Origin: Desulfuromonas sp. AOP6
Lineage (GTDB): Bacteria; Desulfobacterota; Desulfuromonadia; Desulfuromonadales; SZUA-540
Direction of reading: 5' to 3'
Length of the DNA: 64,000 bases
Assembly (NCBI RefSeq): GCF_009731355.2
Contig: NZ_AP022810.1
Span: forward strand, 496,001-560,000
Part shown: in pieces, positions 1 through 64,000 of the stretch
How positions within the stretch are numbered: position 1 is the first letter of the stretch
Layout: each line of letters starts with the position of its first letter
The notes under the pieces: generated by a model
Database searches by the model: none
Seen by the model: only the letters and a program-made list of their open reading frames with translations
Told to the model about the DNA's origin: nothing
Position numbers and translations under genes: made by a program

Positions 1-874
1 GGTGGCGTTCTAACTGCCGGGCCCCCAAAGACAGGGAGAGCGTCAGCAACAGGTACATGAGGGTAATGGTGATCCATACCTCCAGAGTCAGGTAGGTCGT
101 GGCCATCAGTTCGGTGCCCTGGAAAGTCAGCTCCTGGATGGAGATAACGGAGACAATGGCCGAATCTTTGACCGTGGAGATGAACTGCCCGGCCAAAGGC
201 GGCAGCATCCGCTGAAAAGCCTGCGGAAGAACGATATCCTGCAGCTGGTGGCGATGGGAGAGCCCGAGAGCCCGGGCCGCGTCCCATTGGCCTCTTTCGA
301 TGGACTGGATACCGGAACGGACAATTTCCGTGATGTAGGCTCCTTCGATCAGGGCCAGCGTCAGGGTGGCGGACAGGAATTGCTCCAGAAACTCGGGCGG
401 AGCCAACAGGATGCCGACCCAGCGGGAGATGGTAGGGTGCTCGCCGAGAAAGGCAGGCAGGCCACTGAACAGCGGGTTGAGCTGGCTGCTCAGAAAGAAG
501 TAGAAGAGAAAAATCAGCACCAGAGGAGGCAGATTTCGCACCAGGCCGACATAGGTCTGCCCTACCAGACGTTTGAACAGGCTGGGGCTGGTCCGGAACA
601 GACCCATGGTCAGTCCCAGGGTCAGGGCCAGCAGCATGGACCAGATACTCAGACGGATGGTCGTGAAAAGACCTTCCAGCAGCAGACCGGGAACCCACTG
701 CCGGGAGATCTCATCGAATCGCAGCAGATATTGGGGGATGACCGCCCAGTTCCAGCGGTAGTCGAGGCCGCTGTGAATCCTGTAGATCAGGCAGACGGCG
801 AGGGCCGCCAGACCTGCCAGCAGGATGATATCCAGTCTCGTGATCCTGGGGGACGGCCCCGGCAAGTAGGTCAT
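1..874 (-). CDS. Polar amino acid ABC transporter permease (cut by window edge)
   Basis: This is an inner-membrane permease of the HisM/GlnP type, and its 3' end lies outside the window. The visible 291 codons contain several hydrophobic segments and the conserved cytoplasmic EAA-type loop (a stretch reading GQWDAARALGL) that docks on the ATPase. An in-frame TGA sits five codons before the ATG at 874, so the start is well fixed. It follows the binding-protein gene by 48 bases and is the last visible gene of the importer operon. Family assignment is firm; the substrate is not. Confidence 0.88.
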   Translation of the reverse strand, partial: MTYLPGPSPRITRLDIILLAGLAALAVCLIYRIHSGLDYRWNWAVIPQYLLRFDEISRQWVPGLLLEGLFTTIRLSIWSMLLALTLGLTMGLFRTSPSLFKRLVGQTYVGLVRNLPPLVLIFLFYFFLSSQLNPLFSGLPAFLGEHPTISRWVGILLAPPEFLEQFLSATLTLALIEGAYITEIVRSGIQSIERGQWDAARALGLSHRHQLQDIVLPQAFQRMLPPLAGQFISTVKDSAIVSVISIQELTFQGTELMATTYLTLEVWITITLMYLLLTLSLSLGARQLERH

Positions 875-922
875 GATGAGTGCAATTCAAAGGCCGGTTT
901 CCGGCCAGGAAATAAGAGGATG

Positions 923-1756
923 CTACTGAATCAGGGTCTCCCACTCGCGGCTTTCGAACCAGTACTGCCGCTTCTGCTCCAGCCAGCCCTCTGCCTCCAC
1001 CACGCGGATCCAACTGTCGAGGTAGTTGAGAAAGTCCACGTCTCCCTTGCGGATGGCAAAGCCGATAGGCTCCCGGGTAAAAGTGTCCGGCAGAGGGAGA
1101 AAAAGCTTGTCGGCGTGCTTCAGGGCCAGGAAAGCCGGAGTGGGCTTGGAGGTGACGAAGGCATGGGCCCGTCCGTTCAGCAGCTCCTGAATGGCCTGGG
1201 ATTCATCATCGAACAGGCGCAGGGTCGCCTTGGGGATGAAGGTTTTGGTGGCTGTTGCTGCGGTTGTGCCGATGCGGGCGACGATGACGACATCCTCCCG
1301 GTTGAAATCCGCCAGGGTGGCATAGCCTGCGGCTTTCTCCCGGTGAGCAACGAGAGACATGCCGGAATAGTCATAGGGGATGGAGAAATTGACCTTGATA
1401 CTGCGATCGGGACGAATCCCCATGCCGCCAATGATAATGTCGAATTTGCCGGTGAGCAGAGCCGGGATGATGCCCGACCATTTTGTCGGGACAAATTGTG
1501 CCTTGACTCCCATGTCCTCGGCCAGCCGGGTGGCAACGTCGATTTCAAAGCCGACCAGGTTGCCGGTCTTGTCCTTCATGGCCCAGGGAACGAAGGTCGA
1601 CATGCCGATGCGCAGGGTGCCTTTGCGAAGAGCCTGCTCCAGCGTGCTCTTCTCCACAAGTTCCTGGCGGATGTCGGCGGCCGGTGAAGGACAGGCCAAG
1701 GCAAATCCAGCCAGCAGAACGGTGAGAGTCGTGAAGAAACGTCTGAATCGGACCAT
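923..1756 (-). CDS. Periplasmic amino acid-binding protein, solute-binding family 3
   Basis: This is the extracytoplasmic substrate receptor of the neighbouring ABC importer (277 residues). A signal peptide with a basic start and hydrophobic core ends near PSPAADI at about residue 27. The mature part has the family hallmarks: a GTLRIGMS strand, GFEIDVATRLAEDMG, and a GKFDIIIGGMGI segment that forms part of the ligand cleft. The reading frame stays open 11 codons further upstream, but AGGAGG lies at the right distance before the ATG at 1756, so I use that start. It sits between the ATPase gene and the second permease gene. The ligand cannot be told from sequence. Confidence 0.92.
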   Translation of the reverse strand: MVRFRRFFTTLTVLLAGFALACPSPAADIRQELVEKSTLEQALRKGTLRIGMSTFVPWAMKDKTGNLVGFEIDVATRLAEDMGVKAQFVPTKWSGIIPALLTGKFDIIIGGMGIRPDRSIKVNFSIPYDYSGMSLVAHREKAAGYATLADFNREDVVIVARIGTTAATATKTFIPKATLRLFDDESQAIQELLNGRAHAFVTSKPTPAFLALKHADKLFLPLPDTFTREPIGFAIRKGDVDFLNYLDSWIRVVEAEGWLEQKRQYWFESREWETLIQ

Positions 1757-1785
1757 GGATGCCTCCTGTCGTAAAAGGGCAGCAA

Positions 1786-2538
1786 TCAAAGCACCTGCTG
1801 CAGAAAGTGGCGACTTCTTTCTTCGCGGGGAGCGCTGAAAAATTGGGCGGCCGGCGCCACTTCAATTAAACGGCCGTGGTCGAGCAGGACAACACGGTCA
1901 CCGACCTCCCGGGCGAAACCCATCTCATGGGTGACGACCACCATGGTCATCCCCTCCATGGCCAGTGAACGCATGACTTCAAGGACTTCACCAATCATTT
2001 CGGGATCCAGGGCGCTGGTGGCCTCATCAAAAAGCATGACTTTCGGGTGCAGGGCCAGCGCGCGAGCGATGGCGACCCGCTGCTGCTGGCCGCCGCTGAG
2101 CTGAGAAGGATAGGCCTGGGCTTTCTCGCTCAGATTGACTTTGCCGAGGAGTTCCATGGTCAGAGCCGTAGCCTGCCGGCGGTTTTTTTTGCGTACCCGC
2201 ATCTGTGCCAGATTGATATTCTCCAGCACGGTCAGGTGTGGAAAAAGGTTGAAGGACTGAAAGACCATGCCGACCTCCTGGCGGATCTTCAGCCGGTTTC
2301 GTGGATTTTCGTCCAGCGGAATGTTGTCGATGACAATGGAACCGCCATCCCTTTCTTCCAGACCGTTGAGGCAGCGCAGCAGGGTGGATTTGCCCGAGCC
2401 GGACGGCCCGACCACGACCACGACCTCCCGTTCGCGGATGGTCAGGGAAAAGTGGCTGAGCGCCTGCACTCGGTTGGGAAAAGTCTTGCTGATGTCGGTG
2501 ATGACAATCATATCCTGGCCCAGAGTTTTAGCGCTCAT
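1786..2538 (-). CDS. Amino acid ABC transporter ATP-binding protein (GlnQ/HisP type)
   Basis: This cytoplasmic ATPase drives the importer. Walker [10 protein letters not shown] is at residues 44-52, the signature LSGGQQQR is near residue 150, Walker B with the catalytic Glu reads [12 protein letters not shown], and the switch His follows in VTHEMG. The 250-residue length is normal for the family. The start codon overlaps the stop of the upstream permease gene by four bases (ATGA), which points to coupled translation. An internal ATG at codon 10 would give a product nearer the usual N-terminus, so the exact start is slightly uncertain. Confidence 0.95.
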
Positions 2539-3359
2539 GCCGTTCTTTCCTTCAGGTGGGTTTCAAGTCCCTTGACTAGAGCCGACAAGGTCAAGGTGAC
2601 GCCCAGATAGATGGCTGCCACAGTGAACCAGATCTCGAAGGTCAGAAAAGTCTCGGCGACAATGGCCTGCCCCTGCATGGTGAGATCGTAAATGGCGATG
2701 GTGCTGACGAGGGCGGAATCCTTCACCAGGGAGATGGCCTGACTGGTCAGGGGGGGGAGGATGCGGCGGAAGGCCTGTGGCAGAATGACGCTGCCATAGG
2801 TGTCGAGGCGTCCCAGACCCAGGCTGTGCGCCGCCTCCCATTGACCCCGATGGATAGAGACGATCCCCGCCCGGATGATTTCCGAAGCGTAGGCTCCCTC
2901 GAAGGCGCTCAGGGCCAGCACGGCGGCAGTGACCCGACCCAGGTCCAGAATGGGGGAAAGCACGAAATAGACAAAAAAAATCTGGATGAGCAGCGGCGTG
3001 TTGCGGATGGTCTCCAGGTATAGTCTCGCCAGCAGTCCCGCCACGGCTGAAGAAGAAATCCGGGCCAATGCCGTCAGCAGGGCGATCACGAAGGCCAGTG
3101 CCAGGCTGATGCCGACGATCTCAAAGGTAACGCCCAACCCCTTCAGCAGCGGACCCCAAGTAAAGACGCCGTTTTCCAGGGTGAAGAGATAGCGTGGCAC
3201 CCGGTACCACTGCCAGTGGTAGCCGAGGTTCTGGGCGCCGTGAATAAGCAGCCAGATGATGCCGGCGCAGAGCAGCAGAAATTTGACCCAGGCGATGGAG
3301 GGCGATCTCTTCAGGTGAGAGAGTAATTGCCACATCGGGATAGAGGGTTTTATTCGCAT
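2535..3359 (-). CDS. Polar amino acid ABC transporter permease
   Basis: This is the first gene of the importer operon, a 274-residue inner-membrane permease with an N-terminal membrane segment near residue 25 and a five-helix core. The conserved loop reads [11 protein letters not shown], and the following stretch [20 protein letters not shown] is typical of HisM-type subunits. The second, only partly visible permease at the other end of the operon is its likely partner, giving a heterodimeric channel. It overlaps the ATPase gene by four bases. Confidence 0.93.
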
Positions 3360-3421
3360 AAGAGGTCAGCCTGCATGATGGCAACAGGATAGCAGTAGTG
3401 GATTAGCACGTCCGGGCTACT

Positions 3422-3592
3422 CTATTGACCACTCTTCGTGGCCGTTTCTTTGTTGATCTGCTCGTAAAGCGCGATTTGCTCGGCCATACTCAGTTTCTTG
3501 CGGCAGCCGCCGGCGCGCAGGCAGAGGCTGCAGCGGTCGTCCGAGCACCACTGGCACATTTTGCAGTCGGGGCAGGGATGTTTTTTATCCAT
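3422..3592 (-). CDS. Small Cys-rich protein (56 residues), unknown function
   Basis: This short gene has a good ribosome-binding site (GGGAGATGCC before the ATG at 3592). It encodes 56 residues with seven Cys, all in residues 7-30 (positions 7, 10, 13, 16, 21, 24, 30). The first four are spaced CxxCxxCxxC. The C-terminal half is a charged helix (SMAEQIALYEQINKE). The pattern suggests a zinc or iron-sulfur site, but I know no named family for it. It is 30 bases downstream of the MOP-type transporter gene on the same strand and may be the last gene of that operon. Confidence 0.72.
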   Translation of the reverse strand: MDKKHPCPDCKMCQWCSDDRCSLCLRAGGCRKKLSMAEQIALYEQINKETATKSGQ

Positions 3593-3622
3593 GGCATCTC
3601 CCTCGGCGGTTCAAGTTTCAGT

Positions 3623-4936
3623 TTACCCGGGTAGGTTAGAGTCTGGCAAGTGTTCAAAGTCAGGATAGAGCCGCCGGCGTTGGCGCAGGAGGTACCAGGC
3701 CTCCAGACTTTCGGCCAACAGGAGCAGGGCGATGGCTTGAGCTACTCCAGGAAAAGGCAGGGGGGCAAGCAGGCTAAGCACCCAGCAGACGAGCAGAAAA
3801 AAAGCTTTGTAGATGGTGGAGCGACCGAGCAACGCGGTGCGGTGAGCCCCGGCGAAAAACCCTCGCAGCAGGTTGGCTGCGCCATACAGAAGCGGAAAGA
3901 CGGTACAGGCCGCCATGGGCCAGGTAATATAGGCGCGCATGCTCCCTTCGATGCCCATCAGCTGCCCAAGAATCAGTTTATTGAGAGGGAAAGCTGTCAG
4001 CAGCATGACCAGCCCCGTGCCACCACCCACCCAGAGAAAAAAGCGGACCAGCGTCTGATAGTCTTCGTGGTCGCGTACCAGGGTCAGATAGGCCTGCTGC
4101 AGGTTACGCATGGGGCCTGCCAGCAGAAAAATAAAGCCGCGAATGACGCCAAAGGCGGCCAGAGCGAGTTCCCCGTCGGGCAGACGGCCGATAATGGCGT
4201 TGATCTGCAGAGGGATGGTCTGCTGCAGGCAGGAGGAGTAGGCCAGAGGGAAGGCGTAGCGCAGGATCTCTAAGGTGCTCTTTTCCTCTTCGCCGGTGGC
4301 GGGGAGGTGGCAACGCCAGGCGAAAAACCCCATGAACGCCGTTTCGACCACAATGCAGCCGAGCAGGGCTACGGCCCCCAGTTCAGGGCCACTGTACCAG
4401 GGAGCGCCAAGAGCCAGCATGGCGAAGAGCGCCACCACACGCACACCGGTCGATAAGGAGACCAGGGCGGTGCGCCGGGCCCGGATGACCAGGCCTTGGA
4501 AGAGGCCGCGAAAGCCGGTGAAAAAGGGGAGAAAGACAAGAATGGCGAGCACTTCAAGGGCGCCGCTGGCCACCTTGCCGCTGACACCGAGGACGTTGCC
4601 GAGCAGGAAGAGGCCCACGGGGGTAAAGGCGAGCAGGGCCAGCAAAATGGAGACAAGGCAGGCGACCAGGGTCACGAAGATGGTCGTACCGAAGAGGGAC
4701 CGGCGCCCCCTCACCATGGCGATGGTGATGGTGTGGTTCTGGTAGGAGGGAGAGGCGACGAACAGGTGCAGCACCATGGCCACGGAGAAGGCAGCCAAGG
4801 CGGTGACAAAGTCATCGAGTCGGGCCAGGGCGCCATTGATGATGGAATGGGATACGCTCATCAACTGCACGTTGAGGAGCAAGGGAAAGAAAAAGAGGGC
4901 GATTTCTTTTTGCGACAGGGGGCGCGAGGAGATCAA
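3623..4936 (-). CDS. MOP-superfamily (MATE/Ank-like) membrane transporter
   Basis: This 437-residue protein is almost entirely hydrophobic, with about 12 predicted membrane segments in two similar halves. The N-terminal stretch (LSQKEIALFFFPLLLNVQLM) looks like the first helix of polysaccharide or multidrug MOP exporters and of Ank-like proteins. No substrate signature is evident. The start codon overlaps the stop of gph by four bases, so it is translationally coupled to that gene. A second, clearer MATE protein lies at 57.5-58.9 kb; the two are not close copies. Confidence 0.7.
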   Translation of the reverse strand: MISSRPLSQKEIALFFFPLLLNVQLMSVSHSIINGALARLDDFVTALAAFSVAMVLHLFVASPSYQNHTITIAMVRGRRSLFGTTIFVTLVACLVSILLALLAFTPVGLFLLGNVLGVSGKVASGALEVLAILVFLPFFTGFRGLFQGLVIRARRTALVSLSTGVRVVALFAMLALGAPWYSGPELGAVALLGCIVVETAFMGFFAWRCHLPATGEEEKSTLEILRYAFPLAYSSCLQQTIPLQINAIIGRLPDGELALAAFGVIRGFIFLLAGPMRNLQQAYLTLVRDHEDYQTLVRFFLWVGGGTGLVMLLTAFPLNKLILGQLMGIEGSMRAYITWPMAACTVFPLLYGAANLLRGFFAGAHRTALLGRSTIYKAFFLLVCWVLSLLAPLPFPGVAQAIALLLLAESLEAWYLLRQRRRLYPDFEHLPDSNLPG

Positions 4937-5574
4937 GGCCGGCTTCCCGGGAAGAGGCGGAGAAGCTCGATGGGGGTTGCCGCCAGATAATCATAGGGGT
5001 TGCCGTCGGAGATGCCGAACCCCCAGGCGCAGAAGCAGGTTCTGGTGCCGGCGCTCCGCCCGGCGATAAGGTCGGTGCGGTGGTCGCCGATCATGATAGC
5101 GGTGGCCGCCTCGGAGCCCAGTTCTGCCAGAGCCTGTCTTACCGGGGCCGAATGGGGCTTTTTCTCGGCACAGCTGTCGCCGCCGATGACGGTGCCGAAA
5201 TAGGGGCGCAGACCCAGTCCGCGCAGAACCTCCTCGGCCATGTCAAGGGGCTTGTTGGTGACGACGCCCATGGGCGCTCCCTGCAGGCTGTCGAGAAAGG
5301 CGGGGATGTCGGCATAGGGACGGGTATGGTCGAGGAGGTGGCGCCGGTAGCGGTCGAGAAAATCCTGCAGGAGGTTGCCGCTGAAGGTCCCGGCGGGCAG
5401 TGCCCTTCTGACCAGCATGGTGGCGCCGTCGCCGACATAACCCCTGACTGTCGCCAGCGTCAGGGGGGCAAGGTCGAGATCAGTCCGCAGTTCGTTGATG
5501 GCCGTGGTCAGGTCCTGCAGCGAGTCGACCAGGGTGCCGTCCAGGTCAAAGAGATAGGTTCTCAGCTCAGTCAA
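4933..5574 (-). CDS. gph: HAD-family phosphatase, phosphoglycolate phosphatase-like
   Basis: This is a 213-residue cytoplasmic HAD subfamily IA phosphatase. Motif I DLDGTLVDS (nucleophile Asp at about residue 10) is followed by a helical cap, motif II VVTNKP, a conserved Lys in EKKPHSAP, and motif IV MIGDHRTDLIAG with the Mg-binding acids. Phosphoglycolate is the usual substrate of this subgroup, but related enzymes act on other small phosphoesters. The gene starts eight bases before the end of the NSS transporter gene. Confidence 0.83.
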   Translation of the reverse strand: MTELRTYLFDLDGTLVDSLQDLTTAINELRTDLDLAPLTLATVRGYVGDGATMLVRRALPAGTFSGNLLQDFLDRYRRHLLDHTRPYADIPAFLDSLQGAPMGVVTNKPLDMAEEVLRGLGLRPYFGTVIGGDSCAEKKPHSAPVRQALAELGSEAATAIMIGDHRTDLIAGRSAGTRTCFCAWGFGISDGNPYDYLAATPIELLRLFPGSRP

Positions 5575-6925
5575 AAAGACCTGCCTTGTTCAAAAGGATG
5601 ACCAACACGGCCAGGGGGGCGACATAGCGGATCATGAAGTGCCAGAGAGGATAGACCCAGCCGGCGCCGCCGGCGACCAGCTCTTCCTTCTCCTCGCTGC
5701 CTTTCCAGAACCAGCCGACGTAGACGGAGATGAGCAGGCCGCTGAAGGGTAGTAGATAGTTGGAGGCAATGAGGTCGGCTGAGTCGAAAAAAGCCAGGTC
5801 GCCCAAGGGGGTCCAGCCGCCCAGGGCATTATAGGAGAGGGCCGACGGCAGGCCGACGACGAACGCGAGGCCGGCCAGAAAAGTGGTGGCCCGCTTGCGC
5901 CCCCAGCCCTTCTCGTCAATGAGAAAGGCCACCTGGGATTCGAGCAGGGAGATATTGCTGGTGAGTGCCGCAAACGCCAGTAGCAGAAAGAAAAAGATAG
6001 CCAGGATAAAGCCGCCGGGGATCTGGGAAAAGACCACCGGAATCGTTTTGAAGATAAGCCCGGGGCCGGCGGCCGGCGCCATGCCGACGGCAAAGACGAT
6101 GGGGAAGATAGCCAGGCCCGCCATGAGGGCGATGCCGGTATCGAGCAGGGCGACGCGCAGGCTGGAGGCAAAGAGATCCTCATTTTTGGCCATGTAGGAG
6201 CCGTAGGTGATCATGGCCGCCATCCCCAGGGACAGGGTAAAAAAGGAGTGCCCCAGGGCTTCGAGTATGGAGGCTCCCGTCAGCTTGCTGAAATCAGGCT
6301 CGAACATGAAAGCCAGCCCTTCGCGAGCGCCGGGACTGAACATGCCGTTCATGAAGAGCAGAAAGAGCAGAAAAAGCAGCACGGGCATGAGGATCTTGCT
6401 CCAGCGCTCGATGCCTTTCTGAACGCCGCCAATGACGATACCCAGGCACAGGGCCATGAAGAGAAAGTGCCAGAGAATCTGGCGCGGACCGTTGGCGAGC
6501 AGACCCCCGAACATCGCTTCGATCTCTTCCGGCGAGACGCCGGCGAAGCTCCCCATGACGGCGCGGAAGACGTAGTCCAGGGTCCAGCCGGCCACCACTG
6601 AATAGTAGGAGCAGATGATGAAGGCGGCGGCCACGCTGACCCAGCCGGCCACCTGCCAGAAGGAGCGGGGCCCTTCGAGTTGGCGGAAGGCGCCAACGGC
6701 ATCTTTGCGGGTATGGCGACCGATCATGAACTCGGCCATCATGATGGGCAGGCCGACCATGGCGATGCATGCCAGGTAGACCAGCACAAAGGCGCCCCCG
6801 CCGTTTTCACCGGCGATGTAGGGGAATTTCCAGATATTGCCAAGGCCAACGGCGCTGCCGGCGGCGGCGAGAATGAAACCAAGACGGCTGGCCCACTGGG
6901 CTCTGGGAGCTTTGGCTTGTGACAT
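5567..6925 (-). CDS. Sodium-dependent transporter, NSS (SNF) family
   Basis: This 452-residue inner-membrane symporter resembles bacterial LeuT-type proteins. The first helix carries the family signature (AAAGSAVGLGNIWKFPY, residues 21-37), whose unwound centre binds Na+ and substrate, followed by GENGGGAFVLVYL. About 11 to 12 membrane segments are visible. The likely substrate is an amino acid, by family only. The start codon is two bases beyond the yggS stop, so translation is probably coupled. Confidence 0.92.
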   Translation of the reverse strand: MSQAKAPRAQWASRLGFILAAAGSAVGLGNIWKFPYIAGENGGGAFVLVYLACIAMVGLPIMMAEFMIGRHTRKDAVGAFRQLEGPRSFWQVAGWVSVAAAFIICSYYSVVAGWTLDYVFRAVMGSFAGVSPEEIEAMFGGLLANGPRQILWHFLFMALCLGIVIGGVQKGIERWSKILMPVLLFLLFLLFMNGMFSPGAREGLAFMFEPDFSKLTGASILEALGHSFFTLSLGMAAMITYGSYMAKNEDLFASSLRVALLDTGIALMAGLAIFPIVFAVGMAPAAGPGLIFKTIPVVFSQIPGGFILAIFFFLLLAFAALTSNISLLESQVAFLIDEKGWGRKRATTFLAGLAFVVGLPSALSYNALGGWTPLGDLAFFDSADLIASNYLLPFSGLLISVYVGWFWKGSEEKEELVAGGAGWVYPLWHFMIRYVAPLAVLVILLNKAGLFD

Positions 6926-6927
6926 GC

Positions 6928-7620
6928 TCAGGGATACTCTCTTTCACCAAAAATAGCGGTGCCGATGCGCACCATGGTGGCCCCTTCTTCCACGGCCACC
7001 TCGAAGTCATGGCTCATGCCCATGGACAGTTCCGTCATGTGGACATCGGGCAGGTTCAGTGCGGCGATGCGTTCCGACAGGTGGCGCAGCTGGGCAAAGT
7101 ACGGCCGCACATCCTCGGGATTATCGCAATAGGGGGGCAGGGTCATCAGGCCGCGCAGTCGCAGATGGGGGAGAGTGGCCAGACGACGGGCCAGATCTTC
7201 GGCGGCCTCCTCGGTGGCTCCGGATTTGGACTCCTCATCGGCCAGATTGACCTGTAGGAGTATATCCACCGTTTCCCCGATTTTCTGCCACTGGCGGTCA
7301 ATCTCTTGGGCGAGGGAAAGCCGGTCGACGGAGTGAATCATGCTGACGTTGCCACGCAGGTATTTGACTTTGTTCGATTGCAGGTGCCCGATGAAATGCC
7401 AGGTAACCGGCAGTCGCACCTGTTCGCGCTTGTCCGTGAACTCCTGCACGTAACTCTCACCGAAGAGCTGTTGACCAGCGCGGGCCGCCTCCTCGATCTG
7501 GCTGGCGGGTTTGGTCTTGGAGACGGCCACCAGCCTGACCTGATTCGGATCGCGGTTGCTGCGCTGACAGGCCGCTTCGAGGCGAGTCCGGATGTCTTGG
7601 ATATTGCTCTGGATGCTCAT
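6928..7620 (-). CDS. yggS: PLP homeostasis protein, YggS/PLPBP family
   Basis: This is a 230-residue pyridoxal phosphate-binding TIM-barrel protein without known enzymatic activity. The PLP Lys lies in VRLVAVSKTKP (about residue 36). Family motifs follow: FGESYVQEF, WHFIGHLQSNKVKYL, and ELSMGMSHDFEVAVEEGATMVRIGTAIFG at the phosphate-binding end (here given in parts: LSMGMSHDFE and VRIGTAIFGER). In its family it buffers free PLP and affects amino acid pools. It starts 32 bases after maf, with GAGGG before the ATG. Confidence 0.95.
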   Translation of the reverse strand: MSIQSNIQDIRTRLEAACQRSNRDPNQVRLVAVSKTKPASQIEEAARAGQQLFGESYVQEFTDKREQVRLPVTWHFIGHLQSNKVKYLRGNVSMIHSVDRLSLAQEIDRQWQKIGETVDILLQVNLADEESKSGATEEAAEDLARRLATLPHLRLRGLMTLPPYCDNPEDVRPYFAQLRHLSERIAALNLPDVHMTELSMGMSHDFEVAVEEGATMVRIGTAIFGEREYP

Positions 7621-7652
7621 GGTGTCCCTCGCAGTGGGGCGTCAGCAGGGGA

Positions 7653-8312
7653 TCAGGAAACGGCTGGGGAAGGTACGCCCTCAAGCGGGTTGGCGAAGAG
7701 GCGAAGGGCGCCGATGCGTTCGAGCGCTTCAACCACTTCACACAGGGGCAGGCCGACCACATTGGTATAGCTCCCCTCGATCCCCAGGATCATAAAGGCT
7801 CCAATCCCCTGAATGGCGTAAGCCCCTGCTTTGTCAAAGGGTTCGGAAGTGGCAATGTACCCCGCAATCTCCTGCCCTGTCAACTCCTTGAACCTTACGC
7901 GGGTGGAGACCACGCCGGAGACGAAAGTACGCTGTTGGCGATCATAAATGGCGTAGGAGGAGAGGACGCGGTGGCATCGGCCGGAGAGCGAGCTGAGCAT
8001 GGCGGCCGCCTCCTTCTCGTCCACCGGTTTGCCGAGCAGGCTGCCGTCCCTCAGGACCACGGTGTCGCTGCCCAGAAACCAGCGTCCGGCCACTGTCGGA
8101 CGGGAGGCGACCTCCAGCGCTTTTTCTCGGGCCAGGCGCAGTACATGCTCTTCCGGCGTTTCGCCGGGGTATTCCCGCTCATCCACCGTGCTGGGGATGG
8201 CCGTAAAGGGGATGGAGAGAGACGCGAGCAGTTCGCGCCGGCGCGGTGATGCCGACGCCAGTACGATTCCTTCCGGAGCGAAGGGCGCCAGGGAAGATTC
8301 GGGGGTGGGCAT
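7653..8312 (-). CDS. maf: Maf-type nucleoside triphosphate pyrophosphatase
   Basis: This 219-residue Maf/YhdE-type protein hydrolyses non-canonical or modified nucleoside triphosphates to monophosphates. The N-terminal SASPRRRELLASL motif (about residues 20-32), the DTVV strand with the catalytic acid, the GKPVDEKEA segment and YAIQGIG are all present. AGGAG precedes the ATG at 8312. It appears to lead the run maf, yggS, NSS, gph, MOP. Confidence 0.94.
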   Translation of the reverse strand: MPTPESSLAPFAPEGIVLASASPRRRELLASLSIPFTAIPSTVDEREYPGETPEEHVLRLAREKALEVASRPTVAGRWFLGSDTVVLRDGSLLGKPVDEKEAAAMLSSLSGRCHRVLSSYAIYDRQQRTFVSGVVSTRVRFKELTGQEIAGYIATSEPFDKAGAYAIQGIGAFMILGIEGSYTNVVGLPLCEVVEALERIGALRLFANPLEGVPSPAVS

Positions 8313-8371
8313 GGTGATGATTCTCCTGCCGTCAAAGGGTGCAAAAAGGTCAGGCAGGATAGCAGGAAAGG

Positions 8372-10387
8372 CTAGAGAAAGACAACATTGTCGTGCGCTT
8401 GTTTACGGGTAAAAGGCACCGTACGGTTTCGGCCTTTCTCCTTGGCCTGGTACAGGGCCGTATCCGCCGCCTTGATCAATGCCTGGGCGAAGTCGCCGTC
8501 ATCTGGAAAGGTCGCCAGGCCGATGCTGGTGGTCAGCTGGCCCCCCGGCAACAGAGCCTCCTGGGGGAAGGGGTGGCTTTCAATGGCATGGCGGGCGCGC
8601 TCGGCCACCAGCATCGCCTCTTTTTTGCTGGTGTCGGGCAGCAGGATGATGAATTCTTCCCCACCGAAACGGGCGACGACGTCAATGTCCCGCCCTGAGG
8701 ATTTGAGCAAGGTCGCCACCTTTTTGAGAGCATTGTCCCCGGCGATGTGGCCGCAGAGGTCGTTGTAATTTTTGAAATTGTCCAGATCGAGCAGCATGAT
8801 GGAAAAATTAAGACTGTGGCGTATGCTTCGACTCAGCTCGCTATCGAGGCGTTCATCAAAAAAACGCCGGTTATAAAGGCCGGTGAGAGCATCGGTGGCG
8901 GCCAGCTTTTCCAGCATGTTGGCTCTTTCCATAGAGGCGGACCGATCGAGCACGATGGCAATCTGCGCGGTGAAGGACGTCAGGATATGCAGATCGTTTT
9001 CGTTGAAAATACCCTGATCCTCCTTGTCGGAGAGATTGAGCACTCCGATGGTGCGATCCTTTATTTTGAGGGGAACGCTGATGAAGGATTTGGTCTTGAA
9101 GCGGGGCCGGTTGGGCGTGGCGAGACGACAGTCTTTTTCAATGTCGTTGACAACCAGAGGGAAGCCGTTTTTGGCCACACGTCCGGCAATGCCGGTGCCG
9201 AGTTTGATGCTCAGGCTTCTGGACAGCGGCTGATTCATGCCCTTGGCTGATTCGATACGGAGAAACTCGCCTTTCTCATCCAGCAGCATCAGGGAACCGC
9301 AGGTGGCATTGAGCAGCTCGGCCGACATTTCCACGATGTTTCGATAGACTTCTTCCTGTCGTTTGAGCTGGGAAAGAGCGCTGACCATGGTGACCATGCG
9401 GGTGGAAAAGGCACTGGCCTCCAGTCGCTCCCTCTCGAACTTGAGAATAAGCAGCCGGCTGGCCGCCTTGGCGCAAAGAAGCTCGAGAAGGTTGAGATCA
9501 CCGAATGGCAGAGTCGCCTCATGAAGAATGACCAGGCCCAGGGGTTGACCGCTGGCTATCAGGGGGATAGCCAGCGCTTCACGGCAGGCTTTGCCGGGGA
9601 AAAGCAGATCGATTTCTTCCCGGATCGACACGGGCTTGCCATAGGGATTCTGGCGCAGAAACTCAGCGATTTTTCGGCCAGAGGGGGATGCGTTGGTCTC
9701 AGGCCAGGCCAGTGACTGTTGAAGAACAAAGCCGGCCGCCGAAGGGTCTCCCGTCAGGATGGCGAGGCTGGAAAGGTCGAAAAGGATGACAAGGGTTTCT
9801 TTAAGCAGATCGACGATTTCGTCTCTGGAGGCCAGCTGGTCCATTTCCTCGGAAATATCGACCAGCGTGCGGAGGCGTAGAGAGGTCTTTTCGAGATGGT
9901 GAAGCGTCAGGTCCTGGCGAAGGAGTTCGGGAATCTGTCGATGGATGCAGGTTGCAATGTTTTTGGCTTTGGCCAGATCGGGAGCCGAAAATGATGACGA
10001 GCGCCCTTTCTCTCCTGTGGTCTGCTCGTCGGCCAGGTCGGCCGGAGGAAAGGCTTCGGCCAGCAGGCAGTAAGCGGCTGTTTCCTGGGCTGTGAAGGGA
10101 ATGGCGAGATTAAGGGTGCCGCAGGGGTTTAAGAAGACAAGGGGTCTGCCGGCGTCGAGAACTTTCTGGAACGTGCGTTCTCTGACCTCATGACAGGAAG
10201 AGCTGCAGGTTGCGGGATCCTGGTCCTGCTGTCGGCTGCAGTTTTCGAAAGCCGTTCGACGGAGCGGTTCCAAGTATTCACCCTGGCGGTAAAGAGCCAG
10301 GCGAAAGTTTCGCAGCAAGGGGTTCCTGCCGAGATGATCCAGCAAGCCCCTCAGGTTAATCGAACCTGGACTTGATTGCCGCTCCAT
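8372..10387 (-). CDS. Diguanylate cyclase with PocR-like sensor and GAF domain
   Basis: This 671-residue cytoplasmic signalling protein makes cyclic di-GMP. The N-terminal third has a Cys-containing PocR-like ligand-binding region (CSSSCHEV, then LNPCGTLNLAIPF). A GAF domain follows (GTGIAGRVAKNG, ISVPLKIKDRTIGVLNL), then a GGDEF domain whose active site reads GGEEF at residues 575-579. The inhibitory RxxD site (RDID) is five residues before it, so product inhibition is expected. The guanine-recognising Asp in GHIAGD is kept, which argues against a cGAMP-making variant. The frame is open 50 codons upstream, but the ATG at 10387 begins the conserved region. Confidence 0.9.
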   Translation of the reverse strand: MERQSSPGSINLRGLLDHLGRNPLLRNFRLALYRQGEYLEPLRRTAFENCSRQQDQDPATCSSSCHEVRERTFQKVLDAGRPLVFLNPCGTLNLAIPFTAQETAAYCLLAEAFPPADLADEQTTGEKGRSSSFSAPDLAKAKNIATCIHRQIPELLRQDLTLHHLEKTSLRLRTLVDISEEMDQLASRDEIVDLLKETLVILFDLSSLAILTGDPSAAGFVLQQSLAWPETNASPSGRKIAEFLRQNPYGKPVSIREEIDLLFPGKACREALAIPLIASGQPLGLVILHEATLPFGDLNLLELLCAKAASRLLILKFERERLEASAFSTRMVTMVSALSQLKRQEEVYRNIVEMSAELLNATCGSLMLLDEKGEFLRIESAKGMNQPLSRSLSIKLGTGIAGRVAKNGFPLVVNDIEKDCRLATPNRPRFKTKSFISVPLKIKDRTIGVLNLSDKEDQGIFNENDLHILTSFTAQIAIVLDRSASMERANMLEKLAATDALTGLYNRRFFDERLDSELSRSIRHSLNFSIMLLDLDNFKNYNDLCGHIAGDNALKKVATLLKSSGRDIDVVARFGGEEFIILLPDTSKKEAMLVAERARHAIESHPFPQEALLPGGQLTTSIGLATFPDDGDFAQALIKAADTALYQAKEKGRNRTVPFTRKQAHDNVVFL

Positions 10388-10672
10388 AGACGCGCCCGCC
10401 CTCTCTGGGTGATGGGATGTATTAAAAGTACAACGTTCAGAACGACAAAGCAAATACTGTTCCTGTCCCAAGCCGTGCCAGACGACTTTTTTTCGGCAGA
10501 AAAACAAAAGGCAGGGGCGGTAGGTAAATGTGCCCACGGAGTGGGAAAGGGCCCGATTCTGCAGCTCTTTTTTGGGGGGGCATGGCAGGATGGCGGCCCC
10601 TGAATCACAGGGGTCGCTGCCAGGGGGGACGATCTGGAGAAGAGGAGAGCTATGTTCTCCTGGGAAAGGCGT

Positions 10673-12058
10673 TTATATGCCCGACAAGTGGGGCTTATCA
10701 CCATGTTCGGCTTTTGGGGCAGACGAATTTTCCCGGCCTGTCGGCAAAGTACTTGTCCACCACCCATCCAGGTCCCTCAGCGCTCGGTCGGCCATGGCCA
10801 GGCGGCGGTCGGCGCGCTTCATCTTGCGGCCCTCCAGGGGTGGAAAAAGACCGTAGTTGACATTCATCGGCTGGAAGTCTTCGGGGTTGGAGTCGGCCAG
10901 ATGGGAGAGGAGAGCACCCAGTCCCGTGGTCGGCGGCGGTAAGGGCAGAGGGGCGCCCTGTGTCCAGCGTGGTGCGAAGAGGCCGGCGAGAAAGCCCATG
11001 GCGGCCGATTCGACATAGCCCTCTACCCCGGTGATCTGCCCGGCGAAGAAGATCCTCGGCTCCTGGCGAAGCTGCAGGGTGCGGGTGAGGCAGGTCGGTG
11101 CGTTGATGAAGGTGTTGCGGTGGACACTGCCCAGACGGGCGAAGCGGGCCTGCTCCAGGCCGGGGATGGTGCGGAAGATACGGCGCTGTTCGGGATAGGT
11201 CAGCTTGGTCTGAAAGCCGACGATGTTGTAGAGGCTGGCATGACGATCATCCTGGCGCAGCTGAATGACGGCGAAGGGCTCCCGGCCGGTGCGAGGATCG
11301 GGCAGGCCGACAGGTTTCATGGGACCAAAAGCCAGGGTCATTTCGCCGCGTTCCGCCATCTCCTCGATGGGCATGCAGCCTTCGAAATGAATCATCTTTT
11401 CGAAGTCCCGGGCCGCCACCTTGTCCGCCTCCTTGAGAGCGGCGACGAAGGCGCGGTACTGGGTTTCATCCAGGGGGCAGTTGACATAGTCGTCCCCCCC
11501 CTTGCCGTAGCGCGAGGCGCGCCAGGCCTGGCTGAAATCGATGGAGTCCGCCTCAATGATGGGGGCGATGGCGTCGTAGAAATAGAGATGGTCAGCACCG
11601 GTGCGACGGGCGATATCCTGCGACAGCGCCTCGGAGGTCAAAGGGCCGGAAGCGACGATAACGGTGCCGGTCTCGGGGAGGCGGGTGATCTCCTCCCGGC
11701 GCAGTTCGATGAGGGGGTGGGCCGTGATTCGGTCGGTGATGGTGGCGGAGAAGGCCTCGCGGTCGACGGCGAGCGCCCCGCCGGCGGGCACGGCGGTGGC
11801 GTCGGCGGCTGCCATGAACAGGGTGCCGCAGCGGCGCAGCTCCTCTTTGAGACAGCCGACAGCGTTGTTCATACCGGTGCCGCGCAGGCTGTTGGAACAG
11901 ACCAGTTCGGCCAGATTGGGGGACTGGTGGGCCGGCGAAAAACGCTGCGGCTTCATTTCGTGCAGGATGACCGGCGTGCCCTGTTGAGCCGCCTGCCAGG
12001 CTGCTTCGCAGCCGGCCAGGCCGGCGCCAATGATATGTAGGCGATTCATGTCGTCCAT
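10673..12058 (-). CDS. trmFO: tRNA m5U54 methyltransferase, folate-dependent
   Basis: TrmFO uses methylenetetrahydrofolate and FAD to methylate U54 in the T loop of tRNA. The N-terminal FAD-binding fold is clear ([17 protein letters not shown]), followed by [14 protein letters not shown] and the conserved Cys region LVCSNSLRG. Near the C-terminus [16 protein letters not shown] is a family signature. The ATG at 12058 has AGAGGGA in front and gives 461 residues, slightly longer than usual because of a C-terminal tail. It follows topA after a hairpin. Confidence 0.95.
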
Positions 12059-12106
12059 GGGTTCCCTCTGGCCGTTGTGCGGCCGGGCGGTGCTGTGCAA
12101 ACAGGA

Positions 12107-12130
12107 AAGCCGGACCCGAAGGCCCGGCTT
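12107..12130 (-). terminator. Probable terminator after topA
   Basis: Arms 12107-12116 and 12121-12130 form a 10 bp stem with one G-T pair and a TTCG loop on the transcribed strand. Only three T follow, then CC, so termination may be partial and some transcripts may continue into trmFO. Confidence 0.55.
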
Positions 12131-12154
12131 GTCACGCTAACGGGTTTTGCTGCC

Positions 12155-14527
12155 TCAGGAATCTTTGCCTGATTTTTTGGCCGGAGATTTCTTGGCCGGA
12201 GCCTTTTTGGCGGCGGGCTTCTTGGCGGCCGCTTTTTTCGCCGGGGCGGCCTTTTCCTTCTTCTCCGGCTCGACCAGCACCAGCTTGTAATCGCAGTTCT
12301 CCGTGGGGCATTTGCGGTACGTACCGTAGCGTTTGGTCACCTTTTCGACGATGACCGGATAACCGCATTGGGGGCAGGGCTCGTCGATGGGCTGATCCCA
12401 GAGGGCGTATTTGCACTTGGGGTAACGGTTGCAGGAGTAGAAGATCTTGCCGTAGCGACTCTTCTTCTCCATCAGTTCCCCCTCCTTGCAGTCGGGGCAG
12501 GTAATGCCCAGGGCCTTGGGTTTGACCAGCGGCTGGATGTTCTTGCACTCGGGGTAGGCGCTGCAGGCGAGAAATTTGCCGTAGCGGCCGTCCTTGATGA
12601 GCATGGGGGCGCCGCACTTGTCGCACTTCTCCTCCGACATCACCGGCTCTTCGCGCTCTTCGGCCGACAGGGGCTCGGTGTGGCGGCACTCGGGGAAGCC
12701 GGAGCAGGCGTAGAATTTACCGGCCCGGCCAAGCTTGATGACCAGCTCCTTGCCGCACTCGGGGCAGGTGCGGTCAGTCTTTTCGGTGGTGACGTCCTCT
12801 TTGCTGACCTCCTGCTCTTTCTGGCGCAGCAGGGCGATGAAGGGTTCCCAGAATTCCTTGAGCACGGGCCGCCATTTTTCTTCCCCGCGGGAGATGGCGT
12901 CGAGGTCCTCCTCCAGCTTGGCGGTGAAGTCGTAGTCGACATACTGGGCAAAGTGATTAACCAGCAGATCGTTAACCACCCGGCCGACATCCTCGACAAA
13001 AAAGGTGCGTTTTTCCAGGCGCACGTACTTGCGGGTGACCAGGGTGTTCATGATGGAGGCGTAGGTGGAGGGCCGGCCGATGCCGTACTCCTCCAGGGTC
13101 TTGACCAGGCTCGCCTCGGTAAAACGCGCCGGCGGTTGGGTGAAGTGCTGTTCAGGCGTCACCTCGCGGCGTACCACGGCCTCACCCAGCGCCAGGGCCG
13201 GCAGGGAACCGGCTTCGGCCTCTTCCGCGTCGTCGGTGCCCTCGATATAGAGCTTCATGAAGCCGGCAAAGCGGATGACCTGCCCGGTGGCCCGCAGCAC
13301 GAAACGTGACCCGGCAGCGATGTCCACCGTGGTAGCATCGAGAAGGGCGGCGGCCATCTGCGAGGCGACTGTCCGCGTCCAGATCAGATGGTAGAGGCGG
13401 TACTGGTCCGAGGACAGATAGCGCTTGAGTTGGTCGGGGGTGTTGGAGACCAGGGTGGGGCGGATGGCTTCATGGGCCTCCTGGGCGTTCTTGGCCTTGT
13501 TCTTGAAAACTCTCGGGGTGGCGAGAGCGTAGTCCTTGCCGAAAAGTTGGGTGATGACCTCACGGGCTTCGGTGGTCGCCACTTCCGAGAGGGCGACGGA
13601 GTCGGTACGCATGTAAGTAATCAGACCGACGGAGCCTTCACCGATGTCGATGCCTTCATATAGTTTCTGGGCAGTGGACATGGTCTTGCGGGCGGAAAAG
13701 CCGAGCTTTCGACTGGCTTCCTGCTGCAGGGTGCTGGTGGTGAAGGGCGGGGCCGGATTGCGTTTTTTCTGTTTCTGCACCAGGTCGCAGACCTGGCAGG
13801 TCTCCTTGGTCAGGGCGCTGACCAGTTCCTTGGCCTGAGCTTCGCTGCTGATGGCGAACTTGTCGAGTTTCTCGCCGTCCACGGAGAAAAGACGCGCGGC
13901 GAAAGCCTGACCGCCCTTCGATTCGAGACGGGTCTCAATGGTCCAGTATTCCCGCGACTCGAAGGCTTCGATCTCTTTTTCCCGTTCGCAGATCAGGCGC
14001 AGAGCGACGGACTGTACGCGTCCGGCCGAGAGGCCGTAACGGATTTTTTTCCAAAGGAAAGGGGAGAGATTAAAGCCGACCAGATAGTCCAGGATCGAGC
14101 GGGCCTGTTGGGCGTCGACGAGATCCTTGGCGATGGTGCGGGGTTCGGTCATCGCCTTCTGGATGGCGTCTTTGGTGATTTCGTGGAAAGTCACCCGTTT
14201 GACCGTGGGCGTACTGGATGCTTCGTCGATGCCCAGCGCCTTCAACAGATGCCAGGCGATGGCTTCTCCCTCGCGGTCCAAGTCGGTGGCCAGAATGAGT
14301 TCGTCACTCTTTTCGACTTCCTTTTTGAGCTGGTCGATCTGCTTGCGGCTTTCCGGCAGCACCTGGTAGAGCGGTTCGAAATCGTGCTCCACATCGACTG
14401 ACCCTTGCTTGCTTGGCAGGGCGCGCACGTGACCGTAGGAGGCCAGCACTTTGAAGCCCGGGCCGAGAAACTTCTCGATCGTTTTCGCTTTTGCGGGTGA
14501 TTCGACGATCACCAGAGACCTTGACAT
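12155..14527 (-). CDS. topA: DNA topoisomerase I (type IA)
   Basis: This 790-residue enzyme relaxes negative supercoils. The Toprim domain starts at the N-terminus (IVESPAKAKTIEKFLG) and includes the acidic ATDLDREGEAIAWHL motif. The catalytic Tyr is in GLITYMRTDS near residue 310. Four C-terminal zinc ribbons follow, each with two Cys pairs (for example CPECGKEL with CSGFPEC). The last 35 residues are a Lys/Ala/Pro-rich tail resembling histone H1-like tails, probably for non-specific DNA contact. Intrinsic hairpins flank the gene on both sides. Confidence 0.98.
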   Translation of the reverse strand: MSRSLVIVESPAKAKTIEKFLGPGFKVLASYGHVRALPSKQGSVDVEHDFEPLYQVLPESRKQIDQLKKEVEKSDELILATDLDREGEAIAWHLLKALGIDEASSTPTVKRVTFHEITKDAIQKAMTEPRTIAKDLVDAQQARSILDYLVGFNLSPFLWKKIRYGLSAGRVQSVALRLICEREKEIEAFESREYWTIETRLESKGGQAFAARLFSVDGEKLDKFAISSEAQAKELVSALTKETCQVCDLVQKQKKRNPAPPFTTSTLQQEASRKLGFSARKTMSTAQKLYEGIDIGEGSVGLITYMRTDSVALSEVATTEAREVITQLFGKDYALATPRVFKNKAKNAQEAHEAIRPTLVSNTPDQLKRYLSSDQYRLYHLIWTRTVASQMAAALLDATTVDIAAGSRFVLRATGQVIRFAGFMKLYIEGTDDAEEAEAGSLPALALGEAVVRREVTPEQHFTQPPARFTEASLVKTLEEYGIGRPSTYASIMNTLVTRKYVRLEKRTFFVEDVGRVVNDLLVNHFAQYVDYDFTAKLEEDLDAISRGEEKWRPVLKEFWEPFIALLRQKEQEVSKEDVTTEKTDRTCPECGKELVIKLGRAGKFYACSGFPECRHTEPLSAEEREEPVMSEEKCDKCGAPMLIKDGRYGKFLACSAYPECKNIQPLVKPKALGITCPDCKEGELMEKKSRYGKIFYSCNRYPKCKYALWDQPIDEPCPQCGYPVIVEKVTKRYGTYRKCPTENCDYKLVLVEPEKKEKAAPAKKAAAKKPAAKKAPAKKSPAKKSGKDS

Positions 14528-14543
14528 GATACCTCGTAAAATG

Positions 14544-14572
14544 AAAAAGGCTGCAGGTTCCGCCCGCAGCCT
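14544..14572 (-). terminator. Terminator between smg and topA
   Basis: Arms 14548-14554 and 14566-14572 pair perfectly over 7 bp (AGGCTGC), and a run of five T follows on the minus strand. It lies between the smg stop and the topA start, so topA is probably read from a weaker read-through or from its own promoter. Confidence 0.75.
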
Positions 14573-14580
14573 CTATCGGA

Positions 14581-15048
14581 TCAATGGTAAAGTTGCGCCC
14601 AATCGTCTTCCATGATGAAGTCGGCGTCGCGCAGCCAGGCGTCCTGGGAGTGGGTGAAGAGGGTGAGGGCGGTGATGGTTTTGATCTCTTTCAAAGAGAC
14701 CTCGTCTTCGGCCATTTGCAGGGCACGTTCGATGATCTCTTCCTGGGCTTCGTCGCCGATGAGTCCCAGCCCGCGCAGCTTGATGAGGTAGCCTCGGGCT
14801 TCGGAGGAGAGGGTACGGCTTTCTTCCGGCGTGAAGATTCTTTGCGCCGGCAGAGTCAGAGACGCGGGTCCGCTGCTTTTCTGCTCAAAAGAGACATTGT
14901 TCATCCAGCTGAAGGCGGCGTCGATTTCTTCGACGTCGAATCCTTCGGCCAGAAGTTCTTCGACGATATCGTTGTCCGAGAGCTGATCTCTCATCTCCAG
15001 GACATACTGGGCAATAATGCTGACAATGGCCAGAACGCGTTCTCTCAA
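14581..15048 (-). CDS. smg: Smg family protein (DUF494)
   Basis: This 155-residue protein has the conserved N-terminal stretch of the Smg/DUF494 family (VLEMRDQLSDNDIVEELLAE) and an acidic helical C-terminal half. Its molecular role is not established. In many proteobacteria it sits next to dprA and topA, as it does here, which supports the assignment. It starts 27 bases after the dprA stop, so the two are probably co-transcribed. Confidence 0.85.
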   Translation of the reverse strand: MRERVLAIVSIIAQYVLEMRDQLSDNDIVEELLAEGFDVEEIDAAFSWMNNVSFEQKSSGPASLTLPAQRIFTPEESRTLSSEARGYLIKLRGLGLIGDEAQEEIIERALQMAEDEVSLKEIKTITALTLFTHSQDAWLRDADFIMEDDWAQLYH

Positions 15049-15075
15049 GCAATCTCCTGTTCTGAAGGGACGGTT

Positions 15076-16173
15076 TCAGTCCCTGACGGCGCGTATGTAA
15101 CGCATCCCGGGGAGCTGGGTGACACCCCCCCTGAGTTCCAGGTGCAGTAAAATAGCGGAAAGATCCATGAGTGTCAAGCCGCATTTCCGTGATAATTCAT
15201 CGATGTGCAGCGGTTCAGCCGCCAGCAGACGGAAGACTTTCCCCGAGGGATCATCGAGGGAGGCCGCGAAAGAGTCATCCTGCTGTCGTGCCTGGCGGGT
15301 CGGGGAACCGGGCCATAACACCTCCAGGATGTCCGTGGCTTCCGTGACGACCCGGGCACCCTCCTTGATCAGGCGGTTGGTGCCGGCGCTGGTGGGAGCG
15401 TGCACGGCACCGGGTACCGCAAAGACTTCCCGTCCCTGTTCGAGGGCGAAATCGACGGTGATGAGTGAACCGCTCCCTTCGGCCGCTTCCACGACCAGAA
15501 CCCCCCTGGAAAGACCACTGATGATACGGTTGCGGCCAGGGAAATGTCCGGCCATGGGGGGTGTGCCCGGCGCGTGTTCGCTCACGACGGCGCCCTGCCC
15601 CAGGATGGCGTGGAAGAGGCGGCTGTTCTCCGGGGGATAGACGCGGTCGATGCCGCAGCCCAGCACGGCGACAGTCAGCCCCTCCCCGCGCAGGGCGCCG
15701 CTATGGGCGGCCGAGTCGATGCCCCGGGCCAGGCCGCTGACGATGGTGATATCCCGTGCGGCCAGGTCCGCGGCCAGATTTTCGGTGAAGCGCAGGGAGG
15801 CGGCCGTAGCCTGTCGCGAGCCGACCATGGCGAAACTGTCCTGTGCGGGAAGGCGACCCCGCACATAGAGCAGGGCAGGAGGGTCGTGAATGGTGCGCAG
15901 CAGGGCGGGATAGCGCTCATCCCCCCACAGGCTCAGGATGCTCACGCCAAGCCGGTCCAGATCTCCGGCCGTTTTCGCCAGCACGGGACAGTCCTTGGCC
16001 AGCCGGTTCTTCGCAACTTTTTCGCGGATCTGGGCTTTGGTGATCCAGGCGGTCGGAGTGGCTTCCAGGATCGCCTCAAGGGAGCCGAAGGCCTCGACCA
16101 GCCGAAACAGGCCGACACGTCCCAGGCCGGGGGTAAGATGCAGGCGGAGCCAGCCATATTCTTCGGTTGTCAA
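15076..16173 (-). CDS. dprA: DNA processing protein DprA
   Basis: DprA protects incoming single-stranded DNA and loads RecA on it during natural transformation. The Rossmann-like core is complete: VGSRQAT, IVSGLARGIDSAAH, VLGCGIDRVYPPEN, and FPGRNRIISGLS. The C-terminal 60 residues form a winged-helix domain. Length (365 residues) is normal. The gene begins with TTG at 16173, directly behind AAGGAGG. Competence genes other than dprA are not in view. Confidence 0.95.
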   Translation of the reverse strand: MTTEEYGWLRLHLTPGLGRVGLFRLVEAFGSLEAILEATPTAWITKAQIREKVAKNRLAKDCPVLAKTAGDLDRLGVSILSLWGDERYPALLRTIHDPPALLYVRGRLPAQDSFAMVGSRQATAASLRFTENLAADLAARDITIVSGLARGIDSAAHSGALRGEGLTVAVLGCGIDRVYPPENSRLFHAILGQGAVVSEHAPGTPPMAGHFPGRNRIISGLSRGVLVVEAAEGSGSLITVDFALEQGREVFAVPGAVHAPTSAGTNRLIKEGARVVTEATDILEVLWPGSPTRQARQQDDSFAASLDDPSGKVFRLLAAEPLHIDELSRKCGLTLMDLSAILLHLELRGGVTQLPGMRYIRAVRD

Positions 16174-16196
16174 GAAGACCTCCTTCCGGGGAAAGC

Positions 16197-16228
16197 AAAA
16201 GGGCTGAAGAATGAACTTCAGCCCTTTT
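16197..16228 (-). terminator. Terminator after the LysM gene
   Basis: Arms 16197-16209 and 16216-16228 are a perfect 13 bp inverted repeat (AAAAGGGCTGAAG) around a 6-base loop. Each arm ends in four A or T, so the hairpin carries a short T run in either direction; the minus-strand gene ending at 16268 is the likely client. Confidence 0.85.
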
Positions 16229-16267
16229 AAGCGGGTCTTTTCTGTTGACGCCGTTGTCGGCGTTTCC

Positions 16268-17278
16268 TTACTCGGTGAGGGCTGTGACGCGGTCGCCCCG
16301 ATACATGGGAGCCACAGATTTGAGCACCAGCGCTGCCGCCGATTCAGGTCGGGTCTCGATGACCACGGCCGCGCCCAGCAGCACTTGGGGAAGGACCAGG
16401 TTTCTGTTCTGAATAGCGAGATCCGAAGCTTCCCTTTCGCGGGTGATGTTCAGCAGGTTGCCGACCTGCAGGCCGCTGTTGGATCCCTGGTCCAGATAAA
16501 CCACATCGTACTGGCTCAGAGTGATCTTGCCGTCGGCCCCGTCGATGATATAGCCGCTGACGGGAACTTCTGCTTTCTGGAGAACCACCTCGGTGGGCTG
16601 TTCATCCACAGGCAGCAACAGGGCGCCGCGCTGAATTTCGCTGGCGGAGGAGGTAATGACGGCCGTAGCGACGTCCTGATGGATCTGAATGATTTGCACC
16701 GTTCCGAGTCGGGCGATGCGGTGGCCTACCTTTTGTCCGGTCACGGGATGCTTGACTTCTTTGGCCAGGGCGACAACGGCGAAGCGGTCGCCAATCCGGG
16801 TGTCACCGAGATTTTTCATCTCGAGAAAAACCGTCTCGCCCGTCGCCATCAACAGACGGTTGTCGATGGTGTCGACCAGCGTACCGAGTGCCTCGATGCC
16901 AGCGGTTGAGATAAAACCCGGGGAACCACCCTGCGTCGAAATAGTAATGACTTCCTGGGGCTCGATGCCGGCCTCTTCGATGGCTTTTTCCAGGCTCTCC
17001 GGTTCTGTCGGCGCGATCGTGACAAACTCGGGGATGATCTCAATGCGGCCGTCGCGAATGGCGATCTTCTGGCCGGGATAGATGAGATGGGGATTGCCGA
17101 TGAAGGGATTATGGGACCAGAGGTTGGGCCAATAGTCAGAGTCCTTGAGAAACCGTTCGGAGATACCCCACAGCGTGTCCCCTTTTTTAATAACGTAGGT
17201 CTGGGTCGTGCCCTGAGCGAAGGCGCAAAGGGGCATGAGCAGCAGGCAGGTGAGTAACAGCAGTTTCTTGATGGTCAT
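16268..17278 (-). CDS. Secreted LysM-domain protein
   Basis: This 336-residue exported protein begins with a clear signal peptide (MTIKKLLLLTCLLLMPLCAF, cleavage near AQG). A LysM peptidoglycan-binding domain occupies about residues 27-75 (YVIKKGDTLWGISERFL to LIYPGQKIAI). The remaining 260 residues look beta-rich and have no family that I recognise. The start at 17278 is chosen because AGGGGG precedes it and the signal peptide begins there. It lies 41 bases after cpoB, so the pair probably act together at the cell wall. Confidence 0.85.
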   Translation of the reverse strand: MTIKKLLLLTCLLLMPLCAFAQGTTQTYVIKKGDTLWGISERFLKDSDYWPNLWSHNPFIGNPHLIYPGQKIAIRDGRIEIIPEFVTIAPTEPESLEKAIEEAGIEPQEVITISTQGGSPGFISTAGIEALGTLVDTIDNRLLMATGETVFLEMKNLGDTRIGDRFAVVALAKEVKHPVTGQKVGHRIARLGTVQIIQIHQDVATAVITSSASEIQRGALLLPVDEQPTEVVLQKAEVPVSGYIIDGADGKITLSQYDVVYLDQGSNSGLQVGNLLNITREREASDLAIQNRNLVLPQVLLGAAVVIETRPESAAALVLKSVAPMYRGDRVTALTE

Positions 17279-17319
17279 ATCGATCCCCCTGATCATCGGA
17301 TAGTGAAAACTCAAAGTGG

Positions 17320-18000
17320 TTAACGCGCCGTCAGAGTCTTGCGGGCGGCAGTACTGTCAGGATACAGGCGTCGCAATTCCAGGAGTGCGAGGTCGGCCTG
17401 CTCCGGCAGGTTGACTTGCAACAGAGCTTCCGCTTTCCGGAAAAGGGCGTCGGGTGCCTTGGCGGCACGGGGATAGTTGTCGACCACTTTCTGGAAGGCT
17501 TCGATGGCCCTGACCTGATTATTCTGGGCGTAATAGCATTCTCCGAGCCAATATTGGGCGTTGCCGGCATAGTCATTGGTCGGATAGGTCCTCAGAAAGG
17601 CTTCAAAGCCGCTGATGGCCTGATTGTAGCGGCCGGAAGCGTAGTCCCCGAAGGCTTTGAGGTAGATTTCCGTGGGCGTCTGGGGAACCTCGGGAACGAC
17701 GGCGGGAACCGTGTTCTCGCCAGTCGTAGCCGTGTTTTGCCCGGCCGGGGTGACTTTTTGCGCGGCCATGTCCTGTCGCAGCCCATCGAGGACAGACTGC
17801 TGGTCAAGAACGCGGGCTTCGAGGAGCACCATGTTGTCCTGCAGTCGCTCCATTTTTTGAGCGAGTTCGTCCTGGCTGTTCGCCAGTTGGGCCAGTGACT
17901 GGTTGAGTTGTCTCCCGTCCCCGGAAGGGGTCGCGGCCACGCAGCCGAAAGTCAGGGAGGCGGTCAGAAGGGTCAGCGCCAGAGTGGTAATTCTTTGCAT
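17320..18000 (-). CDS. cpoB: Tol-Pal associated protein CpoB/YbgF
   Basis: This is a 226-residue periplasmic protein linked to the Tol-Pal system, which coordinates peptidoglycan synthesis with outer-membrane constriction. A signal peptide ending LTFGC may be a lipobox, though the residues before Cys are not ideal. A coiled coil spans about residues 30-80 (LNQSLAQLANSQDELAQKME). The C-terminal 120 residues hold TPR repeats (AQYWLGECYYAQ, and ALFRKAEALLQ). Genes for tolQRAB and pal are not in the window. Confidence 0.85.
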   Translation of the reverse strand: MQRITTLALTLLTASLTFGCVAATPSGDGRQLNQSLAQLANSQDELAQKMERLQDNMVLLEARVLDQQSVLDGLRQDMAAQKVTPAGQNTATTGENTVPAVVPEVPQTPTEIYLKAFGDYASGRYNQAISGFEAFLRTYPTNDYAGNAQYWLGECYYAQNNQVRAIEAFQKVVDNYPRAAKAPDALFRKAEALLQVNLPEQADLALLELRRLYPDSTAARKTLTAR

Positions 18001-18055
18001 GAGTCGGTCCTCTTGATCACGGCATTCACCGGTAAATTCATGAAACCTGTCTAAA

Positions 18056-18082
18056 ACTATAAGCTTTTCACCCCTCTGTCAA
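18056..18082 (-). promoter_or_regulatory. Sigma70-like promoter for cpoB
   Basis: On the minus strand TTGACA (18082-18077) is followed after 15 bases by TATAGT (18061-18056), 56 bases before the cpoB start. Both boxes are strong, while the spacing is short. Confidence 0.55.
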
Positions 18083-18146
18083 GGGATCAATAGCCTTTCC
18101 GGCTCTTCGCCAAAGAGAAATATCCTGCGGCCTCGTCCAGCCTTTG

Positions 18147-18155
18147 TGGTATAGT
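18147..18155 (+). promoter_or_regulatory. Extended -10 promoter for the U32 gene
   Basis: TGGTATAGT at 18147-18155 is an extended -10 box 33 bases before the ATG. There is no good -35 hexamer, as is usual for extended -10 promoters. A ribosome-binding site (GGAGG at 18173-18177) lies between it and the start. Confidence 0.5.
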
Positions 18156-18187
18156 GCGCCCCACAAAAAACTGGAGGATCACCTTTT

Positions 18188-19405
18188 ATGATGAAGCCGG
18201 AGCTTCTGGCCCCTGCCGGTGATATGGAAAAACTTGAAACCGCCTTGGATTATGGCGCCGATGCCGTGTATGTCGGCGGTGACCAGTTCGGGCTGCGCGC
18301 CATGGCCGGCAACTTCTCCCTGGAGTCCTTGGGCCGCGCACAGGAACTGGTGCGGGAGCGGGGCAAAAAAATCTATCTTACCCTCAACGCCTACCTGCGC
18401 CCGACGGAGATGCCGGCTCTCCACCGTTACCTGGAAGAGCTGCGTCCCCTCGACCTTGACGCCTATATTCTATCCGATCCGGGGGTGCTCGCCGTGGTGC
18501 GCGAACTGGACCCGGGGCGGGAACTTCACCTCTCCACCCAGGCCAATACCACCACCGCCGAGGCGGCGCGTTTCTGGCAACAGGCCGGGGTCGAGCGCGT
18601 CAACCTGGCGCGGGAGCTCACGCTGGCGGAAATCCAGCAGATCCGCAGTGAGACCACTGTCGGGCTCGAAGTCTTCGTGCACGGGGCCATGTGCGTGGCC
18701 TACTCGGGGCGCTGCCTCCTTTCCACCGCCCTGACCGGGCGCAGCGCCAACGCCGGTGCCTGCGCCCAGCCCTGTCGCTGGAACTACGCCCTGATGGAAG
18801 AGACCCGCCCCGGCCAGTATTTCCCCATCGAAGAGGACGACCGCGGCAGCTATGTCTTTAACAGCCGTGACCTCTGTCTGCTCGAATACCTGCCCGCTCT
18901 CGTCGGCGCCGGCGTCAACAGCCTCAAGATCGAGGGGCGCATGAAGACCCTCTATTACGTCGCCGCCGTCACCCGGGTCTATCGCGCCGCCCTTGATGCC
19001 TATGTGGCCGACCCCGCCGGCTATGTCATGGATCCCGCCTGGCTGGAGGAGTTGGACAAGGTCAGCCATCGTCCCTATGACCGGGGCTTTCTCTTCGGCA
19101 CCGAAGACGCGCTCGTTCATGCGGCCGATTCCCGCTATCAGCGCACCCACGACTTCGTCGGCATCGTCCGCCGGGTCGACGATAACAGCCGCCTGCTGGT
19201 GGAATGCCGCAACCGTTTTTTCCCGGGGGAGGAGCTGGAGCTGATCGGGCCCGCCATGCGCCAGGCCCACTTTGTCGCTGGAAAACTGGCGGCCGAGGGA
19301 GGTGGCGAGCTGGACGTCGCCCAACCCAATGCCCTGGTACTGCTGCAAGGACCGGCGGAGGCACGGAAGGGCGATCTGCTGCGGCGGCAGAAGGTCTCCG
19401 GCTGA
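18188..19405 (+). CDS. Peptidase U32 family protein, TrhP/RlhA-like
   Basis: This 405-residue protein belongs to the U32 family, whose bacterial members TrhP and RlhA hydroxylate RNA bases with prephenate-derived cofactors. The family signature EVFVHGAMCVAYSGRCLLS carries the two conserved Cys. Further Cys in NAGACAQPCRW complete the probable iron-sulfur set. The N-terminal LLAPAGDMEKLETALDYGAD is a typical barrel start. GGAGG lies 10 bases before the first of two consecutive ATG codons. Whether it acts on tRNA or rRNA cannot be told; length favours TrhP (tRNA U34). Confidence 0.85.
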   Translation: MMKPELLAPAGDMEKLETALDYGADAVYVGGDQFGLRAMAGNFSLESLGRAQELVRERGKKIYLTLNAYLRPTEMPALHRYLEELRPLDLDAYILSDPGVLAVVRELDPGRELHLSTQANTTTAEAARFWQQAGVERVNLARELTLAEIQQIRSETTVGLEVFVHGAMCVAYSGRCLLSTALTGRSANAGACAQPCRWNYALMEETRPGQYFPIEEDDRGSYVFNSRDLCLLEYLPALVGAGVNSLKIEGRMKTLYYVAAVTRVYRAALDAYVADPAGYVMDPAWLEELDKVSHRPYDRGFLFGTEDALVHAADSRYQRTHDFVGIVRRVDDNSRLLVECRNRFFPGEELELIGPAMRQAHFVAGKLAAEGGGELDVAQPNALVLLQGPAEARKGDLLRRQKVSG

Positions 19406-19531
19406 AATCAGGGCCTGCCCGTCAAAAAGCGTCGCCGGCTGGTGGCCCTTTGACTGTCCGTATCCCGAGGAACGACCCCTAGAAGCTCGGCCGGCTCCCT
19501 GGGTACTGGCCTGGCTATCGCTTTTGTCTGT

Positions 19532-19547
19532 TGGCACTGTATTTGTA
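19532..19547 (+). promoter_or_regulatory. Possible sigma54 promoter
   Basis: TGGCAC (19532-19537), five bases, then TTGTA (19543-19547) matches the -24/-12 pattern except for T in place of C in the -12 GC. It lies 92 bases before the ATG of the barrel protein. One mismatch at a key base makes this tentative. Confidence 0.3.
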
Positions 19548-19639
19548 TGAGCCTGGGCATTGAATTTCGCTTTTTAATCCCAATTAATAACAAGCGCCGT
19601 ATCCCCGCCAGGGGCCGGCAACCTGCGAGGAGGAATAGA

Positions 19640-20374
19640 ATGAAAAAACTTCTGTTGTCTGCTGTGATGATTCTGCTGTTTGCCGGAACGGCGATGGCGG
19701 CGAAATACGATGTCCGTTTTCTGGATACGTTAGGGAACGCCACGTTCGAGGACTTTGTCAAAGAAGCGGGCGTTGTGACAGCCTACCGCGGCCTGGCCCC
19801 GGCTGAACCCCAGGGCATCACCGGCTTCGATGTCGGCGTCGAAGTCAGCGCCATCGACATCCAGTCCTCCATCTGGGACCAGGTCGTCACCAGTGGCGAT
19901 GCCCCCGACTATCTGGCGGTCCCCCGTCTGCATGTACGCAAAGGACTCCCTTTCAACCTGGATGTCGGCGCCATTTATTCAGAAATTCCCAACTCCAACA
20001 TCAAACTCTATGGCGGCGAAGTGCAGTGGGCCCTGCTGGAGGGAACCATGGCCACCCCCGCCCTGGCTCTGCGCGGCAGCTACAGCACCCTGGAAGGGGT
20101 GGACGATCTGAGTCTGAAAACCTACGCCGCCGATGCGGTGATCAGTAAGGGTTTCGCCATGCTGACCCCCTATGCCGGCGTCGGTGTGGTACAGATCGAG
20201 GGCAAATACGATGGCAGCGATCCCATTCTCCAGGCCGAACTCAAGGACCAGGACTTTACCGAAACCCGCTACTTCGGCGGTGTACAGTTTGCCCTGCTGC
20301 TGGCCCGGGTGACGGTGGAGGCCGAGTACCTCGAAAACCCCGTCTACTCGATGAAGTTGAGCTTCGGCTGGTAA
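19640..20374 (+). CDS. Probable outer-membrane beta-barrel protein
   Basis: This 244-residue protein has a signal peptide (MKKLLLSAVMILLFAGTAMA, cleavage before AKYD). The mature part alternates polar and hydrophobic residues and ends in an aromatic residue (YSMKLSFGW), as expected for a barrel recognised by the Bam machinery. I do not recognise a named family. GAGGAGGA at 19627-19634 fixes the start at 19640. A strong terminator follows. It appears to be transcribed alone. Confidence 0.75.
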   Translation: MKKLLLSAVMILLFAGTAMAAKYDVRFLDTLGNATFEDFVKEAGVVTAYRGLAPAEPQGITGFDVGVEVSAIDIQSSIWDQVVTSGDAPDYLAVPRLHVRKGLPFNLDVGAIYSEIPNSNIKLYGGEVQWALLEGTMATPALALRGSYSTLEGVDDLSLKTYAADAVISKGFAMLTPYAGVGVVQIEGKYDGSDPILQAELKDQDFTETRYFGGVQFALLLARVTVEAEYLENPVYSMKLSFGW

Positions 20375-20403
20375 GTTAGCACGAAAATAGAGCAGGGATA
20401 CAG

Positions 20404-20434
20404 GGCGGTCCTCCAGAAGGGGGGCCGCCTTTTT
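20404..20434 (+). terminator. Terminator after the barrel gene
   Basis: Arms 20404-20414 and 20419-20429 form an 11 bp stem with two mismatched or G-T positions around AGAA, followed by TTTTT at 20430-20434. The T run overlaps the end of the converging gene by two bases. Confidence 0.85.
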
Positions 20435-21017
20435 AAATATCCTCGCCCTGGCGCCACCGGCCTTGCACAACGCGGCAGCAGGCGCCCTTCCCCGCGCGCT
20501 CTCGGTAGAGGCGCGCGAAAAAACGCCGGGTGACGGTCTTGTGGATGGTGGCCTGGGTGAAGCGATAGAGCCCTTTGCGCCACCAGGTCGGCTGCTGGCT
20601 GCCGAGGAGGAGAGGGCAGTAGTCGGCCAGACGCAGGGTGAGTCGCAGGCTCTCCGCCTGAGCTTCGCAGGAAAAGACCAACTCGCCCCGGTCGCAGCTC
20701 TGCGGCTGCACCAGCAGGCCGCCGCAGATGGCCAGGGTCAGGATGTGTTCGGCGCCCTGCATCGACGCGCTGGGGCCATTGAAGATCAGCAGAGACAGGC
20801 GGGTGCCGGCCAGCCGGAAGAGAACCTGGTTTTGCTGTCGCGTCGGCCGGATGAGACCGAGGGTGAAGCGGCGAATGTGCTGCAGGTAGCGCTCGAAAAG
20901 AGCCTCAACATTTAGATCTCTGGCCAATGCCGCTGGTAGGTCGAGCTGCTGCATGGAGAAGACTGAGGAGTCCTCTTGCAGAATCTGCTGACAGGCGATG
21001 TGGGTATCCCTTTTCAT
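20433..21017 (-). CDS. Conserved-looking hypothetical protein, 194 residues
   Basis: I do not recognise this protein. It is soluble, has no signal peptide, and is Arg/Leu/Gln-rich with a basic C-terminus (RRFFARLYRERAGKG). A Cys pair (ACC) is near the end and a WW pair near residue 145. The frame extends 15 codons upstream, but ATG 21017 has GAAGAG in front and is the better start. It converges on the barrel gene and shares its T run; the lipid kinase promoter lies upstream and divergent. A regulatory or structural role would be a guess. Confidence 0.6.
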   Translation of the reverse strand: MKRDTHIACQQILQEDSSVFSMQQLDLPAALARDLNVEALFERYLQHIRRFTLGLIRPTRQQNQVLFRLAGTRLSLLIFNGPSASMQGAEHILTLAICGGLLVQPQSCDRGELVFSCEAQAESLRLTLRLADYCPLLLGSQQPTWWRKGLYRFTQATIHKTVTRRFFARLYRERAGKGACCRVVQGRWRQGEDI

Positions 21018-21129
21018 GCGGCTCTTCTTTCGTGTAGGTCTGTCCACGGCGCAGCATAGCACTCCCGGGCGGTGTTGTCAGCCGGCCGTGCGCGGAAACG
21101 AATTTTTGCGGACGTTTCCTAATCCTCTT

Positions 21130-21157
21130 TTGTCAACACGCGCGCTTCTGCTATGAT
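21130..21157 (+). promoter_or_regulatory. Sigma70 promoter abutting the lipid kinase start
   Basis: TTGTCA (21130-21135), 16 bases, then TATGAT (21152-21157). Transcription would begin near 21164, only about four bases before the ATG at 21168, leaving no room for a ribosome-binding site. Confidence 0.6.
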
Positions 21158-21167
21158 GCGCCCTGCC

Positions 21168-22046
21168 ATGAATAAAACCATCAAACTCATCGCCAATCCT
21201 GTGGCCGGCCGTCAGGCCGTGCCCCGCATCGAACAGGCCCGCGCTTATTTCGAGGGGCGGGGCTTTGCCGTCGACCTGACCCTGACCCAGGCCAGGGGGG
21301 ATGCCACCCTGGCGGCCCGCCAGGCCCGTAACGGCGGCTATTGCCGCGTCGTCGCTGCTGGTGGTGACGGCACCCTCAACGAGGTCGTCAACGGCCTGGC
21401 CCCTGCCGAGGTCCCCCTCGGTTTTCTGCCCCTGGGAACGACCAACGTGTTTGCTCTGGAGGTGGGAATCCCCTTCGAGGTTGAGAAAGCCTGCGCCGCC
21501 GTCCTTGAGGGGGAGGCACGCCCCGTCTGCCTGGGCAAGGCCGGCGAGAGCCGCTTTCTGCTCATGGCCGGAATCGGCTTTGACGCCGAAGCCGTGTGCC
21601 GGGTCAGCAGCCGCCTCAAACGGCAGCTGGGCAAACTCGCCTACGTCATCAGTGCCCTGCAGGTCTGGCTTGATACCCCCGCCCGTGAAATTCAGGTCGA
21701 ACTGGAAGACGGCAGCCGCCAGACCTGTTATGGCGTCATTCTCTGCAATGCCCGCTACTATGGCGGCCGCTTCGTGCTGGCGCCGGCCGCCGGTCTTGAG
21801 AACGGTCACCTGGAAGCCTGTCTCTTCCTCAAGGGGGGGCGTCTGGCCCAGTTGGCCTACGCTCTGCGCATTGGGCTGCATCTTCCTCTCAAGGCACCGG
21901 GGGTCCGCATCGTCCAGACCCGTCGCCTGACCCTGTCCGGCGACAGGGTGGCTGTGCAGCTCGACGGCGACTGCGCCGGCCGGCTGCCGCTGACGGTCGA
22001 GGCCCTCCCGGGGGAGCTAAACCTGATGTTCCCCCGCCTTAGCTGA
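21168..22046 (+). CDS. Diacylglycerol/lipid kinase family protein
   Basis: This 292-residue protein is a YegS/DgkB-type lipid kinase. The nucleotide-binding features are clear: LIANPVAGRQAVP near the start, AAGGDGTLNEVVNGL at about residue 65, and LPLGTTNVFALE. The lipid substrate (diacylglycerol, phosphatidylglycerol or another) is open. The ATG at 21168 aligns with the family start; another ATG at 21153 would place the start inside the -10 box. No ribosome-binding site is visible. nudF follows 20 bases downstream. Confidence 0.88.
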   Translation: MNKTIKLIANPVAGRQAVPRIEQARAYFEGRGFAVDLTLTQARGDATLAARQARNGGYCRVVAAGGDGTLNEVVNGLAPAEVPLGFLPLGTTNVFALEVGIPFEVEKACAAVLEGEARPVCLGKAGESRFLLMAGIGFDAEAVCRVSSRLKRQLGKLAYVISALQVWLDTPAREIQVELEDGSRQTCYGVILCNARYYGGRFVLAPAAGLENGHLEACLFLKGGRLAQLAYALRIGLHLPLKAPGVRIVQTRRLTLSGDRVAVQLDGDCAGRLPLTVEALPGELNLMFPRLS

Positions 22047-22066
22047 TTCCGCCAGGAGCTTTGATC

Positions 22067-22582
22067 ATGAAAAAACAGCAGATTTTCAATGGCCGCGTCA
22101 TTTCCCTGGCTATCGAGGAGCATGAGCTGCCCGACGGCCGCCGCGCCGATTTCGAGATGGTGCATCATGCCGGCGGCGCCGCCGTCCTGCCCATCCTCGA
22201 CGACGGCCGCGTCCTGCTCATCCGCCAGTTCCGGCCTGCCGCCGGCGGCATGATCTGGGAGATTCCCGCCGGTCGCCTCGAAGGGGGCGAAGCGCCGGAG
22301 ACCTGCATTCACCGTGAACTGCAGGAGGAGGTCGGCTACCGGGCCGGCCTGGTCGAACGCCTGGGCGAGATGCTCACCGCTGTCGGTTTCTGCGACGAGG
22401 TGGTGCACCTCTTTGTCGCTCGCGACCTGACTGAGGTGCCGGCGGCGCCGGAGCCCGACGAATATATCGAGGCGGTGCCCATGTCCTTCGCCGAGGCTCT
22501 GGATCTGCTTCGCACCGGGCAGATTCCCGATGCTAAAACGCAACTGGCCCTCCTTCTCTATCGGCAGAGTCACGCCCTGTGA
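22067..22582 (+). CDS. nudF: Nudix hydrolase, ADP-ribose pyrophosphatase-like
   Basis: This 171-residue Nudix enzyme probably splits ADP-ribose to AMP and ribose 5-phosphate. The Nudix box starts GRLEGGEAPE and ends HRELQEEVGY (about residues 69-91), with all conserved Glu. The preceding QFRPAAGGMIWEIPAG is typical of the ADP-ribose subgroup. AGGAG at 22054-22058 supports the ATG at 22067 rather than an upstream TTG. Its stop overlaps the start of nudC by four bases. Confidence 0.88.
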   Translation: MKKQQIFNGRVISLAIEEHELPDGRRADFEMVHHAGGAAVLPILDDGRVLLIRQFRPAAGGMIWEIPAGRLEGGEAPETCIHRELQEEVGYRAGLVERLGEMLTAVGFCDEVVHLFVARDLTEVPAAPEPDEYIEAVPMSFAEALDLLRTGQIPDAKTQLALLLYRQSHAL

Positions 22583-23478
22583 ACCGGAATCCGATGCCCT
22601 CATTGCCTTCTTCCTATGATTCGCCGCTGCATCTCCCCTTCAACCACGCCGCTCTGGACGGGCGGCTGCTGCTGGCCACCCCCGACCAGGCGGTGGGGAC
22701 GGCTGCCGCCCATTGGGTGCTGCTGCGCGGCACCGAAGTGCTCATGACCGCGCCATCCCAGGGGGAGCCGACCTGGCCCGAAACCGGAGGCCCCGGTTTT
22801 GCCGAGCTGCCGTGCGCTCACGCCGTCTTTCTGGGCAGCTGGGACGGTCAGCCTCTCTATGCGGCGCGCCTGCCCAGGCAGTTCGAGGCGCCGGCGGGAT
22901 TCTCTCTGCACAATCTGCTGGCGACGACGCCCAGTCTCGATGCGGCGCAGCTCTCCCTGGGGGGGCTGGCGCATCAGGTTCTTCACTGGGAGAAGAACAG
23001 CCGCTTCTGCTCCGGTTGCGGCGGCGAGCTTCGACATCTGCCCGGCGAATGGGGCAAGGCCTGCGTCGCCTGCCATTATGCCCATTTCCCCCACATCCAC
23101 CCCTGTATCATCGTGCTGGTGCGGCGCGCGGGCGAAGTGCTGCTGGTCCGCAAGCGCGAATGGCCCGCCGGGCGCTACAGCCTGGTGGCCGGTTTTGTCG
23201 AGTTCGGCGAATGTCTGGAGGAAACGGTGGCCCGTGAGGTGCTGGAAGAGACAGGGGTGCGGGTGAAGAACCTGCGCTACGTGGGGAGCCAGAGTTGGCC
23301 CTTCCCCAGTCAACTGATGGCCGGTTTCGTCGCCGACTATGACGGGGGCGAGGTGCGGGTGGAAGAGAAGGAGCTGGAAGATGCGCGCTGGTTTCCCCTG
23401 GCGGATCTTCCCACGCTGCCGCCCCAGCGCAGCATCGCCCGCTATCTGCTCGATCACTTCCTCGACCTGCAGGCTTAG
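22579..23478 (+). CDS. nudC: NAD+/NADH pyrophosphatase, decapping Nudix NudC
   Basis: NudC cleaves NADH and removes NAD caps from RNA 5' ends. The 299-residue protein has the full architecture: an N-terminal domain, a zinc ribbon (CSGCGGEL and CVACHYAHFP), a Nudix box (GFVEFGECLEE with REVLEETG), and the NudC-specific SQSWPFPSQLM. It begins with GTG overlapping the nudF stop. The stop shares bases with the converging ald stop (TTAG at 23475-23478), so there is no intergenic space. Confidence 0.95.
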   Translation: MNRNPMPSLPSSYDSPLHLPFNHAALDGRLLLATPDQAVGTAAAHWVLLRGTEVLMTAPSQGEPTWPETGGPGFAELPCAHAVFLGSWDGQPLYAARLPRQFEAPAGFSLHNLLATTPSLDAAQLSLGGLAHQVLHWEKNSRFCSGCGGELRHLPGEWGKACVACHYAHFPHIHPCIIVLVRRAGEVLLVRKREWPAGRYSLVAGFVEFGECLEETVAREVLEETGVRVKNLRYVGSQSWPFPSQLMAGFVADYDGGEVRVEEKELEDARWFPLADLPTLPPQRSIARYLLDHFLDLQA

Positions 23479-24581
23479 GCCGAAAAAGGTGTGTAGGTTC
23501 TGCCTTGGGCCCTGGCCACCGCTTCGTTGCAGAGGCGACCGGCGTAAGTATTGAGGCCGCCGGCCAGCGCCGCATCGCTGCGCACGGCATCGGCCAGCCC
23601 CTTTCTTGCCAGGGCGCGCACGTAGGGAAGGGTGCGGTTGGTCAGGGCGAAGGTACTGGTCCGGCTCACCGCCCCCGGCATGTTGGCGACGCCGTAGTGG
23701 ATGACGCCATCGACCACATAAGTCGGCTCATCATGGGTGGTGGGATGGATGGTGGCGACGCAGCCCCCCTGATCCACGGCCACGTCGACAATGACACTGC
23801 CCGCCTCCATGAGCCCGACCATCTCGCGGCTCACCAGCTCGGGCGCCCGGGCGCCGGCGACGAGGACGGCGCCGACGAGCAGATCGGCGCGGCGGATTTC
23901 TTCCTCGATGGTCTGCGAGTTGGATATCAGGGTCTGCAGGCGGTTGCCGTAGTGCTGGTCAAGGGCGGCCAACCGGGTCGGGTCGATATCGAGTACCGTG
24001 ACTTCGGCGCCCATGCCCACGGCGAGGCGGGCCGCGTTGCTCCCCACCGTGCCGGCCCCCAGAATCATCACCTTGCCCCGGCGCACACCGGGGGCTCCCG
24101 CCAGCAGCACCCCCTTGCCCCCCTGTTCCTTCTCGAGAAAATGGGCTCCCACCTGCACGGCCATGCGGCCGGCAATCTCGCTCATGGGGTGCAGCAGCGG
24201 CAGACTGCCGTCCGTCTGTTGCACCGTCTCATAGGCGATGCCGGTGACCTGACTGTCGAGCAGGGCCGCCGTCAGCTCCGGGGCCGGGGCCAGATGAAGA
24301 TAGGTGAAGAGGAGTTGTCCCGGCCGCAACAGGGGATATTCCACCGGCAGCGGCTCCTTCACCTTGACGATCAGCTCCCCCCTGCGGTAGATTTCGGCTG
24401 CCGTCGGGACGATTTCCGCCCCCGCCCGCGCATACTGGTCGTCGTCGAGGCCGCTGCCATCGCCGGCCCGGCACTCCACCAACACCTGGTGGCCATCCTC
24501 GACAAGGGTACGTGCCCCGGCCGGGGTCAGGCCGACGCGGTATTCTCGGGTCTTGATTTCCTTGGGCACGGCGACGATCAT
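23475..24581 (-). CDS. ald: Alanine dehydrogenase
   Basis: Ald interconverts alanine and pyruvate with NAD and releases or fixes ammonium. This 368-residue protein matches the family in length. It starts MIVAVPKEIKTREYRVGLTP with the substrate Arg, and contains the catalytic Lys in LIVKVKEPLPVEY, the catalytic His in LFTYLHLAP, and the NAD fold VMILGAGTVGSNAA. The ATG at 24581 is chosen over an in-frame start 30 codons upstream, because the family begins there and AAGGA precedes it. Confidence 0.96.
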   Translation of the reverse strand: MIVAVPKEIKTREYRVGLTPAGARTLVEDGHQVLVECRAGDGSGLDDDQYARAGAEIVPTAAEIYRRGELIVKVKEPLPVEYPLLRPGQLLFTYLHLAPAPELTAALLDSQVTGIAYETVQQTDGSLPLLHPMSEIAGRMAVQVGAHFLEKEQGGKGVLLAGAPGVRRGKVMILGAGTVGSNAARLAVGMGAEVTVLDIDPTRLAALDQHYGNRLQTLISNSQTIEEEIRRADLLVGAVLVAGARAPELVSREMVGLMEAGSVIVDVAVDQGGCVATIHPTTHDEPTYVVDGVIHYGVANMPGAVSRTSTFALTNRTLPYVRALARKGLADAVRSDAALAGGLNTYAGRLCNEAVARAQGRTYTPFSA

Positions 24582-24663
24582 GGCGGCTGTCCTTTCTTTC
24601 GAACGTGTATCGCCCTGTTTCTCATTGGTGTTGTTGAGGCCGGTCAGCGGCCAGGAGCCCGTT

Positions 24664-24912
24664 ATGGACACCCCTTTTGTTAAACGTGTTTATCTCACCC
24701 CTCGCCAGCATATCGCCTACCTGCGCTTCGTGCTGGAGAGCTATGACGGTCTCGCCTTTATCCGCACCCTCGACAGTCGGCAGGCCCTGGTGGAGATCGC
24801 CTACCCGCCCTCGCGCCGCCTCGACGCCGAAGCCTTGCTGAGCGCCCTCGCCCAGGAACTCCCCCTGGAAGAACAGGATCCGGCGATTGCCGCCGCCTAC
24901 CCCCCGCTTTAA
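24664..24912 (+). CDS. DUF4911 family small protein
   Basis: This 82-residue protein matches the DUF4911 pattern: a basic start (KRVYLTP), a helix ending FVLESYDGLAFIRTLD, a strand VEIAYPP, then a C-terminal helix. Function is unknown. AGGAG at 24653-24657 precedes the ATG. It is divergent from ald and converges on osmC with 17 bases between, so it stands alone. Confidence 0.75.
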   Translation: MDTPFVKRVYLTPRQHIAYLRFVLESYDGLAFIRTLDSRQALVEIAYPPSRRLDAEALLSALAQELPLEEQDPAIAAAYPPL

Positions 24913-24929
24913 GCCAGGTGCCGCCTTTT

Positions 24930-25319
24930 TCAGGCGATACGCATGTCGAATTCGGGTGGGTCGAGGATGGCGCGCTTAACCGAGCACTGACCCGCCGCCC
25001 GCAGTATGGCCTTGCCGTACTTTTCCGGAAAGTCCGCGGGCAGTTCAAAGGTCAGCCTCACCCGGGTGAGGCGATGACTGTCAGGGTCCCGCTCCCAATC
25101 CATCAACAGCTTCAACCCTTCCATGGAGAGCTGCCGCTGCTGGCAGAAGCGCAGGGCGTAGTAGCCGGCGCAGGTGCCGATGGAGGACAGAAAAAACTCG
25201 AAGGGGGCCGGGGCGCTGTTGCCGCCGCCATCCTCTTCGGGCTGGTCGGTGTGAATGGTGAAGCCGCGCACACTGGCGTTGACCGCCGCGCCGCCGGGAA
25301 AAGTGATCTCCATGGGCAT
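24930..25319 (-). CDS. OsmC family protein
   Basis: This 129-residue protein belongs to the OsmC/Ohr superfamily of thiol peroxidase-like proteins. The two redox Cys are present (SSIGTCAGYYALRF and QCSVKRAI), together with the helix between them. It is shorter than classical OsmC and resembles the YhfA-like group, whose substrate is unclear. It lies 33 bases behind the DUF362 gene on the same strand and is probably co-transcribed. Confidence 0.82.
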   Translation of the reverse strand: MPMEITFPGGAAVNASVRGFTIHTDQPEEDGGGNSAPAPFEFFLSSIGTCAGYYALRFCQQRQLSMEGLKLLMDWERDPDSHRLTRVRLTFELPADFPEKYGKAILRAAGQCSVKRAILDPPEFDMRIA

Positions 25320-25352
25320 GTTTTGCCTCCTTTCTTGCTAACAAATTTCCGC

Positions 25353-26486
25353 TTACCAGCTCTTCCCCTGCGGTTCCAGCCGTATCAGCTCGTATGAGCG
25401 CCGCCCCAGGCCGATGGCCTCGGCGTGTTCCAGCGTAATCTCCCAGTCGATAGCGGGGTGAACCCCCCTGAACTTGTCGCCGCCCGGCTCATGCCCCTGC
25501 TGCAGGGCCGTGTTTGGCAGACCCTGGGCCTGGTTGACCAGGTCGGCGCAGGCCTGGTCGAGAGCGACGGGGTCGGTGGAAGCCAGGATGCCGATATCCG
25601 GCACGATGGGGGCGTCCGAATGGCCGTAGCAGTCGCAGGAGGGAGAAACCTGGGTGATGAAATTGACGAACAGGGCCTGGCCGTCCTTGCCCCGCACGGC
25701 CCCTTTGGCGTACTCGGCCATCTTCTTCATGACCAGCGGGGCTTCCTCGTTCCATTGAATCTGGATGGCCTTTTCCTCGCACACGGTGATGCAGCGCCCG
25801 CAGCCGGTACATTTGGCGGCGGTGATGAAAGCCTTGCCCTCGACGAAGGCGATGGCCCCGTGGGCACAGGCTTTCAGGCAGGCGGCGCAGGCAGTGCAGA
25901 ACTTCTCCGCCACCTTGGGGGCGACGTTGGAGTGCTGCTCCAGTTTGCCTTCGCGGCTTGAACAGCCCATGCCCAGATTCTTGAGGGCACCGCCGAAACC
26001 GGTGAGTTCGTGGCACTTGAAGTGAGAGACGGCGATGAGGACATCGGCTTCGAGGATTTCCTGGGCGATGGAAACCGAGGCGAGCAGGCCGCCCTCGCTG
26101 GGGACGCGTGTGGCCGACTGGCCGCGCAGGCCGTCGCACATGATGAGGGGGGCGCCGGCGACGGCATAGGCGAAGCCGTTTTCGATGCCGCAGGTCAGGG
26201 CGGAGACGGCTTCTTTGCGTTCGCCGGGGTAGAGGGTGCAGGAGTCGGTAAGAAAAGGCTTGCCACCCAGTGTTTTGACCCGGTCGACCACACGGCGCAG
26301 GAAGGTGGGGCGGATGTAGGCATGGCCGCCTTTTTCGCCGAAGTGGATTTTAACGGCGGTCAGGTCGCCGCGGCGGACAATGCGGTCGATGCCGGCGGCG
26401 TCCAACAGGCGCGTCAGCTTGTTGAAGAGATTTTCTCGGTGGCCGGCACGCATGTCGGCGAAATGGACGGGAACCTGAGAACTCAT
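25353..26486 (-). CDS. DUF362 iron-sulfur protein
   Basis: This 377-residue cytoplasmic protein combines a DUF362 domain (AVKIHFGEKGGHAYIRP, FLTDSCTLYPG, SHFKCHELTGFGGALKN) with an inserted pair of ferredoxin-type [4Fe-4S] sites (CTACAACLKAC and CTGCGRCITVC, about residues 195-235). Such proteins are common in anaerobes and are assumed to carry electrons, but the partner and reaction are unknown. AAGGAG precedes the ATG. The osmC gene follows directly. Confidence 0.88.
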   Translation of the reverse strand: MSSQVPVHFADMRAGHRENLFNKLTRLLDAAGIDRIVRRGDLTAVKIHFGEKGGHAYIRPTFLRRVVDRVKTLGGKPFLTDSCTLYPGERKEAVSALTCGIENGFAYAVAGAPLIMCDGLRGQSATRVPSEGGLLASVSIAQEILEADVLIAVSHFKCHELTGFGGALKNLGMGCSSREGKLEQHSNVAPKVAEKFCTACAACLKACAHGAIAFVEGKAFITAAKCTGCGRCITVCEEKAIQIQWNEEAPLVMKKMAEYAKGAVRGKDGQALFVNFITQVSPSCDCYGHSDAPIVPDIGILASTDPVALDQACADLVNQAQGLPNTALQQGHEPGGDKFRGVHPAIDWEITLEHAEAIGLGRRSYELIRLEPQGKSW

Positions 26487-26724
26487 GAGGATCTCCTTTG
26501 TCGGGATAAGGACGTAGCAGGGTCGAAGGCCGTGTTTACCTCTAAATTATGGCCGCTAGTCCCTACAAGGTCAACCGTTCCTCCGTCCTTCGGCCTGATA
26601 ACTTTCAAGGCGTCTCTTGTGAAATAGAGGTTTCCATTGCATGCGGCCGGCTTTTTGTTAATCTAGCGTAAAAAAACCGGTCCTGGTGTTCTGGGGCCGG
26701 CCAACCGCCAGGAGGGAGAGAATC

Positions 26725-27168
26725 ATGGCCACGGGCAAATGGAATCCGCTACAAGAGCTGCAGTTGATGCAGGAGCAGATGAATCGTCTGTTCGACCTGA
26801 GCCGCCAGCGCAGCCTGGGTGAACCGGTGGAGAGCGGCAGCTGGCACCCCGCCGTCGATATCTACGAGGACGAAGCGGAGGTGGTGGTCAAGATGGAAGT
26901 GCCCGAGGTCGACCAGAGAGACATCGACGTCACCCTCGAAGAGGGAACCCTGGTCATCAGCGGCTGCCGCGAACTGGAACGCAAAGAAAAGCAGCAGAAC
27001 TATCACCGCATCGAACGCAGCTACGGCAGCTTCCGTCGCAGTTTCTCCCTGCCCGCCACCATCGACCAGGAGCGCATTAGCGCCCGCTGCGACAGAGGCG
27101 TCCTCAAGGTTGTCCTTCCCAAAAAATCAAGCGACCATCCTCGCCAGATCGAGGTGGAGGTGAAGTAG
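26725..27168 (+). CDS. hsp20: Small heat shock protein Hsp20
   Basis: This 147-residue chaperone holds unfolding proteins. The alpha-crystallin domain runs from WHPAVDIYEDEAEVVVKMEV to RGVLKVVLPKK. The C-terminal IEV motif (HPRQIEVEVK), which docks between subunits, is present. GGAGGGAG precedes the ATG at 26725. About 90 bases upstream, CTTG (26616) and CCATT (26634) are spaced like a weak sigma32 promoter, which I consider only possible. A damaged hairpin follows the gene, and a likely fragment of a second copy lies near 30.0 kb. Confidence 0.93.
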   Translation: MATGKWNPLQELQLMQEQMNRLFDLSRQRSLGEPVESGSWHPAVDIYEDEAEVVVKMEVPEVDQRDIDVTLEEGTLVISGCRELERKEKQQNYHRIERSYGSFRRSFSLPATIDQERISARCDRGVLKVVLPKKSSDHPRQIEVEVK

Positions 27169-27195
27169 AAAGTGCTGTGTTGACTGCAAACGACG

Positions 27196-27226
27196 TAGAG
27201 AGGTGGTCTTGCCGGCTTCCGCTCTA
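27196..27226 (+). terminator. Degenerate hairpin after hsp20 (hairpin A)
   Basis: Arms 27196-27208 and 27214-27226 have the same 13-5-13 geometry and the same right arm (GGCTTCCGCTCTA) as the hairpin at 28814-28844. The left arm has drifted, with two mismatches and some G-T pairs, so the structure is weaker. Confidence 0.45.
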
Positions 27227-27414
27227 TTTGTGTGGAGCTGGTTTAGCGGTAGTGGGTTCTAGTTCAAGGTGAATCTACCCGTGATGTTGTGGTTTGTAAT
27301 CGCGTTGGGAGCGTCTCGCACGCTCTGCAGAAGTCTCTCTTTGGGTTTGTGGGCGGTTGAGACCTGACCCTTCTGGCTCATGCTATTTTGTCATCCCCAT
27401 TCGAAGGAGTTTGC

Positions 27415-28767
27415 ATGATGAATTTTTCGCTGTCTGCCGCCCAGGAGGAGCTCCGGCTCAGGGCGAGGGAATTTGCCCGCACGGAAGTTCTGCCTGCTTC
27501 CTGGCATTACGATGAGCGTGACGAGATCCCTCTCTTTCTGCTTGAAAGGGCACGGGAGGAAGGTTTTCTAAACCACGATATTCCGGTTGAATACGGCGGC
27601 AGGGGGCACGGCATTCTGGACAGCGTGCTGATCTCCGAGGAGATCGCCGCGGCCTGCCCGGGCGTGGCCACGTCCGTCTTTGACAACTCCCTCGGGTTCG
27701 AGCCCCTTCTTCTTTGCCGGAACGAGGCGCTGAAAAAGGAATATTTCAGGCGGATACTTGAAGAGGGCAAGTACATCTGCTTTGCCACCTCAGAGCCAAC
27801 CATGGGCTCCAATGTCGCGGGCATGCGCTGTCAGGCCAAACCCGATGGCGACGACTTCCTTTTAAACGGCACCAAGTTCTGGATCACCAATGGCGGCATC
27901 GCGGATTACATGACCGTGTTCGCCACCGCCGACCCCCAGGCGGGTCACAAAGGAATCGGTGCTTTTCTGGTGGAAAAATCCTGGGAGGGGGTTGAGGTCG
28001 GAGAACACATCCCCAAGCTGGGACAGCGCTGCTCCAATACGGCGGGACTTCATTTCCGCAATGTCCGCGTACCCCGGCACAATGTCATCGCCCCGCCGGG
28101 AGAGGGGTTTGCCCTGGCCATGAAGACCTTCGCCCGGACGCGACCCGTTATCGGTGCCTTTGCCGTAGGGGCGGCCCGTTCGGCCATGGAATACGCCATC
28201 GACTACGCCAAAAAACGCCAGGCTTTCGGAGCGCCGCTGGCCAACTTTCAGGCCATCCAGTTCAAAATCGCCGAGATGTACCAGAAGGTGGAGACGGCCC
28301 GGCTGCTTGTCTGGAAAGCGGCCTGGGAGGCCGATGGCGGGCACGACCCTACCATTTCGGCCTCAATAGCCAAGATGGTGGCGACGGAAACGGCCATGGA
28401 AGTGGTGAACGAGGCCCTGCAGATCTTTGGCGGCTACGGGTATACCCGGCTGTTCCCTCTCGAGAAACTGCTGCGGGATGTGCGGCTTTTCACCATTTAC
28501 GAGGGAACCAGCGAAATTCAGCGGATGGTCCTCGCCGGCCATGCCCTGGAGAAGTACGTCCCTGCCATGCCTGCCCTCGATCAGTTCCCCTTGATGCGAG
28601 GGGTCGATCTGAACCCGGAGTCCTCTGCCGAAGGCTCTTCTGCGGCCTGGCGTTGCCGTATGTGCGGGCATGTCCATTATGGCGACGAGGCCCCGGCGCA
28701 GTGCCCTGTCTGTTTTTTCCCGCGGACGGCTTTTAAGCGCATCTGGCCGGCAGGCGAGGAAGAGTGA
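27415..28767 (+). CDS. Acyl-CoA dehydrogenase fused to a rubredoxin-like domain
   Basis: This 450-residue flavoenzyme oxidises or reduces the alpha-beta bond of an acyl-CoA. The acyl-CoA dehydrogenase part fills residues 1-385, with FATSEPTMGSNVAGMR near the flavin, the catalytic Glu in IYEGTSEIQRM, and GGYGYTRLFPLEKLLRD before it. Residues 412-445 add a rubredoxin-type iron site (CRMCGHVHYG, then CPVC). That could pass electrons directly to or from the flavin in place of separate electron-transfer flavoprotein. AAGGAG precedes tandem ATG codons (27415, 27418). The acyl chain is unknown. Confidence 0.9.
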   Translation: MMNFSLSAAQEELRLRAREFARTEVLPASWHYDERDEIPLFLLERAREEGFLNHDIPVEYGGRGHGILDSVLISEEIAAACPGVATSVFDNSLGFEPLLLCRNEALKKEYFRRILEEGKYICFATSEPTMGSNVAGMRCQAKPDGDDFLLNGTKFWITNGGIADYMTVFATADPQAGHKGIGAFLVEKSWEGVEVGEHIPKLGQRCSNTAGLHFRNVRVPRHNVIAPPGEGFALAMKTFARTRPVIGAFAVGAARSAMEYAIDYAKKRQAFGAPLANFQAIQFKIAEMYQKVETARLLVWKAAWEADGGHDPTISASIAKMVATETAMEVVNEALQIFGGYGYTRLFPLEKLLRDVRLFTIYEGTSEIQRMVLAGHALEKYVPAMPALDQFPLMRGVDLNPESSAEGSSAAWRCRMCGHVHYGDEAPAQCPVCFFPRTAFKRIWPAGEEE

Positions 28768-28813
28768 AACGGCTGGAGGGAAGGTGAAAGCGATTTTTTG
28801 AGTGCAACGTAAG

Positions 28814-28844
28814 TAGAGCGGAGGCCTTGTTGGCTTCCGCTCTA
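28814..28844. terminator. Convergent terminator (hairpin B)
   Basis: Arms 28814-28826 and 28832-28844 form a 13 bp stem with one G-T pair around TTGTT. It lies between the converging acyl-CoA dehydrogenase and mscS genes and can serve both, although the T tracts are broken (ACTTTG on one side). Confidence 0.7.
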
Positions 28845-28876
28845 CTTTGTCGACCAGACAGGACGTTTCCAAAGGT

Positions 28877-29743
28877 TCAGGATTTGGAACCCACCAGAGT
28901 GACATCCAGAGGCTGGAGCTTGAGGGTTTCGAAAGGCAATTCCACCCCCGCCTGATTCAGGGTCTTGAAAGCCTTTTCCCTTAGCTCGAAACGTTTTTCG
29001 ACATGCCTTTTTTCATCATCGAGCCAGGCCTGCAGTTCCACCGCCACATTGTAATCGTTCAGTTCTGTGACCACCACGCGCGGCGCGGGACTGGTCATGA
29101 ATGCCGGATCGTCCTGTACCAGTGCCAGCAATAGCCCGCGGATGTGGTCTAAATCCTCCAGAACCCCGACCGTAACCTTTACATCAATGCGCAGGTGCGG
29201 AAAGTTGGTATAGGAGGCAACGGTCTTGTTGATAACCTGAGTATTCGGCACGGCCAGCATGCGGCCGTCGGAAGTGACCACCCGGGTCGAACGCAGGGTG
29301 ATCCGGTCGACCCGTCCATATACCCCCTCGATCTCAACAAGGTCTCCGAGAACGAAGGGGCGGTCGATGAAAATCAGGATTCCGGAAATGAGGTTGGACA
29401 AGGCATCGCGGGCGGCAAAGCCGATCGTCAACCCGACAATGCCCAGGGATGTCAGCAAGGCCGAGGTTTTGATGCCTGCAGAGTCCAGGGCGCTGACGAC
29501 ACCGATCGTCAGCAGGGAAAATTTAACGATTGTTTCAAGAAAGGAAAAGCTCGTTTCATCCATCTTGCGCCGAAAGGTCCCACGCATCAGGACCTGTACT
29601 ATTCGCCACAGGGCATAAAAAACGATAAGTATTACGAGGGCCACGACGAGGTTGATGGTCCATTCGGTAAGCAGTTTGCCCACAGCCTGAGGACTCAGAA
29701 AGCCCTCTAGTCTCTCCGAAATAGCCGAAGTGTATGACGTCAT
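28877..29743 (-). CDS. Mechanosensitive channel, MscS family
   Basis: This 288-residue inner-membrane channel opens on membrane tension to release solutes. Three membrane helices precede the pore-lining segment (TSLGIVGLTIGFAARDALSN) and the beta domain (FVLGDLVEIEGVYGRVDRIT, DGRMLAVPNTQVINKTV). GGAGG stands six bases before the ATG at 29743, which I prefer over in-frame starts up to 28 codons upstream. Small-type MscS length. A related, not identical channel gene lies next to it in the same orientation. Confidence 0.92.
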   Translation of the reverse strand: MTSYTSAISERLEGFLSPQAVGKLLTEWTINLVVALVILIVFYALWRIVQVLMRGTFRRKMDETSFSFLETIVKFSLLTIGVVSALDSAGIKTSALLTSLGIVGLTIGFAARDALSNLISGILIFIDRPFVLGDLVEIEGVYGRVDRITLRSTRVVTSDGRMLAVPNTQVINKTVASYTNFPHLRIDVKVTVGVLEDLDHIRGLLLALVQDDPAFMTSPAPRVVVTELNDYNVAVELQAWLDDEKRHVEKRFELREKAFKTLNQAGVELPFETLKLQPLDVTLVGSKS

Positions 29744-29902
29744 GAAATCCTCCAGTTTTAATGTCGATTTAAGGGCCATGTCATGAACAGAGGACAGGCT
29801 ATAGAAAGGGAAGGGCGTGCTTGACACTCCAGAAGATGTCAGGAAGCTCCGTATGACCCGGGAGAATATTTGTATGGCAGTCCCGCATTGTTCATCTTGT
29901 AG

Positions 29903-29930
29903 ATAGTATCAGCTGGCAAGGGGATTTCAA
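29903..29930 (-). promoter_or_regulatory. Sigma70-like promoter for mscS
   Basis: On the minus strand TTGAAA (29930-29925), 16 bases, then TACTAT (29908-29903). The leader to the ATG at 29743 would be about 150 bases. Confidence 0.45.
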
Positions 29931-29931
29931 C

Positions 29932-30015
29932 GCCAGGGGCATGCAGGGGCGGTGTGCGGGAAGACATGACCTGCCCCGCCCGATTGAGGTGGAGGTGAAG
30001 GTGAAAACGTGCTGA
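29932..30015 (+). pseudogene. Decayed 3' end of a second hsp20
   Basis: The plus-strand frame ending at TGA 30013-30015 reads DLPRPIEVEVK at 29968-30000, against DHPRQIEVEVK at the end of the intact hsp20 (9 of 11 identical). A short ARGM segment upstream may correspond to RGVL. The DNA agrees too: GAGGTGGAGGTGAAG occurs in both. After it comes a related hairpin, as after hsp20. No start codon or crystallin domain remains, so this is best read as the leftover of a deleted copy. The match is short and the call is an inference. Confidence 0.5.
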
Positions 30016-30030
30016 ATAACGACAGACGAA

Positions 30031-30065
30031 AAGAGCGGAAGGCCTTGCTGGCTTCCGCTCTTTTT
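30031..30065. terminator. Terminator between hsp20 remnant and second mscS (hairpin C)
   Basis: Arms 30031-30044 and 30050-30062 pair over 13 bp with one bulged G around TTGCT. TTTTT follows on the plus side, and TTTTC on the minus side, so it can end the mscS gene whose stop is at 30070. Confidence 0.8.
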
Positions 30066-30069
30066 CGCC

Positions 30070-31188
30070 TCAGGCCTTGGCGTCAGCCGGGGCGGGCAGA
30101 CCGTCCTCTTCCTTGCCGCGCAGATAGATGCTGCGGCTGGGAAAAGCGATCTCCAGGCCCAGGTCCTCGAGGATATCCATAACCTGCAGGCAGACGTCCT
30201 GGCGGGCGTCGAGGTAGTCGGCCCAGACCGTCGTGGTGGTAAAGCAGTAGACCATGATATCGAGGGAGGAGGCGCCGAAGTCGGTGAAGTTGACGAGGAA
30301 GAAATCCTGGTCGATGGCCGGATGACGGCGCAGCAGCGCGCGGATGCGTTCTACCGCCTCGCGCATCTGGGTCGGAGTCGTTTCGTAGGTCACGCCGACG
30401 GTCATTTTGATGCGGCGCTTGGGCATGCGGCTGAAGTTGTCCAGGGGCATGTTGGCGATGACGTTGTTGGGGACGGAGATCAGGGTCTGGGCGAAGGTGC
30501 GGATTTTGGTGGAACGAAAGCCGACCTCCTCGACGGTCCCCTCCATATCTCCCGCTTTGATCCAGTCGCCGACGCAGAAAGGGCGGTCGAGGATGATCAT
30601 GAAGGAGCCGAAAATGTTGGAGAGGGTGTCCTTGGCGGCCAGGGCCACGGCGACGCCGCCGATACCGAGGGAGGCGAGTAGTCCCGAAATGGAGTAGCCG
30701 AGATTCTGGATGGCCATGAGGAAGGCCATGAAGACGATAAACACCCGCAGGCTCTTGCGGACGAAGGGGAGCAGATTGTCGTCGAGGGTTGAGTCGGTGC
30801 GGTGGGCCCATTTGGTCAGATAGGCTTCGAGCACGCTCACCAGATTGAACAGGGCCCAGGCGATGTCGAAAGTGATGAGTACCTTGAGCAGGGCGTGGGC
30901 GAAGCGGCGGACATCCATCGGTTCCACCGGCAGCTGTAGAACCTGGACCGCCAGGAAGAGGCCGATCAGGGTGAAGAGAAAGGTGCCCGGTTTGCGCAGG
31001 CTCCGCAGGGTCAGGTCGTCGTAGGGGTTGGCGGATTTTTCAGCCATCGGCACGAGAAAGCGGTTGAACAGGTGGTCGGCGACGCGCCGGAGAATCAGGG
31101 CCGCCAACAGGATGCCGAAGGCTGTGGCGTAGCGGCCGAGGCCGATGCCGAAAATATGCTGATCAAAAAGGGTGTGCAGGGTTTCCAT
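30070..31188 (-). CDS. Mechanosensitive channel, MscS family (larger paralogue)
   Basis: This 372-residue protein has about five membrane helices before the MscS core. The pore helix (LASLGIGGVAVALAAKDTLS) and the beta domain (FCVGDWIKAGDMEGTVEEVG, TLISVPNNVIANMPLDN) are typical. The C-terminal domain is of the alpha/beta type seen in YnaI/YbdG-like channels. Unlike the neighbouring 288-residue channel it carries extra N-terminal helices, so the two are unlikely to be recent duplicates. GGGAG precedes the ATG. Confidence 0.92.
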   Translation of the reverse strand: METLHTLFDQHIFGIGLGRYATAFGILLAALILRRVADHLFNRFLVPMAEKSANPYDDLTLRSLRKPGTFLFTLIGLFLAVQVLQLPVEPMDVRRFAHALLKVLITFDIAWALFNLVSVLEAYLTKWAHRTDSTLDDNLLPFVRKSLRVFIVFMAFLMAIQNLGYSISGLLASLGIGGVAVALAAKDTLSNIFGSFMIILDRPFCVGDWIKAGDMEGTVEEVGFRSTKIRTFAQTLISVPNNVIANMPLDNFSRMPKRRIKMTVGVTYETTPTQMREAVERIRALLRRHPAIDQDFFLVNFTDFGASSLDIMVYCFTTTTVWADYLDARQDVCLQVMDILEDLGLEIAFPSRSIYLRGKEEDGLPAPADAKA

Positions 31189-31254
31189 GAGTCACTCCCG
31201 GTGTGTGGTTAGGGGCCTTTCTTAGCAGATACACCGGGGGAATGCAAGGCAGGG

Positions 31255-31785
31255 CTAGGGCGCCCAGAGACCGAGTCCAGCCTCACGGGCCGTTTTTTCG
31301 GCCCGCAGGAACTCGTTTTTTTGGGCGAAGCTGAAGCGTCGATAGACCACGGCCAATCCCTTTTCGAGCAGGAGGCGGTTGAGCAGGGTACCATCCTCCA
31401 GGTAGACGTAGGCCAGCAGGCGACCGTAGCGATCGCGTTCTTCCGCTTCGGTGACCAGGCGCACGGTGCGGTTCTTAACGAGGGCGATGTTGTGCTGCAG
31501 GGCCGCCTTGGCCATGGGCCGCAGATTCTTGGCAGGGACGCCCAGGCGGGTGAGGCCGCGATCGCGACTGGAATCTTCATGTTCCGGCGTGTCGATGCCG
31601 AGGAGGCGCACTTTGCCGATGCCGGATACTTTCAGGGTGTCGCCATCATAGATCCATTCGACGGTGCCGGCGAGGCCTGCGGACGCGGGCGGGGACGAGG
31701 GCAGCTTCTGCATCCCCGACAGCAGGGCCAGGAGCAGAAGCACAGTGAATGTCCCGATGGGGATGGAAAAGCGGCGAAGCCTCAC
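31255..31785 (-). CDS. Thermonuclease-family (SNase-like) exported nuclease
   Basis: This 176-residue protein has an N-terminal signal or anchor (FTVLLLLALLSG) and a staphylococcal nuclease-like OB fold. The active-site residues are visible: YDGDTLKV, VRLLGIDTPEHED with the catalytic Arg and Asp, and ERDRYGRLLAYVYL. In its family it cleaves DNA or RNA with Ca2+ outside the cytoplasm. It begins with GTG at 31785, overlapping the previous stop by four bases; an open upstream frame of 92 codons is a shadow of that neighbour. Confidence 0.85.
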   Translation of the reverse strand: MRLRRFSIPIGTFTVLLLLALLSGMQKLPSSPPASAGLAGTVEWIYDGDTLKVSGIGKVRLLGIDTPEHEDSSRDRGLTRLGVPAKNLRPMAKAALQHNIALVKNRTVRLVTEAEERDRYGRLLAYVYLEDGTLLNRLLLEKGLAVVYRRFSFAQKNEFLRAEKTAREAGLGLWAP

Positions 31786-32207
31786 GGCCGACCCCACAGC
31801 AGCCGAGCGAAAAGGCCCGTAAAGGAGCCCCACACCCCGTGGAGCAGAAGCACGAAAAGAGGCGCCGCCACACCCAGATTGAAACCGAAAACACCGTAGG
31901 GCGTGAGCTGGGGAAAGACATAGAGCAGGTGGTAGGCCGCCGGTATAAGGCTGACCCAGAGTGCCTTGCGAATCCACTGCCGGCGACTTCGCGGCGAGGC
32001 GACAGTGACGAAAAAGAGCAAGGCCCAGGCGCTGCCCCGAAAGAGGCGGGGGTAGAGCCATTCGGGGGCGAGGGGAGCATCCATAATCGCCCCCGCCAGC
32101 GGAGAGAAGTGCCAGTGATCCACAGCCCAGAGAAAAAGGCTGGAGGCGAAAGCGCCGATCATGCCGGCGCAGGCGCAGACGGCTAACAGGGCGCGGGTTC
32201 GATGCAT
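31782..32207 (-). CDS. Inner-membrane protein, unknown function
   Basis: This 141-residue protein has four predicted membrane segments (starting LLAVCACAGMIGAFASSLFL) and little else. A short basic loop (SPRSRRQWIRKAL) suggests the orientation. I know no family for it. Its last four bases overlap the start of the nuclease gene, so the two are translated together, and it follows larE by 19 bases. A role in the maturation or anchoring of the nuclease is only a guess. Confidence 0.65.
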   Translation of the reverse strand: MHRTRALLAVCACAGMIGAFASSLFLWAVDHWHFSPLAGAIMDAPLAPEWLYPRLFRGSAWALLFFVTVASPRSRRQWIRKALWVSLIPAAYHLLYVFPQLTPYGVFGFNLGVAAPLFVLLLHGVWGSFTGLFARLLWGRP

Positions 32208-32226
32208 AAGGACTCTCCTGTGAACA

Positions 32227-33048
32227 TCACGAGTTGGCTGAAAGACCCGTCGGGTTCAGGCTGCCCTGACGGTATCCGTCCAGGTCGAGGGCCACGTAGG
32301 TAAAACCGGCCTGACGACAGGTCGCGATGACTTCGTGCCGCAGAGACGGGTCGAGCAGTCGCTGAAATTGGTCTGGGGACATTTCGAGGCGCGCGACCTG
32401 ATCATGGTAGCGTACCCTGAACCCTGTAAAACCGCGGCTGGCCAGAAATTCTTCGCAGCGGCTGACCTGGTGGAGGCGCTCCGCGGTGATGGTCGTCCCG
32501 TAGGGGAAGCGGGTCAGATAGCAGGTGAGCGGCGGCTTGTCCCAGCCCGGCAGCCCCGCCTGGCGGCCCAGGGCGCGGATGTCGGCCTTGCCCAGTCCGG
32601 CTTCCTCCAGGGGGGAGCGTACACCCAGTTCGCGGGCGGCTTGGGTCCCTGGCCTGTAATCGAGGGCGTCGTCGGCGTTGGTGCCGTCGATAAGGCTGTC
32701 GAAGCCAGCTGTCTTTGCACGCTGGAGAAGGTGGGAAAAAATAAGCTGTTTGCAGAAATAGCAGCGCCGGGGATCGTTGGCCCGGACCTCTTCCTGCGCC
32801 AGCGGGTCGATGTCGACGAATTCGTGACGGAGGCCTCTTGACGCGGTAAAAGCACGGCTGTCCTCCAACTCCTGCCGGGGGAGAACTCTTGATGCGGCGG
32901 TGAGCGCCAGAACGTTTGCCGTCCCCAGCGCCTCCACGGCGGCATGCAGCAGCAGGGTCGAATCGACGCCGCCCGAAAAGGCGACGGCCACGCGGCCCAT
33001 TGGAGTCAGATGAGCCAGTAAACGGGTGTACGGTACAGATGGAGACAT
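32227..33048 (-). CDS. larE: ATP-dependent sacrificial sulfur transferase LarE
   Basis: LarE gives sulfur to the nickel-pincer cofactor of lactate racemase-type enzymes. The 273-residue protein has the PP-loop (AFSGGVDSTLLL, about residues 23-34), the RRCYFCKQLIF region and IDGTNADDALDYRPG. The motif KPPLTCYLTRFPYG keeps the Cys that in studied LarE gives up its sulfur. The partner genes larB, larC and larA are not in the window. The gene leads a run with the membrane protein and the nuclease. Confidence 0.9.
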   Translation of the reverse strand: MSPSVPYTRLLAHLTPMGRVAVAFSGGVDSTLLLHAAVEALGTANVLALTAASRVLPRQELEDSRAFTASRGLRHEFVDIDPLAQEEVRANDPRRCYFCKQLIFSHLLQRAKTAGFDSLIDGTNADDALDYRPGTQAARELGVRSPLEEAGLGKADIRALGRQAGLPGWDKPPLTCYLTRFPYGTTITAERLHQVSRCEEFLASRGFTGFRVRYHDQVARLEMSPDQFQRLLDPSLRHEVIATCRQAGFTYVALDLDGYRQGSLNPTGLSANS

Positions 33049-33096
33049 CTTCCAGCCTTTGCGCGACTTCTTCGCCCGGAGACGGTGTCAGGTTAA

Positions 33097-33121
33097 CAAA
33101 AAGGCCGGGGAAGCCCGGCCT
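33097..33121 (-). terminator. Terminator after cysK
   Basis: Arms 33102-33109 and 33114-33121 (AGGCCGGG) pair perfectly around a four-base loop, and five T follow on the minus strand. It separates the rrf2-cysK unit from larE. Confidence 0.85.
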
Positions 33122-33173
33122 GATGAATTGATGGAGGTCCCCGTTTTCGACCTGACGGAGAATACGAACGTCC

Positions 33174-34094
33174 CTAATCGAAGATGCCGGTGGAGAGGTA
33201 GCGTTCGCCCGTGTCGCAGAGAATGGTCACCACGTTCTTGCCAGCCCCCAGGCGACGGGCAACCTGCATGGCGGCAAAGACGTTGGCTCCGGCCGAGATG
33301 CCAGCGAAAAGACCTTCCTCCCGGGCCAGGCGGCGGGCTGTGTTCATGGCTTCCTCGTTGCTGACCGGCAGAATTTCATTGTAGATCGAGGTGTCGAGAG
33401 TGTCGGGGATAAAGCCGGCACCGATGCCCTGAATCATGTGCGGCCCGGGATCGCCACCGGAGAGCACGGGGGAAGCTGCCGGTTCCACGGCGACAATGTG
33501 GACGCCTGGGTTGTGCCGGCGCAGAACCCGACCGACGCCGGTGATGGTGCCGCCCGTGCCGACGCCGGCGACAAAGGCGTCGATCTTGCCATTTAGGGCC
33601 TCCGCGATTTCCGGGCCGGTCGTTTGTTCGTGGACGCGGGGATTGGCCCTGTTTTTGAACTGGTGCAGCATAAGGCTGCCGTTGCTCGCGGCCAGATCCT
33701 CCGCCTTGTCGATCGCTCCGCGCATGCCGAGGTTGCCGGGAGTGAGAACCAGTTCGGCCCCGTAGGCGCTCAGCAGGCGGCGTCGCTCCAGGCTCATGGT
33801 TTCGGGCATGGTCAAAATCAGGCGATAACCCTTGACGGCGCAGACCAGCGACAGGCCGATGCCCGTATTGCCACTGGTCGGCTCGATGAGAGTGTCGCCG
33901 GGGCGTATTTCTCCGGCCGCCTCGGCCGCTTCGACCATGGCCAGAGCAATGCGGTCTTTGACGCTGCCACCAGGATTGAGTCCTTCCATTTTACCCCAGA
34001 TGGTAGCACTGTTGGCGTCCGTCAATTTGGTCAGGCACACCAAGGGCGTGTTGCCGATCTGTCCCAGTGGATTTTCGCTCAAAACGATGGGCAT
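33174..34094 (-). CDS. cysK: Cysteine synthase A
   Basis: CysK makes cysteine from O-acetylserine and sulfide with PLP. The 306-residue protein shows the PLP Lys in [12 protein letters not shown] (about residue 45), the substrate loop [12 protein letters not shown], the glycine-rich phosphate site [13 protein letters not shown], and [13 protein letters not shown] at the C-terminus. AAGGA precedes the ATG. It lies 41 bases behind the Rrf2 regulator gene and is followed by a terminator, so the two form a unit in which the regulator probably responds to cysteine or iron-sulfur status. Confidence 0.96.
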
Positions 34095-34135
34095 GATAAA
34101 TTCCTTGGCCGTGGGGGTGGTGAAGAGGGGGCAAA

Positions 34136-34603
34136 TCAGATAAAATACATGAACCGGTGATCGAGTTCTTTTTCCATCCCCATGTCCTTGGCCTTTTCAC
34201 AGAGATCTTTGAGGGTCAGGGACGCAAAGTACTCGTTGAGGCGGCGGTTGGCTTCCGACCAGACGAGCTGGGTAACACAGAGGCCGTCAAAATCGCATTT
34301 GCCGTGGCAGTCCTCGGTCTCCTTGGTGCAGGTGACCAGAAAGAGCTCCCCTTCCGTGGCCAGTATGATATCGCTGACGCGAATCTCTTCCGGCTTGCGG
34401 GAGAGCACATACCCACCCTGGGGGCCGCGCTTGCTTTTGAGCAGGCCCGCTTTTTTAAGGTCCTGAAAAATCTGTTCGAGGTAGCGGGGCGAAATGTCCT
34501 GGCGCCGGGAAATATCCTTGATCTGAGTTGGCAGGGCGCCGGAATGATAGGCCATGTCGAAAAGGGCTCTGACTCCATAACGTCCTTTGGTCGAAAGCTT
34601 CAC
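34136..34603 (-). CDS. Rrf2-family regulator (IscR/CymR-like)
   Basis: This 155-residue winged-helix repressor begins [17 protein letters not shown] after a GTG start at 34603 that follows AAGGAG. The wing reads [10 protein letters not shown]. Four Cys stand between about residues 92 and 107 ([18 protein letters not shown]), the region that binds [2Fe-2S] in IscR, although spacing differs slightly. Position upstream of cysK resembles the CymR arrangement. Iron-sulfur binding is inferred. The promoter carries repeated TTATAA elements that could be its own site. Confidence 0.9.
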
Positions 34604-34633
34604 GGGAAATCTCCTTGTATGGTGTGATGGCCA

Positions 34634-34662
34634 ATTATTATAAACCTTATAACCCATGTCAA
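34634..34662 (-). promoter_or_regulatory. Promoter of rrf2-cysK with repeated TTATAA
   Basis: On the minus strand TTGACA (34662-34657), 17 bases, then AATAAT (34639-34634). Two TTATAA elements occur between and over the boxes, three bases apart, which could be a regulator-binding site. Confidence 0.6.
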
Positions 34663-34746
34663 GAATTAAGCGATATTCTCCCTTGATTAACGTGATTTTT
34701 TGGTTTCCCATTACATAGAATTTCTTGAGTCTTTTGGAGGCCGCCT

Positions 34747-35241
34747 ATGTCCAACCTCTCATCTCTTGACCCGGCCTTCTATCCGACCCCGGCGGCCCTG
34801 GTCACCTTCAACAGTCCCCAGGGTAAAACCTGTCTGCTGCCCTCCCCCTGGATGGGGGTCGTCTGGTGCAGCCCGCCGCTTCTGACCCTGGCTTTCAGGC
34901 ACGGTTGTGCGACGCGGCCTCTGATGCAGGGAGTCTCTCGGTTCGTGGTCAATCTTCCTCCTGATTCCCTGCTCGATTCGTCGCCGCTGATCACCTGGCT
35001 GATGACGAAGAATCCCGATATGGAGTGCGCCCCGGAACTGACGCCCTGGCATGATAGGTCCCTGGAGATTACCGCCATCGACGAGTGCCCGGTGCAGTTG
35101 GTATGTGACCAGCCCGTGTTGAATAGCCGCTACGGGCAGGATGTCCTCAGTGGCAGGGTGGTCGCCCTGTATGCCGACAAGTCTCCTGTTTCCATGGCGG
35201 AAGCACTGGATTTCGGCCGCTACACCTCAGGGCGGCGTTAG
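34747..35241 (+). CDS. Flavin reductase-like (flavoredoxin-type) protein
   Basis: This 164-residue protein resembles the FMN-binding split-barrel proteins of the flavin reductase/flavoredoxin group. The pattern is visible in PTPAALVTFNSPQGKTCLLP, then VWCSPPLLTLAFRHG, FVVNLP and GRVVALYAD. It is a little short, and the usual C-terminal extension is missing. GGAGG lies seven bases before the ATG. It is divergent from rrf2. Redox partner and substrate are unknown. Confidence 0.75.
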   Translation: MSNLSSLDPAFYPTPAALVTFNSPQGKTCLLPSPWMGVVWCSPPLLTLAFRHGCATRPLMQGVSRFVVNLPPDSLLDSSPLITWLMTKNPDMECAPELTPWHDRSLEITAIDECPVQLVCDQPVLNSRYGQDVLSGRVVALYADKSPVSMAEALDFGRYTSGRR

Positions 35242-35269
35242 CACACCGTCATCTTTTGGATCCAAAAAG

Positions 35270-35292
35270 AAAAGGGGCTCTTCGCCCCTTTT
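35270..35292. terminator. Convergent terminator
   Basis: Arms 35270-35278 and 35284-35292 (AAAAGGGGC) are a perfect 9 bp stem around TCTTC, with T runs in both directions. It serves the flavin reductase-like gene and the malic enzyme gene. Confidence 0.85.
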
Positions 35293-35322
35293 CCTGCCTG
35301 TTTTCTCTCGGTATCGACCTGA

Positions 35323-36663
35323 TCACTCCCAGGGCTTGATGATGCCCGATTCAAGGGCGGCCCGTTCCACCGCTTCGGCCACCTTGGCGTGAACCTCCTT
35401 ATGCAGGATAGACGGCACCAGTTCCCCTTCCTCAGCGCAGGCAGCGATGGCCTTGGCGGCGGCGATCTTCATCTTGTTGTTGATACGGGTCGCCCGCACG
35501 TTAAGGGCGCCTCGGAATATGCCGGGGAAGCCCAGGGCGTTGTTGACGCTTTTGCCATCGGCGGCGAAGGAGGCGCCGGCCGCCATGGCGTCTTCCGGGG
35601 TGATTTCCGGGTTGGGATTGGACAGGGCCAGGATCACCTGCCCCTTGCGGACCATGGAAGGCTTGATAAGACCGGGGCAGCCGGTGGTGGCGATGACGAT
35701 ATTCGCCTCGGCCATGACGTCGGCCAGGGTACCGGCAGCTCCACCAGCCTTTTCGAGCATGTCGCGCGATTCGGCCTTGAGATCGGTACCGATGACTTTC
35801 TTGACGCCGTAGGAGAGCAGGAGCTTCGAGATGCCCATGCCGGCCGCGCCAAGGCCAATGACGCCGATGGTCGATTTGCTCAGCATGAGACCGGAAAAGT
35901 GGGTGGTGTTGAGCAGGGCCGCCAGCACCACGACCGCCGTACCGTGCTGATCGTCATGCATGACGGGGATGTCCAGGGCCTCGTCCAGGGCATCCTCGAT
36001 GGCAAAACACTCGGGCGCGGCGATATCCTCCAGCTTGATGGCGCCGAAGGTGGGGGCGATGTTTTTGACCGTGTCGATGATGACCTGTGGGTCCAGGCTT
36101 TCGATGAGGATGGGGATGCCGCTGACATTGACGAGGCGGTCGAAGAGGGCAGCTTTGCCCTCCATGACCGGCATGCCGGCGACGGCGCCGATGTTGCCCA
36201 GTCCCAGGATGGCGGTGCCGTTGGTGACAATGGCCACCTGGTTGGGAATGGCCGTGTAGCGATAGGCCAGCTCGGGCTTCTTCTGGATATCCCGGCAGAT
36301 GGAAGCGACCCCCGGCGTGTAGAGTTTGCGGATGTCGCCAATGGTGTTGATGGGAAGTCGGCTCTTCATGGCGATCTTTCCGCCCTCGTGCAGCTGGTGC
36401 ACCAGGTCGATAACCTCTTCGACGATGATGCCTTCGACCTTGGCGATATCGTCGAGGATCGTTTCCAGTTGCTCTTCCGAGTCGACGTAGATCGTCATCT
36501 CACGGGTGTTATGGGTACGGCCCATGCGCACAAGCCGGATGTCGCCTATGTTGCTGCCTGCCATGCCGATGGCCGAGGTCAGTTTACCGAGATAACCCGG
36601 TTTGTCCTGGATCAAAACCCTGAGAGTCTTGGCAATTTTGCCGGCGCCTTTTTCAATTTCCAT
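35323..36663 (-). CDS. NAD-dependent malic enzyme with N-terminal ACT domain
   Basis: This 446-residue enzyme decarboxylates malate to pyruvate. An ACT ligand-binding domain fills about residues 12-90 (LRVLIQDKPGYLGKLTSAIG), which suggests control by an amino acid. The catalytic part shows LYTPGVASICRDI with the catalytic Tyr, NGTAILGLGNIGAVAGMPVM, MHDDQHGTAVV with the metal acids, and the NAD fold IGVIGLGAAGMGIS. Short malic enzymes with an ACT domain are known in bacteria and archaea. Cofactor preference is inferred. Confidence 0.93.
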   Translation of the reverse strand: MEIEKGAGKIAKTLRVLIQDKPGYLGKLTSAIGMAGSNIGDIRLVRMGRTHNTREMTIYVDSEEQLETILDDIAKVEGIIVEEVIDLVHQLHEGGKIAMKSRLPINTIGDIRKLYTPGVASICRDIQKKPELAYRYTAIPNQVAIVTNGTAILGLGNIGAVAGMPVMEGKAALFDRLVNVSGIPILIESLDPQVIIDTVKNIAPTFGAIKLEDIAAPECFAIEDALDEALDIPVMHDDQHGTAVVVLAALLNTTHFSGLMLSKSTIGVIGLGAAGMGISKLLLSYGVKKVIGTDLKAESRDMLEKAGGAAGTLADVMAEANIVIATTGCPGLIKPSMVRKGQVILALSNPNPEITPEDAMAAGASFAADGKSVNNALGFPGIFRGALNVRATRINNKMKIAAAKAIAACAEEGELVPSILHKEVHAKVAEAVERAALESGIIKPWE

Positions 36664-36920
36664 GGAAGTGGATTCCCCTTTGTTTGTGGTAATCGATTTT
36701 CAGTTTCCCTTATTTTTACCTGATCATCCGGGGCTGGCAATGGCCGTGGTTTGAATGGGAGCGATTTTATGCCCGGTTGGGCATCCACGCAATGAAAAAG
36801 CGACGCGGGCGAGCTGGATTAAAATCATAAAACTTGATCGGTGTCCTGGTCCTATTGTAGTTTGATCCGTCGCAGTCATCCCCGCGCCTCCAGGCGCCTT
36901 GGTTCAGGGAGAGTTGATCC

Positions 36921-37772
36921 GTGGAGCGCAAACGATTTGGTGAAATTCTGGTTGAAGCAGGGGTGCTGACCCAACTCAACCTGGAAAGGGCTCTGGCCCT
37001 GCAGGAGCAAAAAGGGGAGAGGCTGGGAAAGATCCTGGAGGATCTGGAGCTGATCAGCGAGAAGGACATCACTCTGGTTCTCGCCCATCAGTATGGGATG
37101 CAGGCGGTGTCCAAGATTGCCGAGCGGCCTGTTTCTGAAAGCACCCTGCATCTTCTGGATGCGCAAACAGCCCTCGAACGCCTGGTCTTTCCCTTGCGAC
37201 GCACCGAAAAGGCCCTGTTTTTGGCGGTCGTCAATCCGGCTGACCGCGAAAGCCTTGACGATTTGAGCCATCGACTCAATCTGCGGATTGTCCCCTTCCT
37301 GACGACACCAACCGAGATCCAGAGCGCGGTCAGGCGCCATTATTTTGGGGAAACGGTCGGCGTGCTCAACCGGCGCTGGCGGATTCTGCTGGTGGGTTCG
37401 GAAAGTGCCCTGGTGCAAAAGATCCGGGAGACCCTTGCGGCTGAGGGATACGAGATTTATGGCGGGGAGGATATGGCTGAAGGGCTCAGAGCGGTCCTCC
37501 GTCACTCGCCGCACCTGGTTCTGGTCGACACGGCCATGGCTCAGATGGATGGCTTTGAAATGGTGCAGATTCTGCAATCCAATGATGTGACCCGGAAAAT
37601 TCCCACCATCGCCGTGACTGGGACGCCCAGCCTGCAGGAAGAGGTCGACCTCCTGGATGGGGGCTATTTCGACTATCTTGGTGCGCCATTACCGCCGGAG
37701 CGTCTGCTCGCCCGCACGAAACGGGCTCTGGTTTTCACCTACGGCAAAGTGGACGAACCCATCGAGGTGTGA
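36921..37772 (+). CDS. MshEN-domain protein with degenerate receiver domain
   Basis: This 283-residue protein starts with an MshEN domain, which binds cyclic di-GMP in related ATPases. The first 24-residue motif is intact (RFGEILVEAGVL through LALQ); in the second (RLGKILEDLELI) the conserved Gly is Glu. A receiver-like domain follows from residue 152. It keeps the phospho-acceptor Asp (VLVDTAMAQMDG) but has GS instead of the usual acidic pair (ILLVGSES) and lacks the Lys of the KP motif (LGAPLP). Phosphorylation is thus doubtful. The start is GTG with GGGAGA upstream. A strong terminator follows. Confidence 0.82.
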   Translation: MERKRFGEILVEAGVLTQLNLERALALQEQKGERLGKILEDLELISEKDITLVLAHQYGMQAVSKIAERPVSESTLHLLDAQTALERLVFPLRRTEKALFLAVVNPADRESLDDLSHRLNLRIVPFLTTPTEIQSAVRRHYFGETVGVLNRRWRILLVGSESALVQKIRETLAAEGYEIYGGEDMAEGLRAVLRHSPHLVLVDTAMAQMDGFEMVQILQSNDVTRKIPTIAVTGTPSLQEEVDLLDGGYFDYLGAPLPPERLLARTKRALVFTYGKVDEPIEV

Positions 37773-37800
37773 CGATTTAAGATCGGCTCTCACCACAAAA

Positions 37801-37834
37801 AGAGGCCCCATCCGGTCAGGGTGGGGCCTCTTTT
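37801..37834. terminator. Terminator after the MshEN-receiver gene
   Basis: Arms 37801-37810 and 37821-37830 (AGAGGCCCCA) form a perfect 10 bp stem, followed by TTTT and preceded by AAAAA. Confidence 0.88.
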
Positions 37835-38333
37835 CATTAAGAACGAAGTCGATGAATTTTGGCCCGCTCTATTCCTTTCCGCTGAGCCGGATCCCTCATC
37901 GCGTCGGCCAAACAGGCCGTTTTACCTGCTAAACCGATTCGCGTTCGGGGTCCGCTTCTTTACGGGGGTTTGTACGCCCCTGGCGGAGGGATGGACGGCG
38001 TCCGGCGTCAGGCCGCATCACATCGACTTCGTTTTCTGTTAATGACTCCGGGATGTCGACCTCGTCCTGAGTTTCCGCAAACGTTAAAAGCCTTTCCCTG
38101 AAAGAGGCTTCAGGCGTCCCGCTCAAGGGCGGGCTTGCTCACCACCTTTTTAACCGGGAAAGTAATTTCTCCTGGTGTTGAGGATAAATCAAAGTCCAGT
38201 ATCGAACATCCCAGAGTTTCAAAGATCAATGTTGCGTTTGAATTTAGTCTAGCAGGATATTTCCCGGGGTAAAGAGCCTGGATGAATTTTTTTTTATCCG
38301 CGATCGTTGCCCTTTTTCAGCAGGGAAGGAAGA
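37835..38333. other. 500-base stretch without a recognisable gene
   Basis: No frame here has a start codon with a ribosome-binding site. A 65-codon minus-strand frame (37929-38126) would need a TTG start without support. Another minus frame is open for 68 codons (38113-38316) with plausible protein-like composition (PGKYPARLNSNATLIFETLG) but no ATG or GTG in its first 57 codons. Small hairpins stand at 37905-37919 (CGGCC/GGCCG then TTTT), 38095-38112 (CCTGAA/TTCAGG) and 38119-38134. It is more AT-rich than its surroundings in places. It may hold a decayed gene or small RNA; I cannot decide. Confidence 0.4.
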
Positions 38334-38370
38334 AGCGGGCGCTCCGAGGAGGGGAACGGAAGCGCCCGCT
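38334..38370 (-). terminator. Terminator after the RCKP rubredoxin-like gene
   Basis: Arms 38334-38343 and 38361-38370 (AGCGGGCGCT) pair perfectly over 10 bp with a 17-base loop; on the minus strand a pyrimidine-rich TCTTCCTTCC follows. The T tract is poor. Confidence 0.6.
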
Positions 38371-38381
38371 GGGGAAGGTGT

Positions 38382-38486
38382 TTATTTTTTGACGAAAGTT
38401 GTCTGCTCGTTGCAGGTCGGACACTTTTTGGGTTTGCAGCGCCCTTCTTTTTCATAACCGCATTTTTCACAACTCCACTGGGCCAT
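38382..38486 (-). CDS. RCKP-type rubredoxin-like protein (34 residues)
   Basis: This tiny protein begins MAQWSCEKCGYEKEGRCKP and ends CPTCNEQTTFVKK. Two CxxC pairs (residues 6-9 and about 22-25) would bind one iron or zinc, and RCKP is a family hallmark. AAGGAG stands before the ATG at 38486. It is translated alone between a divergent EamA gene and a hairpin. It may be an electron carrier or a zinc ribbon; no partner is indicated by the context. Confidence 0.8.
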   Translation of the reverse strand: MAQWSCEKCGYEKEGRCKPKKCPTCNEQTTFVKK

Positions 38487-38686
38487 TGGCTCTCTCCTTG
38501 GTGTTGATGTTAATATGACCAAATTGGTAATAATTTTACCGGCTAGAAATACTTTGTCAAGAAGAATTTGACGACAAAGGGGGGAGACGGCTGACAAGAG
38601 CTCTTGACTTCGGGAAAGTAGAAGGGTATCTTCCGCGCCGAAAAGGGAGTCGATTTGTCCTGTTTGTCGCTGGAATTTAGTGCCTT

Positions 38687-39604
38687 ATGAAAAGTGCGGC
38701 TATTAAATCTGATGTGCTTTTGTTGCTGACGGCAACGATTTGGGGCTTTGCCTTTGTCGCCCAGCGTCTGGGCATGGACCACGTAGGGCCCTTTACCTTT
38801 AATGGGGTTCGTTTTGCCCTGGGCAGTCTTTCCCTGGTCCCGCTGTGGCTTCTGAGCCGGCGAAGGGTTAACAGGGCCCTGGTCGCCTCGACTGACCGTG
38901 CCGGCAAGGTTTTGCTCTGGGGTGGAATTGCTGCCGGACTGGCCCTTTTTACCGGTGCTTCTCTGCAACAGGTCGGCCTCGTCTATACGACTGCCGGCAA
39001 AGCGGGGTTTATCACGGGACTTTATGTGATTCTCGTACCCATTCTGGGCTTGATCTGGCGTCAGCGCCCTCAAGCCGGCACCTGGGCAGGGGCCACTTTG
39101 GCCGTTTTCGGCCTCTACCTGCTTTGTGTGACGGAAGAGTTCACCATCGCCTTCGGGGATCTGCTGGAACTGCTTGGCGCCTTTTTCTGGGCCGGGCATG
39201 TTCTGCTTATCGGCTGGCTGTCTCCCCGCGTGGACGCCATCCGCCTGTCATGTATCCAGTTTGCCGTCTGCTCTCTGCTCAGCTTGGCCACGGCGGTCGT
39301 CTTGGAGGTGATCAGCCTGCAGGGCCTGCTGTCTGCGGCCTTGCCCATCCTCTATGGTGGTCTGATGTCCGTCGGGGTCGCCTACACCCTGCAGGTTATC
39401 GCCCAGCGCGAGGCCCATCCCGCCCATACGGCCATTATTCTCAGCCTCGAAGGCGCCTTCGCCGCACTGGGTGGGTGGCTGATCCTGGGGGAAACCCTGT
39501 CGGCTCGCGGCCTGCTCGGCTGCCTGTTCATGCTGGCCGGCATGCTGTTTTCGGAACTGTCCGGCTTTTTTGTGCGAAGGCGGCAAATAGCAGGCGCTGT
39601 TTGA
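38687..39604 (+). CDS. EamA/DMT-family transporter
   Basis: This 305-residue inner-membrane protein has ten membrane segments in two EamA repeats, starting LLLTATIWGFAFVAQRLG and, in the second half, LLELLGAFFWAGHVLLIGWL. HTAIILSLEGAFAALGGWLI near the C-terminus is typical of the drug/metabolite exporter group. The substrate is unknown. The ribosome-binding site is weak. It is followed by the promoter of a short gene. Confidence 0.88.
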   Translation: MKSAAIKSDVLLLLTATIWGFAFVAQRLGMDHVGPFTFNGVRFALGSLSLVPLWLLSRRRVNRALVASTDRAGKVLLWGGIAAGLALFTGASLQQVGLVYTTAGKAGFITGLYVILVPILGLIWRQRPQAGTWAGATLAVFGLYLLCVTEEFTIAFGDLLELLGAFFWAGHVLLIGWLSPRVDAIRLSCIQFAVCSLLSLATAVVLEVISLQGLLSAALPILYGGLMSVGVAYTLQVIAQREAHPAHTAIILSLEGAFAALGGWLILGETLSARGLLGCLFMLAGMLFSELSGFFVRRRQIAGAV

Positions 39605-39663
39605 GTGAATTTTCTTGTCGGGATGGAGCGCCGTTTCGGGATGGGGTAGCAGCAGAGGGTCTG

Positions 39664-39693
39664 TTGACAGGCGGCAGCCTTCAGCGCTAATAT
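39664..39693 (+). promoter_or_regulatory. Sigma70 promoter of the 49-residue gene
   Basis: TTGACA (39664-39669), 18 bases, then TAATAT (39688-39693). The leader to the ATG at 39727 would be about 27 bases. Confidence 0.6.
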
Positions 39694-39726
39694 CAGCCCC
39701 GCTGACCTTTTTTTCAGAAGGAATGG

Positions 39727-39876
39727 ATGATGAATCTTTACGAAGTGTCTTACGAAATAGATGGCGAGGTCAGGGAACAGCTGATCGAAGCCGATACGCC
39801 GGTAGAAGCGCAGAAGAAATTTTTGCAGAACAAGCCCGAAGGCAACGTCATCGTGCTCTGTGTGGTCCGTCAGTAG
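39727..39876 (+). CDS. Small protein of 49 residues, unknown function
   Basis: A promoter at 39664-39693 and AAGGA at 39718 support this short gene. The protein (MMNLYEVSYEIDGEVREQLI at the start, NVIVLCVVRQ at the end) looks like a compact strand-helix-strand fold with one Cys. Tandem ATG codons allow a start at 39727 or 39730. I do not recognise a family. It converges on the receiver-PilZ gene with 51 bases between. Confidence 0.68.
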   Translation: MMNLYEVSYEIDGEVREQLIEADTPVEAQKKFLQNKPEGNVIVLCVVRQ

Positions 39877-39927
39877 GGCCGCTTCCCCCCTCCCTTCTCC
39901 CGTTCTTCTCCTTTCCCTTTTCCCTCT

Positions 39928-40674
39928 TTACAGGTTGGCCTGCTGAGCCCAGTCTCCGCCCGGAAGGGGTGCGCATTCGGCATGGATGAATTCCCGGATG
40001 CGCTGGCTGTCGGCGGCCGGTATTTCCTCAAAGGCGATGCCGACGCCGGCTGGAAAGTCCGGTTTGGTTTTGCTCAGGGCGGCATTCAGCCAGGTGACCC
40101 GCCCTTTGCAGCGGATCGTCTCCTCGACACCAGGGACAAAAAAATCAAGCGTCACCGGCGTGTCCACCGGCATGGGATGGGAGGTCTCCAGAAAAATGCC
40201 TCCAGCGCTGATGTTGACGGAATAATCATGCAGGGTCTTTTCATCCTCGACGCCGTAGTGAACCAGCATCCGGATTTTGACCCGTGGAGTGGCGCGTTCG
40301 GCGATCTGCAGGAATTCTCTGGCGACCTGACGCAGGCGATGGCGGTTCAGGGGCCGCGAAATGACTTCGTCGCAGCCGGCATTCCGACAGAGTTCCCGCT
40401 CATCCAGGTCTTCACTGTCGCTGATGAGAATGACCGGGGTGGTGAAGAGTTCGGGGTCGCTCTTGATCTGCCGGCAGCAGGTAGCGCCATCCATTTCCGG
40501 CATATGAAGATCCATGATGACCAGGTTCGGTCGCAGCGCGCGCATGAGCGGAACCACCTCGCGGGCGCTCTGCGCAGTGGTAACCTGGATGTTCTCCCGG
40601 GCAAAAAACGATTTTTCCATATCCAGAAAAAACTTCACGTCATCGACCAGAAGAATTTTTTTAGCTGTTTTCAC
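39928..40674 (-). CDS. Response regulator with receiver and PilZ domains
   Basis: This 248-residue protein joins a receiver domain (ILLVDDVKFFLDM, phospho-Asp in VIMDLHMPEMDG) to a C-terminal PilZ domain (RVKIRMLVHYG, then YSVNISAGGIFLETS), which typically binds cyclic di-GMP. In the receiver the usual KP is RP (EVISRPLN). It begins with GTG at 40674 behind AAGGAGG; upstream codons have no start signal. Phosphorelay input and c-di-GMP reading in one protein suggest a role in motility or surface behaviour, but no such genes adjoin it. Confidence 0.88.
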   Translation of the reverse strand: MKTAKKILLVDDVKFFLDMEKSFFARENIQVTTAQSAREVVPLMRALRPNLVIMDLHMPEMDGATCCRQIKSDPELFTTPVILISDSEDLDERELCRNAGCDEVISRPLNRHRLRQVAREFLQIAERATPRVKIRMLVHYGVEDEKTLHDYSVNISAGGIFLETSHPMPVDTPVTLDFFVPGVEETIRCKGRVTWLNAALSKTKPDFPAGVGIAFEEIPAADSQRIREFIHAECAPLPGGDWAQQANL

Positions 40675-40768
40675 CCTTTGCCTCCTTGTGGCGAATTGCC
40701 GAGCTGATCGCTTTTTTAAGCAATTTTTGCGCCAGTGACTCGCTGTCCCCTCCTGGAGTAAAGGTATC

Positions 40769-40817
40769 GACCCCATAAAAAAAGGCCGCCGAAGCCGGCA
40801 GCCTTTTTTATGGGGTC
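40769..40817 (-). terminator. Strong lysA terminator in a long palindrome
   Basis: Arms from 40769 (GACCCCATAAAAAAAGGC) and to 40817 are complementary for 17 bp apart from one extra A, with an inner GC-rich hairpin (about 40784-40803). On the minus strand seven T follow the inner hairpin, so it ends lysA. The left arm also carries the T run for the other direction. Confidence 0.88.
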
Positions 40818-40832
40818 GGGAGACCCTTTATC

Positions 40833-42101
40833 TCACCCCTTTTGCGGCACGAAGGTGTCCGGAGTGAAGTTGTAGGTGGCGAAGTAGTCCTCCACCGTCT
40901 CGGCCCGGCGGATCAGCTCGACGCGGCCGTCGCCGTGCAGCAGCAGCTCCTTGGGACGCAGGCGGCCGTTGTACTGGAAGCCCATGGCGTGCCCGTGGGC
41001 GCCGGTGTCGTGGATGATGACGAGGTCATCCTCGACGATGGGGGGGAGCTCGCGCTGGATGGCGAACTTGTCATTGTTTTCGCACAGGGAGCCGACCACG
41101 TCGTAGACCTCGCTGCGGGGCTGGTCTTCCTTGCCGAGGACGTCGATGTGGTGATAGGAGCCGTACAGGGCCGGGCGCATCAGCGAGGACATGCAGGCGT
41201 CGACGCCGACGTACTTGCGGTAGGTGTCCTTGTGGTTGATGGCGGTGGTCACCAGAGCGCCGTGGGGGCCGGTCATGTAGCGGCCGCTTTCCATGTACAT
41301 ACGCGGGGCGTAGCCGTGCTTGGTCTTGAAGGCGTCGAACTGGGCGGTGATCTCCTTGGACATGGCCGCCAGGTCGAGGGGCTGCTGTTCGGGCTTGTAG
41401 GGGATGCCGAAACCGCCGCCGATGTTGACGAACTCGAAGCGGATGCCGAGCTCTTTTTCCACCAGTTCGGCGATGTCGAGCACCATGCGGGTCGTCTCCA
41501 CCATATAGGTGTAGTCGAGCTCGTTGGAGGCGACCATGGTGTGCAGACCGAAGCGCTTGGCGCCGCGCTCCTGGGCCATACGGTAGGCATCGATGACCTG
41601 CTCGTGGGTGACGCCATACTTGGCTTCCACCGGGTTGCCGATAATGACGTTGCCCGTGCGGCGGGGCCCGGGGTTGTAGCGGAAGCAGATCAGCTCAGGG
41701 AAGACGGGCACTTTGCTGATGAGGCTGATGTCGTCGAGATTGAGGACGCAGCCGCCGTCCTGGGCGGCGAAGAGGAACTCCTCCTCGCTGGTGTTGTTGG
41801 AGGTGAACATGATGTCTTCGGGCTTGGCGCCGACTTCACGGGCCAGAATGAGTTCGGGGATGGAGCTGCAGTCGAAGCCGAAGCCCATCTCCTTCATCAG
41901 GCGCAGGATGGCTTTGTTGGGCAGGGCCTTGACCGCGAAGAATTCCTGAAAGCCGTCGATGCCGGCAAAGGCCTTTTTCAGGTTCTCGCCGGTTTCACGG
42001 ATGCCGGTTTCGTCATAGATGTGAAAGGGGGTGCCGTAGTGGGCGGCGATATCCTTCGCCACGGGAAAGAGACGGTTTTTAAAATCTTGTGACATAGGCA
42101 T
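40833..42101 (-). CDS. lysA: Diaminopimelate decarboxylase family protein
   Basis: This 422-residue PLP enzyme of the fold III decarboxylases converts meso-diaminopimelate to lysine. The PLP Lys is in FFAVKALPNKAILR (about residue 53), the phosphate loop is FVNIGGGFGIPY, and the substrate Cys from the partner subunit lies in VVGSLCENNDKFA. A strong AGGAG precedes the ATG at 42101; a second ATG two codons on is also possible. A related substrate cannot be excluded. The Lrp-type regulator gene is just upstream. Confidence 0.85.
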   Translation of the reverse strand: MPMSQDFKNRLFPVAKDIAAHYGTPFHIYDETGIRETGENLKKAFAGIDGFQEFFAVKALPNKAILRLMKEMGFGFDCSSIPELILAREVGAKPEDIMFTSNNTSEEEFLFAAQDGGCVLNLDDISLISKVPVFPELICFRYNPGPRRTGNVIIGNPVEAKYGVTHEQVIDAYRMAQERGAKRFGLHTMVASNELDYTYMVETTRMVLDIAELVEKELGIRFEFVNIGGGFGIPYKPEQQPLDLAAMSKEITAQFDAFKTKHGYAPRMYMESGRYMTGPHGALVTTAINHKDTYRKYVGVDACMSSLMRPALYGSYHHIDVLGKEDQPRSEVYDVVGSLCENNDKFAIQRELPPIVEDDLVIIHDTGAHGHAMGFQYNGRLRPKELLLHGDGRVELIRRAETVEDYFATYNFTPDTFVPQKG

Positions 42102-42183
42102 GCTGGGATTCTCCTGGTTTCGGGTTAGTGAAAAAAGTTAAAAGGTCAGTCGTTTCGTAAGTGTTGTGTTGGGTCGTGGCCGC

Positions 42184-42648
42184 CTAAGGGCCCGGTGGCG
42201 GTTCGAGATCAATACGCCGGGTCTCCTTGATGGTCGAGAGCACCACCTGGGTCCGGGTCGAGATGACCCCCTGGATGGCCATGAAGTCGTCGCGCAGAAT
42301 ACGCCCGAGATCCTCGGTGCCTGCTACGCGAATCTTGACCAGATAGCCATCCTCGCCGGCGACCTGGTGAACCTCCTGCACGCCGGTGATGGCGGCCAGT
42401 TCGCCAGCCAGCCGACCGTTACCGGCCCGGCTGGCTTCGACCAGGATGAAGGCGGTGAGTTTCTGGCCGAAATGACGCGGATTGAGGCGTACCTCGTAGC
42501 CCTCGATGATGCCCCGTTCCTCCAGCTTGCGGATGCGCTCCAGTACGGCCGAGGGGGCCATGCCGACCTGTCGGGCGACTTCAGCGTTGGGTATTCGCGC
42601 TTTTTCCTGAAGGATATGCAGAATCTGCAGGTCAATATCGTCAAACAT
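42184..42648 (-). CDS. Lrp/AsnC family regulator
   Basis: This 154-residue protein has an N-terminal helix-turn-helix (LDLQILHIL-like start: DIDLQILHILQEKARIPNAE; then VGMAPSAVLERIRKLEERG) and a C-terminal RAM domain that binds amino acids (VQEVHQVAGEDGYLVKIRV). It lies directly upstream of lysA with 82 bases between, so lysine or a related amino acid is a plausible effector (inference). The start codon and ribosome-binding site lie within an inverted repeat at 42644-42677. Confidence 0.92.
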   Translation of the reverse strand: MFDDIDLQILHILQEKARIPNAEVARQVGMAPSAVLERIRKLEERGIIEGYEVRLNPRHFGQKLTAFILVEASRAGNGRLAGELAAITGVQEVHQVAGEDGYLVKIRVAGTEDLGRILRDDFMAIQGVISTRTQVVLSTIKETRRIDLEPPPGP

Positions 42649-42677
42649 TCTCTTTAATCTCCATGTCAGAGAATGTT
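42644..42677 (-). promoter_or_regulatory. Inverted repeat across the lrp start codon
   Basis: AACATTCTCT (42644-42653) and AGAGAATGTT (42668-42677) are a perfect 10 bp inverted repeat, 14 bases apart. The ATG of the regulator (42648-42646) is inside one arm and GGAGA is in the loop. It may be an operator for self-repression, or a mRNA hairpin that hides the start codon. Confidence 0.6.
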
Positions 42678-42890
42678 ATTCGTTTAGCCCCTCTTTGTCA
42701 AGGGGCGGTACGCAGAAAATCCCGATCCCTTCGAACCCTGTTTTAAGGCAATATATGAGAAGGGAAGCTGACGACTTGAGCGTTTGCTTGCCGGGTTCCG
42801 CAAGTCCAGAGACTTTTATGATGATCTTCCGATCCTGGGGTGCAGTGAGGGGTATTGTGAATCTACGTGAGCCTTACCCTGTTTTTGCGA

Positions 42891-42920
42891 TTGACCCAGG
42901 TGTGTACAAATTGTACAATT
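42891..42920 (+). promoter_or_regulatory. Promoter and operator of the toxin-antitoxin pair
   Basis: TTGACC (42891-42896), 17 bases, then TACAAT (42914-42919). A perfect 12-base palindrome AATTGTACAATT (42909-42920) covers the -10 box, with further GTACAA half-sites on both sides, as expected for autorepression by the antitoxin. Confidence 0.8.
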
Positions 42921-42945
42921 CGTACAATAGAAAGGAAGGTGCTAT

Positions 42946-43197
42946 ATGACTCGAATTGGCGTATCGGATGCGCGGGATAATTTGAGCGAGGTCGTTGACA
43001 GGGCTCGCTACACACACGAACGTGTTGTTCTCACCAAGCGCGGCAAGGAGGTCGGTGCCATAATTTCAATTGACGACCTCAAACTTTTAGAGATGCTTGA
43101 AGATCAGTTGGATATCAAAACGGCTCGAGAAGCCATCGTAGAATCTCGCGGCGAACGGATTCCCTATGATGAAGTTCGAAAAAAATTGGGATTGTAA
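42946..43197 (+). CDS. Antitoxin, Phd/YefM family
   Basis: This 83-residue protein has the Phd/YefM DNA-binding N-terminus (IGVSDARDNLSEVVDRARYT, then VVLTKRGKEVGAIIS) and an acidic, probably unstructured C-terminal part that would wrap round the toxin. GGAAGG precedes the ATG. It is followed after three bases by the toxin gene, and its promoter holds a palindrome over the -10 box. Confidence 0.92.
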   Translation: MTRIGVSDARDNLSEVVDRARYTHERVVLTKRGKEVGAIISIDDLKLLEMLEDQLDIKTAREAIVESRGERIPYDEVRKKLGL

Positions 43198-43200
43198 TCC

Positions 43201-43482
43201 GTGGCCTATCGCATTGAACTGACACCGGCGGCGGATAAGGCACTTGCCAAGGTTGCCAAGAGCAATCGAAACGTGCTGAAAAGACTTGATCAGGCTTTGC
43301 TCTCACTGGCTGAGAATCCGGTGCCTGTCGGAATCAAACAGCTTGCCGGGGAAGATCCTCCTATATACAGAGTTCGAATCGGTGATTATCGGATTCTCTA
43401 TCAGATTGAGGATGATGTTCTTGTGGTCCTGATTGTCCATATCGGACACCGCAAAGACGTGTATCGATTCCTGAAAAGGTAA
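43201..43482 (+). CDS. Toxin, RelE/ParE family
   Basis: This 93-residue protein has the RelE/ParE fold signature: YRIELTPAADKALAKVAKSN, then IYRVRIGDYRILYQIEDDVL and VHIGHRKDVYRFLKR. The closing Arg/Tyr-rich segment (HRKDVYR) resembles mRNA-cleaving RelE relatives more than gyrase-acting ParE, but both activities occur. It begins with GTG three bases after the antitoxin stop and is followed by a strong terminator. Confidence 0.92.
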   Translation: MAYRIELTPAADKALAKVAKSNRNVLKRLDQALLSLAENPVPVGIKQLAGEDPPIYRVRIGDYRILYQIEDDVLVVLIVHIGHRKDVYRFLKR

Positions 43483-43516
43483 TATCACCATTGGAAACCT
43501 GGTCATCATGACATAC

Positions 43517-43552
43517 AAAAATGGCCTCCCATGTATCGGGAGGCCATTTTTT
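43517..43552. terminator. Convergent terminator after the toxin gene
   Basis: Arms 43517-43530 and 43538-43551 (AAAAATGGCCTCCC) are a perfect 14 bp inverted repeat around seven bases, with A and T runs that allow termination in both directions (toxin and DUF1847 gene). Confidence 0.9.
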
Positions 43553-43606
43553 ATGATGTTTTCATACCATTTTTGCCCCTGTTATCGGTGATCGGGACGA
43601 CGAGAG

Positions 43607-44338
43607 TTAGAGTTCGTCCGGGTCTGGAACGACGACCGGCTGCTTCTGCAGGCGCTTGTAGTAGAAGTTCTGGCCGTAGAGCACGGCCGCCGGGTTGTGG
43701 CCGGTGACCCGGTCCTTGACGACCAGGGTGGTGACGGGAACTTCGGAATATTTGGCGAATAGCATGTCGTGGCCGACGCAGAGGCCGACGATGATGTTCA
43801 TGTCGCAGCCTGCCTGGTTGAGGAGCTTGGCCTGGGCGATGGGGTTGCAGGCCGGTTCGAAGGTGCCCGGCCGCACCTTGTACTTCTCATCGATATCGAG
43901 TTCGAGCTTGTCGATGCTGCCGGCTTTGCAGCACACGGAGATGGGCTCGAAGCCCTGGGCCGTGAGGATGTCGGCCAGCCGTTTGGTTTCTTCGAGCAGG
44001 CCGATGCAGGTGCCGATGCCGATTTTTCGGTAGCCCATGAGTTTGGCCAGGGCGATGGTGTCTTCCACTCGCGTCCAGCGGGCGTTGACGGCGTCGGAAC
44101 CCGGCACGGGCTGGTAGCAGAGTCCTTCGACGATCGCCGCCACCCGCGCCAGTTTGGCATCGGCATCGTCGCCGAGGTACTTCTGAAAGGAGTCGTCGAT
44201 GACCTCTTTCTCTCGCTGAGAGGGGCAATAGCCCGGCTGTCCCGGTCGGCTTTTGGGGTCGCTCCAGCAGTTGGTGGTGCCGAGCTTGTTCCAGACGGCG
44301 CTGCAGGTGGCGCAGGAAAGGGTGGTCTTGTCGCTCAT
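43607..44338 (-). CDS. DUF1847 metal-binding protein
   Basis: This 243-residue protein belongs to the DUF1847 family, found mainly in anaerobes. It is Cys-rich: LSCATCSAVW near the start, then NCW, YCPS, GTCIGLLEETKR, VCCKAGS, ACNPIAQA, GCDMN and GLCVGHDM. The pattern suggests more than one metal site, but no reaction is known. The ATG at 44338 has AAGGAG in front; an upstream ATG has none. It is the last gene of a minus-strand run. Confidence 0.85.
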   Translation of the reverse strand: MSDKTTLSCATCSAVWNKLGTTNCWSDPKSRPGQPGYCPSQREKEVIDDSFQKYLGDDADAKLARVAAIVEGLCYQPVPGSDAVNARWTRVEDTIALAKLMGYRKIGIGTCIGLLEETKRLADILTAQGFEPISVCCKAGSIDKLELDIDEKYKVRPGTFEPACNPIAQAKLLNQAGCDMNIIVGLCVGHDMLFAKYSEVPVTTLVVKDRVTGHNPAAVLYGQNFYYKRLQKQPVVVPDPDEL

Positions 44339-44380
44339 CGTTATTGTCTCCTTGTCAAGGGTCAACCGGATCGGGAAGGG

Positions 44381-44626
44381 CTAGCCGAGACGTTGCAGGG
44401 TGCGGCGGATATCCTCGACGCCGGCGCTGTCGCAGAAACAGCCAGAACCGGCGTAGGGGCCGAATTTGCGGAGCTGCTCCAGCAACTGGCGCAACAGGTC
44501 TTCCCGGTCGCGGTATTGGTCCGGGTTGGTCAGGATGGCGGTCAGGGGCGGCAACAGGAAGTCGGGCAGATCACCGTCGCGGCTCTGTTGGTCGACGGTC
44601 TGCCGCAAGACCTCGAAAATATCCAT
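44381..44626 (-). CDS. Small protein of 81 residues, unknown function
   Basis: A G-rich ribosome-binding site (nine G) precedes the ATG at 44626. The protein is helical and polar (MDIFEVLRQTVDQQSRDGDL) and has a short Cys pair (SGCFCDSAGVEDIRRTL) near the C-terminus. No family is recognised. It lies 42 bases before the DUF1847 gene on the same strand, so a link with that Cys-rich protein is possible. Confidence 0.62.
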   Translation of the reverse strand: MDIFEVLRQTVDQQSRDGDLPDFLLPPLTAILTNPDQYRDREDLLRQLLEQLRKFGPYAGSGCFCDSAGVEDIRRTLQRLG

Positions 44627-44721
44627 GCGAGTCCCCCCCCCTAACATTTAATTTGTCGAATATAGCAGAAGGGAAAACTCATGACCAGAAAAGAATCAAA
44701 CGCTGTTTCTTTTCTGGCTAG

Positions 44722-45858
44722 TCAGGGGCTGGCTGGGGCCGGACTGATTTCCAGCAGGGTGATTTCAGGTGGTGACAGCACCCGCATGGGCGGTCCCCAG
44801 GTGCCGGTCCCCCGGCTGGCGTAGAGATAACTCCCCCTTTCGGTGCGGTGGAGTCCGTCCTGCAGGGGGAATTCGAGGCGGGTGAGCAGGTTGAAGGGAA
44901 AGATCTGGCCCCGGTGGGCATGGCCGGAGAGCTGCAGGTCGAAGAGGCCATCGGCGCCGGCGCCAAGGCGCGGGCGATGTTTGAGTAGGATGATGAGGTG
45001 GTCTGTCGGTAGCGCCTGGAGCAGTTCCGTTTCGTTGATGGCTTGTCGGGTGGTCGGATCGTCCACGCCGACCAGGGTGATATTTGCCCCGATAGTCTGG
45101 GCCCGGTTGCGCAGGACCTGGAACCCGCTGCGCTGCAGAAAGTCGAGTCCCTGCTCCAGGCCGGCGTAGACCTCATGGTTGCCGATGATGGCGAATTTGC
45201 CCAGGGGGGGATCGATGCGGGTCCACAGTTCGGAGAGGCCGTCGAGATGATTGATCTGGGCATCGACGATGTCCCCGGTGGCAACCACCAGGTCGGGCTG
45301 CAGCTGCTGCAGTTCGGAGATGATGGGGGCCAGCGCCTCGTCGCGCAGAATCAGCCCCAGATGCAGGTCGGAAATCTGGGCGATGCGCAGAGGGGGACTG
45401 CCGGGGGGGAGCTTGGCGCTGGTCAACTGTACCTTTTCGACGCGCAGGTCCGTGGCTTCCCGCAGACCGTAGAGGCCGGTGGCCAGGGTCACCAGCAGGA
45501 TGACGCCGGCGCTGACGGCGCCGTGCAGCGAAAGATGAGGGGCGCTGCCGACCACTTTGGGCAGCAGCCAGGCGGCCAGCTCCCAGAGGGCGAGGGGGAG
45601 GCAGAGGCTGAAGGCGAGAAAGGCGAAGCCCATCCAGCTGTAGCCGACCCAGGCGAGAGCGCGGGCAGCGAGTTCATGGCCGGTATGGTCGAGCAGGCGC
45701 ACCAGCACCGGGGCGACGATCATGGCGCCCATCCAGATCCAGGCCAGGCTCGGCAGGGCCGGATGGCCGGCCAGCAGCGGGTGCATTCCCCAGAAGACGA
45801 GGGCGTGCATGGCGGTATAGATGAGCAGAAAGGTCAGTACGAACAGGATCATCCTCAT
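44722..45858 (-). CDS. Membrane-bound metallophosphoesterase
   Basis: This 378-residue protein has four or more N-terminal membrane helices (residues 1-130) and a C-terminal calcineurin-like phosphoesterase domain. The metal-binding motifs are complete: ISDLHLG, VATGDIVDA, IGNHEVYAG and LSGHAHRGQIFP. The substrate is unknown; YkuE- and LpxH-like enzymes use membrane-linked phosphoesters. Its start overlaps the pabBC stop by four bases (ATGA). Confidence 0.88.
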   Translation of the reverse strand: MRMILFVLTFLLIYTAMHALVFWGMHPLLAGHPALPSLAWIWMGAMIVAPVLVRLLDHTGHELAARALAWVGYSWMGFAFLAFSLCLPLALWELAAWLLPKVVGSAPHLSLHGAVSAGVILLVTLATGLYGLREATDLRVEKVQLTSAKLPPGSPPLRIAQISDLHLGLILRDEALAPIISELQQLQPDLVVATGDIVDAQINHLDGLSELWTRIDPPLGKFAIIGNHEVYAGLEQGLDFLQRSGFQVLRNRAQTIGANITLVGVDDPTTRQAINETELLQALPTDHLIILLKHRPRLGAGADGLFDLQLSGHAHRGQIFPFNLLTRLEFPLQDGLHRTERGSYLYASRGTGTWGPPMRVLSPPEITLLEISPAPASP

Positions 45859-47654
45859 GTCTCCTTATGGGAAAGTTCAGGCCGGGGATCGAAGTCCCGG
45901 CTGAAGAGGGCCGGTCGCCAGCCTCGCACAGAGTTTATCAGAAAAAGACGGCGGCAGCGGGGCAGTTCTTCGAGCGGCACGATACCCTCCTCGATAGTGC
46001 CTTGGGCCAGCAGGGTGGCCCGAAAGGTGCCGGGCAGCAGGCCGCAGTCAAGGGTGGGGGTAATCAGACGACCGTCTTCCCGCTCCACCACGAGGTTGGC
46101 GATGGTCGTTTCGGTCACTTCTCCACGCTCGTTCCACAGGATGACGTCGTCGCAGTCCGGGCAGGCCTGTCGGGCCTCGTCATAGAGCCGACGCTGCGTC
46201 GTCTTGTGGTAGAGGCGGGGATCGGCGGAGTCGACAGGGAAGGGGGCGAGCCCCAGGCGCAGGGGGCCCGGCGGCGAGGGGGACAGGGGGAGCGCCTCGC
46301 CATTGTAGTGGCCGTCGGCGCCGAGGAGCAGGCGGATTTTATGGGGATGCGGCGGCAGCGTGGCGGTGAGGCGGTCGAGCTGGCGGATAGCCTCGTGCCG
46401 CGACCAGGGGAGGTCGAAGTAGGCGGCGGAATCGGCCAGGCGCCGCAAGTGTTCTTCTCGCAGGAAGAGCCCTTCCTCAGGCGTCCAGCGCAGGGATTCG
46501 AGCAGGGTCGGTGGGGGAGCGGATTGAGTCAGAATGCGGCCTTTCTGCAGACACTCCCGGTATTCCGCCCCGGCCTCGGAGCCCCAGGTGATGCCGGCGC
46601 CGACACCGTATGTGCCGCGCTGGCGCTGGCGATCGATGAGGGCGGTGCGGATGGCGACACTGAAGCGGGCCCGGCGCTGCGGCGCGACATAGCCGAAGGC
46701 GCCGGTATAGAGGCGGCGGGGACGCTGCTCCAACTCGGCGATGATCTGCATGGTGCGGTATTTGGGGGCGCCGGTGATGGAGGCGCAGGGAAAAAGGGCG
46801 GCAAAGACCTCGTCGAGAGGGGCGTCCGTTTCCGTCTCAGCCGTGGAGGTGAGCTGCCAGACCGTCGGATATTTCTCCAGGGTGAAGAGTGTCGGTACCC
46901 GCACAGCGCCGCCGAGGCGGCCGAGGTCGTTGCGTATCATGTCAAGGATCATGAGGTTTTCGGCGCGGTCCTTCTCGGAAGCACGCAGTTCTTCGCCTCG
47001 GGCGCGATCTTCCTCCAACGTGCGGCCGCGAGGGGCAGTTCCCTTCATGGGCCGGGACCAGAGCTGTCGCCCGCGACGCTGGAAAAAGAGCTCGGGGGAA
47101 GCCGAGGCCATGGCGTAGCGGCCGGTATCGAGGTAGGCGGCGCCGCTGGCCTTTTGGCCCTGCACGAGGTCGAGGAAGAAGAGCCAGGGATCCTGACGGA
47201 AGTCGCTGTGCAGGGGGAAAGTGAAATTGACCTGGTAGGTTTCGCCGGCGGCGATGCGTTCGCGGATGGTGGCCACGGCTCCGGCGAAGGCCGCCTCATC
47301 GCAGGCGGCTTTCCAGGGCGGGCGGGGCAGGGCGGCGGGAGGTGCCGGCAGTTCCACCACCTGGGGCTCGTCGTAGAGCCCGAACCACAGCAGGGGAAAG
47401 TCGTCGTCCGCCAGCACGGTGCAGGCTTCGTCGAACGCGGCGGCGGCCTCGTAGCTCAGAAAACCGGCGGCCCAGAGGCCGCTCCCCTCGACCTCCTCTT
47501 CCAGCTGGCGCAGGGTCTGGCGAATGGCCCCAGCTTCGCGGACTTCCAGCAGGTGCCGGGGACGGGCGAAGTAGAGCCAGCAGCCGCTGTCGGGGTCGTA
47601 AAGAAGGGCTTCGCCGTGCTGCGGGCGCCAGTTGGAGTGATTTGGCTCAGACAT
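45855..47654 (-). CDS. pabBC: Aminodeoxychorismate synthase I-lyase fusion
   Basis: This 599-residue fusion carries two steps of p-aminobenzoate synthesis for folate. Residues 1-360 are PabB: the Lys motif RPMKGTAPRG and the region ASEKDRAENLMILDMIRNDL, with FPCASITGAPKYR. Residues 370-599 are the PLP-dependent lyase PabC, with the Lys in YHKTTQRRLYDEA, and VTETTIANLVVE and LPGTFRATLL. The glutaminase pabA is not in the window. It starts nine bases after the QueG-like gene. Confidence 0.93.
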   Translation of the reverse strand: MSEPNHSNWRPQHGEALLYDPDSGCWLYFARPRHLLEVREAGAIRQTLRQLEEEVEGSGLWAAGFLSYEAAAAFDEACTVLADDDFPLLWFGLYDEPQVVELPAPPAALPRPPWKAACDEAAFAGAVATIRERIAAGETYQVNFTFPLHSDFRQDPWLFFLDLVQGQKASGAAYLDTGRYAMASASPELFFQRRGRQLWSRPMKGTAPRGRTLEEDRARGEELRASEKDRAENLMILDMIRNDLGRLGGAVRVPTLFTLEKYPTVWQLTSTAETETDAPLDEVFAALFPCASITGAPKYRTMQIIAELEQRPRRLYTGAFGYVAPQRRARFSVAIRTALIDRQRQRGTYGVGAGITWGSEAGAEYRECLQKGRILTQSAPPPTLLESLRWTPEEGLFLREEHLRRLADSAAYFDLPWSRHEAIRQLDRLTATLPPHPHKIRLLLGADGHYNGEALPLSPSPPGPLRLGLAPFPVDSADPRLYHKTTQRRLYDEARQACPDCDDVILWNERGEVTETTIANLVVEREDGRLITPTLDCGLLPGTFRATLLAQGTIEEGIVPLEELPRCRRLFLINSVRGWRPALFSRDFDPRPELSHKET

Positions 47655-47663
47655 TCTAGACCC

Positions 47664-48536
47664 TCAGGTTTTCGTCGGATTGCGTGACTCGCAGGGAACG
47701 GCGCACTGGCACAGGCCGCAGGGGGTGGCCTCGACGCCGTAATGCTGGCGGGCGTGAGGAGCGGTCACGGCGCGGATGTAGTCGTGACACCGATCCTTAT
47801 CATGCCCCTTGCTGCCTATGGCGTCGGCCGGGCAGCGCTTGATGCAGACCCCGCAGGTTCCCTTGGCGTACCACAGACACCACTGCTGATGGTTCTGATA
47901 GGGGCGCGGTGTCGCTGGCAGGTCGATGCGGGCGACAACGCTGCCGATGCGTACCGCCTTGCCGCGCGGAGTGATGAGACCGTCGCTGAGGCCGAAGGTG
48001 CCCAGCCCGGCGATAAAGGCGGCGTGGCGCTCCGACCAGTTGGAGGCCAGGCCGAAGGTTTTTGAGCGGCGGTAGCCGAATTCCGGCAGACGCTCGGGGG
48101 CGACGGCGGCAATGCCGGCTTCCGTCAGCCGACCGGCCAGATGCAGGCGCAGGTCGCAGTTGAACTGTTCCCCGTAAAAACGCGAGCGCGACCAGCGCCG
48201 GCCGGGGAGGGTCTTTTCCAGACGCTGCTCCTGTTTGGTGGCTGCCGTCTGCGGCAGCACCCAGGTGATCACCGTCAGGTCGCCAGCCGCGGCAGGTTCA
48301 GCGGGGAAGGCCAGCCGGAAAGCGTCCGCAGGCGTCCAGTAGAAGTCGCCGAGATCGGCCTTGATCCGGCCATAGAGGGGGTCGTCGCCGCGGGAAAAGG
48401 CCAGCAGCGGCTCGTCCCAGGCTTTCTCGTCGCTGTCGGGGCCCAGGGTATTGCGCGGGCTGCCAGTCCAGAAATCGACCACGGCCTGCTGAATCCAGGT
48501 CTGGCGCTCACCGGGATCCCTGATTTGATTTGCCAT
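47664..48536 (-). CDS. QueG-related [4Fe-4S] protein
   Basis: This 290-residue protein resembles the C-terminal half of epoxyqueuosine reductase. Two ferredoxin-like Cys clusters are visible (CGVCIKRCPADAI and CGLCQCAVPCESRNP), preceded by AAFIAGLGTFGLSDGLITP, which is QueG-like. The N-terminal 130 residues differ from true QueG, so I do not name it so. It could be a reductase of unknown substrate. A queuosine gene, queF, lies 5 kb away but not in the same unit. Confidence 0.75.
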   Translation of the reverse strand: MANQIRDPGERQTWIQQAVVDFWTGSPRNTLGPDSDEKAWDEPLLAFSRGDDPLYGRIKADLGDFYWTPADAFRLAFPAEPAAAGDLTVITWVLPQTAATKQEQRLEKTLPGRRWSRSRFYGEQFNCDLRLHLAGRLTEAGIAAVAPERLPEFGYRRSKTFGLASNWSERHAAFIAGLGTFGLSDGLITPRGKAVRIGSVVARIDLPATPRPYQNHQQWCLWYAKGTCGVCIKRCPADAIGSKGHDKDRCHDYIRAVTAPHARQHYGVEATPCGLCQCAVPCESRNPTKT

Positions 48537-48729
48537 ATTCGCCTCCTCGGGAATGTCTTATCTTGCCATGAAGCCGACAGCGCTTCAAACAGATTTCCCG
48601 ATACGCTCTTTTGCTGGGGTTAATCCTTCCGGCATATAGCGGACTGAAGGGAATTTTCGGTTATTTGTCTTGCCGTTAGGGGGTCGGTCGTGCTAACAAG
48701 GCGGGACTTTTTCCGTGGAGCTTTGATTC

Positions 48730-50364
48730 ATGATTCACCTGACCAACATCAACAAACAGCATGGCACCCAGATCCTCTTCCAGAACGCCAGCTTTCAGAT
48801 CCTGCCCGGCACCCGCAGCGGCCTCGTCGGCCCCAACGGCGCCGGTAAGTCCACCATTTTCCGCCTCATCACCGGCGAGGAAGAGGCCGACAGCGGCGAG
48901 ATCTCCTGCTCGAAAAAGACGGTGATCGGCTACTTTTCCCAGGATGTCGGTGAGATGTCCGGCCGCAGCGCCCTGGCCGAGGTCATGGCGGCTTCCGCCC
49001 GCACCGTGGCCCTCGGCGAGGAGATCAAGGCCATGGAGGCGGCCATGTGCGAACCCATGGCCGATGATGCCCTGGCCGAGTTGCTGGAACGCTACGGCGA
49101 TGCCCAGGAAGAGTTCGAGCATCGCGGCGGCTACGACCTCGAAGCCCGCGCCCAGGCGGTGCTCACGGGCCTTGGCATTGGGCCCGACGACTACAATCGC
49201 CCGGTGGAGGATTTCAGCGGCGGCTGGAAAATGCGCATCGCTCTGGCCCGCATCCTCACCCTCAACCCTGACGTGCTGCTCCTTGACGAGCCGACCAACC
49301 ACCTCGACGTCGAGTCCATCGTCTGGCTGGAAAACTGGCTGTCCACCGACTTCAAGGGAGCGGTGCTCATGACCAGCCACGACCGCGACTTCATGAACCG
49401 CTTGGTCAGTCGCATCATCGAAGTGTCCAACCGCACGGTGACGACCTACGGCGGCAATTACGATTTTTACCTGCGCGAGCGCGAAATCCGCCGCGAGCAG
49501 CTGCTGGCCAGCCACCGTCGCCAGCAGGAGATGCTGGCCAAGGAAGAGGATTTCATCGCCCGCTTCGCTGCCCGCGCCTCCCACGCCGCCCAGGTGCAGT
49601 CGCGCGTGAAGAAGCTGGAGAAGATCGAGCGCATTGAGCTGCCGCCAGAACAGCGCACCGTGCGCTTCGAATTCGCTGAGCCGCCGCGCAGCGGTGACGA
49701 CGTGGTGAAGATCGACAGTCTGGCCAAGCGCTGGCCCCTGCCCGACGGCGGCGAGAAGTCGGTCTTCGGCGGCGTTTCCGGTCTCATCCGTCGTCAGGAG
49801 AAGATTGCTGTGGTCGGGGTCAACGGCGCCGGCAAGTCGACCTTTCTCAAGGTGCTGGCCGGGCAGACGGAACCGAGCGAGGGGAGCGTCACCCTGGGGG
49901 CCAGCGTCCACCTGGGCTATTTCAGCCAGCACGCCATGGACGTCCTTGACCCCAGGCGCACCGTCTTCGAAACGGTGCAGGAAGCCATCCCCATGGCCTC
50001 TATCGGCGTGGTGCGCAACCTCTGCGCCGCCTTTCTGTTCAGCGGCGACGACGTCGACAAGCGCATCGAAAAGCTCTCCGGCGGCGAGAAGAGCCGCGTG
50101 GTGCTGGCCACTTTGCTGGCGCGGCCCATCAATTTTCTCGTTCTCGACGAGCCGACCAACCATCTCGACATCCAGTCCCGCGAGGTGCTGCTGGAAGCCC
50201 TGCAGAAGTTCGCCGGCACCGTCGTGCTGGTCAGCCACGACCGCCACTTCCTGCGCAGCCTCGTCAATCGGGTCTTCGAGGTCGATCATGGCGACATGCG
50301 GGTCTACGAGGGCGATTATGAATATTACCTGCGCAAGAGCGGGCAGGAGAACCGCGCGGCCTAG
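48730..50364 (+). CDS. ABC-F family ATPase (YbiT/Uup-like)
   Basis: This 544-residue soluble protein has two ABC ATPase domains without membrane parts. Walker A motifs are GPNGAGKST (about residue 35) and GVNGAGKST (about residue 363); the signatures are FSGGWKMR and LSGGEKSRV; Walker B regions read LLLDEPTNHLD and LVLDEPTNHLD. The linker between the domains is rich in charged helices. ABC-F proteins act on ribosomes, and some protect from antibiotics; this one looks like a housekeeping YbiT-type member. Confidence 0.93.
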   Translation: MIHLTNINKQHGTQILFQNASFQILPGTRSGLVGPNGAGKSTIFRLITGEEEADSGEISCSKKTVIGYFSQDVGEMSGRSALAEVMAASARTVALGEEIKAMEAAMCEPMADDALAELLERYGDAQEEFEHRGGYDLEARAQAVLTGLGIGPDDYNRPVEDFSGGWKMRIALARILTLNPDVLLLDEPTNHLDVESIVWLENWLSTDFKGAVLMTSHDRDFMNRLVSRIIEVSNRTVTTYGGNYDFYLREREIRREQLLASHRRQQEMLAKEEDFIARFAARASHAAQVQSRVKKLEKIERIELPPEQRTVRFEFAEPPRSGDDVVKIDSLAKRWPLPDGGEKSVFGGVSGLIRRQEKIAVVGVNGAGKSTFLKVLAGQTEPSEGSVTLGASVHLGYFSQHAMDVLDPRRTVFETVQEAIPMASIGVVRNLCAAFLFSGDDVDKRIEKLSGGEKSRVVLATLLARPINFLVLDEPTNHLDIQSREVLLEALQKFAGTVVLVSHDRHFLRSLVNRVFEVDHGDMRVYEGDYEYYLRKSGQENRAA

Positions 50365-50421
50365 CTGGCCGGGCACTTACAGGCAACATCCATTTCACAC
50401 AGCATAGGAAGGACAGACATC

Positions 50422-50916
50422 ATGGCACAGGCCAAAAAAGGCGATCGGGTCCGCATCGATTTTACCGGCACCCTGGAAGACGGCACCATTTTCGACAGCA
50501 CCCTGGATAGCGGCGACTGCGAAACCGGCCACTGCGATACGGACGACTGCGGCGACGAGGGCTGCGGCTGCGAGGCGGGACCCCTGGAGCTGGTCATCGG
50601 CGAGGGGGAGTTCTTTGAGCAGATCGAAGAGGCTCTCATCGGCATGGCGCCGGGGGAGAAGAAGACCCTGACCATCCCTTCGGATGACGCTTTCGGCGAT
50701 TACGACGAGAGCAAGGTCTTCGCGGTTCCCCGCGAACAGATTCCCGACGACATGCAGCCCGAGGTCGGTGAAGAGCTGGTCCTCACCGACGAGGAAGACG
50801 AGGCCATCGGGGTGACGGTGGTCGAGGTGGCGGACGACAGCGTCACCTTCGACGCCAACCATCCCTTGGCGGGCGAAGATCTCACCTACGAATTCACCCT
50901 GGTCGAGATTCTCTAG
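50422..50916 (+). CDS. SlyD-like FKBP-type peptidyl-prolyl isomerase with Cys-rich insert
   Basis: This 164-residue cytoplasmic isomerase and chaperone has the FKBP core split by an insert-in-flap domain (VPREQIPDDMQPEVGEELVL, then NHPLAGEDLTYEF). Unusual is a loop at residues 31-52 holding Cys at 33, 38, 43, 48 and 50 and His 37 among acidic residues. The classical SlyD carries its metal-binding His and Cys in a C-terminal tail, absent here. The insert may bind nickel, zinc or another metal. AGGAAGG precedes the ATG. It lies 57 bases after the ABC-F gene. Confidence 0.9.
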   Translation: MAQAKKGDRVRIDFTGTLEDGTIFDSTLDSGDCETGHCDTDDCGDEGCGCEAGPLELVIGEGEFFEQIEEALIGMAPGEKKTLTIPSDDAFGDYDESKVFAVPREQIPDDMQPEVGEELVLTDEEDEAIGVTVVEVADDSVTFDANHPLAGEDLTYEFTLVEIL

Positions 50917-50933
50917 TCCAACCGTACCATCTG

Positions 50934-50967
50934 GCCGCGCCCCGCATCGAAAGGGGCGCGGCTTTTT
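50934..50967 (+). terminator. Terminator after the SlyD-like gene
   Basis: Arms 50934-50943 and 50953-50962 (GCCGCGCCCC) are a perfect 10 bp stem followed by TTTTT. It lies only 24 bases before the next gene, which has no visible promoter in between. Confidence 0.9.
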
Positions 50968-50991
50968 ACTTCTCCACGCGCCGGGCACTTC

Positions 50992-52224
50992 ATGAATCAA
51001 CCCAAGACATCCCTGCCCTTTCATTACGCCTGGGTCATCGTCCTCTGCGGCGGTCTGACCATCTTCTCCTGCCTGGGCCTGGCCCGCTTCGCCTTCGGTA
51101 TGCTACTGCCCGCCATGAAGGCCGGCCTCGCTCTCGGCTACGACCAGATGGGCTACGTCAGTACCGGCAACTTCGCCGGTTACCTGGTCTCGGTGGCTCT
51201 GGCGCCCCTGTTGCTGCGCCTGGCCCGGCCCCGCGTGCTCATCGCCGGCAGTCTGCTGCTGATCGCCCTGTGCATGGTCGGCATCAGCCAGGCTGAGAGT
51301 TTCCTGCCCCTGCTCGTCTTTTATACACTGGTCGGCATGGGAGGCGGCTTCGCCAATATCCCGTCGGTACTGCTCATCTCCCACTGGTTCCGCCGCGAAC
51401 GGCGTGGCCGTGCCGCCGGCCTCATGATCATGGGCAACGGCGCCGCCATCATCTTCGCCGGCTTTCTGATCCCCAACCTCAATGCGAGTCTGGGCATGCA
51501 GGGTTGGCGCACGGGCTGGCTCATTCTGGCGGCGATCACCCTGGGGGCGGCGGTCTGCACGGCGATGCTGGTGCGCAACGAGCCGGCCGACCTGGGCCTG
51601 GAGCCGCTGGGAGCCAGGCAGTCCCTCGAACCCGCCGCCGTCGCCGACCATTCGCCGCCGGGAAGCGGCCGCAGCCTGCTGCTGCTCGGCGTGCTCTATC
51701 TCATCTTCGGCGCCACCTACATGGTCTACGGCACCTTTATCGTCACGGCCATGGTCAGCGAATTCGGCCTCGCCGAGGCCCGCGCCGGCCTGTTCTGGTC
51801 CTGGGTCGGCTTTTTCAGCCTCTTCTCCGGCGTGGGCTTCGGGGCGCTGTCCGACCGCCTCGGCCGCAAGACCGGGCTCATGCTCGTCTTCGTCATTCAG
51901 AGTCTGGCTTACCTTTTGGCCGGCTCTTCCCTGGGTGAAGGGGCCCTGGTGGCTTCCGTCATCCTCTACGGAATCTCCACCTTTGCCATTCCGACTATTA
52001 TGGCCGCCGCCGTCGGCGACCTCCTGGGACTGTCACGGGCGGCCGCCGGCTTCTCCCTTATCACCGTCTTTTTCGCCGTCGGCCAGACCCTCGGTCCGGC
52101 GAGCGCCGGCGTGCTGGCCGAAACCAGCGGTACCTTCACCACGGCTTTTCTGCTATCGGGGGGACTCACGGGCATGGCTGTACTGCTGGCCTCGTTTCTG
52201 TCGATGCGGGATGGGGAGCGTTGA
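50992..52224 (+). CDS. MFS transporter, YbfB/YjiJ-like
   Basis: This 410-residue protein has 12 membrane segments. The N-terminal GLARFAFGMLLPAMKAGLAL is characteristic of the YbfB/YjiJ MFS subgroup; the loop between helices 2 and 3 and SDRLGRKTGLML in the second half are general MFS motifs. The substrate is unknown. The ribosome-binding site is weak, and a strong terminator stands 24 bases before the ATG, so expression may depend on read-through. Its stop is four bases from the stop of srkA on the other strand. Confidence 0.88.
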   Translation: MNQPKTSLPFHYAWVIVLCGGLTIFSCLGLARFAFGMLLPAMKAGLALGYDQMGYVSTGNFAGYLVSVALAPLLLRLARPRVLIAGSLLLIALCMVGISQAESFLPLLVFYTLVGMGGGFANIPSVLLISHWFRRERRGRAAGLMIMGNGAAIIFAGFLIPNLNASLGMQGWRTGWLILAAITLGAAVCTAMLVRNEPADLGLEPLGARQSLEPAAVADHSPPGSGRSLLLLGVLYLIFGATYMVYGTFIVTAMVSEFGLAEARAGLFWSWVGFFSLFSGVGFGALSDRLGRKTGLMLVFVIQSLAYLLAGSSLGEGALVASVILYGISTFAIPTIMAAAVGDLLGLSRAAAGFSLITVFFAVGQTLGPASAGVLAETSGTFTTAFLLSGGLTGMAVLLASFLSMRDGER

Positions 52225-52228
52225 GGGC

Positions 52229-53212
52229 TCAGGGCGCCTGCAGGGGGGGCTCGACCAGAGCGGCGATCTGCTCGCGCAGCTGGAGGATGTGCTCGCCCCA
52301 GTAGCGGGGGGTGTTGAACCAGGAAAAATGGCGGGGAAAGGTGGGGTCGTCCCAGCGGCGGGCCAGCCAGGCGGTGAAGTGCAGGATGCGCAGGCTGCGC
52401 AAAGCCTCGATCAGGCGCAGCTCGGCCGGGTGAAAATCGTAGAACTCCTGATAGCCGTCGAGGATCTCCGCCAGCTGCACCTGCTGACGGGAACGGTCAC
52501 CTGAGAGCATCATCCAGATATCCTGCACGGCCGGGGCCATGCGGGCGTCGTCCAGATCGACCAGATGAGGAGCGTCGTTGCGCCAGAGAATATTGCCGGC
52601 ATGACAGTCGCCATGCACGCGGATGGCGCGGGCCGTCACCGTCGCCGTCACGTCGTCGACGCCCTGCAGCAGATCCGTCGTGAGGGCGTCGTAGTTGGCC
52701 TTATACTCGGGCGGGATGAAGTGCTCGCTGATGAGGGCGACGCTGTCGTGGCCGAAGCTCTGGCCGTCGAGATGAGGCCGGTGAACAAAGGGGCGGATGG
52801 CGCCGATGCGGTGCAGGCGACCGAGCAGGCGCCCCATGATGAGCAGGTTGTCCAGATCGTCGAACTCGGGAGCGTGTCCCCCCTGGCGTGCATAGAGGGC
52901 GAAGCGGAAGCCACCGTAGTGAAAGAGGCTCTCCCCCGCCTCGTTGCACAGGGGGGCGACGACGGGCAGCTCGTGCTCCCGCAGCTCGAAGCAGAACTGG
53001 TGCTCTTCGCCAATCTGGGCATCGGTCCAGCGTTCGGGGCGGTAGAACTTGGCGATGAGCGGCTGGCCTTCCTCGATGCCCACCTGGTAGACGCGGTTCT
53101 CGTAGCTGTTCAGGGCCAGGGTGCGGCAGTCGCAGACGTAGCCCTGGCTTTCGATGGCGTCCATGATGAAGCTGGGGGTCAGGCTCTGGAAGGGGGGCTG
53201 GTTCTCGGTCAT
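52229..53212 (-). CDS. srkA: Stress response kinase A
   Basis: SrkA (YihE, RdoA) is a Ser/Thr protein kinase of the choline kinase fold that counters stress-induced cell death. The 327-residue protein shows the catalytic loop IRVHGDCHAGNILW and the metal motif VDLDDARMAPAVQDIWMMLS. The N-terminal NSYENRVYQVGIEEG and LIAKFYRPERWT (ATP-binding Lys) also fit. In enterobacteria it neighbours dsbA, which is not seen here. It is divergent from queF. Confidence 0.93.
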   Translation of the reverse strand: MTENQPPFQSLTPSFIMDAIESQGYVCDCRTLALNSYENRVYQVGIEEGQPLIAKFYRPERWTDAQIGEEHQFCFELREHELPVVAPLCNEAGESLFHYGGFRFALYARQGGHAPEFDDLDNLLIMGRLLGRLHRIGAIRPFVHRPHLDGQSFGHDSVALISEHFIPPEYKANYDALTTDLLQGVDDVTATVTARAIRVHGDCHAGNILWRNDAPHLVDLDDARMAPAVQDIWMMLSGDRSRQQVQLAEILDGYQEFYDFHPAELRLIEALRSLRILHFTAWLARRWDDPTFPRHFSWFNTPRYWGEHILQLREQIAALVEPPLQAP

Positions 53213-53331
53213 CGTCTCGCTATCCTTTTGTTCGGCTTTTTCGGGAAGTGGCGGCAGTATAAGGCAATTGTCCTTTTTGTGCCCGAAAACTTTTGACGGA
53301 TCGCCAAGCCAGCGTTATTGTGGCGGTATCC

Positions 53332-53360
53332 TTGACATCACCCCCATGCTGACGGACAAT
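53332..53360 (+). promoter_or_regulatory. Sigma70 promoter abutting the queF start
   Basis: TTGACA (53332-53337), exactly 17 bases, then GACAAT (53355-53360). Transcription would start near 53366-53368, at the queF ATG itself (53368), so the mRNA seems leaderless. Confidence 0.65.
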
Positions 53361-53367
53361 TAATCCC

Positions 53368-54198
53368 ATGACTGATTTTGACGCTTCCCTGCCTCTGGGC
53401 AGGACCACCGAGTACAAATCCGAATACGATGCCGGCCTGCTCTGTGCCGTGCCGCGCAGCCTCAAGCGCCTGGAGCTAGGACTGGAGCGGGCGCTTCCCT
53501 TTCAGGGGGTGGACATCTGGAACGCCTTCGAGCTCTCCTGGCTGCAGCCCGGCGGCAAGCCGGTGGTGGCCATGGGGGAGTTCCGCTTCCCCTGCCATTC
53601 GCCAAACATCGTCGAATCCAAGTCCTTCAAGCTCTACCTCAACTCCTTCAACCAGACCCGCTTTGCCAGCTTCGCCGAGGTGGAGCAGGTGCTGGCCGAG
53701 GATCTCGGCCGCGTGGCCGGGGCGCCGGTGCAGGTGCGCCTCATCGGCAGCGAGCGCTTCGGCGAGGAGCGCCTCTTCGCCCTGCCGGGACGCTGTATCG
53801 ATGGGATCGATATCGCGGTCAGCCAGTACCAGCTGGAGGCCGAGCTGCTGACCGGGGCGGCCGACGCGGCGGATGTCGTCGAGGAAGAGCTGCACAGCCA
53901 TCTGCTCAAAAGCAACTGCCTCGTCACCTGGCAGCCCGACTGGGCCAGCGTGCTCATCCGCTATCGTGGTGGTCGTATCGATCCCGCCGCTCTGCTGCGC
54001 TACCTCATCTCCTTCCGCCAGCACAACGAATTCCACGAGCAGTGCGTCGAGCGCATCTTCGCCGACCTCATGCGTTTCTGCCGGCCGGAGCGGCTTACCG
54101 TCTACGCGCGCTACACCCGTCGCGGCGGCCTCGACATCAATCCCTTCCGCAGCAATTTCGAGAACACGGTGGAGAACCTGCGGCTGGCCCGTCAGTAG
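53368..54198 (+). CDS. queF: 7-cyano-7-deazaguanine (preQ0) reductase QueF
   Basis: QueF reduces preQ0 to preQ1 with NADPH in queuosine synthesis. This is the long, two-domain form (276 residues). The motif ESKSFKLYLNSFNQTRF marks the NADPH site, and the substrate-thioester Cys lies in the second domain (HLLKSNCLVTWQPDW). Residues FHEQCVERIFADL and RYTRRGGLDINPFRS follow. No ribosome-binding site precedes the ATG, and the promoter abuts it. The SDR and ppnP genes follow on the same strand. Confidence 0.95.
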   Translation: MTDFDASLPLGRTTEYKSEYDAGLLCAVPRSLKRLELGLERALPFQGVDIWNAFELSWLQPGGKPVVAMGEFRFPCHSPNIVESKSFKLYLNSFNQTRFASFAEVEQVLAEDLGRVAGAPVQVRLIGSERFGEERLFALPGRCIDGIDIAVSQYQLEAELLTGAADAADVVEEELHSHLLKSNCLVTWQPDWASVLIRYRGGRIDPAALLRYLISFRQHNEFHEQCVERIFADLMRFCRPERLTVYARYTRRGGLDINPFRSNFENTVENLRLARQ

Positions 54199-54243
54199 TT
54201 CCCTCCCCTGGTTTTATATTTTTTCCGAAAGGAGCTTTCTGCC

Positions 54244-54987
54244 ATGGCCAAAACGATTCTCATTACCGGCGCCACCTCGGGATTCGGAGAAGCCTGCGCG
54301 CGCCGCTTCGCCACCGAAGGCTGGCAGCTCATCCTCACCGGCCGCCGCCGCGAGCGCCTGCAGGCGCTGGAGCAGGAGCTGGGCGCCGCCGTCAGCCGCA
54401 CCCTGGTCCTCGACGTGCGCCAGCGCCAGGCCGTGCAGGAGGCTCTGGGGGATTTGCCCGCCGTCGACGTGCTACTCAACAACGCCGGCCTTGCCCTCGG
54501 TCTGGAGCCGGCCTGGGAGGTTGATCTCGACGACTGGGAGACCATGGTCGATACCAACATCAAGGGAGTCATGTACTGCACCCGCACAGTACTGCCGGCC
54601 ATGGTCGCCCGCAATGGCGGCCATGTCATCAATATCGGCTCCACCGCCGGAAGCTGGCCCTATCCCGGCGGCAACGTCTACGGGTCGACCAAGGCCTTTG
54701 TCGAGCAGTTCAGCCGCAATCTGCGCGCCGACCTGCTCGGCAGCCGGGTCCGCGTCACCTATCTGGCCCCTGGCATGGCGGAGACGGAGTTCTCCCAGGT
54801 TCGCTTCAAGGGGGACGGTGAGCGCGCCGCCGGCGTCTATGCCGACACAGAGCCCCTACGGCCGGAGGATATCGCCGACATTATCTGGTATGTGGCCAAC
54901 GTCCCTGCTCATGTCAACATCAACGCCCTCGAGGTCATGTCGGTCTACCAGTCCTGGGGGCATCTGGCGGTGCATCGCCAGCGCTGA
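54244..54987 (+). CDS. Short-chain dehydrogenase, YdfG-like
   Basis: This 247-residue NAD(P)-dependent oxidoreductase has the Rossmann motif ITGATSGFGEACARRFA, NNAGLALGLEPAWE, and the catalytic Tyr and Lys in YGSTKAFVEQFSRNL. The sequence resembles YdfG, which oxidises 3-hydroxy acids such as serine with NADP. AAGGAG precedes the ATG. It lies 45 bases after queF, perhaps in one transcript, with no evident functional link. Confidence 0.92.
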   Translation: MAKTILITGATSGFGEACARRFATEGWQLILTGRRRERLQALEQELGAAVSRTLVLDVRQRQAVQEALGDLPAVDVLLNNAGLALGLEPAWEVDLDDWETMVDTNIKGVMYCTRTVLPAMVARNGGHVINIGSTAGSWPYPGGNVYGSTKAFVEQFSRNLRADLLGSRVRVTYLAPGMAETEFSQVRFKGDGERAAGVYADTEPLRPEDIADIIWYVANVPAHVNINALEVMSVYQSWGHLAVHRQR

Positions 54988-55075
54988 GGCGGCGGCCGGG
55001 AATTCCCTTGCGGAAGCTGCGTCCTTGTGATAACTAGACCGGCTCAGAACCCCATTAACCCGCAGGAGAAATCCC

Positions 55076-55405
55076 ATGAGTTACCAGGCACCCCAAAGCT
55101 TCACCGAAGTCACCGTGACCTGCAAGGCCAACATTTACTTTGACGGCAAGGTGGTCAGCCACAGCATCCTGCTGGCCGACGGCCGCAAGAAGACCCTCGG
55201 GCTGGTCTATCCCGGCCATTACACCTTCAACACCGAGGCCCCCGAGAAGATGGAAATCATCGCTGGCAGCTGCCGCGTCCGCATCGGCGGCCAAGGTGAC
55301 TGGATCGGTTTCAGCGCCGGCACCTGGTTCGATGTGCCCGGTCATTCGTCCTTTGACATCGAAGTCGCCGATGGCATCACCGAGTACGTCTGCTCTTTTG
55401 TTTAG
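55076..55405 (+). CDS. ppnP: Pyrimidine/purine nucleoside phosphorylase PpnP
   Basis: PpnP (formerly DUF1255/YaiE) is a small cupin that splits several nucleosides with phosphate. The 109-residue protein matches closely: KANIYFDGKVVSHSILLADG, GLVYPGHYTFNTEAPEKMEI, GTWFDVPGHSSFDIE. CAGGAGAAA stands before the ATG. A hairpin with T run follows, with a -10-like TATAAT just before it. Confidence 0.93.
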   Translation: MSYQAPQSFTEVTVTCKANIYFDGKVVSHSILLADGRKKTLGLVYPGHYTFNTEAPEKMEIIAGSCRVRIGGQGDWIGFSAGTWFDVPGHSSFDIEVADGITEYVCSFV

Positions 55406-55416
55406 GAAAACCCGTG

Positions 55417-55422
55417 TATAAT
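55417..55422 (+). promoter_or_regulatory. TATAAT box before the ppnP hairpin
   Basis: A perfect TATAAT at 55417-55422 lies after the ppnP stop and before a terminator-like hairpin. The -35 region (TCTTTT at 55394-55399) is weak. Transcripts would begin near 55429 and meet the hairpin at once. Confidence 0.4.
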
Positions 55423-55436
55423 AGAAACTCTGGCAG

Positions 55437-55469
55437 ACGCCGGGCCCTCTGCCCGGCGTTGTCTTTTTT
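55437..55469 (+). terminator. Terminator or attenuator between ppnP and cvfB
   Basis: Arms 55437-55445 and 55451-55459 (ACGCCGGGC) form a perfect 9 bp stem around CCTCT. GTC and TTTTTT (55464-55469) follow. It ends ppnP and, if the TATAAT upstream is active, would also act on a very short leader before cvfB. Confidence 0.85.
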
Positions 55470-55492
55470 GGGCAAGTTCGCAGGAGGACCTG

Positions 55493-56320
55493 ATGTTTGA
55501 AATTGGCCGCATTCAAAACCTGAAAATCCATCGTCTCGATGAAGAGGGCGCCTGGCTGGGGGAGGAGTCCCAACCGGTGCTGCTGCCCATCCGTGAAGTC
55601 CCGGCCGACGCCAGCGTCGGGGCGGTCTATCCTGTCTTCGTCACTCTCGATGCTGCGGAGAAACCCGTGGCCACCCTCAACCTGCCCAAGGCCCAGGTCG
55701 GCGAGTTTGCCCTGCTCAAGGTCAAGGACGTCACCCGGCACGGAGCCTTTCTCGACTGGGGGATGCCGAAGGATCTGCTGGCTCCCTACAGCGAGCAGCC
55801 CGAGCGCATGCGCACCGGGCACAAATACCTGGTCAAGGTCTGCCTTGACAACCGCGGCCGCGTGGTGGCTACCGCCCGTCTGGATGAATGCCTGGAGCCT
55901 GAGATCAAGAACCTTAAAGAGGGGGACAACGTCGAGCTCATTCTCTGGCAGTACACCGATCTCGGCGCCAAGGTGATCGTCAATGGCCTCTACGGGGCTC
56001 TGCTCTACAAGGACGAGCTGCGCAGCGGCCTCAAGCGTGGCGACCGCCTGCAGGGCTACGTCAAGACCATCCGCCCCGACGGCAAGCTGGATGTCACCCT
56101 GCGTCAGAGCGGTATCGAGGGGATCGAGGACGCCAGGAAAACCCTGCTTGCCGCCCTGCAGAAGGAGGGTTTCCTGCCCCTGCACGACAAGAGTCCTTCC
56201 TGGGAAATCCAGAAGCGCCTGGGAATGAGCAAGAAGGTCTTCAAAAAGGCGGTGGGTGGTCTCTATAAGGAAAAACGGGTGGAGCTGAGCGAGGACGGGG
56301 TGCGGCTGAAATCGAACTGA
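55493..56320 (+). CDS. cvfB: S1-like RNA-binding protein CvfB
   Basis: CvfB/YitL proteins have three S1-like domains and a winged helix and bind RNA. In this 275-residue protein the first starts [20 protein letters not shown], the next [19 protein letters not shown], the third [21 protein letters not shown]. The C-terminus ([20 protein letters not shown]) is the winged helix. AGGAGGA precedes the ATG. guaC follows after 55 bases. Confidence 0.92.
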
Positions 56321-56375
56321 AGGAGAAACGACGGGCCGAACAGGGGCCGTCCTAGCAAAAGGACAGGGAGGAACC

Positions 56376-57416
56376 ATGCGCGTAGAGACCGATATCAAGC
56401 TGGGCTTCAAGGATGTGCTCATCCGTCCCAAACGCTCCAACCTCAAGAGCCGCGCCCAGGTGGAGCTGAACCGCACCTACACCTTTCTGCACAGCGGCAA
56501 AACCTGGACGGGGATACCCGTCATCGCCGCCAACATGGACACGGTGGGGACTTTCGAAGCGGCGGAAGTGCTGGCCGGTTTCGGCCTGCTCACCGCGATT
56601 CACAAGCATTACAGCCTGGAGGAATGGGCGGTCTGGCTGCAGGGAAGGGCCGACGATATCTATGAACATATCCTGGTCAGCACCGGTACCTCCGAGGAGG
56701 AATTCGACAAGCTCACCCAAATTCTGACCAACCACCCCAAACTCGAATTCATCTGCATCGACGTGGCCAACGGCTACGCCGAGGCCTTCGTCGATTTCGT
56801 CCGCCGCGTGCGTGCAGCCTGGCCCGAGAAGACCATCGTCGCCGGCAATGTGGTGACGGGGGAGATGGTGGAAGAGCTGCTGCTGTCGGGGGCCGACATC
56901 GTCAAGGTCGGTATCGGCCCCGGCTCGGTCTGCACCACCCGGGTGAAGACCGGTGTCGGCTACCCCCAACTTTCCGCCGTCATCGAATGCGCCGATGCGG
57001 CCCACGGCCTCGGCGGGCGCATCATCTCCGACGGCGGCTGTGTTTGTGCCGGTGACGTCGCCAAGGCCTTCGGCGGTGGGGCCGACTTCGTCATGCTCGG
57101 CGGCATGTTCGCCGGCCACGACGAGAGCGGCGGCCAAATTGTCGAACGCGGTGGCCAGGCCTTCAAGCTCTTCTACGGCATGAGTTCGGCCACGGCCATG
57201 GAGAAACACGCCGGCGGCGTCGCCCACTACCGCGCTTCCGAAGGCAAGACGGTGGAAGTCCCTTATCGTGGTCCTCTCGCCGAGACGGTCAAGGACGTCC
57301 TCGGCGGCGTACGCTCCGCCTGCACCTATGTCGGTGCCGCCGCCCTCAAGGAGCTCACCAAGCGCACCACCTTCATTCGCGTATTGGAGCAGGAAAATCA
57401 GAAATTTTCCGACTAA
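56376..57416 (+). CDS. guaC: GMP reductase
   Basis: GuaC converts GMP to IMP with NADPH and releases ammonia. The 346-residue TIM-barrel protein shows [20 protein letters not shown] at the start, the catalytic Cys loop [20 protein letters not shown], and [20 protein letters not shown]. It lacks the CBS domains of IMP dehydrogenase, which supports the GuaC call. GGGAGGA lies before the ATG, and a terminator follows. Confidence 0.94.
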
Positions 57417-57442
57417 CGGGCCACACATAAAGGAGTTCGATA

Positions 57443-57477
57443 CCAAGGGCGGCCCGCAAGGTCGCCCTTGGCTTTTT
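57443..57477 (+). terminator. Terminator after guaC
   Basis: Arms 57443-57451 and 57463-57471 (CCAAGGGCG) form a perfect 9 bp stem followed by CTTTTT. There is no T run on the minus side, so it does not serve the converging MATE gene. Confidence 0.85.
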
Positions 57478-57482
57478 GGGGA

Positions 57483-58892
57483 TCAGGCGACAGGGGTTCC
57501 GGGAGGGAGAGAGTCCAGGCCGGCGCGGCGATAGTTGCGAATGACCCGCACCAGGCGTCCGCTCAGCAGCAGCGCTGCCATGGTCAGACCGGCGATGAGG
57601 CCGATCCAGAAGCCGGCCGCTCCCATCGGTTCGCCCCACAGGGAGGTGAGGCCCAGGCTGTAGCCGATGGGCAGGCCGACGCCCCAGTAGGCGAAGATGA
57701 GCAGGAACATGGGAACCCGGGTGTCCTTGTAGCCCCGCAGGGCGCCGGAGGTGCTGACCTGGATGGCGTCGGAAACCTGGAAGAGGGCGCCGAGGATGAG
57801 CAGCTCCACGGCCAGGCGGCGTACCTCGGGGTTGGTGGTGTAGATGGCCGCCACCGGTTCGGGGAAGAGCAGGCAGAGGGTCGAGGTACACAGGGCGATG
57901 ACGCCGGTGAGGGCGATGCCGGTGTAACCGGCGCGGCGGGCGAGGGCGAGGTCGCGGCTGCCCAGGGCCCAGCCCACCCGGATGGAGATGGCGCTGGAGA
58001 TGCTCATGGGGATCATGAAGACAAGGGTCGAGAAGCTCAGGCAGATCTGGTGGGCGGCGACGATGTCCGCGCCGAGGGAGCCGATGAGCAGGGCGATAAC
58101 CGCGAAGATGCTGGCTTCGACAAAAAGGGAGAAACCGATGGGAACCCCCAGGCGCAGAATCTGGCCGATCTCCTGCCAGTCGGGGCGCGGCCAGGCGTCG
58201 AAGAGCTGGGAGGGCCGGTAGATCTGTCCCCGGCGCACGATGACCAGCATGCCCAGCAGCATGAACCACATGGTCAGCGAAGTGGCCCAGCCGCAACCCG
58301 GGCCGCCGAGGGCGGGCAGACCGAGTTTGCCGTAGATAAGCACATAGTTGGCGGTGGCGTTAAAAGGCAGGGCCAGCAGGCTGATGATCATGCTCGGCTT
58401 CGAGCAGGAGAGGCCCTCGCTGAAGTGACGCAGTACGAAAAAGCCGGCAATGGCCGGCATCCCCCAGGAAATGGCTTCCAGGTAGGCCAGGGTCTTGGGC
58501 GCGGCCACGGGGTCGACCTCCATCCAGACAAGCACGGGGCCGGCGTGGCGCAGCAGGGGGATGACCAGCAGACTCAGGACCAGGCCCAGGAGCAGGGCCT
58601 GGCGCACGTGGTGGCCAATCTCCCGGCGGAAGCCGCCGCCGTGCAGCTGAGCGACGGAGGGGGTGACGGCCATGAGGATGCCGAGCATGAAGAGAAAGAG
58701 GGGGTGCCAGATGCTCGCACCCATGGCCACTGCCGCCAGGTCGACGGAGCCGACCCGGCCGGCCATGACCGTGTCGATGAAACCCATGGCGGACTGAGAG
58801 ACCTGGGCGGCGACGAGGGGGCCGGAGAGAATGGCCAGAGTCTTCAGCTCCCGTAGGGAGCGCTGGCGTTTGGTGGAGGGAATGGTATTCAT
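57483..58892 (-). CDS. MATE-family efflux transporter (NorM-like)
   Basis: This 469-residue protein has 12 membrane segments in two MATE repeats. The N-terminal SGPLVAAQVSQSAMGFIDTV and VMAGRVGSVDLAAVAMGASI are typical of NorM-like Na+- or H+-driven drug exporters, and TSGALRGYKDTRVPM occurs in the second half. Drug range is unknown. It converges on guaC across six bases after the guaC terminator. Confidence 0.94.
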   Translation of the reverse strand: MNTIPSTKRQRSLRELKTLAILSGPLVAAQVSQSAMGFIDTVMAGRVGSVDLAAVAMGASIWHPLFLFMLGILMAVTPSVAQLHGGGFRREIGHHVRQALLLGLVLSLLVIPLLRHAGPVLVWMEVDPVAAPKTLAYLEAISWGMPAIAGFFVLRHFSEGLSCSKPSMIISLLALPFNATANYVLIYGKLGLPALGGPGCGWATSLTMWFMLLGMLVIVRRGQIYRPSQLFDAWPRPDWQEIGQILRLGVPIGFSLFVEASIFAVIALLIGSLGADIVAAHQICLSFSTLVFMIPMSISSAISIRVGWALGSRDLALARRAGYTGIALTGVIALCTSTLCLLFPEPVAAIYTTNPEVRRLAVELLILGALFQVSDAIQVSTSGALRGYKDTRVPMFLLIFAYWGVGLPIGYSLGLTSLWGEPMGAAGFWIGLIAGLTMAALLLSGRLVRVIRNYRRAGLDSLPPGTPVA

Positions 58893-58965
58893 GACGGAGC
58901 GAAATCTTATGCCTGTACCGTCCCCGGGTCAAGGGCGGAATAGCCGGGTCGAAAAATCGCCCCCA

Positions 58966-59577
58966 TCAGGAACGCTGCGCCCTGTCGATGAGGCGAAAGA
59001 GGGCCTCGGCTAGCTGACGGTAGCCGGCGGCATTGGGGTGTACGGTGTCGCTCTTGAGGTCGCGGTCGCCCAGCAGATCGGTGATGATGTCCCCTTCGTA
59101 AGGCAGGCGGTAGGTCTCGGCGAGCTGATCGTAGAGTGGAGCGGTCTTCAAAAGCAGGCCGAACTGGGGAACGCCGACGACAACGACCTCGGCGCCGCTG
59201 TCGTGGATGAGCGCGACCATGGCTTCGAGGTTGGCGGCCAGCTGCTGCCGGTCAAGGCGGCGCAGAAAGTCGTTGCCGCCATGGCAGAGAATGACCAGGT
59301 CGGGCTCATATTCCGCCAGCACGTCCGGGAGGCGCCGCAGACCCTGAGCCGAGGTCTCCCCGGGCACGCCTGCGTTGATGACGGTGCGGCCCAGCAGGGC
59401 GGCCAGCACTTCGGGGTAGGATTCACCCGAGCCGGCGCCGGTACCGTACGTGAGACTGTCGCCGAAAGCCAGCACGATGGCGTCCTCGGGCAAGGGAGCG
59501 ATGGCTGGTCCGCGGTCACAACCGCCGGCCGGCAGCAAAAAAAGAGCGATGGCTAAGAAATGAAGAAGGCGAAACAT
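58966..59577 (-). CDS. SGNH/GDSL esterase (TesA-like), exported
   Basis: This 203-residue protein starts with a signal peptide ending LLPAGGC, possibly a lipoprotein site. The SGNH blocks are complete: LAFGDSLTYGTG with the catalytic Ser, NAGVPGETSAQG, CHGGNDFLRR, and DTVHPNAAGYRQLA with the Asp and His. It should hydrolyse acyl esters or thioesters in the periplasm or on a membrane. It lies 74 bases behind the MATE gene start on the same strand and appears separate from it. Confidence 0.88.
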   Translation of the reverse strand: MFRLLHFLAIALFLLPAGGCDRGPAIAPLPEDAIVLAFGDSLTYGTGAGSGESYPEVLAALLGRTVINAGVPGETSAQGLRRLPDVLAEYEPDLVILCHGGNDFLRRLDRQQLAANLEAMVALIHDSGAEVVVVGVPQFGLLLKTAPLYDQLAETYRLPYEGDIITDLLGDRDLKSDTVHPNAAGYRQLAEALFRLIDRAQRS

Positions 59578-59779
59578 AAAAAATCTCCTGGGCCGGGGTG
59601 ATAAAACAGCGCCCTGTCACCCGATGTGGTTTTTGGTAACTGGTTGAAATGATATTGAATCGACTAGACATCAGGGGGCATTCGCCGCGATATCGGCTTT
59701 TTATTGTGTTCGGGGCGGGTTAGGCTTGGACACAAAGAAGCCGATTATACGATGTCTTGCCAAAGGAAAGGAGCGTGCC

Positions 59780-60151
59780 ATGAAAACCATGAAAACACTG
59801 TTGGTGCTGTTGATTGGCAGTCTGTTCACCCTCGGGGCTCCCCTGGCCGCCGAAGCCCATGACGCCAGGAAAAAGGTCGTGGTGGTCAAGGAGGTGTCCC
59901 ACCATCAGCGGGGCCAGGATCGGACCTATGGTGACAGGCACTATAACAATGACCATGCCTATGGGAAGCACCGAAAAAACAAGCCGCCGCGCTGGGGACA
60001 CCAGCAGGCGAAGCATGGGCAGAAAAAACACGGCCACTACCGTCCCGCCGCCCACCATCGCCAGGGGCCTGACGGCATGCTGCGGGTGATCTACGGGGCG
60101 GTCATTCCGCCTTCGGGGTATGGATCCATCGACCTGCGCATCCCCTGGTAG
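59780..60151 (+). CDS. Secreted basic, His-rich protein
   Basis: This 123-residue protein has a signal peptide (MKTMKTLLVLLIGSLFTLGA, cleavage after AEA). The mature chain is basic and rich in His, Lys and Tyr (KHRKNKPPRWGHQQAKHGQK), and ends YGAVIPPSGYGSIDLRIPW. No family is recognised. It could bind metal or an anionic surface polymer. GGAG is seven bases before the ATG at 59780. It is followed by a terminator and stands alone. Confidence 0.75.
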   Translation: MKTMKTLLVLLIGSLFTLGAPLAAEAHDARKKVVVVKEVSHHQRGQDRTYGDRHYNNDHAYGKHRKNKPPRWGHQQAKHGQKKHGHYRPAAHHRQGPDGMLRVIYGAVIPPSGYGSIDLRIPW

Positions 60152-60177
60152 GTCACGCAGAATCTTTCTCCCTTTCG

Positions 60178-60211
60178 CGGGGACGTCTTGACGGCGTCCC
60201 CGTGTTTTTTT
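60178..60211 (+). terminator. Terminator after the His-rich gene
   Basis: Arms 60178-60185 and 60195-60202 (CGGGGACG) form a perfect 8 bp stem, followed after TG by seven T. Confidence 0.88.
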
Positions 60212-60226
60212 GGGATGGCCGCCCAT

Positions 60227-62125
60227 CTACTTCAGCAGCTTGTTGATGATCTCCTTGTACTTCTGTTCGATGACGTGACGCTTTTTCTTCAGCGTGTTCG
60301 TCAGCTCTTCTCCCGCCTTGAATTCCTTGTCCAGAAAACTGATGCCGCTGAGGCGCTCATAGGGCTTGAAGCCCTTCTTGGGGTGCAGCAGCTTGTTGAT
60401 CTCGTTCTTGACCTTGGCCATCACCTGTTTGTCGTTGAGGAAGTCCTCCGTTTCACCCACGAGATGGCTGAACTTGTCGGATACGTACTCCTTCAGCTTG
60501 TCCATATCGGGCACGATGAGAGCGCCGAGGCCTTTCTTGTCCTGCCCGACCAGCACGGCGTCGGCCACGAAGGGGAGCATGGTGATGGTCGATTCGATGT
60601 GGGTAGGGTCGATGTTCTCGCCGCTGGCCAGCACGATGATCTCCTTCGAGCGGCCGCAGAGCACCAGTTCGCCGGTGAGGGTGAACTTGCCGAGGTCGCC
60701 GGTTTTGAAGAAGCCGTCGGCCGTGAAGGATTTGTCGTTCTCATCCGGGTTGTTGTAATAGCCGGGGGTGACCTGTTGGCCGCGCACCTGCACTTCCCCC
60801 TCGCAGCCGGCGGGAAGCACCTGGCCGGCCTCGTCCACGATACGCACCTCCGTTCCGGCAATCGGCTTGCCCAGGGTGCCAAAAATGGGACAATCGAGGG
60901 CGCGGCCGGCGATGCCGGGGGCACATTCGGTCATGCCATAGGCGTTGGCGATGCGGATGCCAACGGCGTCGAGCCAGGCGTCCAGGTAGTCGGGGAGACT
61001 GCCGCCGCCGCTGATGGCCACGCGCAGACGGCCGCCGAATTTCTCCTGCACCAGCGCCAGCTTTTTGCGGGCCAGCAGGTACAGAGGCAAGAGCAGGATG
61101 ACAGCGCCCAGCGCCCGCAGTTTCTGCAGCCAGCGACGCAGAAAAAAGACCGGCTTGTAGCGGGGGAGATGATCCTTGAGCAGACGGCTGTTGCGCCGGA
61201 AGGTGGCCGAGATCCACACCAGGGCGCGGAAGAGCTTGGCCTTTTTCTTGCTCTGCTTTTCGAGCGCGGCATTGATTTTGCTGTAGAGGGATTCCCACAG
61301 GCGCGGCACGGTAGCCACCAGAGTCGGCTTATAGGTGACCAGGTCCTCGGCGAAGGTCTTCAGGGTCGAGTAAACGATGCAGCTGCCTTTGGCCAGAGCG
61401 ATATATTCGGCCGTGCGCTCGAAGATATGCCAGGACGGCAGGATCGAGAGCCAGCGATCCTCCGCCGTCAGTTCAATGATGGGCGGCAGGCTGGCAATCT
61501 GGTGCATGAGATTCCGATGGGTCAGCACTACCCCTTTGGGCATCCCCGTGGTGCCGGAGGTGTAGACCAGGGTGACGGTATCTTCTGATCCCAGTTGCGC
61601 GCTGCTGCGGATAAAATCCTGCAGTTCCTCGGGGGTGATGGTGCGATCCTGCAGCAGATCCTGGTAGGCGTAGACGGGCTGAAAGAGCTTGTGGCGGCTC
61701 TCGGATTCAATGATGAAGGTCACCTTGAGCTGGGGTAACTTGTCCGTCATTTCGCGGTGCTGTTCGTACAGTTCCTCGTTTTCCACCACCAGAAATTCGC
61801 AGCCCGCGTGGGTCATGATAAATTCCAGCTCCCGCGTCGGCGTGTCGCTCCCCCGCGGCACGCTGATGGCGCCCAGGGAAATGAGGGCCAGGTCGGTAAC
61901 CATCCAGCCATAGCGGTTGTCGGAGAGGAGCATCACCTTGGAGCCGTGGCCGATCTTCTTCTCCCGAAAGGCGCGGGCCAGCAGCAGGACATCGTCGAAG
62001 AGTTTCTCGTAGGTGACGGAGAACTCTTTGCCCGCCGCCCGGTAGATAAAGGCCGTGCGCTGGGAAAACTGCCGATAGCTTTGGATTAAAACGTCGAAAA
62101 GCGTTGTAGGGCTGGCGGTTATCAT
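60227..62125 (-). CDS. fadD: Long-chain fatty acid-CoA ligase (AMP-forming)
   Basis: This 632-residue enzyme activates fatty acids to acyl-CoA through acyl-AMP. The AMP motif reads LVYTSGTTGMPKGVVLTH (about residue 180), followed by NAYGMTECAPG, the hinge DGFFKTGDLGKFT, and the C-terminal catalytic Lys region. It resembles the long FAA1/FadD15 type, with an insertion of helices near residue 300. The ATG at 62125 matches the family start; the frame runs on upstream only as a shadow of the divergent gene. Confidence 0.93.
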   Translation of the reverse strand: MITASPTTLFDVLIQSYRQFSQRTAFIYRAAGKEFSVTYEKLFDDVLLLARAFREKKIGHGSKVMLLSDNRYGWMVTDLALISLGAISVPRGSDTPTRELEFIMTHAGCEFLVVENEELYEQHREMTDKLPQLKVTFIIESESRHKLFQPVYAYQDLLQDRTITPEELQDFIRSSAQLGSEDTVTLVYTSGTTGMPKGVVLTHRNLMHQIASLPPIIELTAEDRWLSILPSWHIFERTAEYIALAKGSCIVYSTLKTFAEDLVTYKPTLVATVPRLWESLYSKINAALEKQSKKKAKLFRALVWISATFRRNSRLLKDHLPRYKPVFFLRRWLQKLRALGAVILLLPLYLLARKKLALVQEKFGGRLRVAISGGGSLPDYLDAWLDAVGIRIANAYGMTECAPGIAGRALDCPIFGTLGKPIAGTEVRIVDEAGQVLPAGCEGEVQVRGQQVTPGYYNNPDENDKSFTADGFFKTGDLGKFTLTGELVLCGRSKEIIVLASGENIDPTHIESTITMLPFVADAVLVGQDKKGLGALIVPDMDKLKEYVSDKFSHLVGETEDFLNDKQVMAKVKNEINKLLHPKKGFKPYERLSGISFLDKEFKAGEELTNTLKKKRHVIEQKYKEIINKLLK

Positions 62126-62181
62126 GGTTTGTTGACCCTTTCCCTGTCTTTTTCGGTACTCTACCGTGAGACGCTGGTTTT

Positions 62182-62200
62182 GCACAAGACTCTTTTGTGC
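62182..62200. promoter_or_regulatory. Inverted repeat in the fadD/DUF4388 divergent region
   Basis: GCACAA (62182-62187), seven bases, TTGTGC (62195-62200). It lies about 60 bases before fadD and 100 before the DUF4388 gene. A role as operator is only possible. Confidence 0.35.
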
Positions 62201-62222
62201 GGACGTCAGCTTGACTGCGGTC

Positions 62223-62251
62223 TTGAATCCTGTCCATTTTTTAGGTTTAAT
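62223..62251 (+). promoter_or_regulatory. Sigma70-like promoter of the DUF4388 gene
   Basis: TTGAAT (62223-62228), 17 bases, then TTTAAT (62246-62251), about 50 bases before the ATG. Confidence 0.5.
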
Positions 62252-62302
62252 GTTGGCGCGCAACGGGATTTCCCCATCCCATCTTCTTAGAGAGGTTACA
62301 TC

Positions 62303-64000
62303 ATGTCCTTTACCGGAGATCTGGAACACCTGCCTATCGTCGATATTGTCCAGCTCATCCATGCGGCCCGTAAAACGGGAACCCTGACGGTGCAAAGCCG
62401 CAAAGGAACCTGTCAGCTGGTCTTCAAGGACGGCTTTATCGGCAGCGCCAGCAACCTGCACAGCCATGGGCGCATCGGGCAGATCCTGCTGGAGATGAAG
62501 GCTCTCCGCGAAGAGGACCTGGAGGCGGCGCTGGCTGAGCAGAAGCAAGCCGGCCACAATCGCAAACCCCTGATAGCCACCCTCATGTCGCGGAAGCTCA
62601 TCGACAAGGACGTGGCTTTCAAGGGGCTGCAGCTCCTCATCGAAATGACCATCGTCGAAATACTGACCTGGAAAGCCGGCACCTTCTCCCTTGACGTGGA
62701 CAACGTGGCCATCAGCGACGAATATCGTTATTTTCCCGAGAAGCTGAACGAGGAATTTCTGCTCAACAGCCAGAATGCGCTCATGGACGCCCTGCGCATC
62801 TACGATGAAAAAAAACGCGACGGCGAACTCAGCGACGAGGACGAACCATCCGTCGAGGGGACGGAGCCGGGCGAGAGCGGCTGGAGCATTTCAGAGGACG
62901 ATCTGGGGCTGGCTGATCTGGACCAGCTGGAAACGCGTATTCCCGGTGTTTTTTCGGTGCTCGAGGAAAGAGACCCTGTCGCCATCCATCGGGAACGGAT
63001 CGGGACTCTGGCCCCGGCCTGGCCCGACTCGGAGAAGGAAAAGGTTCTCGCCTATCTCGGTGATGCCGCCGACCGGGCCAAGGAATCCCCGAGTCCTGAA
63101 GGAGGGGCGCGGGCCGTGATCGTTTTCAGTTCCGACGAGTTTCTTGCCTACCTGCTCACGACCCTCGGCAAAAATGACGGCTCGCTGATCTTTTCCACCA
63201 ACGACGACCAGGATCTCGACCTCATCATCGACCAGTCCCTGCACAAAGGCATCCAGCCACTGCTGGTGATGGACTGTCCCCAAAAAGCCAGGGCCGGTTA
63301 TTCCGCGGACAAGATTCACCGTCTGCGCCGGGAAAAGAAGATGAAATATCCCCGTCTGGAGACGCTGCAGCTCGCCTTTGCCGCCGAACGGGATTTCATC
63401 CTGCAGTCTTATCGGGAGGGGGCCCGTGCGGTCTTTCCGCGGCCGTCTGTTGATGGAGTGCAGGAAAATGGTGCGGCGGAAACCCTGACTTTTATTGAGG
63501 CTCTGCGTCTTTATCTGAACAACTTTTTCGAAAAGAAAGTATCCGGCGCCGAAGATGTCCTGGCCCGGGGGGTGCTCGATCTCATCGCCTGCCCCTCCAT
63601 TCCGGCCGTTCATCAGTCGCTGCTTAAAACCCTGGCCGGTATCTTTCCCCGGGTGCTTACTCTGGCGGCCCGCCAGGAAGACTTCGTCTCGGAAAAAGGG
63701 ATTGGCTTCGGCGGGGGTGACCGGGAAGCCCGAGCCGTGGTCTCCGTATGCATCCCCCTGGAGACTTCCAGCCTTCTGCGCAAGGTGGCGGACGAACAGC
63801 GCCCTTTCTACGGGCTGCTCTACGACGGCGGTCTCAGCACCCCTCTCTATGAGGCGCTGGGGGCGGCGACCACACCCAAGGCCCTCCTCTTCCCTCTGCA
63901 TGTGCGCGGCCGGACGCTGGCCGTCATCTATGCCGATTTCGGCGACACCGAGGCGCAAGCAGTGCCGATGGAGCAGCTGGAGCGCCTGGCGGCACAGGCC
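62303..64000 (+). CDS. DUF4388 signalling protein with receiver-like and GAF-like parts (cut by window edge)
   Basis: The first 566 codons are visible. Residues 1-165 are a DUF4388 (PATAN-type) domain: MSFTGDLEHLPIVDIVQLIH, GTLTVQSRKGTCQLVFKDG and, after it, an MshEN-like helical segment (GRIGQILLEMKALREEDLEA). An acidic linker follows. About residues 270-380 look like a receiver fold (AVIVFSSDEFLAYLL, LLVMDCPQ, ARAVFPRPS) with altered active-site residues. The end (ALLFPLHVRGRTLAVIYADF) is GAF-like. GAGAGG precedes the ATG. Such proteins occur in gliding and surface-motility signalling, but this one's role is unknown. Confidence 0.85.
   Translation, partial: MSFTGDLEHLPIVDIVQLIHAARKTGTLTVQSRKGTCQLVFKDGFIGSASNLHSHGRIGQILLEMKALREEDLEAALAEQKQAGHNRKPLIATLMSRKLIDKDVAFKGLQLLIEMTIVEILTWKAGTFSLDVDNVAISDEYRYFPEKLNEEFLLNSQNALMDALRIYDEKKRDGELSDEDEPSVEGTEPGESGWSISEDDLGLADLDQLETRIPGVFSVLEERDPVAIHRERIGTLAPAWPDSEKEKVLAYLGDAADRAKESPSPEGGARAVIVFSSDEFLAYLLTTLGKNDGSLIFSTNDDQDLDLIIDQSLHKGIQPLLVMDCPQKARAGYSADKIHRLRREKKMKYPRLETLQLAFAAERDFILQSYREGARAVFPRPSVDGVQENGAAETLTFIEALRLYLNNFFEKKVSGAEDVLARGVLDLIACPSIPAVHQSLLKTLAGIFPRVLTLAARQEDFVSEKGIGFGGGDREARAVVSVCIPLETSSLLRKVADEQRPFYGLLYDGGLSTPLYEALGAATTPKALLFPLHVRGRTLAVIYADFGDTEAQAVPMEQLERLAAQA

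Follow-up and report, generated by a model that had tools for sequence, protein, structure and literature searches.

The queF gene of Desulfuromonas sp. AOP6 is probably transcribed as a leaderless mRNA, from a sigma-70 type promoter that directly adjoins the start codon, and this layout appears to be conserved in other members of the order; the probability of this reading is put at roughly 0.8. The same reading had been advanced in a preliminary description of the window, the whole stretch of 64,000 nucleotides that was analysed, and as a prediction from sequence it has since gained the support of a conserved abutting promoter, a footprint between two species and negative controls. The features concerned are collected in Table 1.

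Table 1. Features at the queF locus (coordinates are those of the window)
Feature	Coordinates	Strand	Basis
queF, NADPH-dependent 7-cyano-7-deazaguanine reductase, 276 aa, predicted leaderless	53368..54198	+	ORF and profile match
-35 element TTGACA of the queF promoter	53332..53337	+	direct reading, consensus scan
-10 element GACAAT, spacer 17	53355..53360	+	direct reading, consensus scan, orthologues
Discriminator TAATCCC, pyrimidine-ended, just before predicted +1	53361..53367	+	direct reading
Predicted transcription start, A of the queF ATG	53368..53368	+	inferred from the -10 position
Weaker promoter-like site, TTGACG-N17-TATTGT (TTGACG 53293-53298, TATTGT 53316-53321)	53293..53321	+	scan, 9/12
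Divergent neighbour, serine/threonine protein kinase (PRK11768), AAAGGA before its ATG	52229..53212	-	profile match, sequence read

The product of the gene passes the QueF profile TIGR03138 with 402.7 bits (cut-off, 293.45) and is of the long type. Its frame is closed upstream by an in-frame TGA at 53350-53352, and there is no other in-frame ATG, GTG or TTG from this TGA to 12 codons downstream, so that the start of queF is fixed at 53368, with ATG 53368-53370 as the start codon. QueF type varies within the order and the class, with many proteins of the long form; those of four genomes (G003, G017, G023 and G043) and of the class families f22, f23 and f25 have a match confined to about residues 181-261, which is what the short form should give. 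The divergent neighbour, for which the usual name is SrkA/YihE, was found at just 2 of 80 queF loci of the order, both within the host genus, in a count in which some loci had merely a few hundred bases of upstream DNA.

All the bases on which the preliminary description relied, namely TTGACA, 17 bases, GACAAT and the ATG, are present at 53332-53370. This promoter matches the consensus at 10 of 12 positions, in a scan that returned 2 sites in 2.5 kb against a mean of 0.3 in shuffles. The abutting test scored a promoter solely where 5-9 bases separate the -10 box from the start codon, with the -35 element allowed at 32-40 bases before the ATG. When the 60 bases upstream were dinucleotide-shuffled 500 times, no shuffle attained the score of this site at the adjoining position (p = 0.002, the lowest value that 500 shuffles can give). 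Both the promoter score matrix and the Shine-Dalgarno (SD) string are approximate, and the scores are valid only for comparison between sets. As a rule, transcription begins 7-8 bases past the -10 box, which would place the +1 of queF at C53367 or A53368; A53368, a purine after a pyrimidine, is the likelier of the two. The accompanying claim that queF has no ribosome-binding site is borne out as well, as no four-base SD core lies at -20 to -5, and the sole SD trace is a GGA at 53354-53356, 11 bases before the ATG and overlapping the -10 box. Some 20 bases into the message a hairpin of 6 pairs is predicted, which is of no obvious help to initiation and counts against a leaderless start.

From this arrangement we infer that RNA polymerase with the main sigma factor would start at A53368 (or C53367). 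Given the gap of 7 bases between the -10 box and the start codon, the 5' end of the mRNA would be the AUG itself or one base earlier, and this 5'-terminal AUG would be recognised by initiator tRNA on the ribosome, SD pairing not being used. Selection would keep the abutting arrangement in part of the order, and queF may have switched between leaderless and leadered forms among related lineages.

The weaker promoter-like site upstream, which the preliminary description did not mention, would yield a leader of about 40 bases. Its standing was judged from a comparison of the window's genome with the other queF-bearing species of the genus (G001), the QueF proteins of which are 97% identical. The block from -37 to -1, which holds the queF promoter, is identical at 36 of 37 positions, against 31 of 39 in the block from -76 to -38, which holds the upstream site (Fisher p 0.029), and against 116 of 144 fourfold coding sites (binomial p 0.003). 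The block from -120 to -77 is identical at all 44 positions and is probably the promoter of the kinase. Two promoters would leave just such a pattern, with conserved blocks on both sides of a changed stretch, and the upstream site sits in the changed stretch, where intergenic conservation is lowest; in the second species (locus L002) it reads TCGACG/TATTAT, the -35 element being worse and the -10 element better than in the window. It may be that queF has two start sites, a leaderless one and a leadered one at 53293-53321, used according to conditions, a reading that overlaps with the preferred one and is in keeping with the presence of both sites in the window and, in changed form, in L002. 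Yet the upstream site is no better conserved than fourfold sites, and the dual arrangement is given only a small chance.

The layout was then followed in the upstream regions of 80 queF loci of the host's order, representing 31 genera, with the window's locus as L001. Left out of this set were three loci in which the gene start is absent (L036, L164 and L165), ten duplicates, including L152, and a short-type QueF (L030) that fell below the E-value used; a locus without a genus label (L035) was counted as its own genus, and two fragments (L162 and L163) were kept in the abutting test and not in the QueF tree. At loci offering more than one candidate ATG, the one with the highest score was used, a choice that slightly favours the abutting reading. 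A score of at least 7 adjoining the ATG was obtained at 24 of the 80 loci. In three of these (L009, L111 and L116, all of one genus) the hit falls within a preceding gene whose end is 4 bases from queF, which shows that false hits occur, and they were set aside as operon cases. The remaining 21 loci with a sigma-70-like abutting promoter (21/80) belong to 11 of the 31 genera and to four families, and 9 of the 31 genera own an abutting locus with p <= 0.01. The other 59 of the 80 loci were not counted as abutting, which speaks against the leaderless reading.

The abutting loci share several traits. In all 21, the distance from TTGA to the ATG is 35, 36 or 37 bases, a regularity partly built in by the test, which allows 32-40; a pyrimidine occupies -1 in 21/21, against 35/59 of the other loci; and the consensus T at the first -10 base occurs in none of the 21, the base being always G or C. 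An SD core is found at 1/21 abutting loci against 39/59 others, a contrast that the test likewise produces in part, because the -10 box of an abutting promoter sits where an SD would be. Besides the window, GACAAT lies exactly 7 bases before the ATG in L002, L003, L034 (Geothermobacter hydrogeniphilus HR-1), L012 and L038, and in the last four it is kept amid spacer and upstream sequence unlike the window's. At L006, L114 and L129, no TTGA/xAxxxT pattern occurs in the 7-base register, and the -10 box that was scored is 9 bases off. When the best promoter was sought with its -10 box anywhere within 3-69 bases before the ATG, 49 loci scored at least 7, and the commonest distance between -10 box and ATG among them was 7 bases (13 loci).

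These data also bear on the possibility that the upstream site is the main promoter of queF, in which case the mRNA would have a leader of some 40 bases and its start codon would be recognised either with no proper SD or through the distant GGA at 53354-53356. The site scores 9/12 and is as far from the ATG as is usual for leadered genes, queF genes without an SD core are common outside the order (63/69), and at L006, L113 and L114 a site with its -10 box 35-50 bases up outscores the abutting one. At the other 18 of 21 abutting loci, however, among them L001 and L002, no site with its -10 box 3-69 bases before the ATG outscores the abutting one, and in the genus the upstream stretch is less conserved than the block below it (31/39 vs 36/37), with a -35 element that is worse in L002, though the -10 element is better there. 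Such an arrangement is accordingly improbable.

The preferred, leaderless reading further draws on the persistence of the layout in lineages whose QueF is 65-78% identical to the window's and whose upstream neighbours differ; given that the kinase adjoins queF at just two loci, the promoter has been retained without a shared neighbour. In the QueF protein tree, 20 of the abutting rows could be placed; they are spread over several lineages, and about eight state changes are needed. Either an old leaderless state was lost several times or it was gained several times, and the tree favours neither.

Ten loci of the order (L005, L010, L014, L021, L022, L028 and L157-L160) have a promoter similar to that of the window's queF, placed further upstream, composed of TTGAC(A/T), a spacer of 17-18 bases and then GAGAAT, CAGAAT, GAAACT or GACACT. 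An SD core was flagged at the used start in 6 of the 10; the flag in L014 is a GGAG within the -10 box, and another GGAG precedes the next ATG. As a similar promoter occurs at both kinds of locus, it would serve both layouts, and what differs is its distance to the start codon together with, in several of the leadered genes, the presence of an SD. This resemblance suggests a switch between the two forms.

Two other genes, queC and tgt, were used as controls, each from the window's genome and relatives, with the best 30 matches among 58 genomes of the order and the same score, and an abutting promoter was found in 0/30 for queC and 0/30 for tgt. One locus was dropped from each set (L210 and L235, near contig ends), and any start near the first position of the profile was accepted, which differs slightly from the choice made for queF. 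In the corresponding set of relatives, with the operon case removed, queF has an abutting promoter at 9 of 29 loci (9/29 vs 0/60, Fisher p 1.6e-5, kinship ignored). A leaderless habit of queuosine genes at large was rejected on these results for queC and tgt. The tgt profile (TIGR00430) gave two or more matches in 57 of the 58 genomes searched; in the window's genome (G000) these are at C1:1500664 and C1:2079578, both above the cut-off.

Outside the order, 71 queF loci were collected, of which two (L106 and L057) have no nearby ATG, and only 1 of the remaining 69 has an abutting promoter. This locus (L070), from Chromobacterium alkanivorans, combines a poor -35 element (TCGGCG) with a TATAAT at a distance of exactly 7 bases from a candidate ATG, and is possibly a separate leaderless case. 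An SD core is present in just 6 of these 69 genes, so that a missing SD alone says little and the position of the promoter is the evidence. That the abutting site matches by accident or is an inherited relic, queF being read from elsewhere, is very improbable, since chance abutting hits do exist (L009, L111 and L116) but the layout is kept at 65-78% QueF identity beside different neighbours, the controls are near zero for queC, tgt and queF outside the order, and the divergent neighbour leaves no same-strand upstream gene for read-through.

Within the window's own genome, leaderless starts of this kind seem to be rare. A sample of 464 kb, the window included, comprised 373 called genes, and a strong abutting promoter (score of at least 8.5) was found at 2 of them, queF included. 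The preliminary description had held leaderless mRNAs to be uncommon in this group, and for this genome as sampled this agrees with the 2/373, under start calls that favour an SD. At a threshold of 7, there were 6 abutting hits against 4.3 and 6.4 expected from two other distance ranges, which is no clear excess. At least four SD bases precede 288 of the 373 called starts, a number raised by the SD-favouring choice of starts; the gene finder was crude, guessed starts and rewarded an SD, and it may hide leaderless genes. A second strong leaderless candidate is a plus-strand gene in L183 (G000:C1:1460001-1480000, start base 18102) for a 460-aa predicted protein beginning MNAFLRTCLLLIPLFF..., in which TTGACA, 17 bases and TAATCT end 7 bases before the ATG and the SD match is just 3 bases. 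On the minus strand of L183, another gene has an ATG 26 codons from its called start, with an abutting promoter score of 11.9, the -10 box 8 bases off and no SD; were this the true start, the protein would have 393 aa and the gene would be the third strong abutting case in the sample. A pattern search of the whole genome gave 8 matches, against 1 for the reversed pattern, and those at gene starts were queF, a transposase-like gene (L170) and perhaps a phosphorylase-like gene (L173), the latter two named by eye. L170 (G000:C1:2611024-2611060, minus strand) has TTGACA, 16 bases and TAACAT, 6 bases before the ATG.

The preliminary description had also pointed out that queF often has a preQ1 riboswitch, for which there is no space here. 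The general statement fits the Bacilli, in which riboswitch-controlled queF genes are known, for example in Bacillus methanolicus (PMC4342826), and as an argument for a leaderless message it is weak, since a search for preQ1-I alone, with stricter filters, in 136 genomes of the order gave no match at or above the cut-off. The absence of the riboswitch from this queF is thus expected and has no bearing on the leaderless claim. That search also gave one sub-threshold match in G008 (29.3 bits; cut-off, 39). In the window itself, no preQ1 family matched at the curated Rfam thresholds, the only match being a 6S RNA gene (RF00013, 58.1 bits) at 38041-38220 on the minus strand. None was found at 53150-53500 at a loose threshold either, where weak matches to mir-598 and RsmV, far below their cut-offs, were taken as chance. 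At 20 queF loci, Rfam likewise returned no preQ1 riboswitch; the other matches there were a c-di-GMP riboswitch (on the other strand, L010), tRNAs and SRP RNA. The window's queF and that of the Bacilli share the enzymatic step, from preQ0 to preQ1, and differ in that the former has no preQ1 riboswitch, is predicted to have no leader and encodes a QueF of the long type (TIGR03138).

Leaderless mRNAs are a well-known kind, of which lambda cI is an example, and the conserved leaderless queF would be a new and probably true one. Like the known cases, it lacks an SD, starts with AUG and has its -10 box some 7 bases from the ATG; it differs in being one conserved gene in a genome in which SD starts look dominant, rather than part of a genome-wide habit. 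Leaderless bacterial mRNAs were predicted genome-wide by Zheng et al. 2011 (PMC3160421), and, in that source, leaderless genes were predicted in 8 of 33 delta-proteobacterial genomes, with a mean of 15.8% of genes in those 8. The literature searched was of limited coverage, and in it, including the accessible parts of PMC3160421, PMC11625349, PMC4342826 and PMC3460626, no report of a leaderless queF was found; nor, within the same limits, was a mapped queF 5' end found in print.

Leaderless starts are usually portrayed either as characteristic of whole genomes in certain phyla or as isolated curiosities. The balance of initiation factors and 70S ribosomes affects leaderless messages differently from SD-led ones, and it may be speculated, as a rather unlikely suggestion, that leaderless queF is an old, selected control state by which the supply of preQ1, and hence of tRNA queuosine, is coupled to the status of the translation-initiation apparatus. 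If the leaderless reading is true, these queF genes cannot be under riboswitch control from a leader, and, in an order with seemingly dominant SD starts, a single housekeeping gene would be leaderless across families beside leadered relatives, which raises the question of what selects either mode. With leaderless and leadered members read from similar promoters, the queF family would offer a natural series for studying how the mode of initiation changes.
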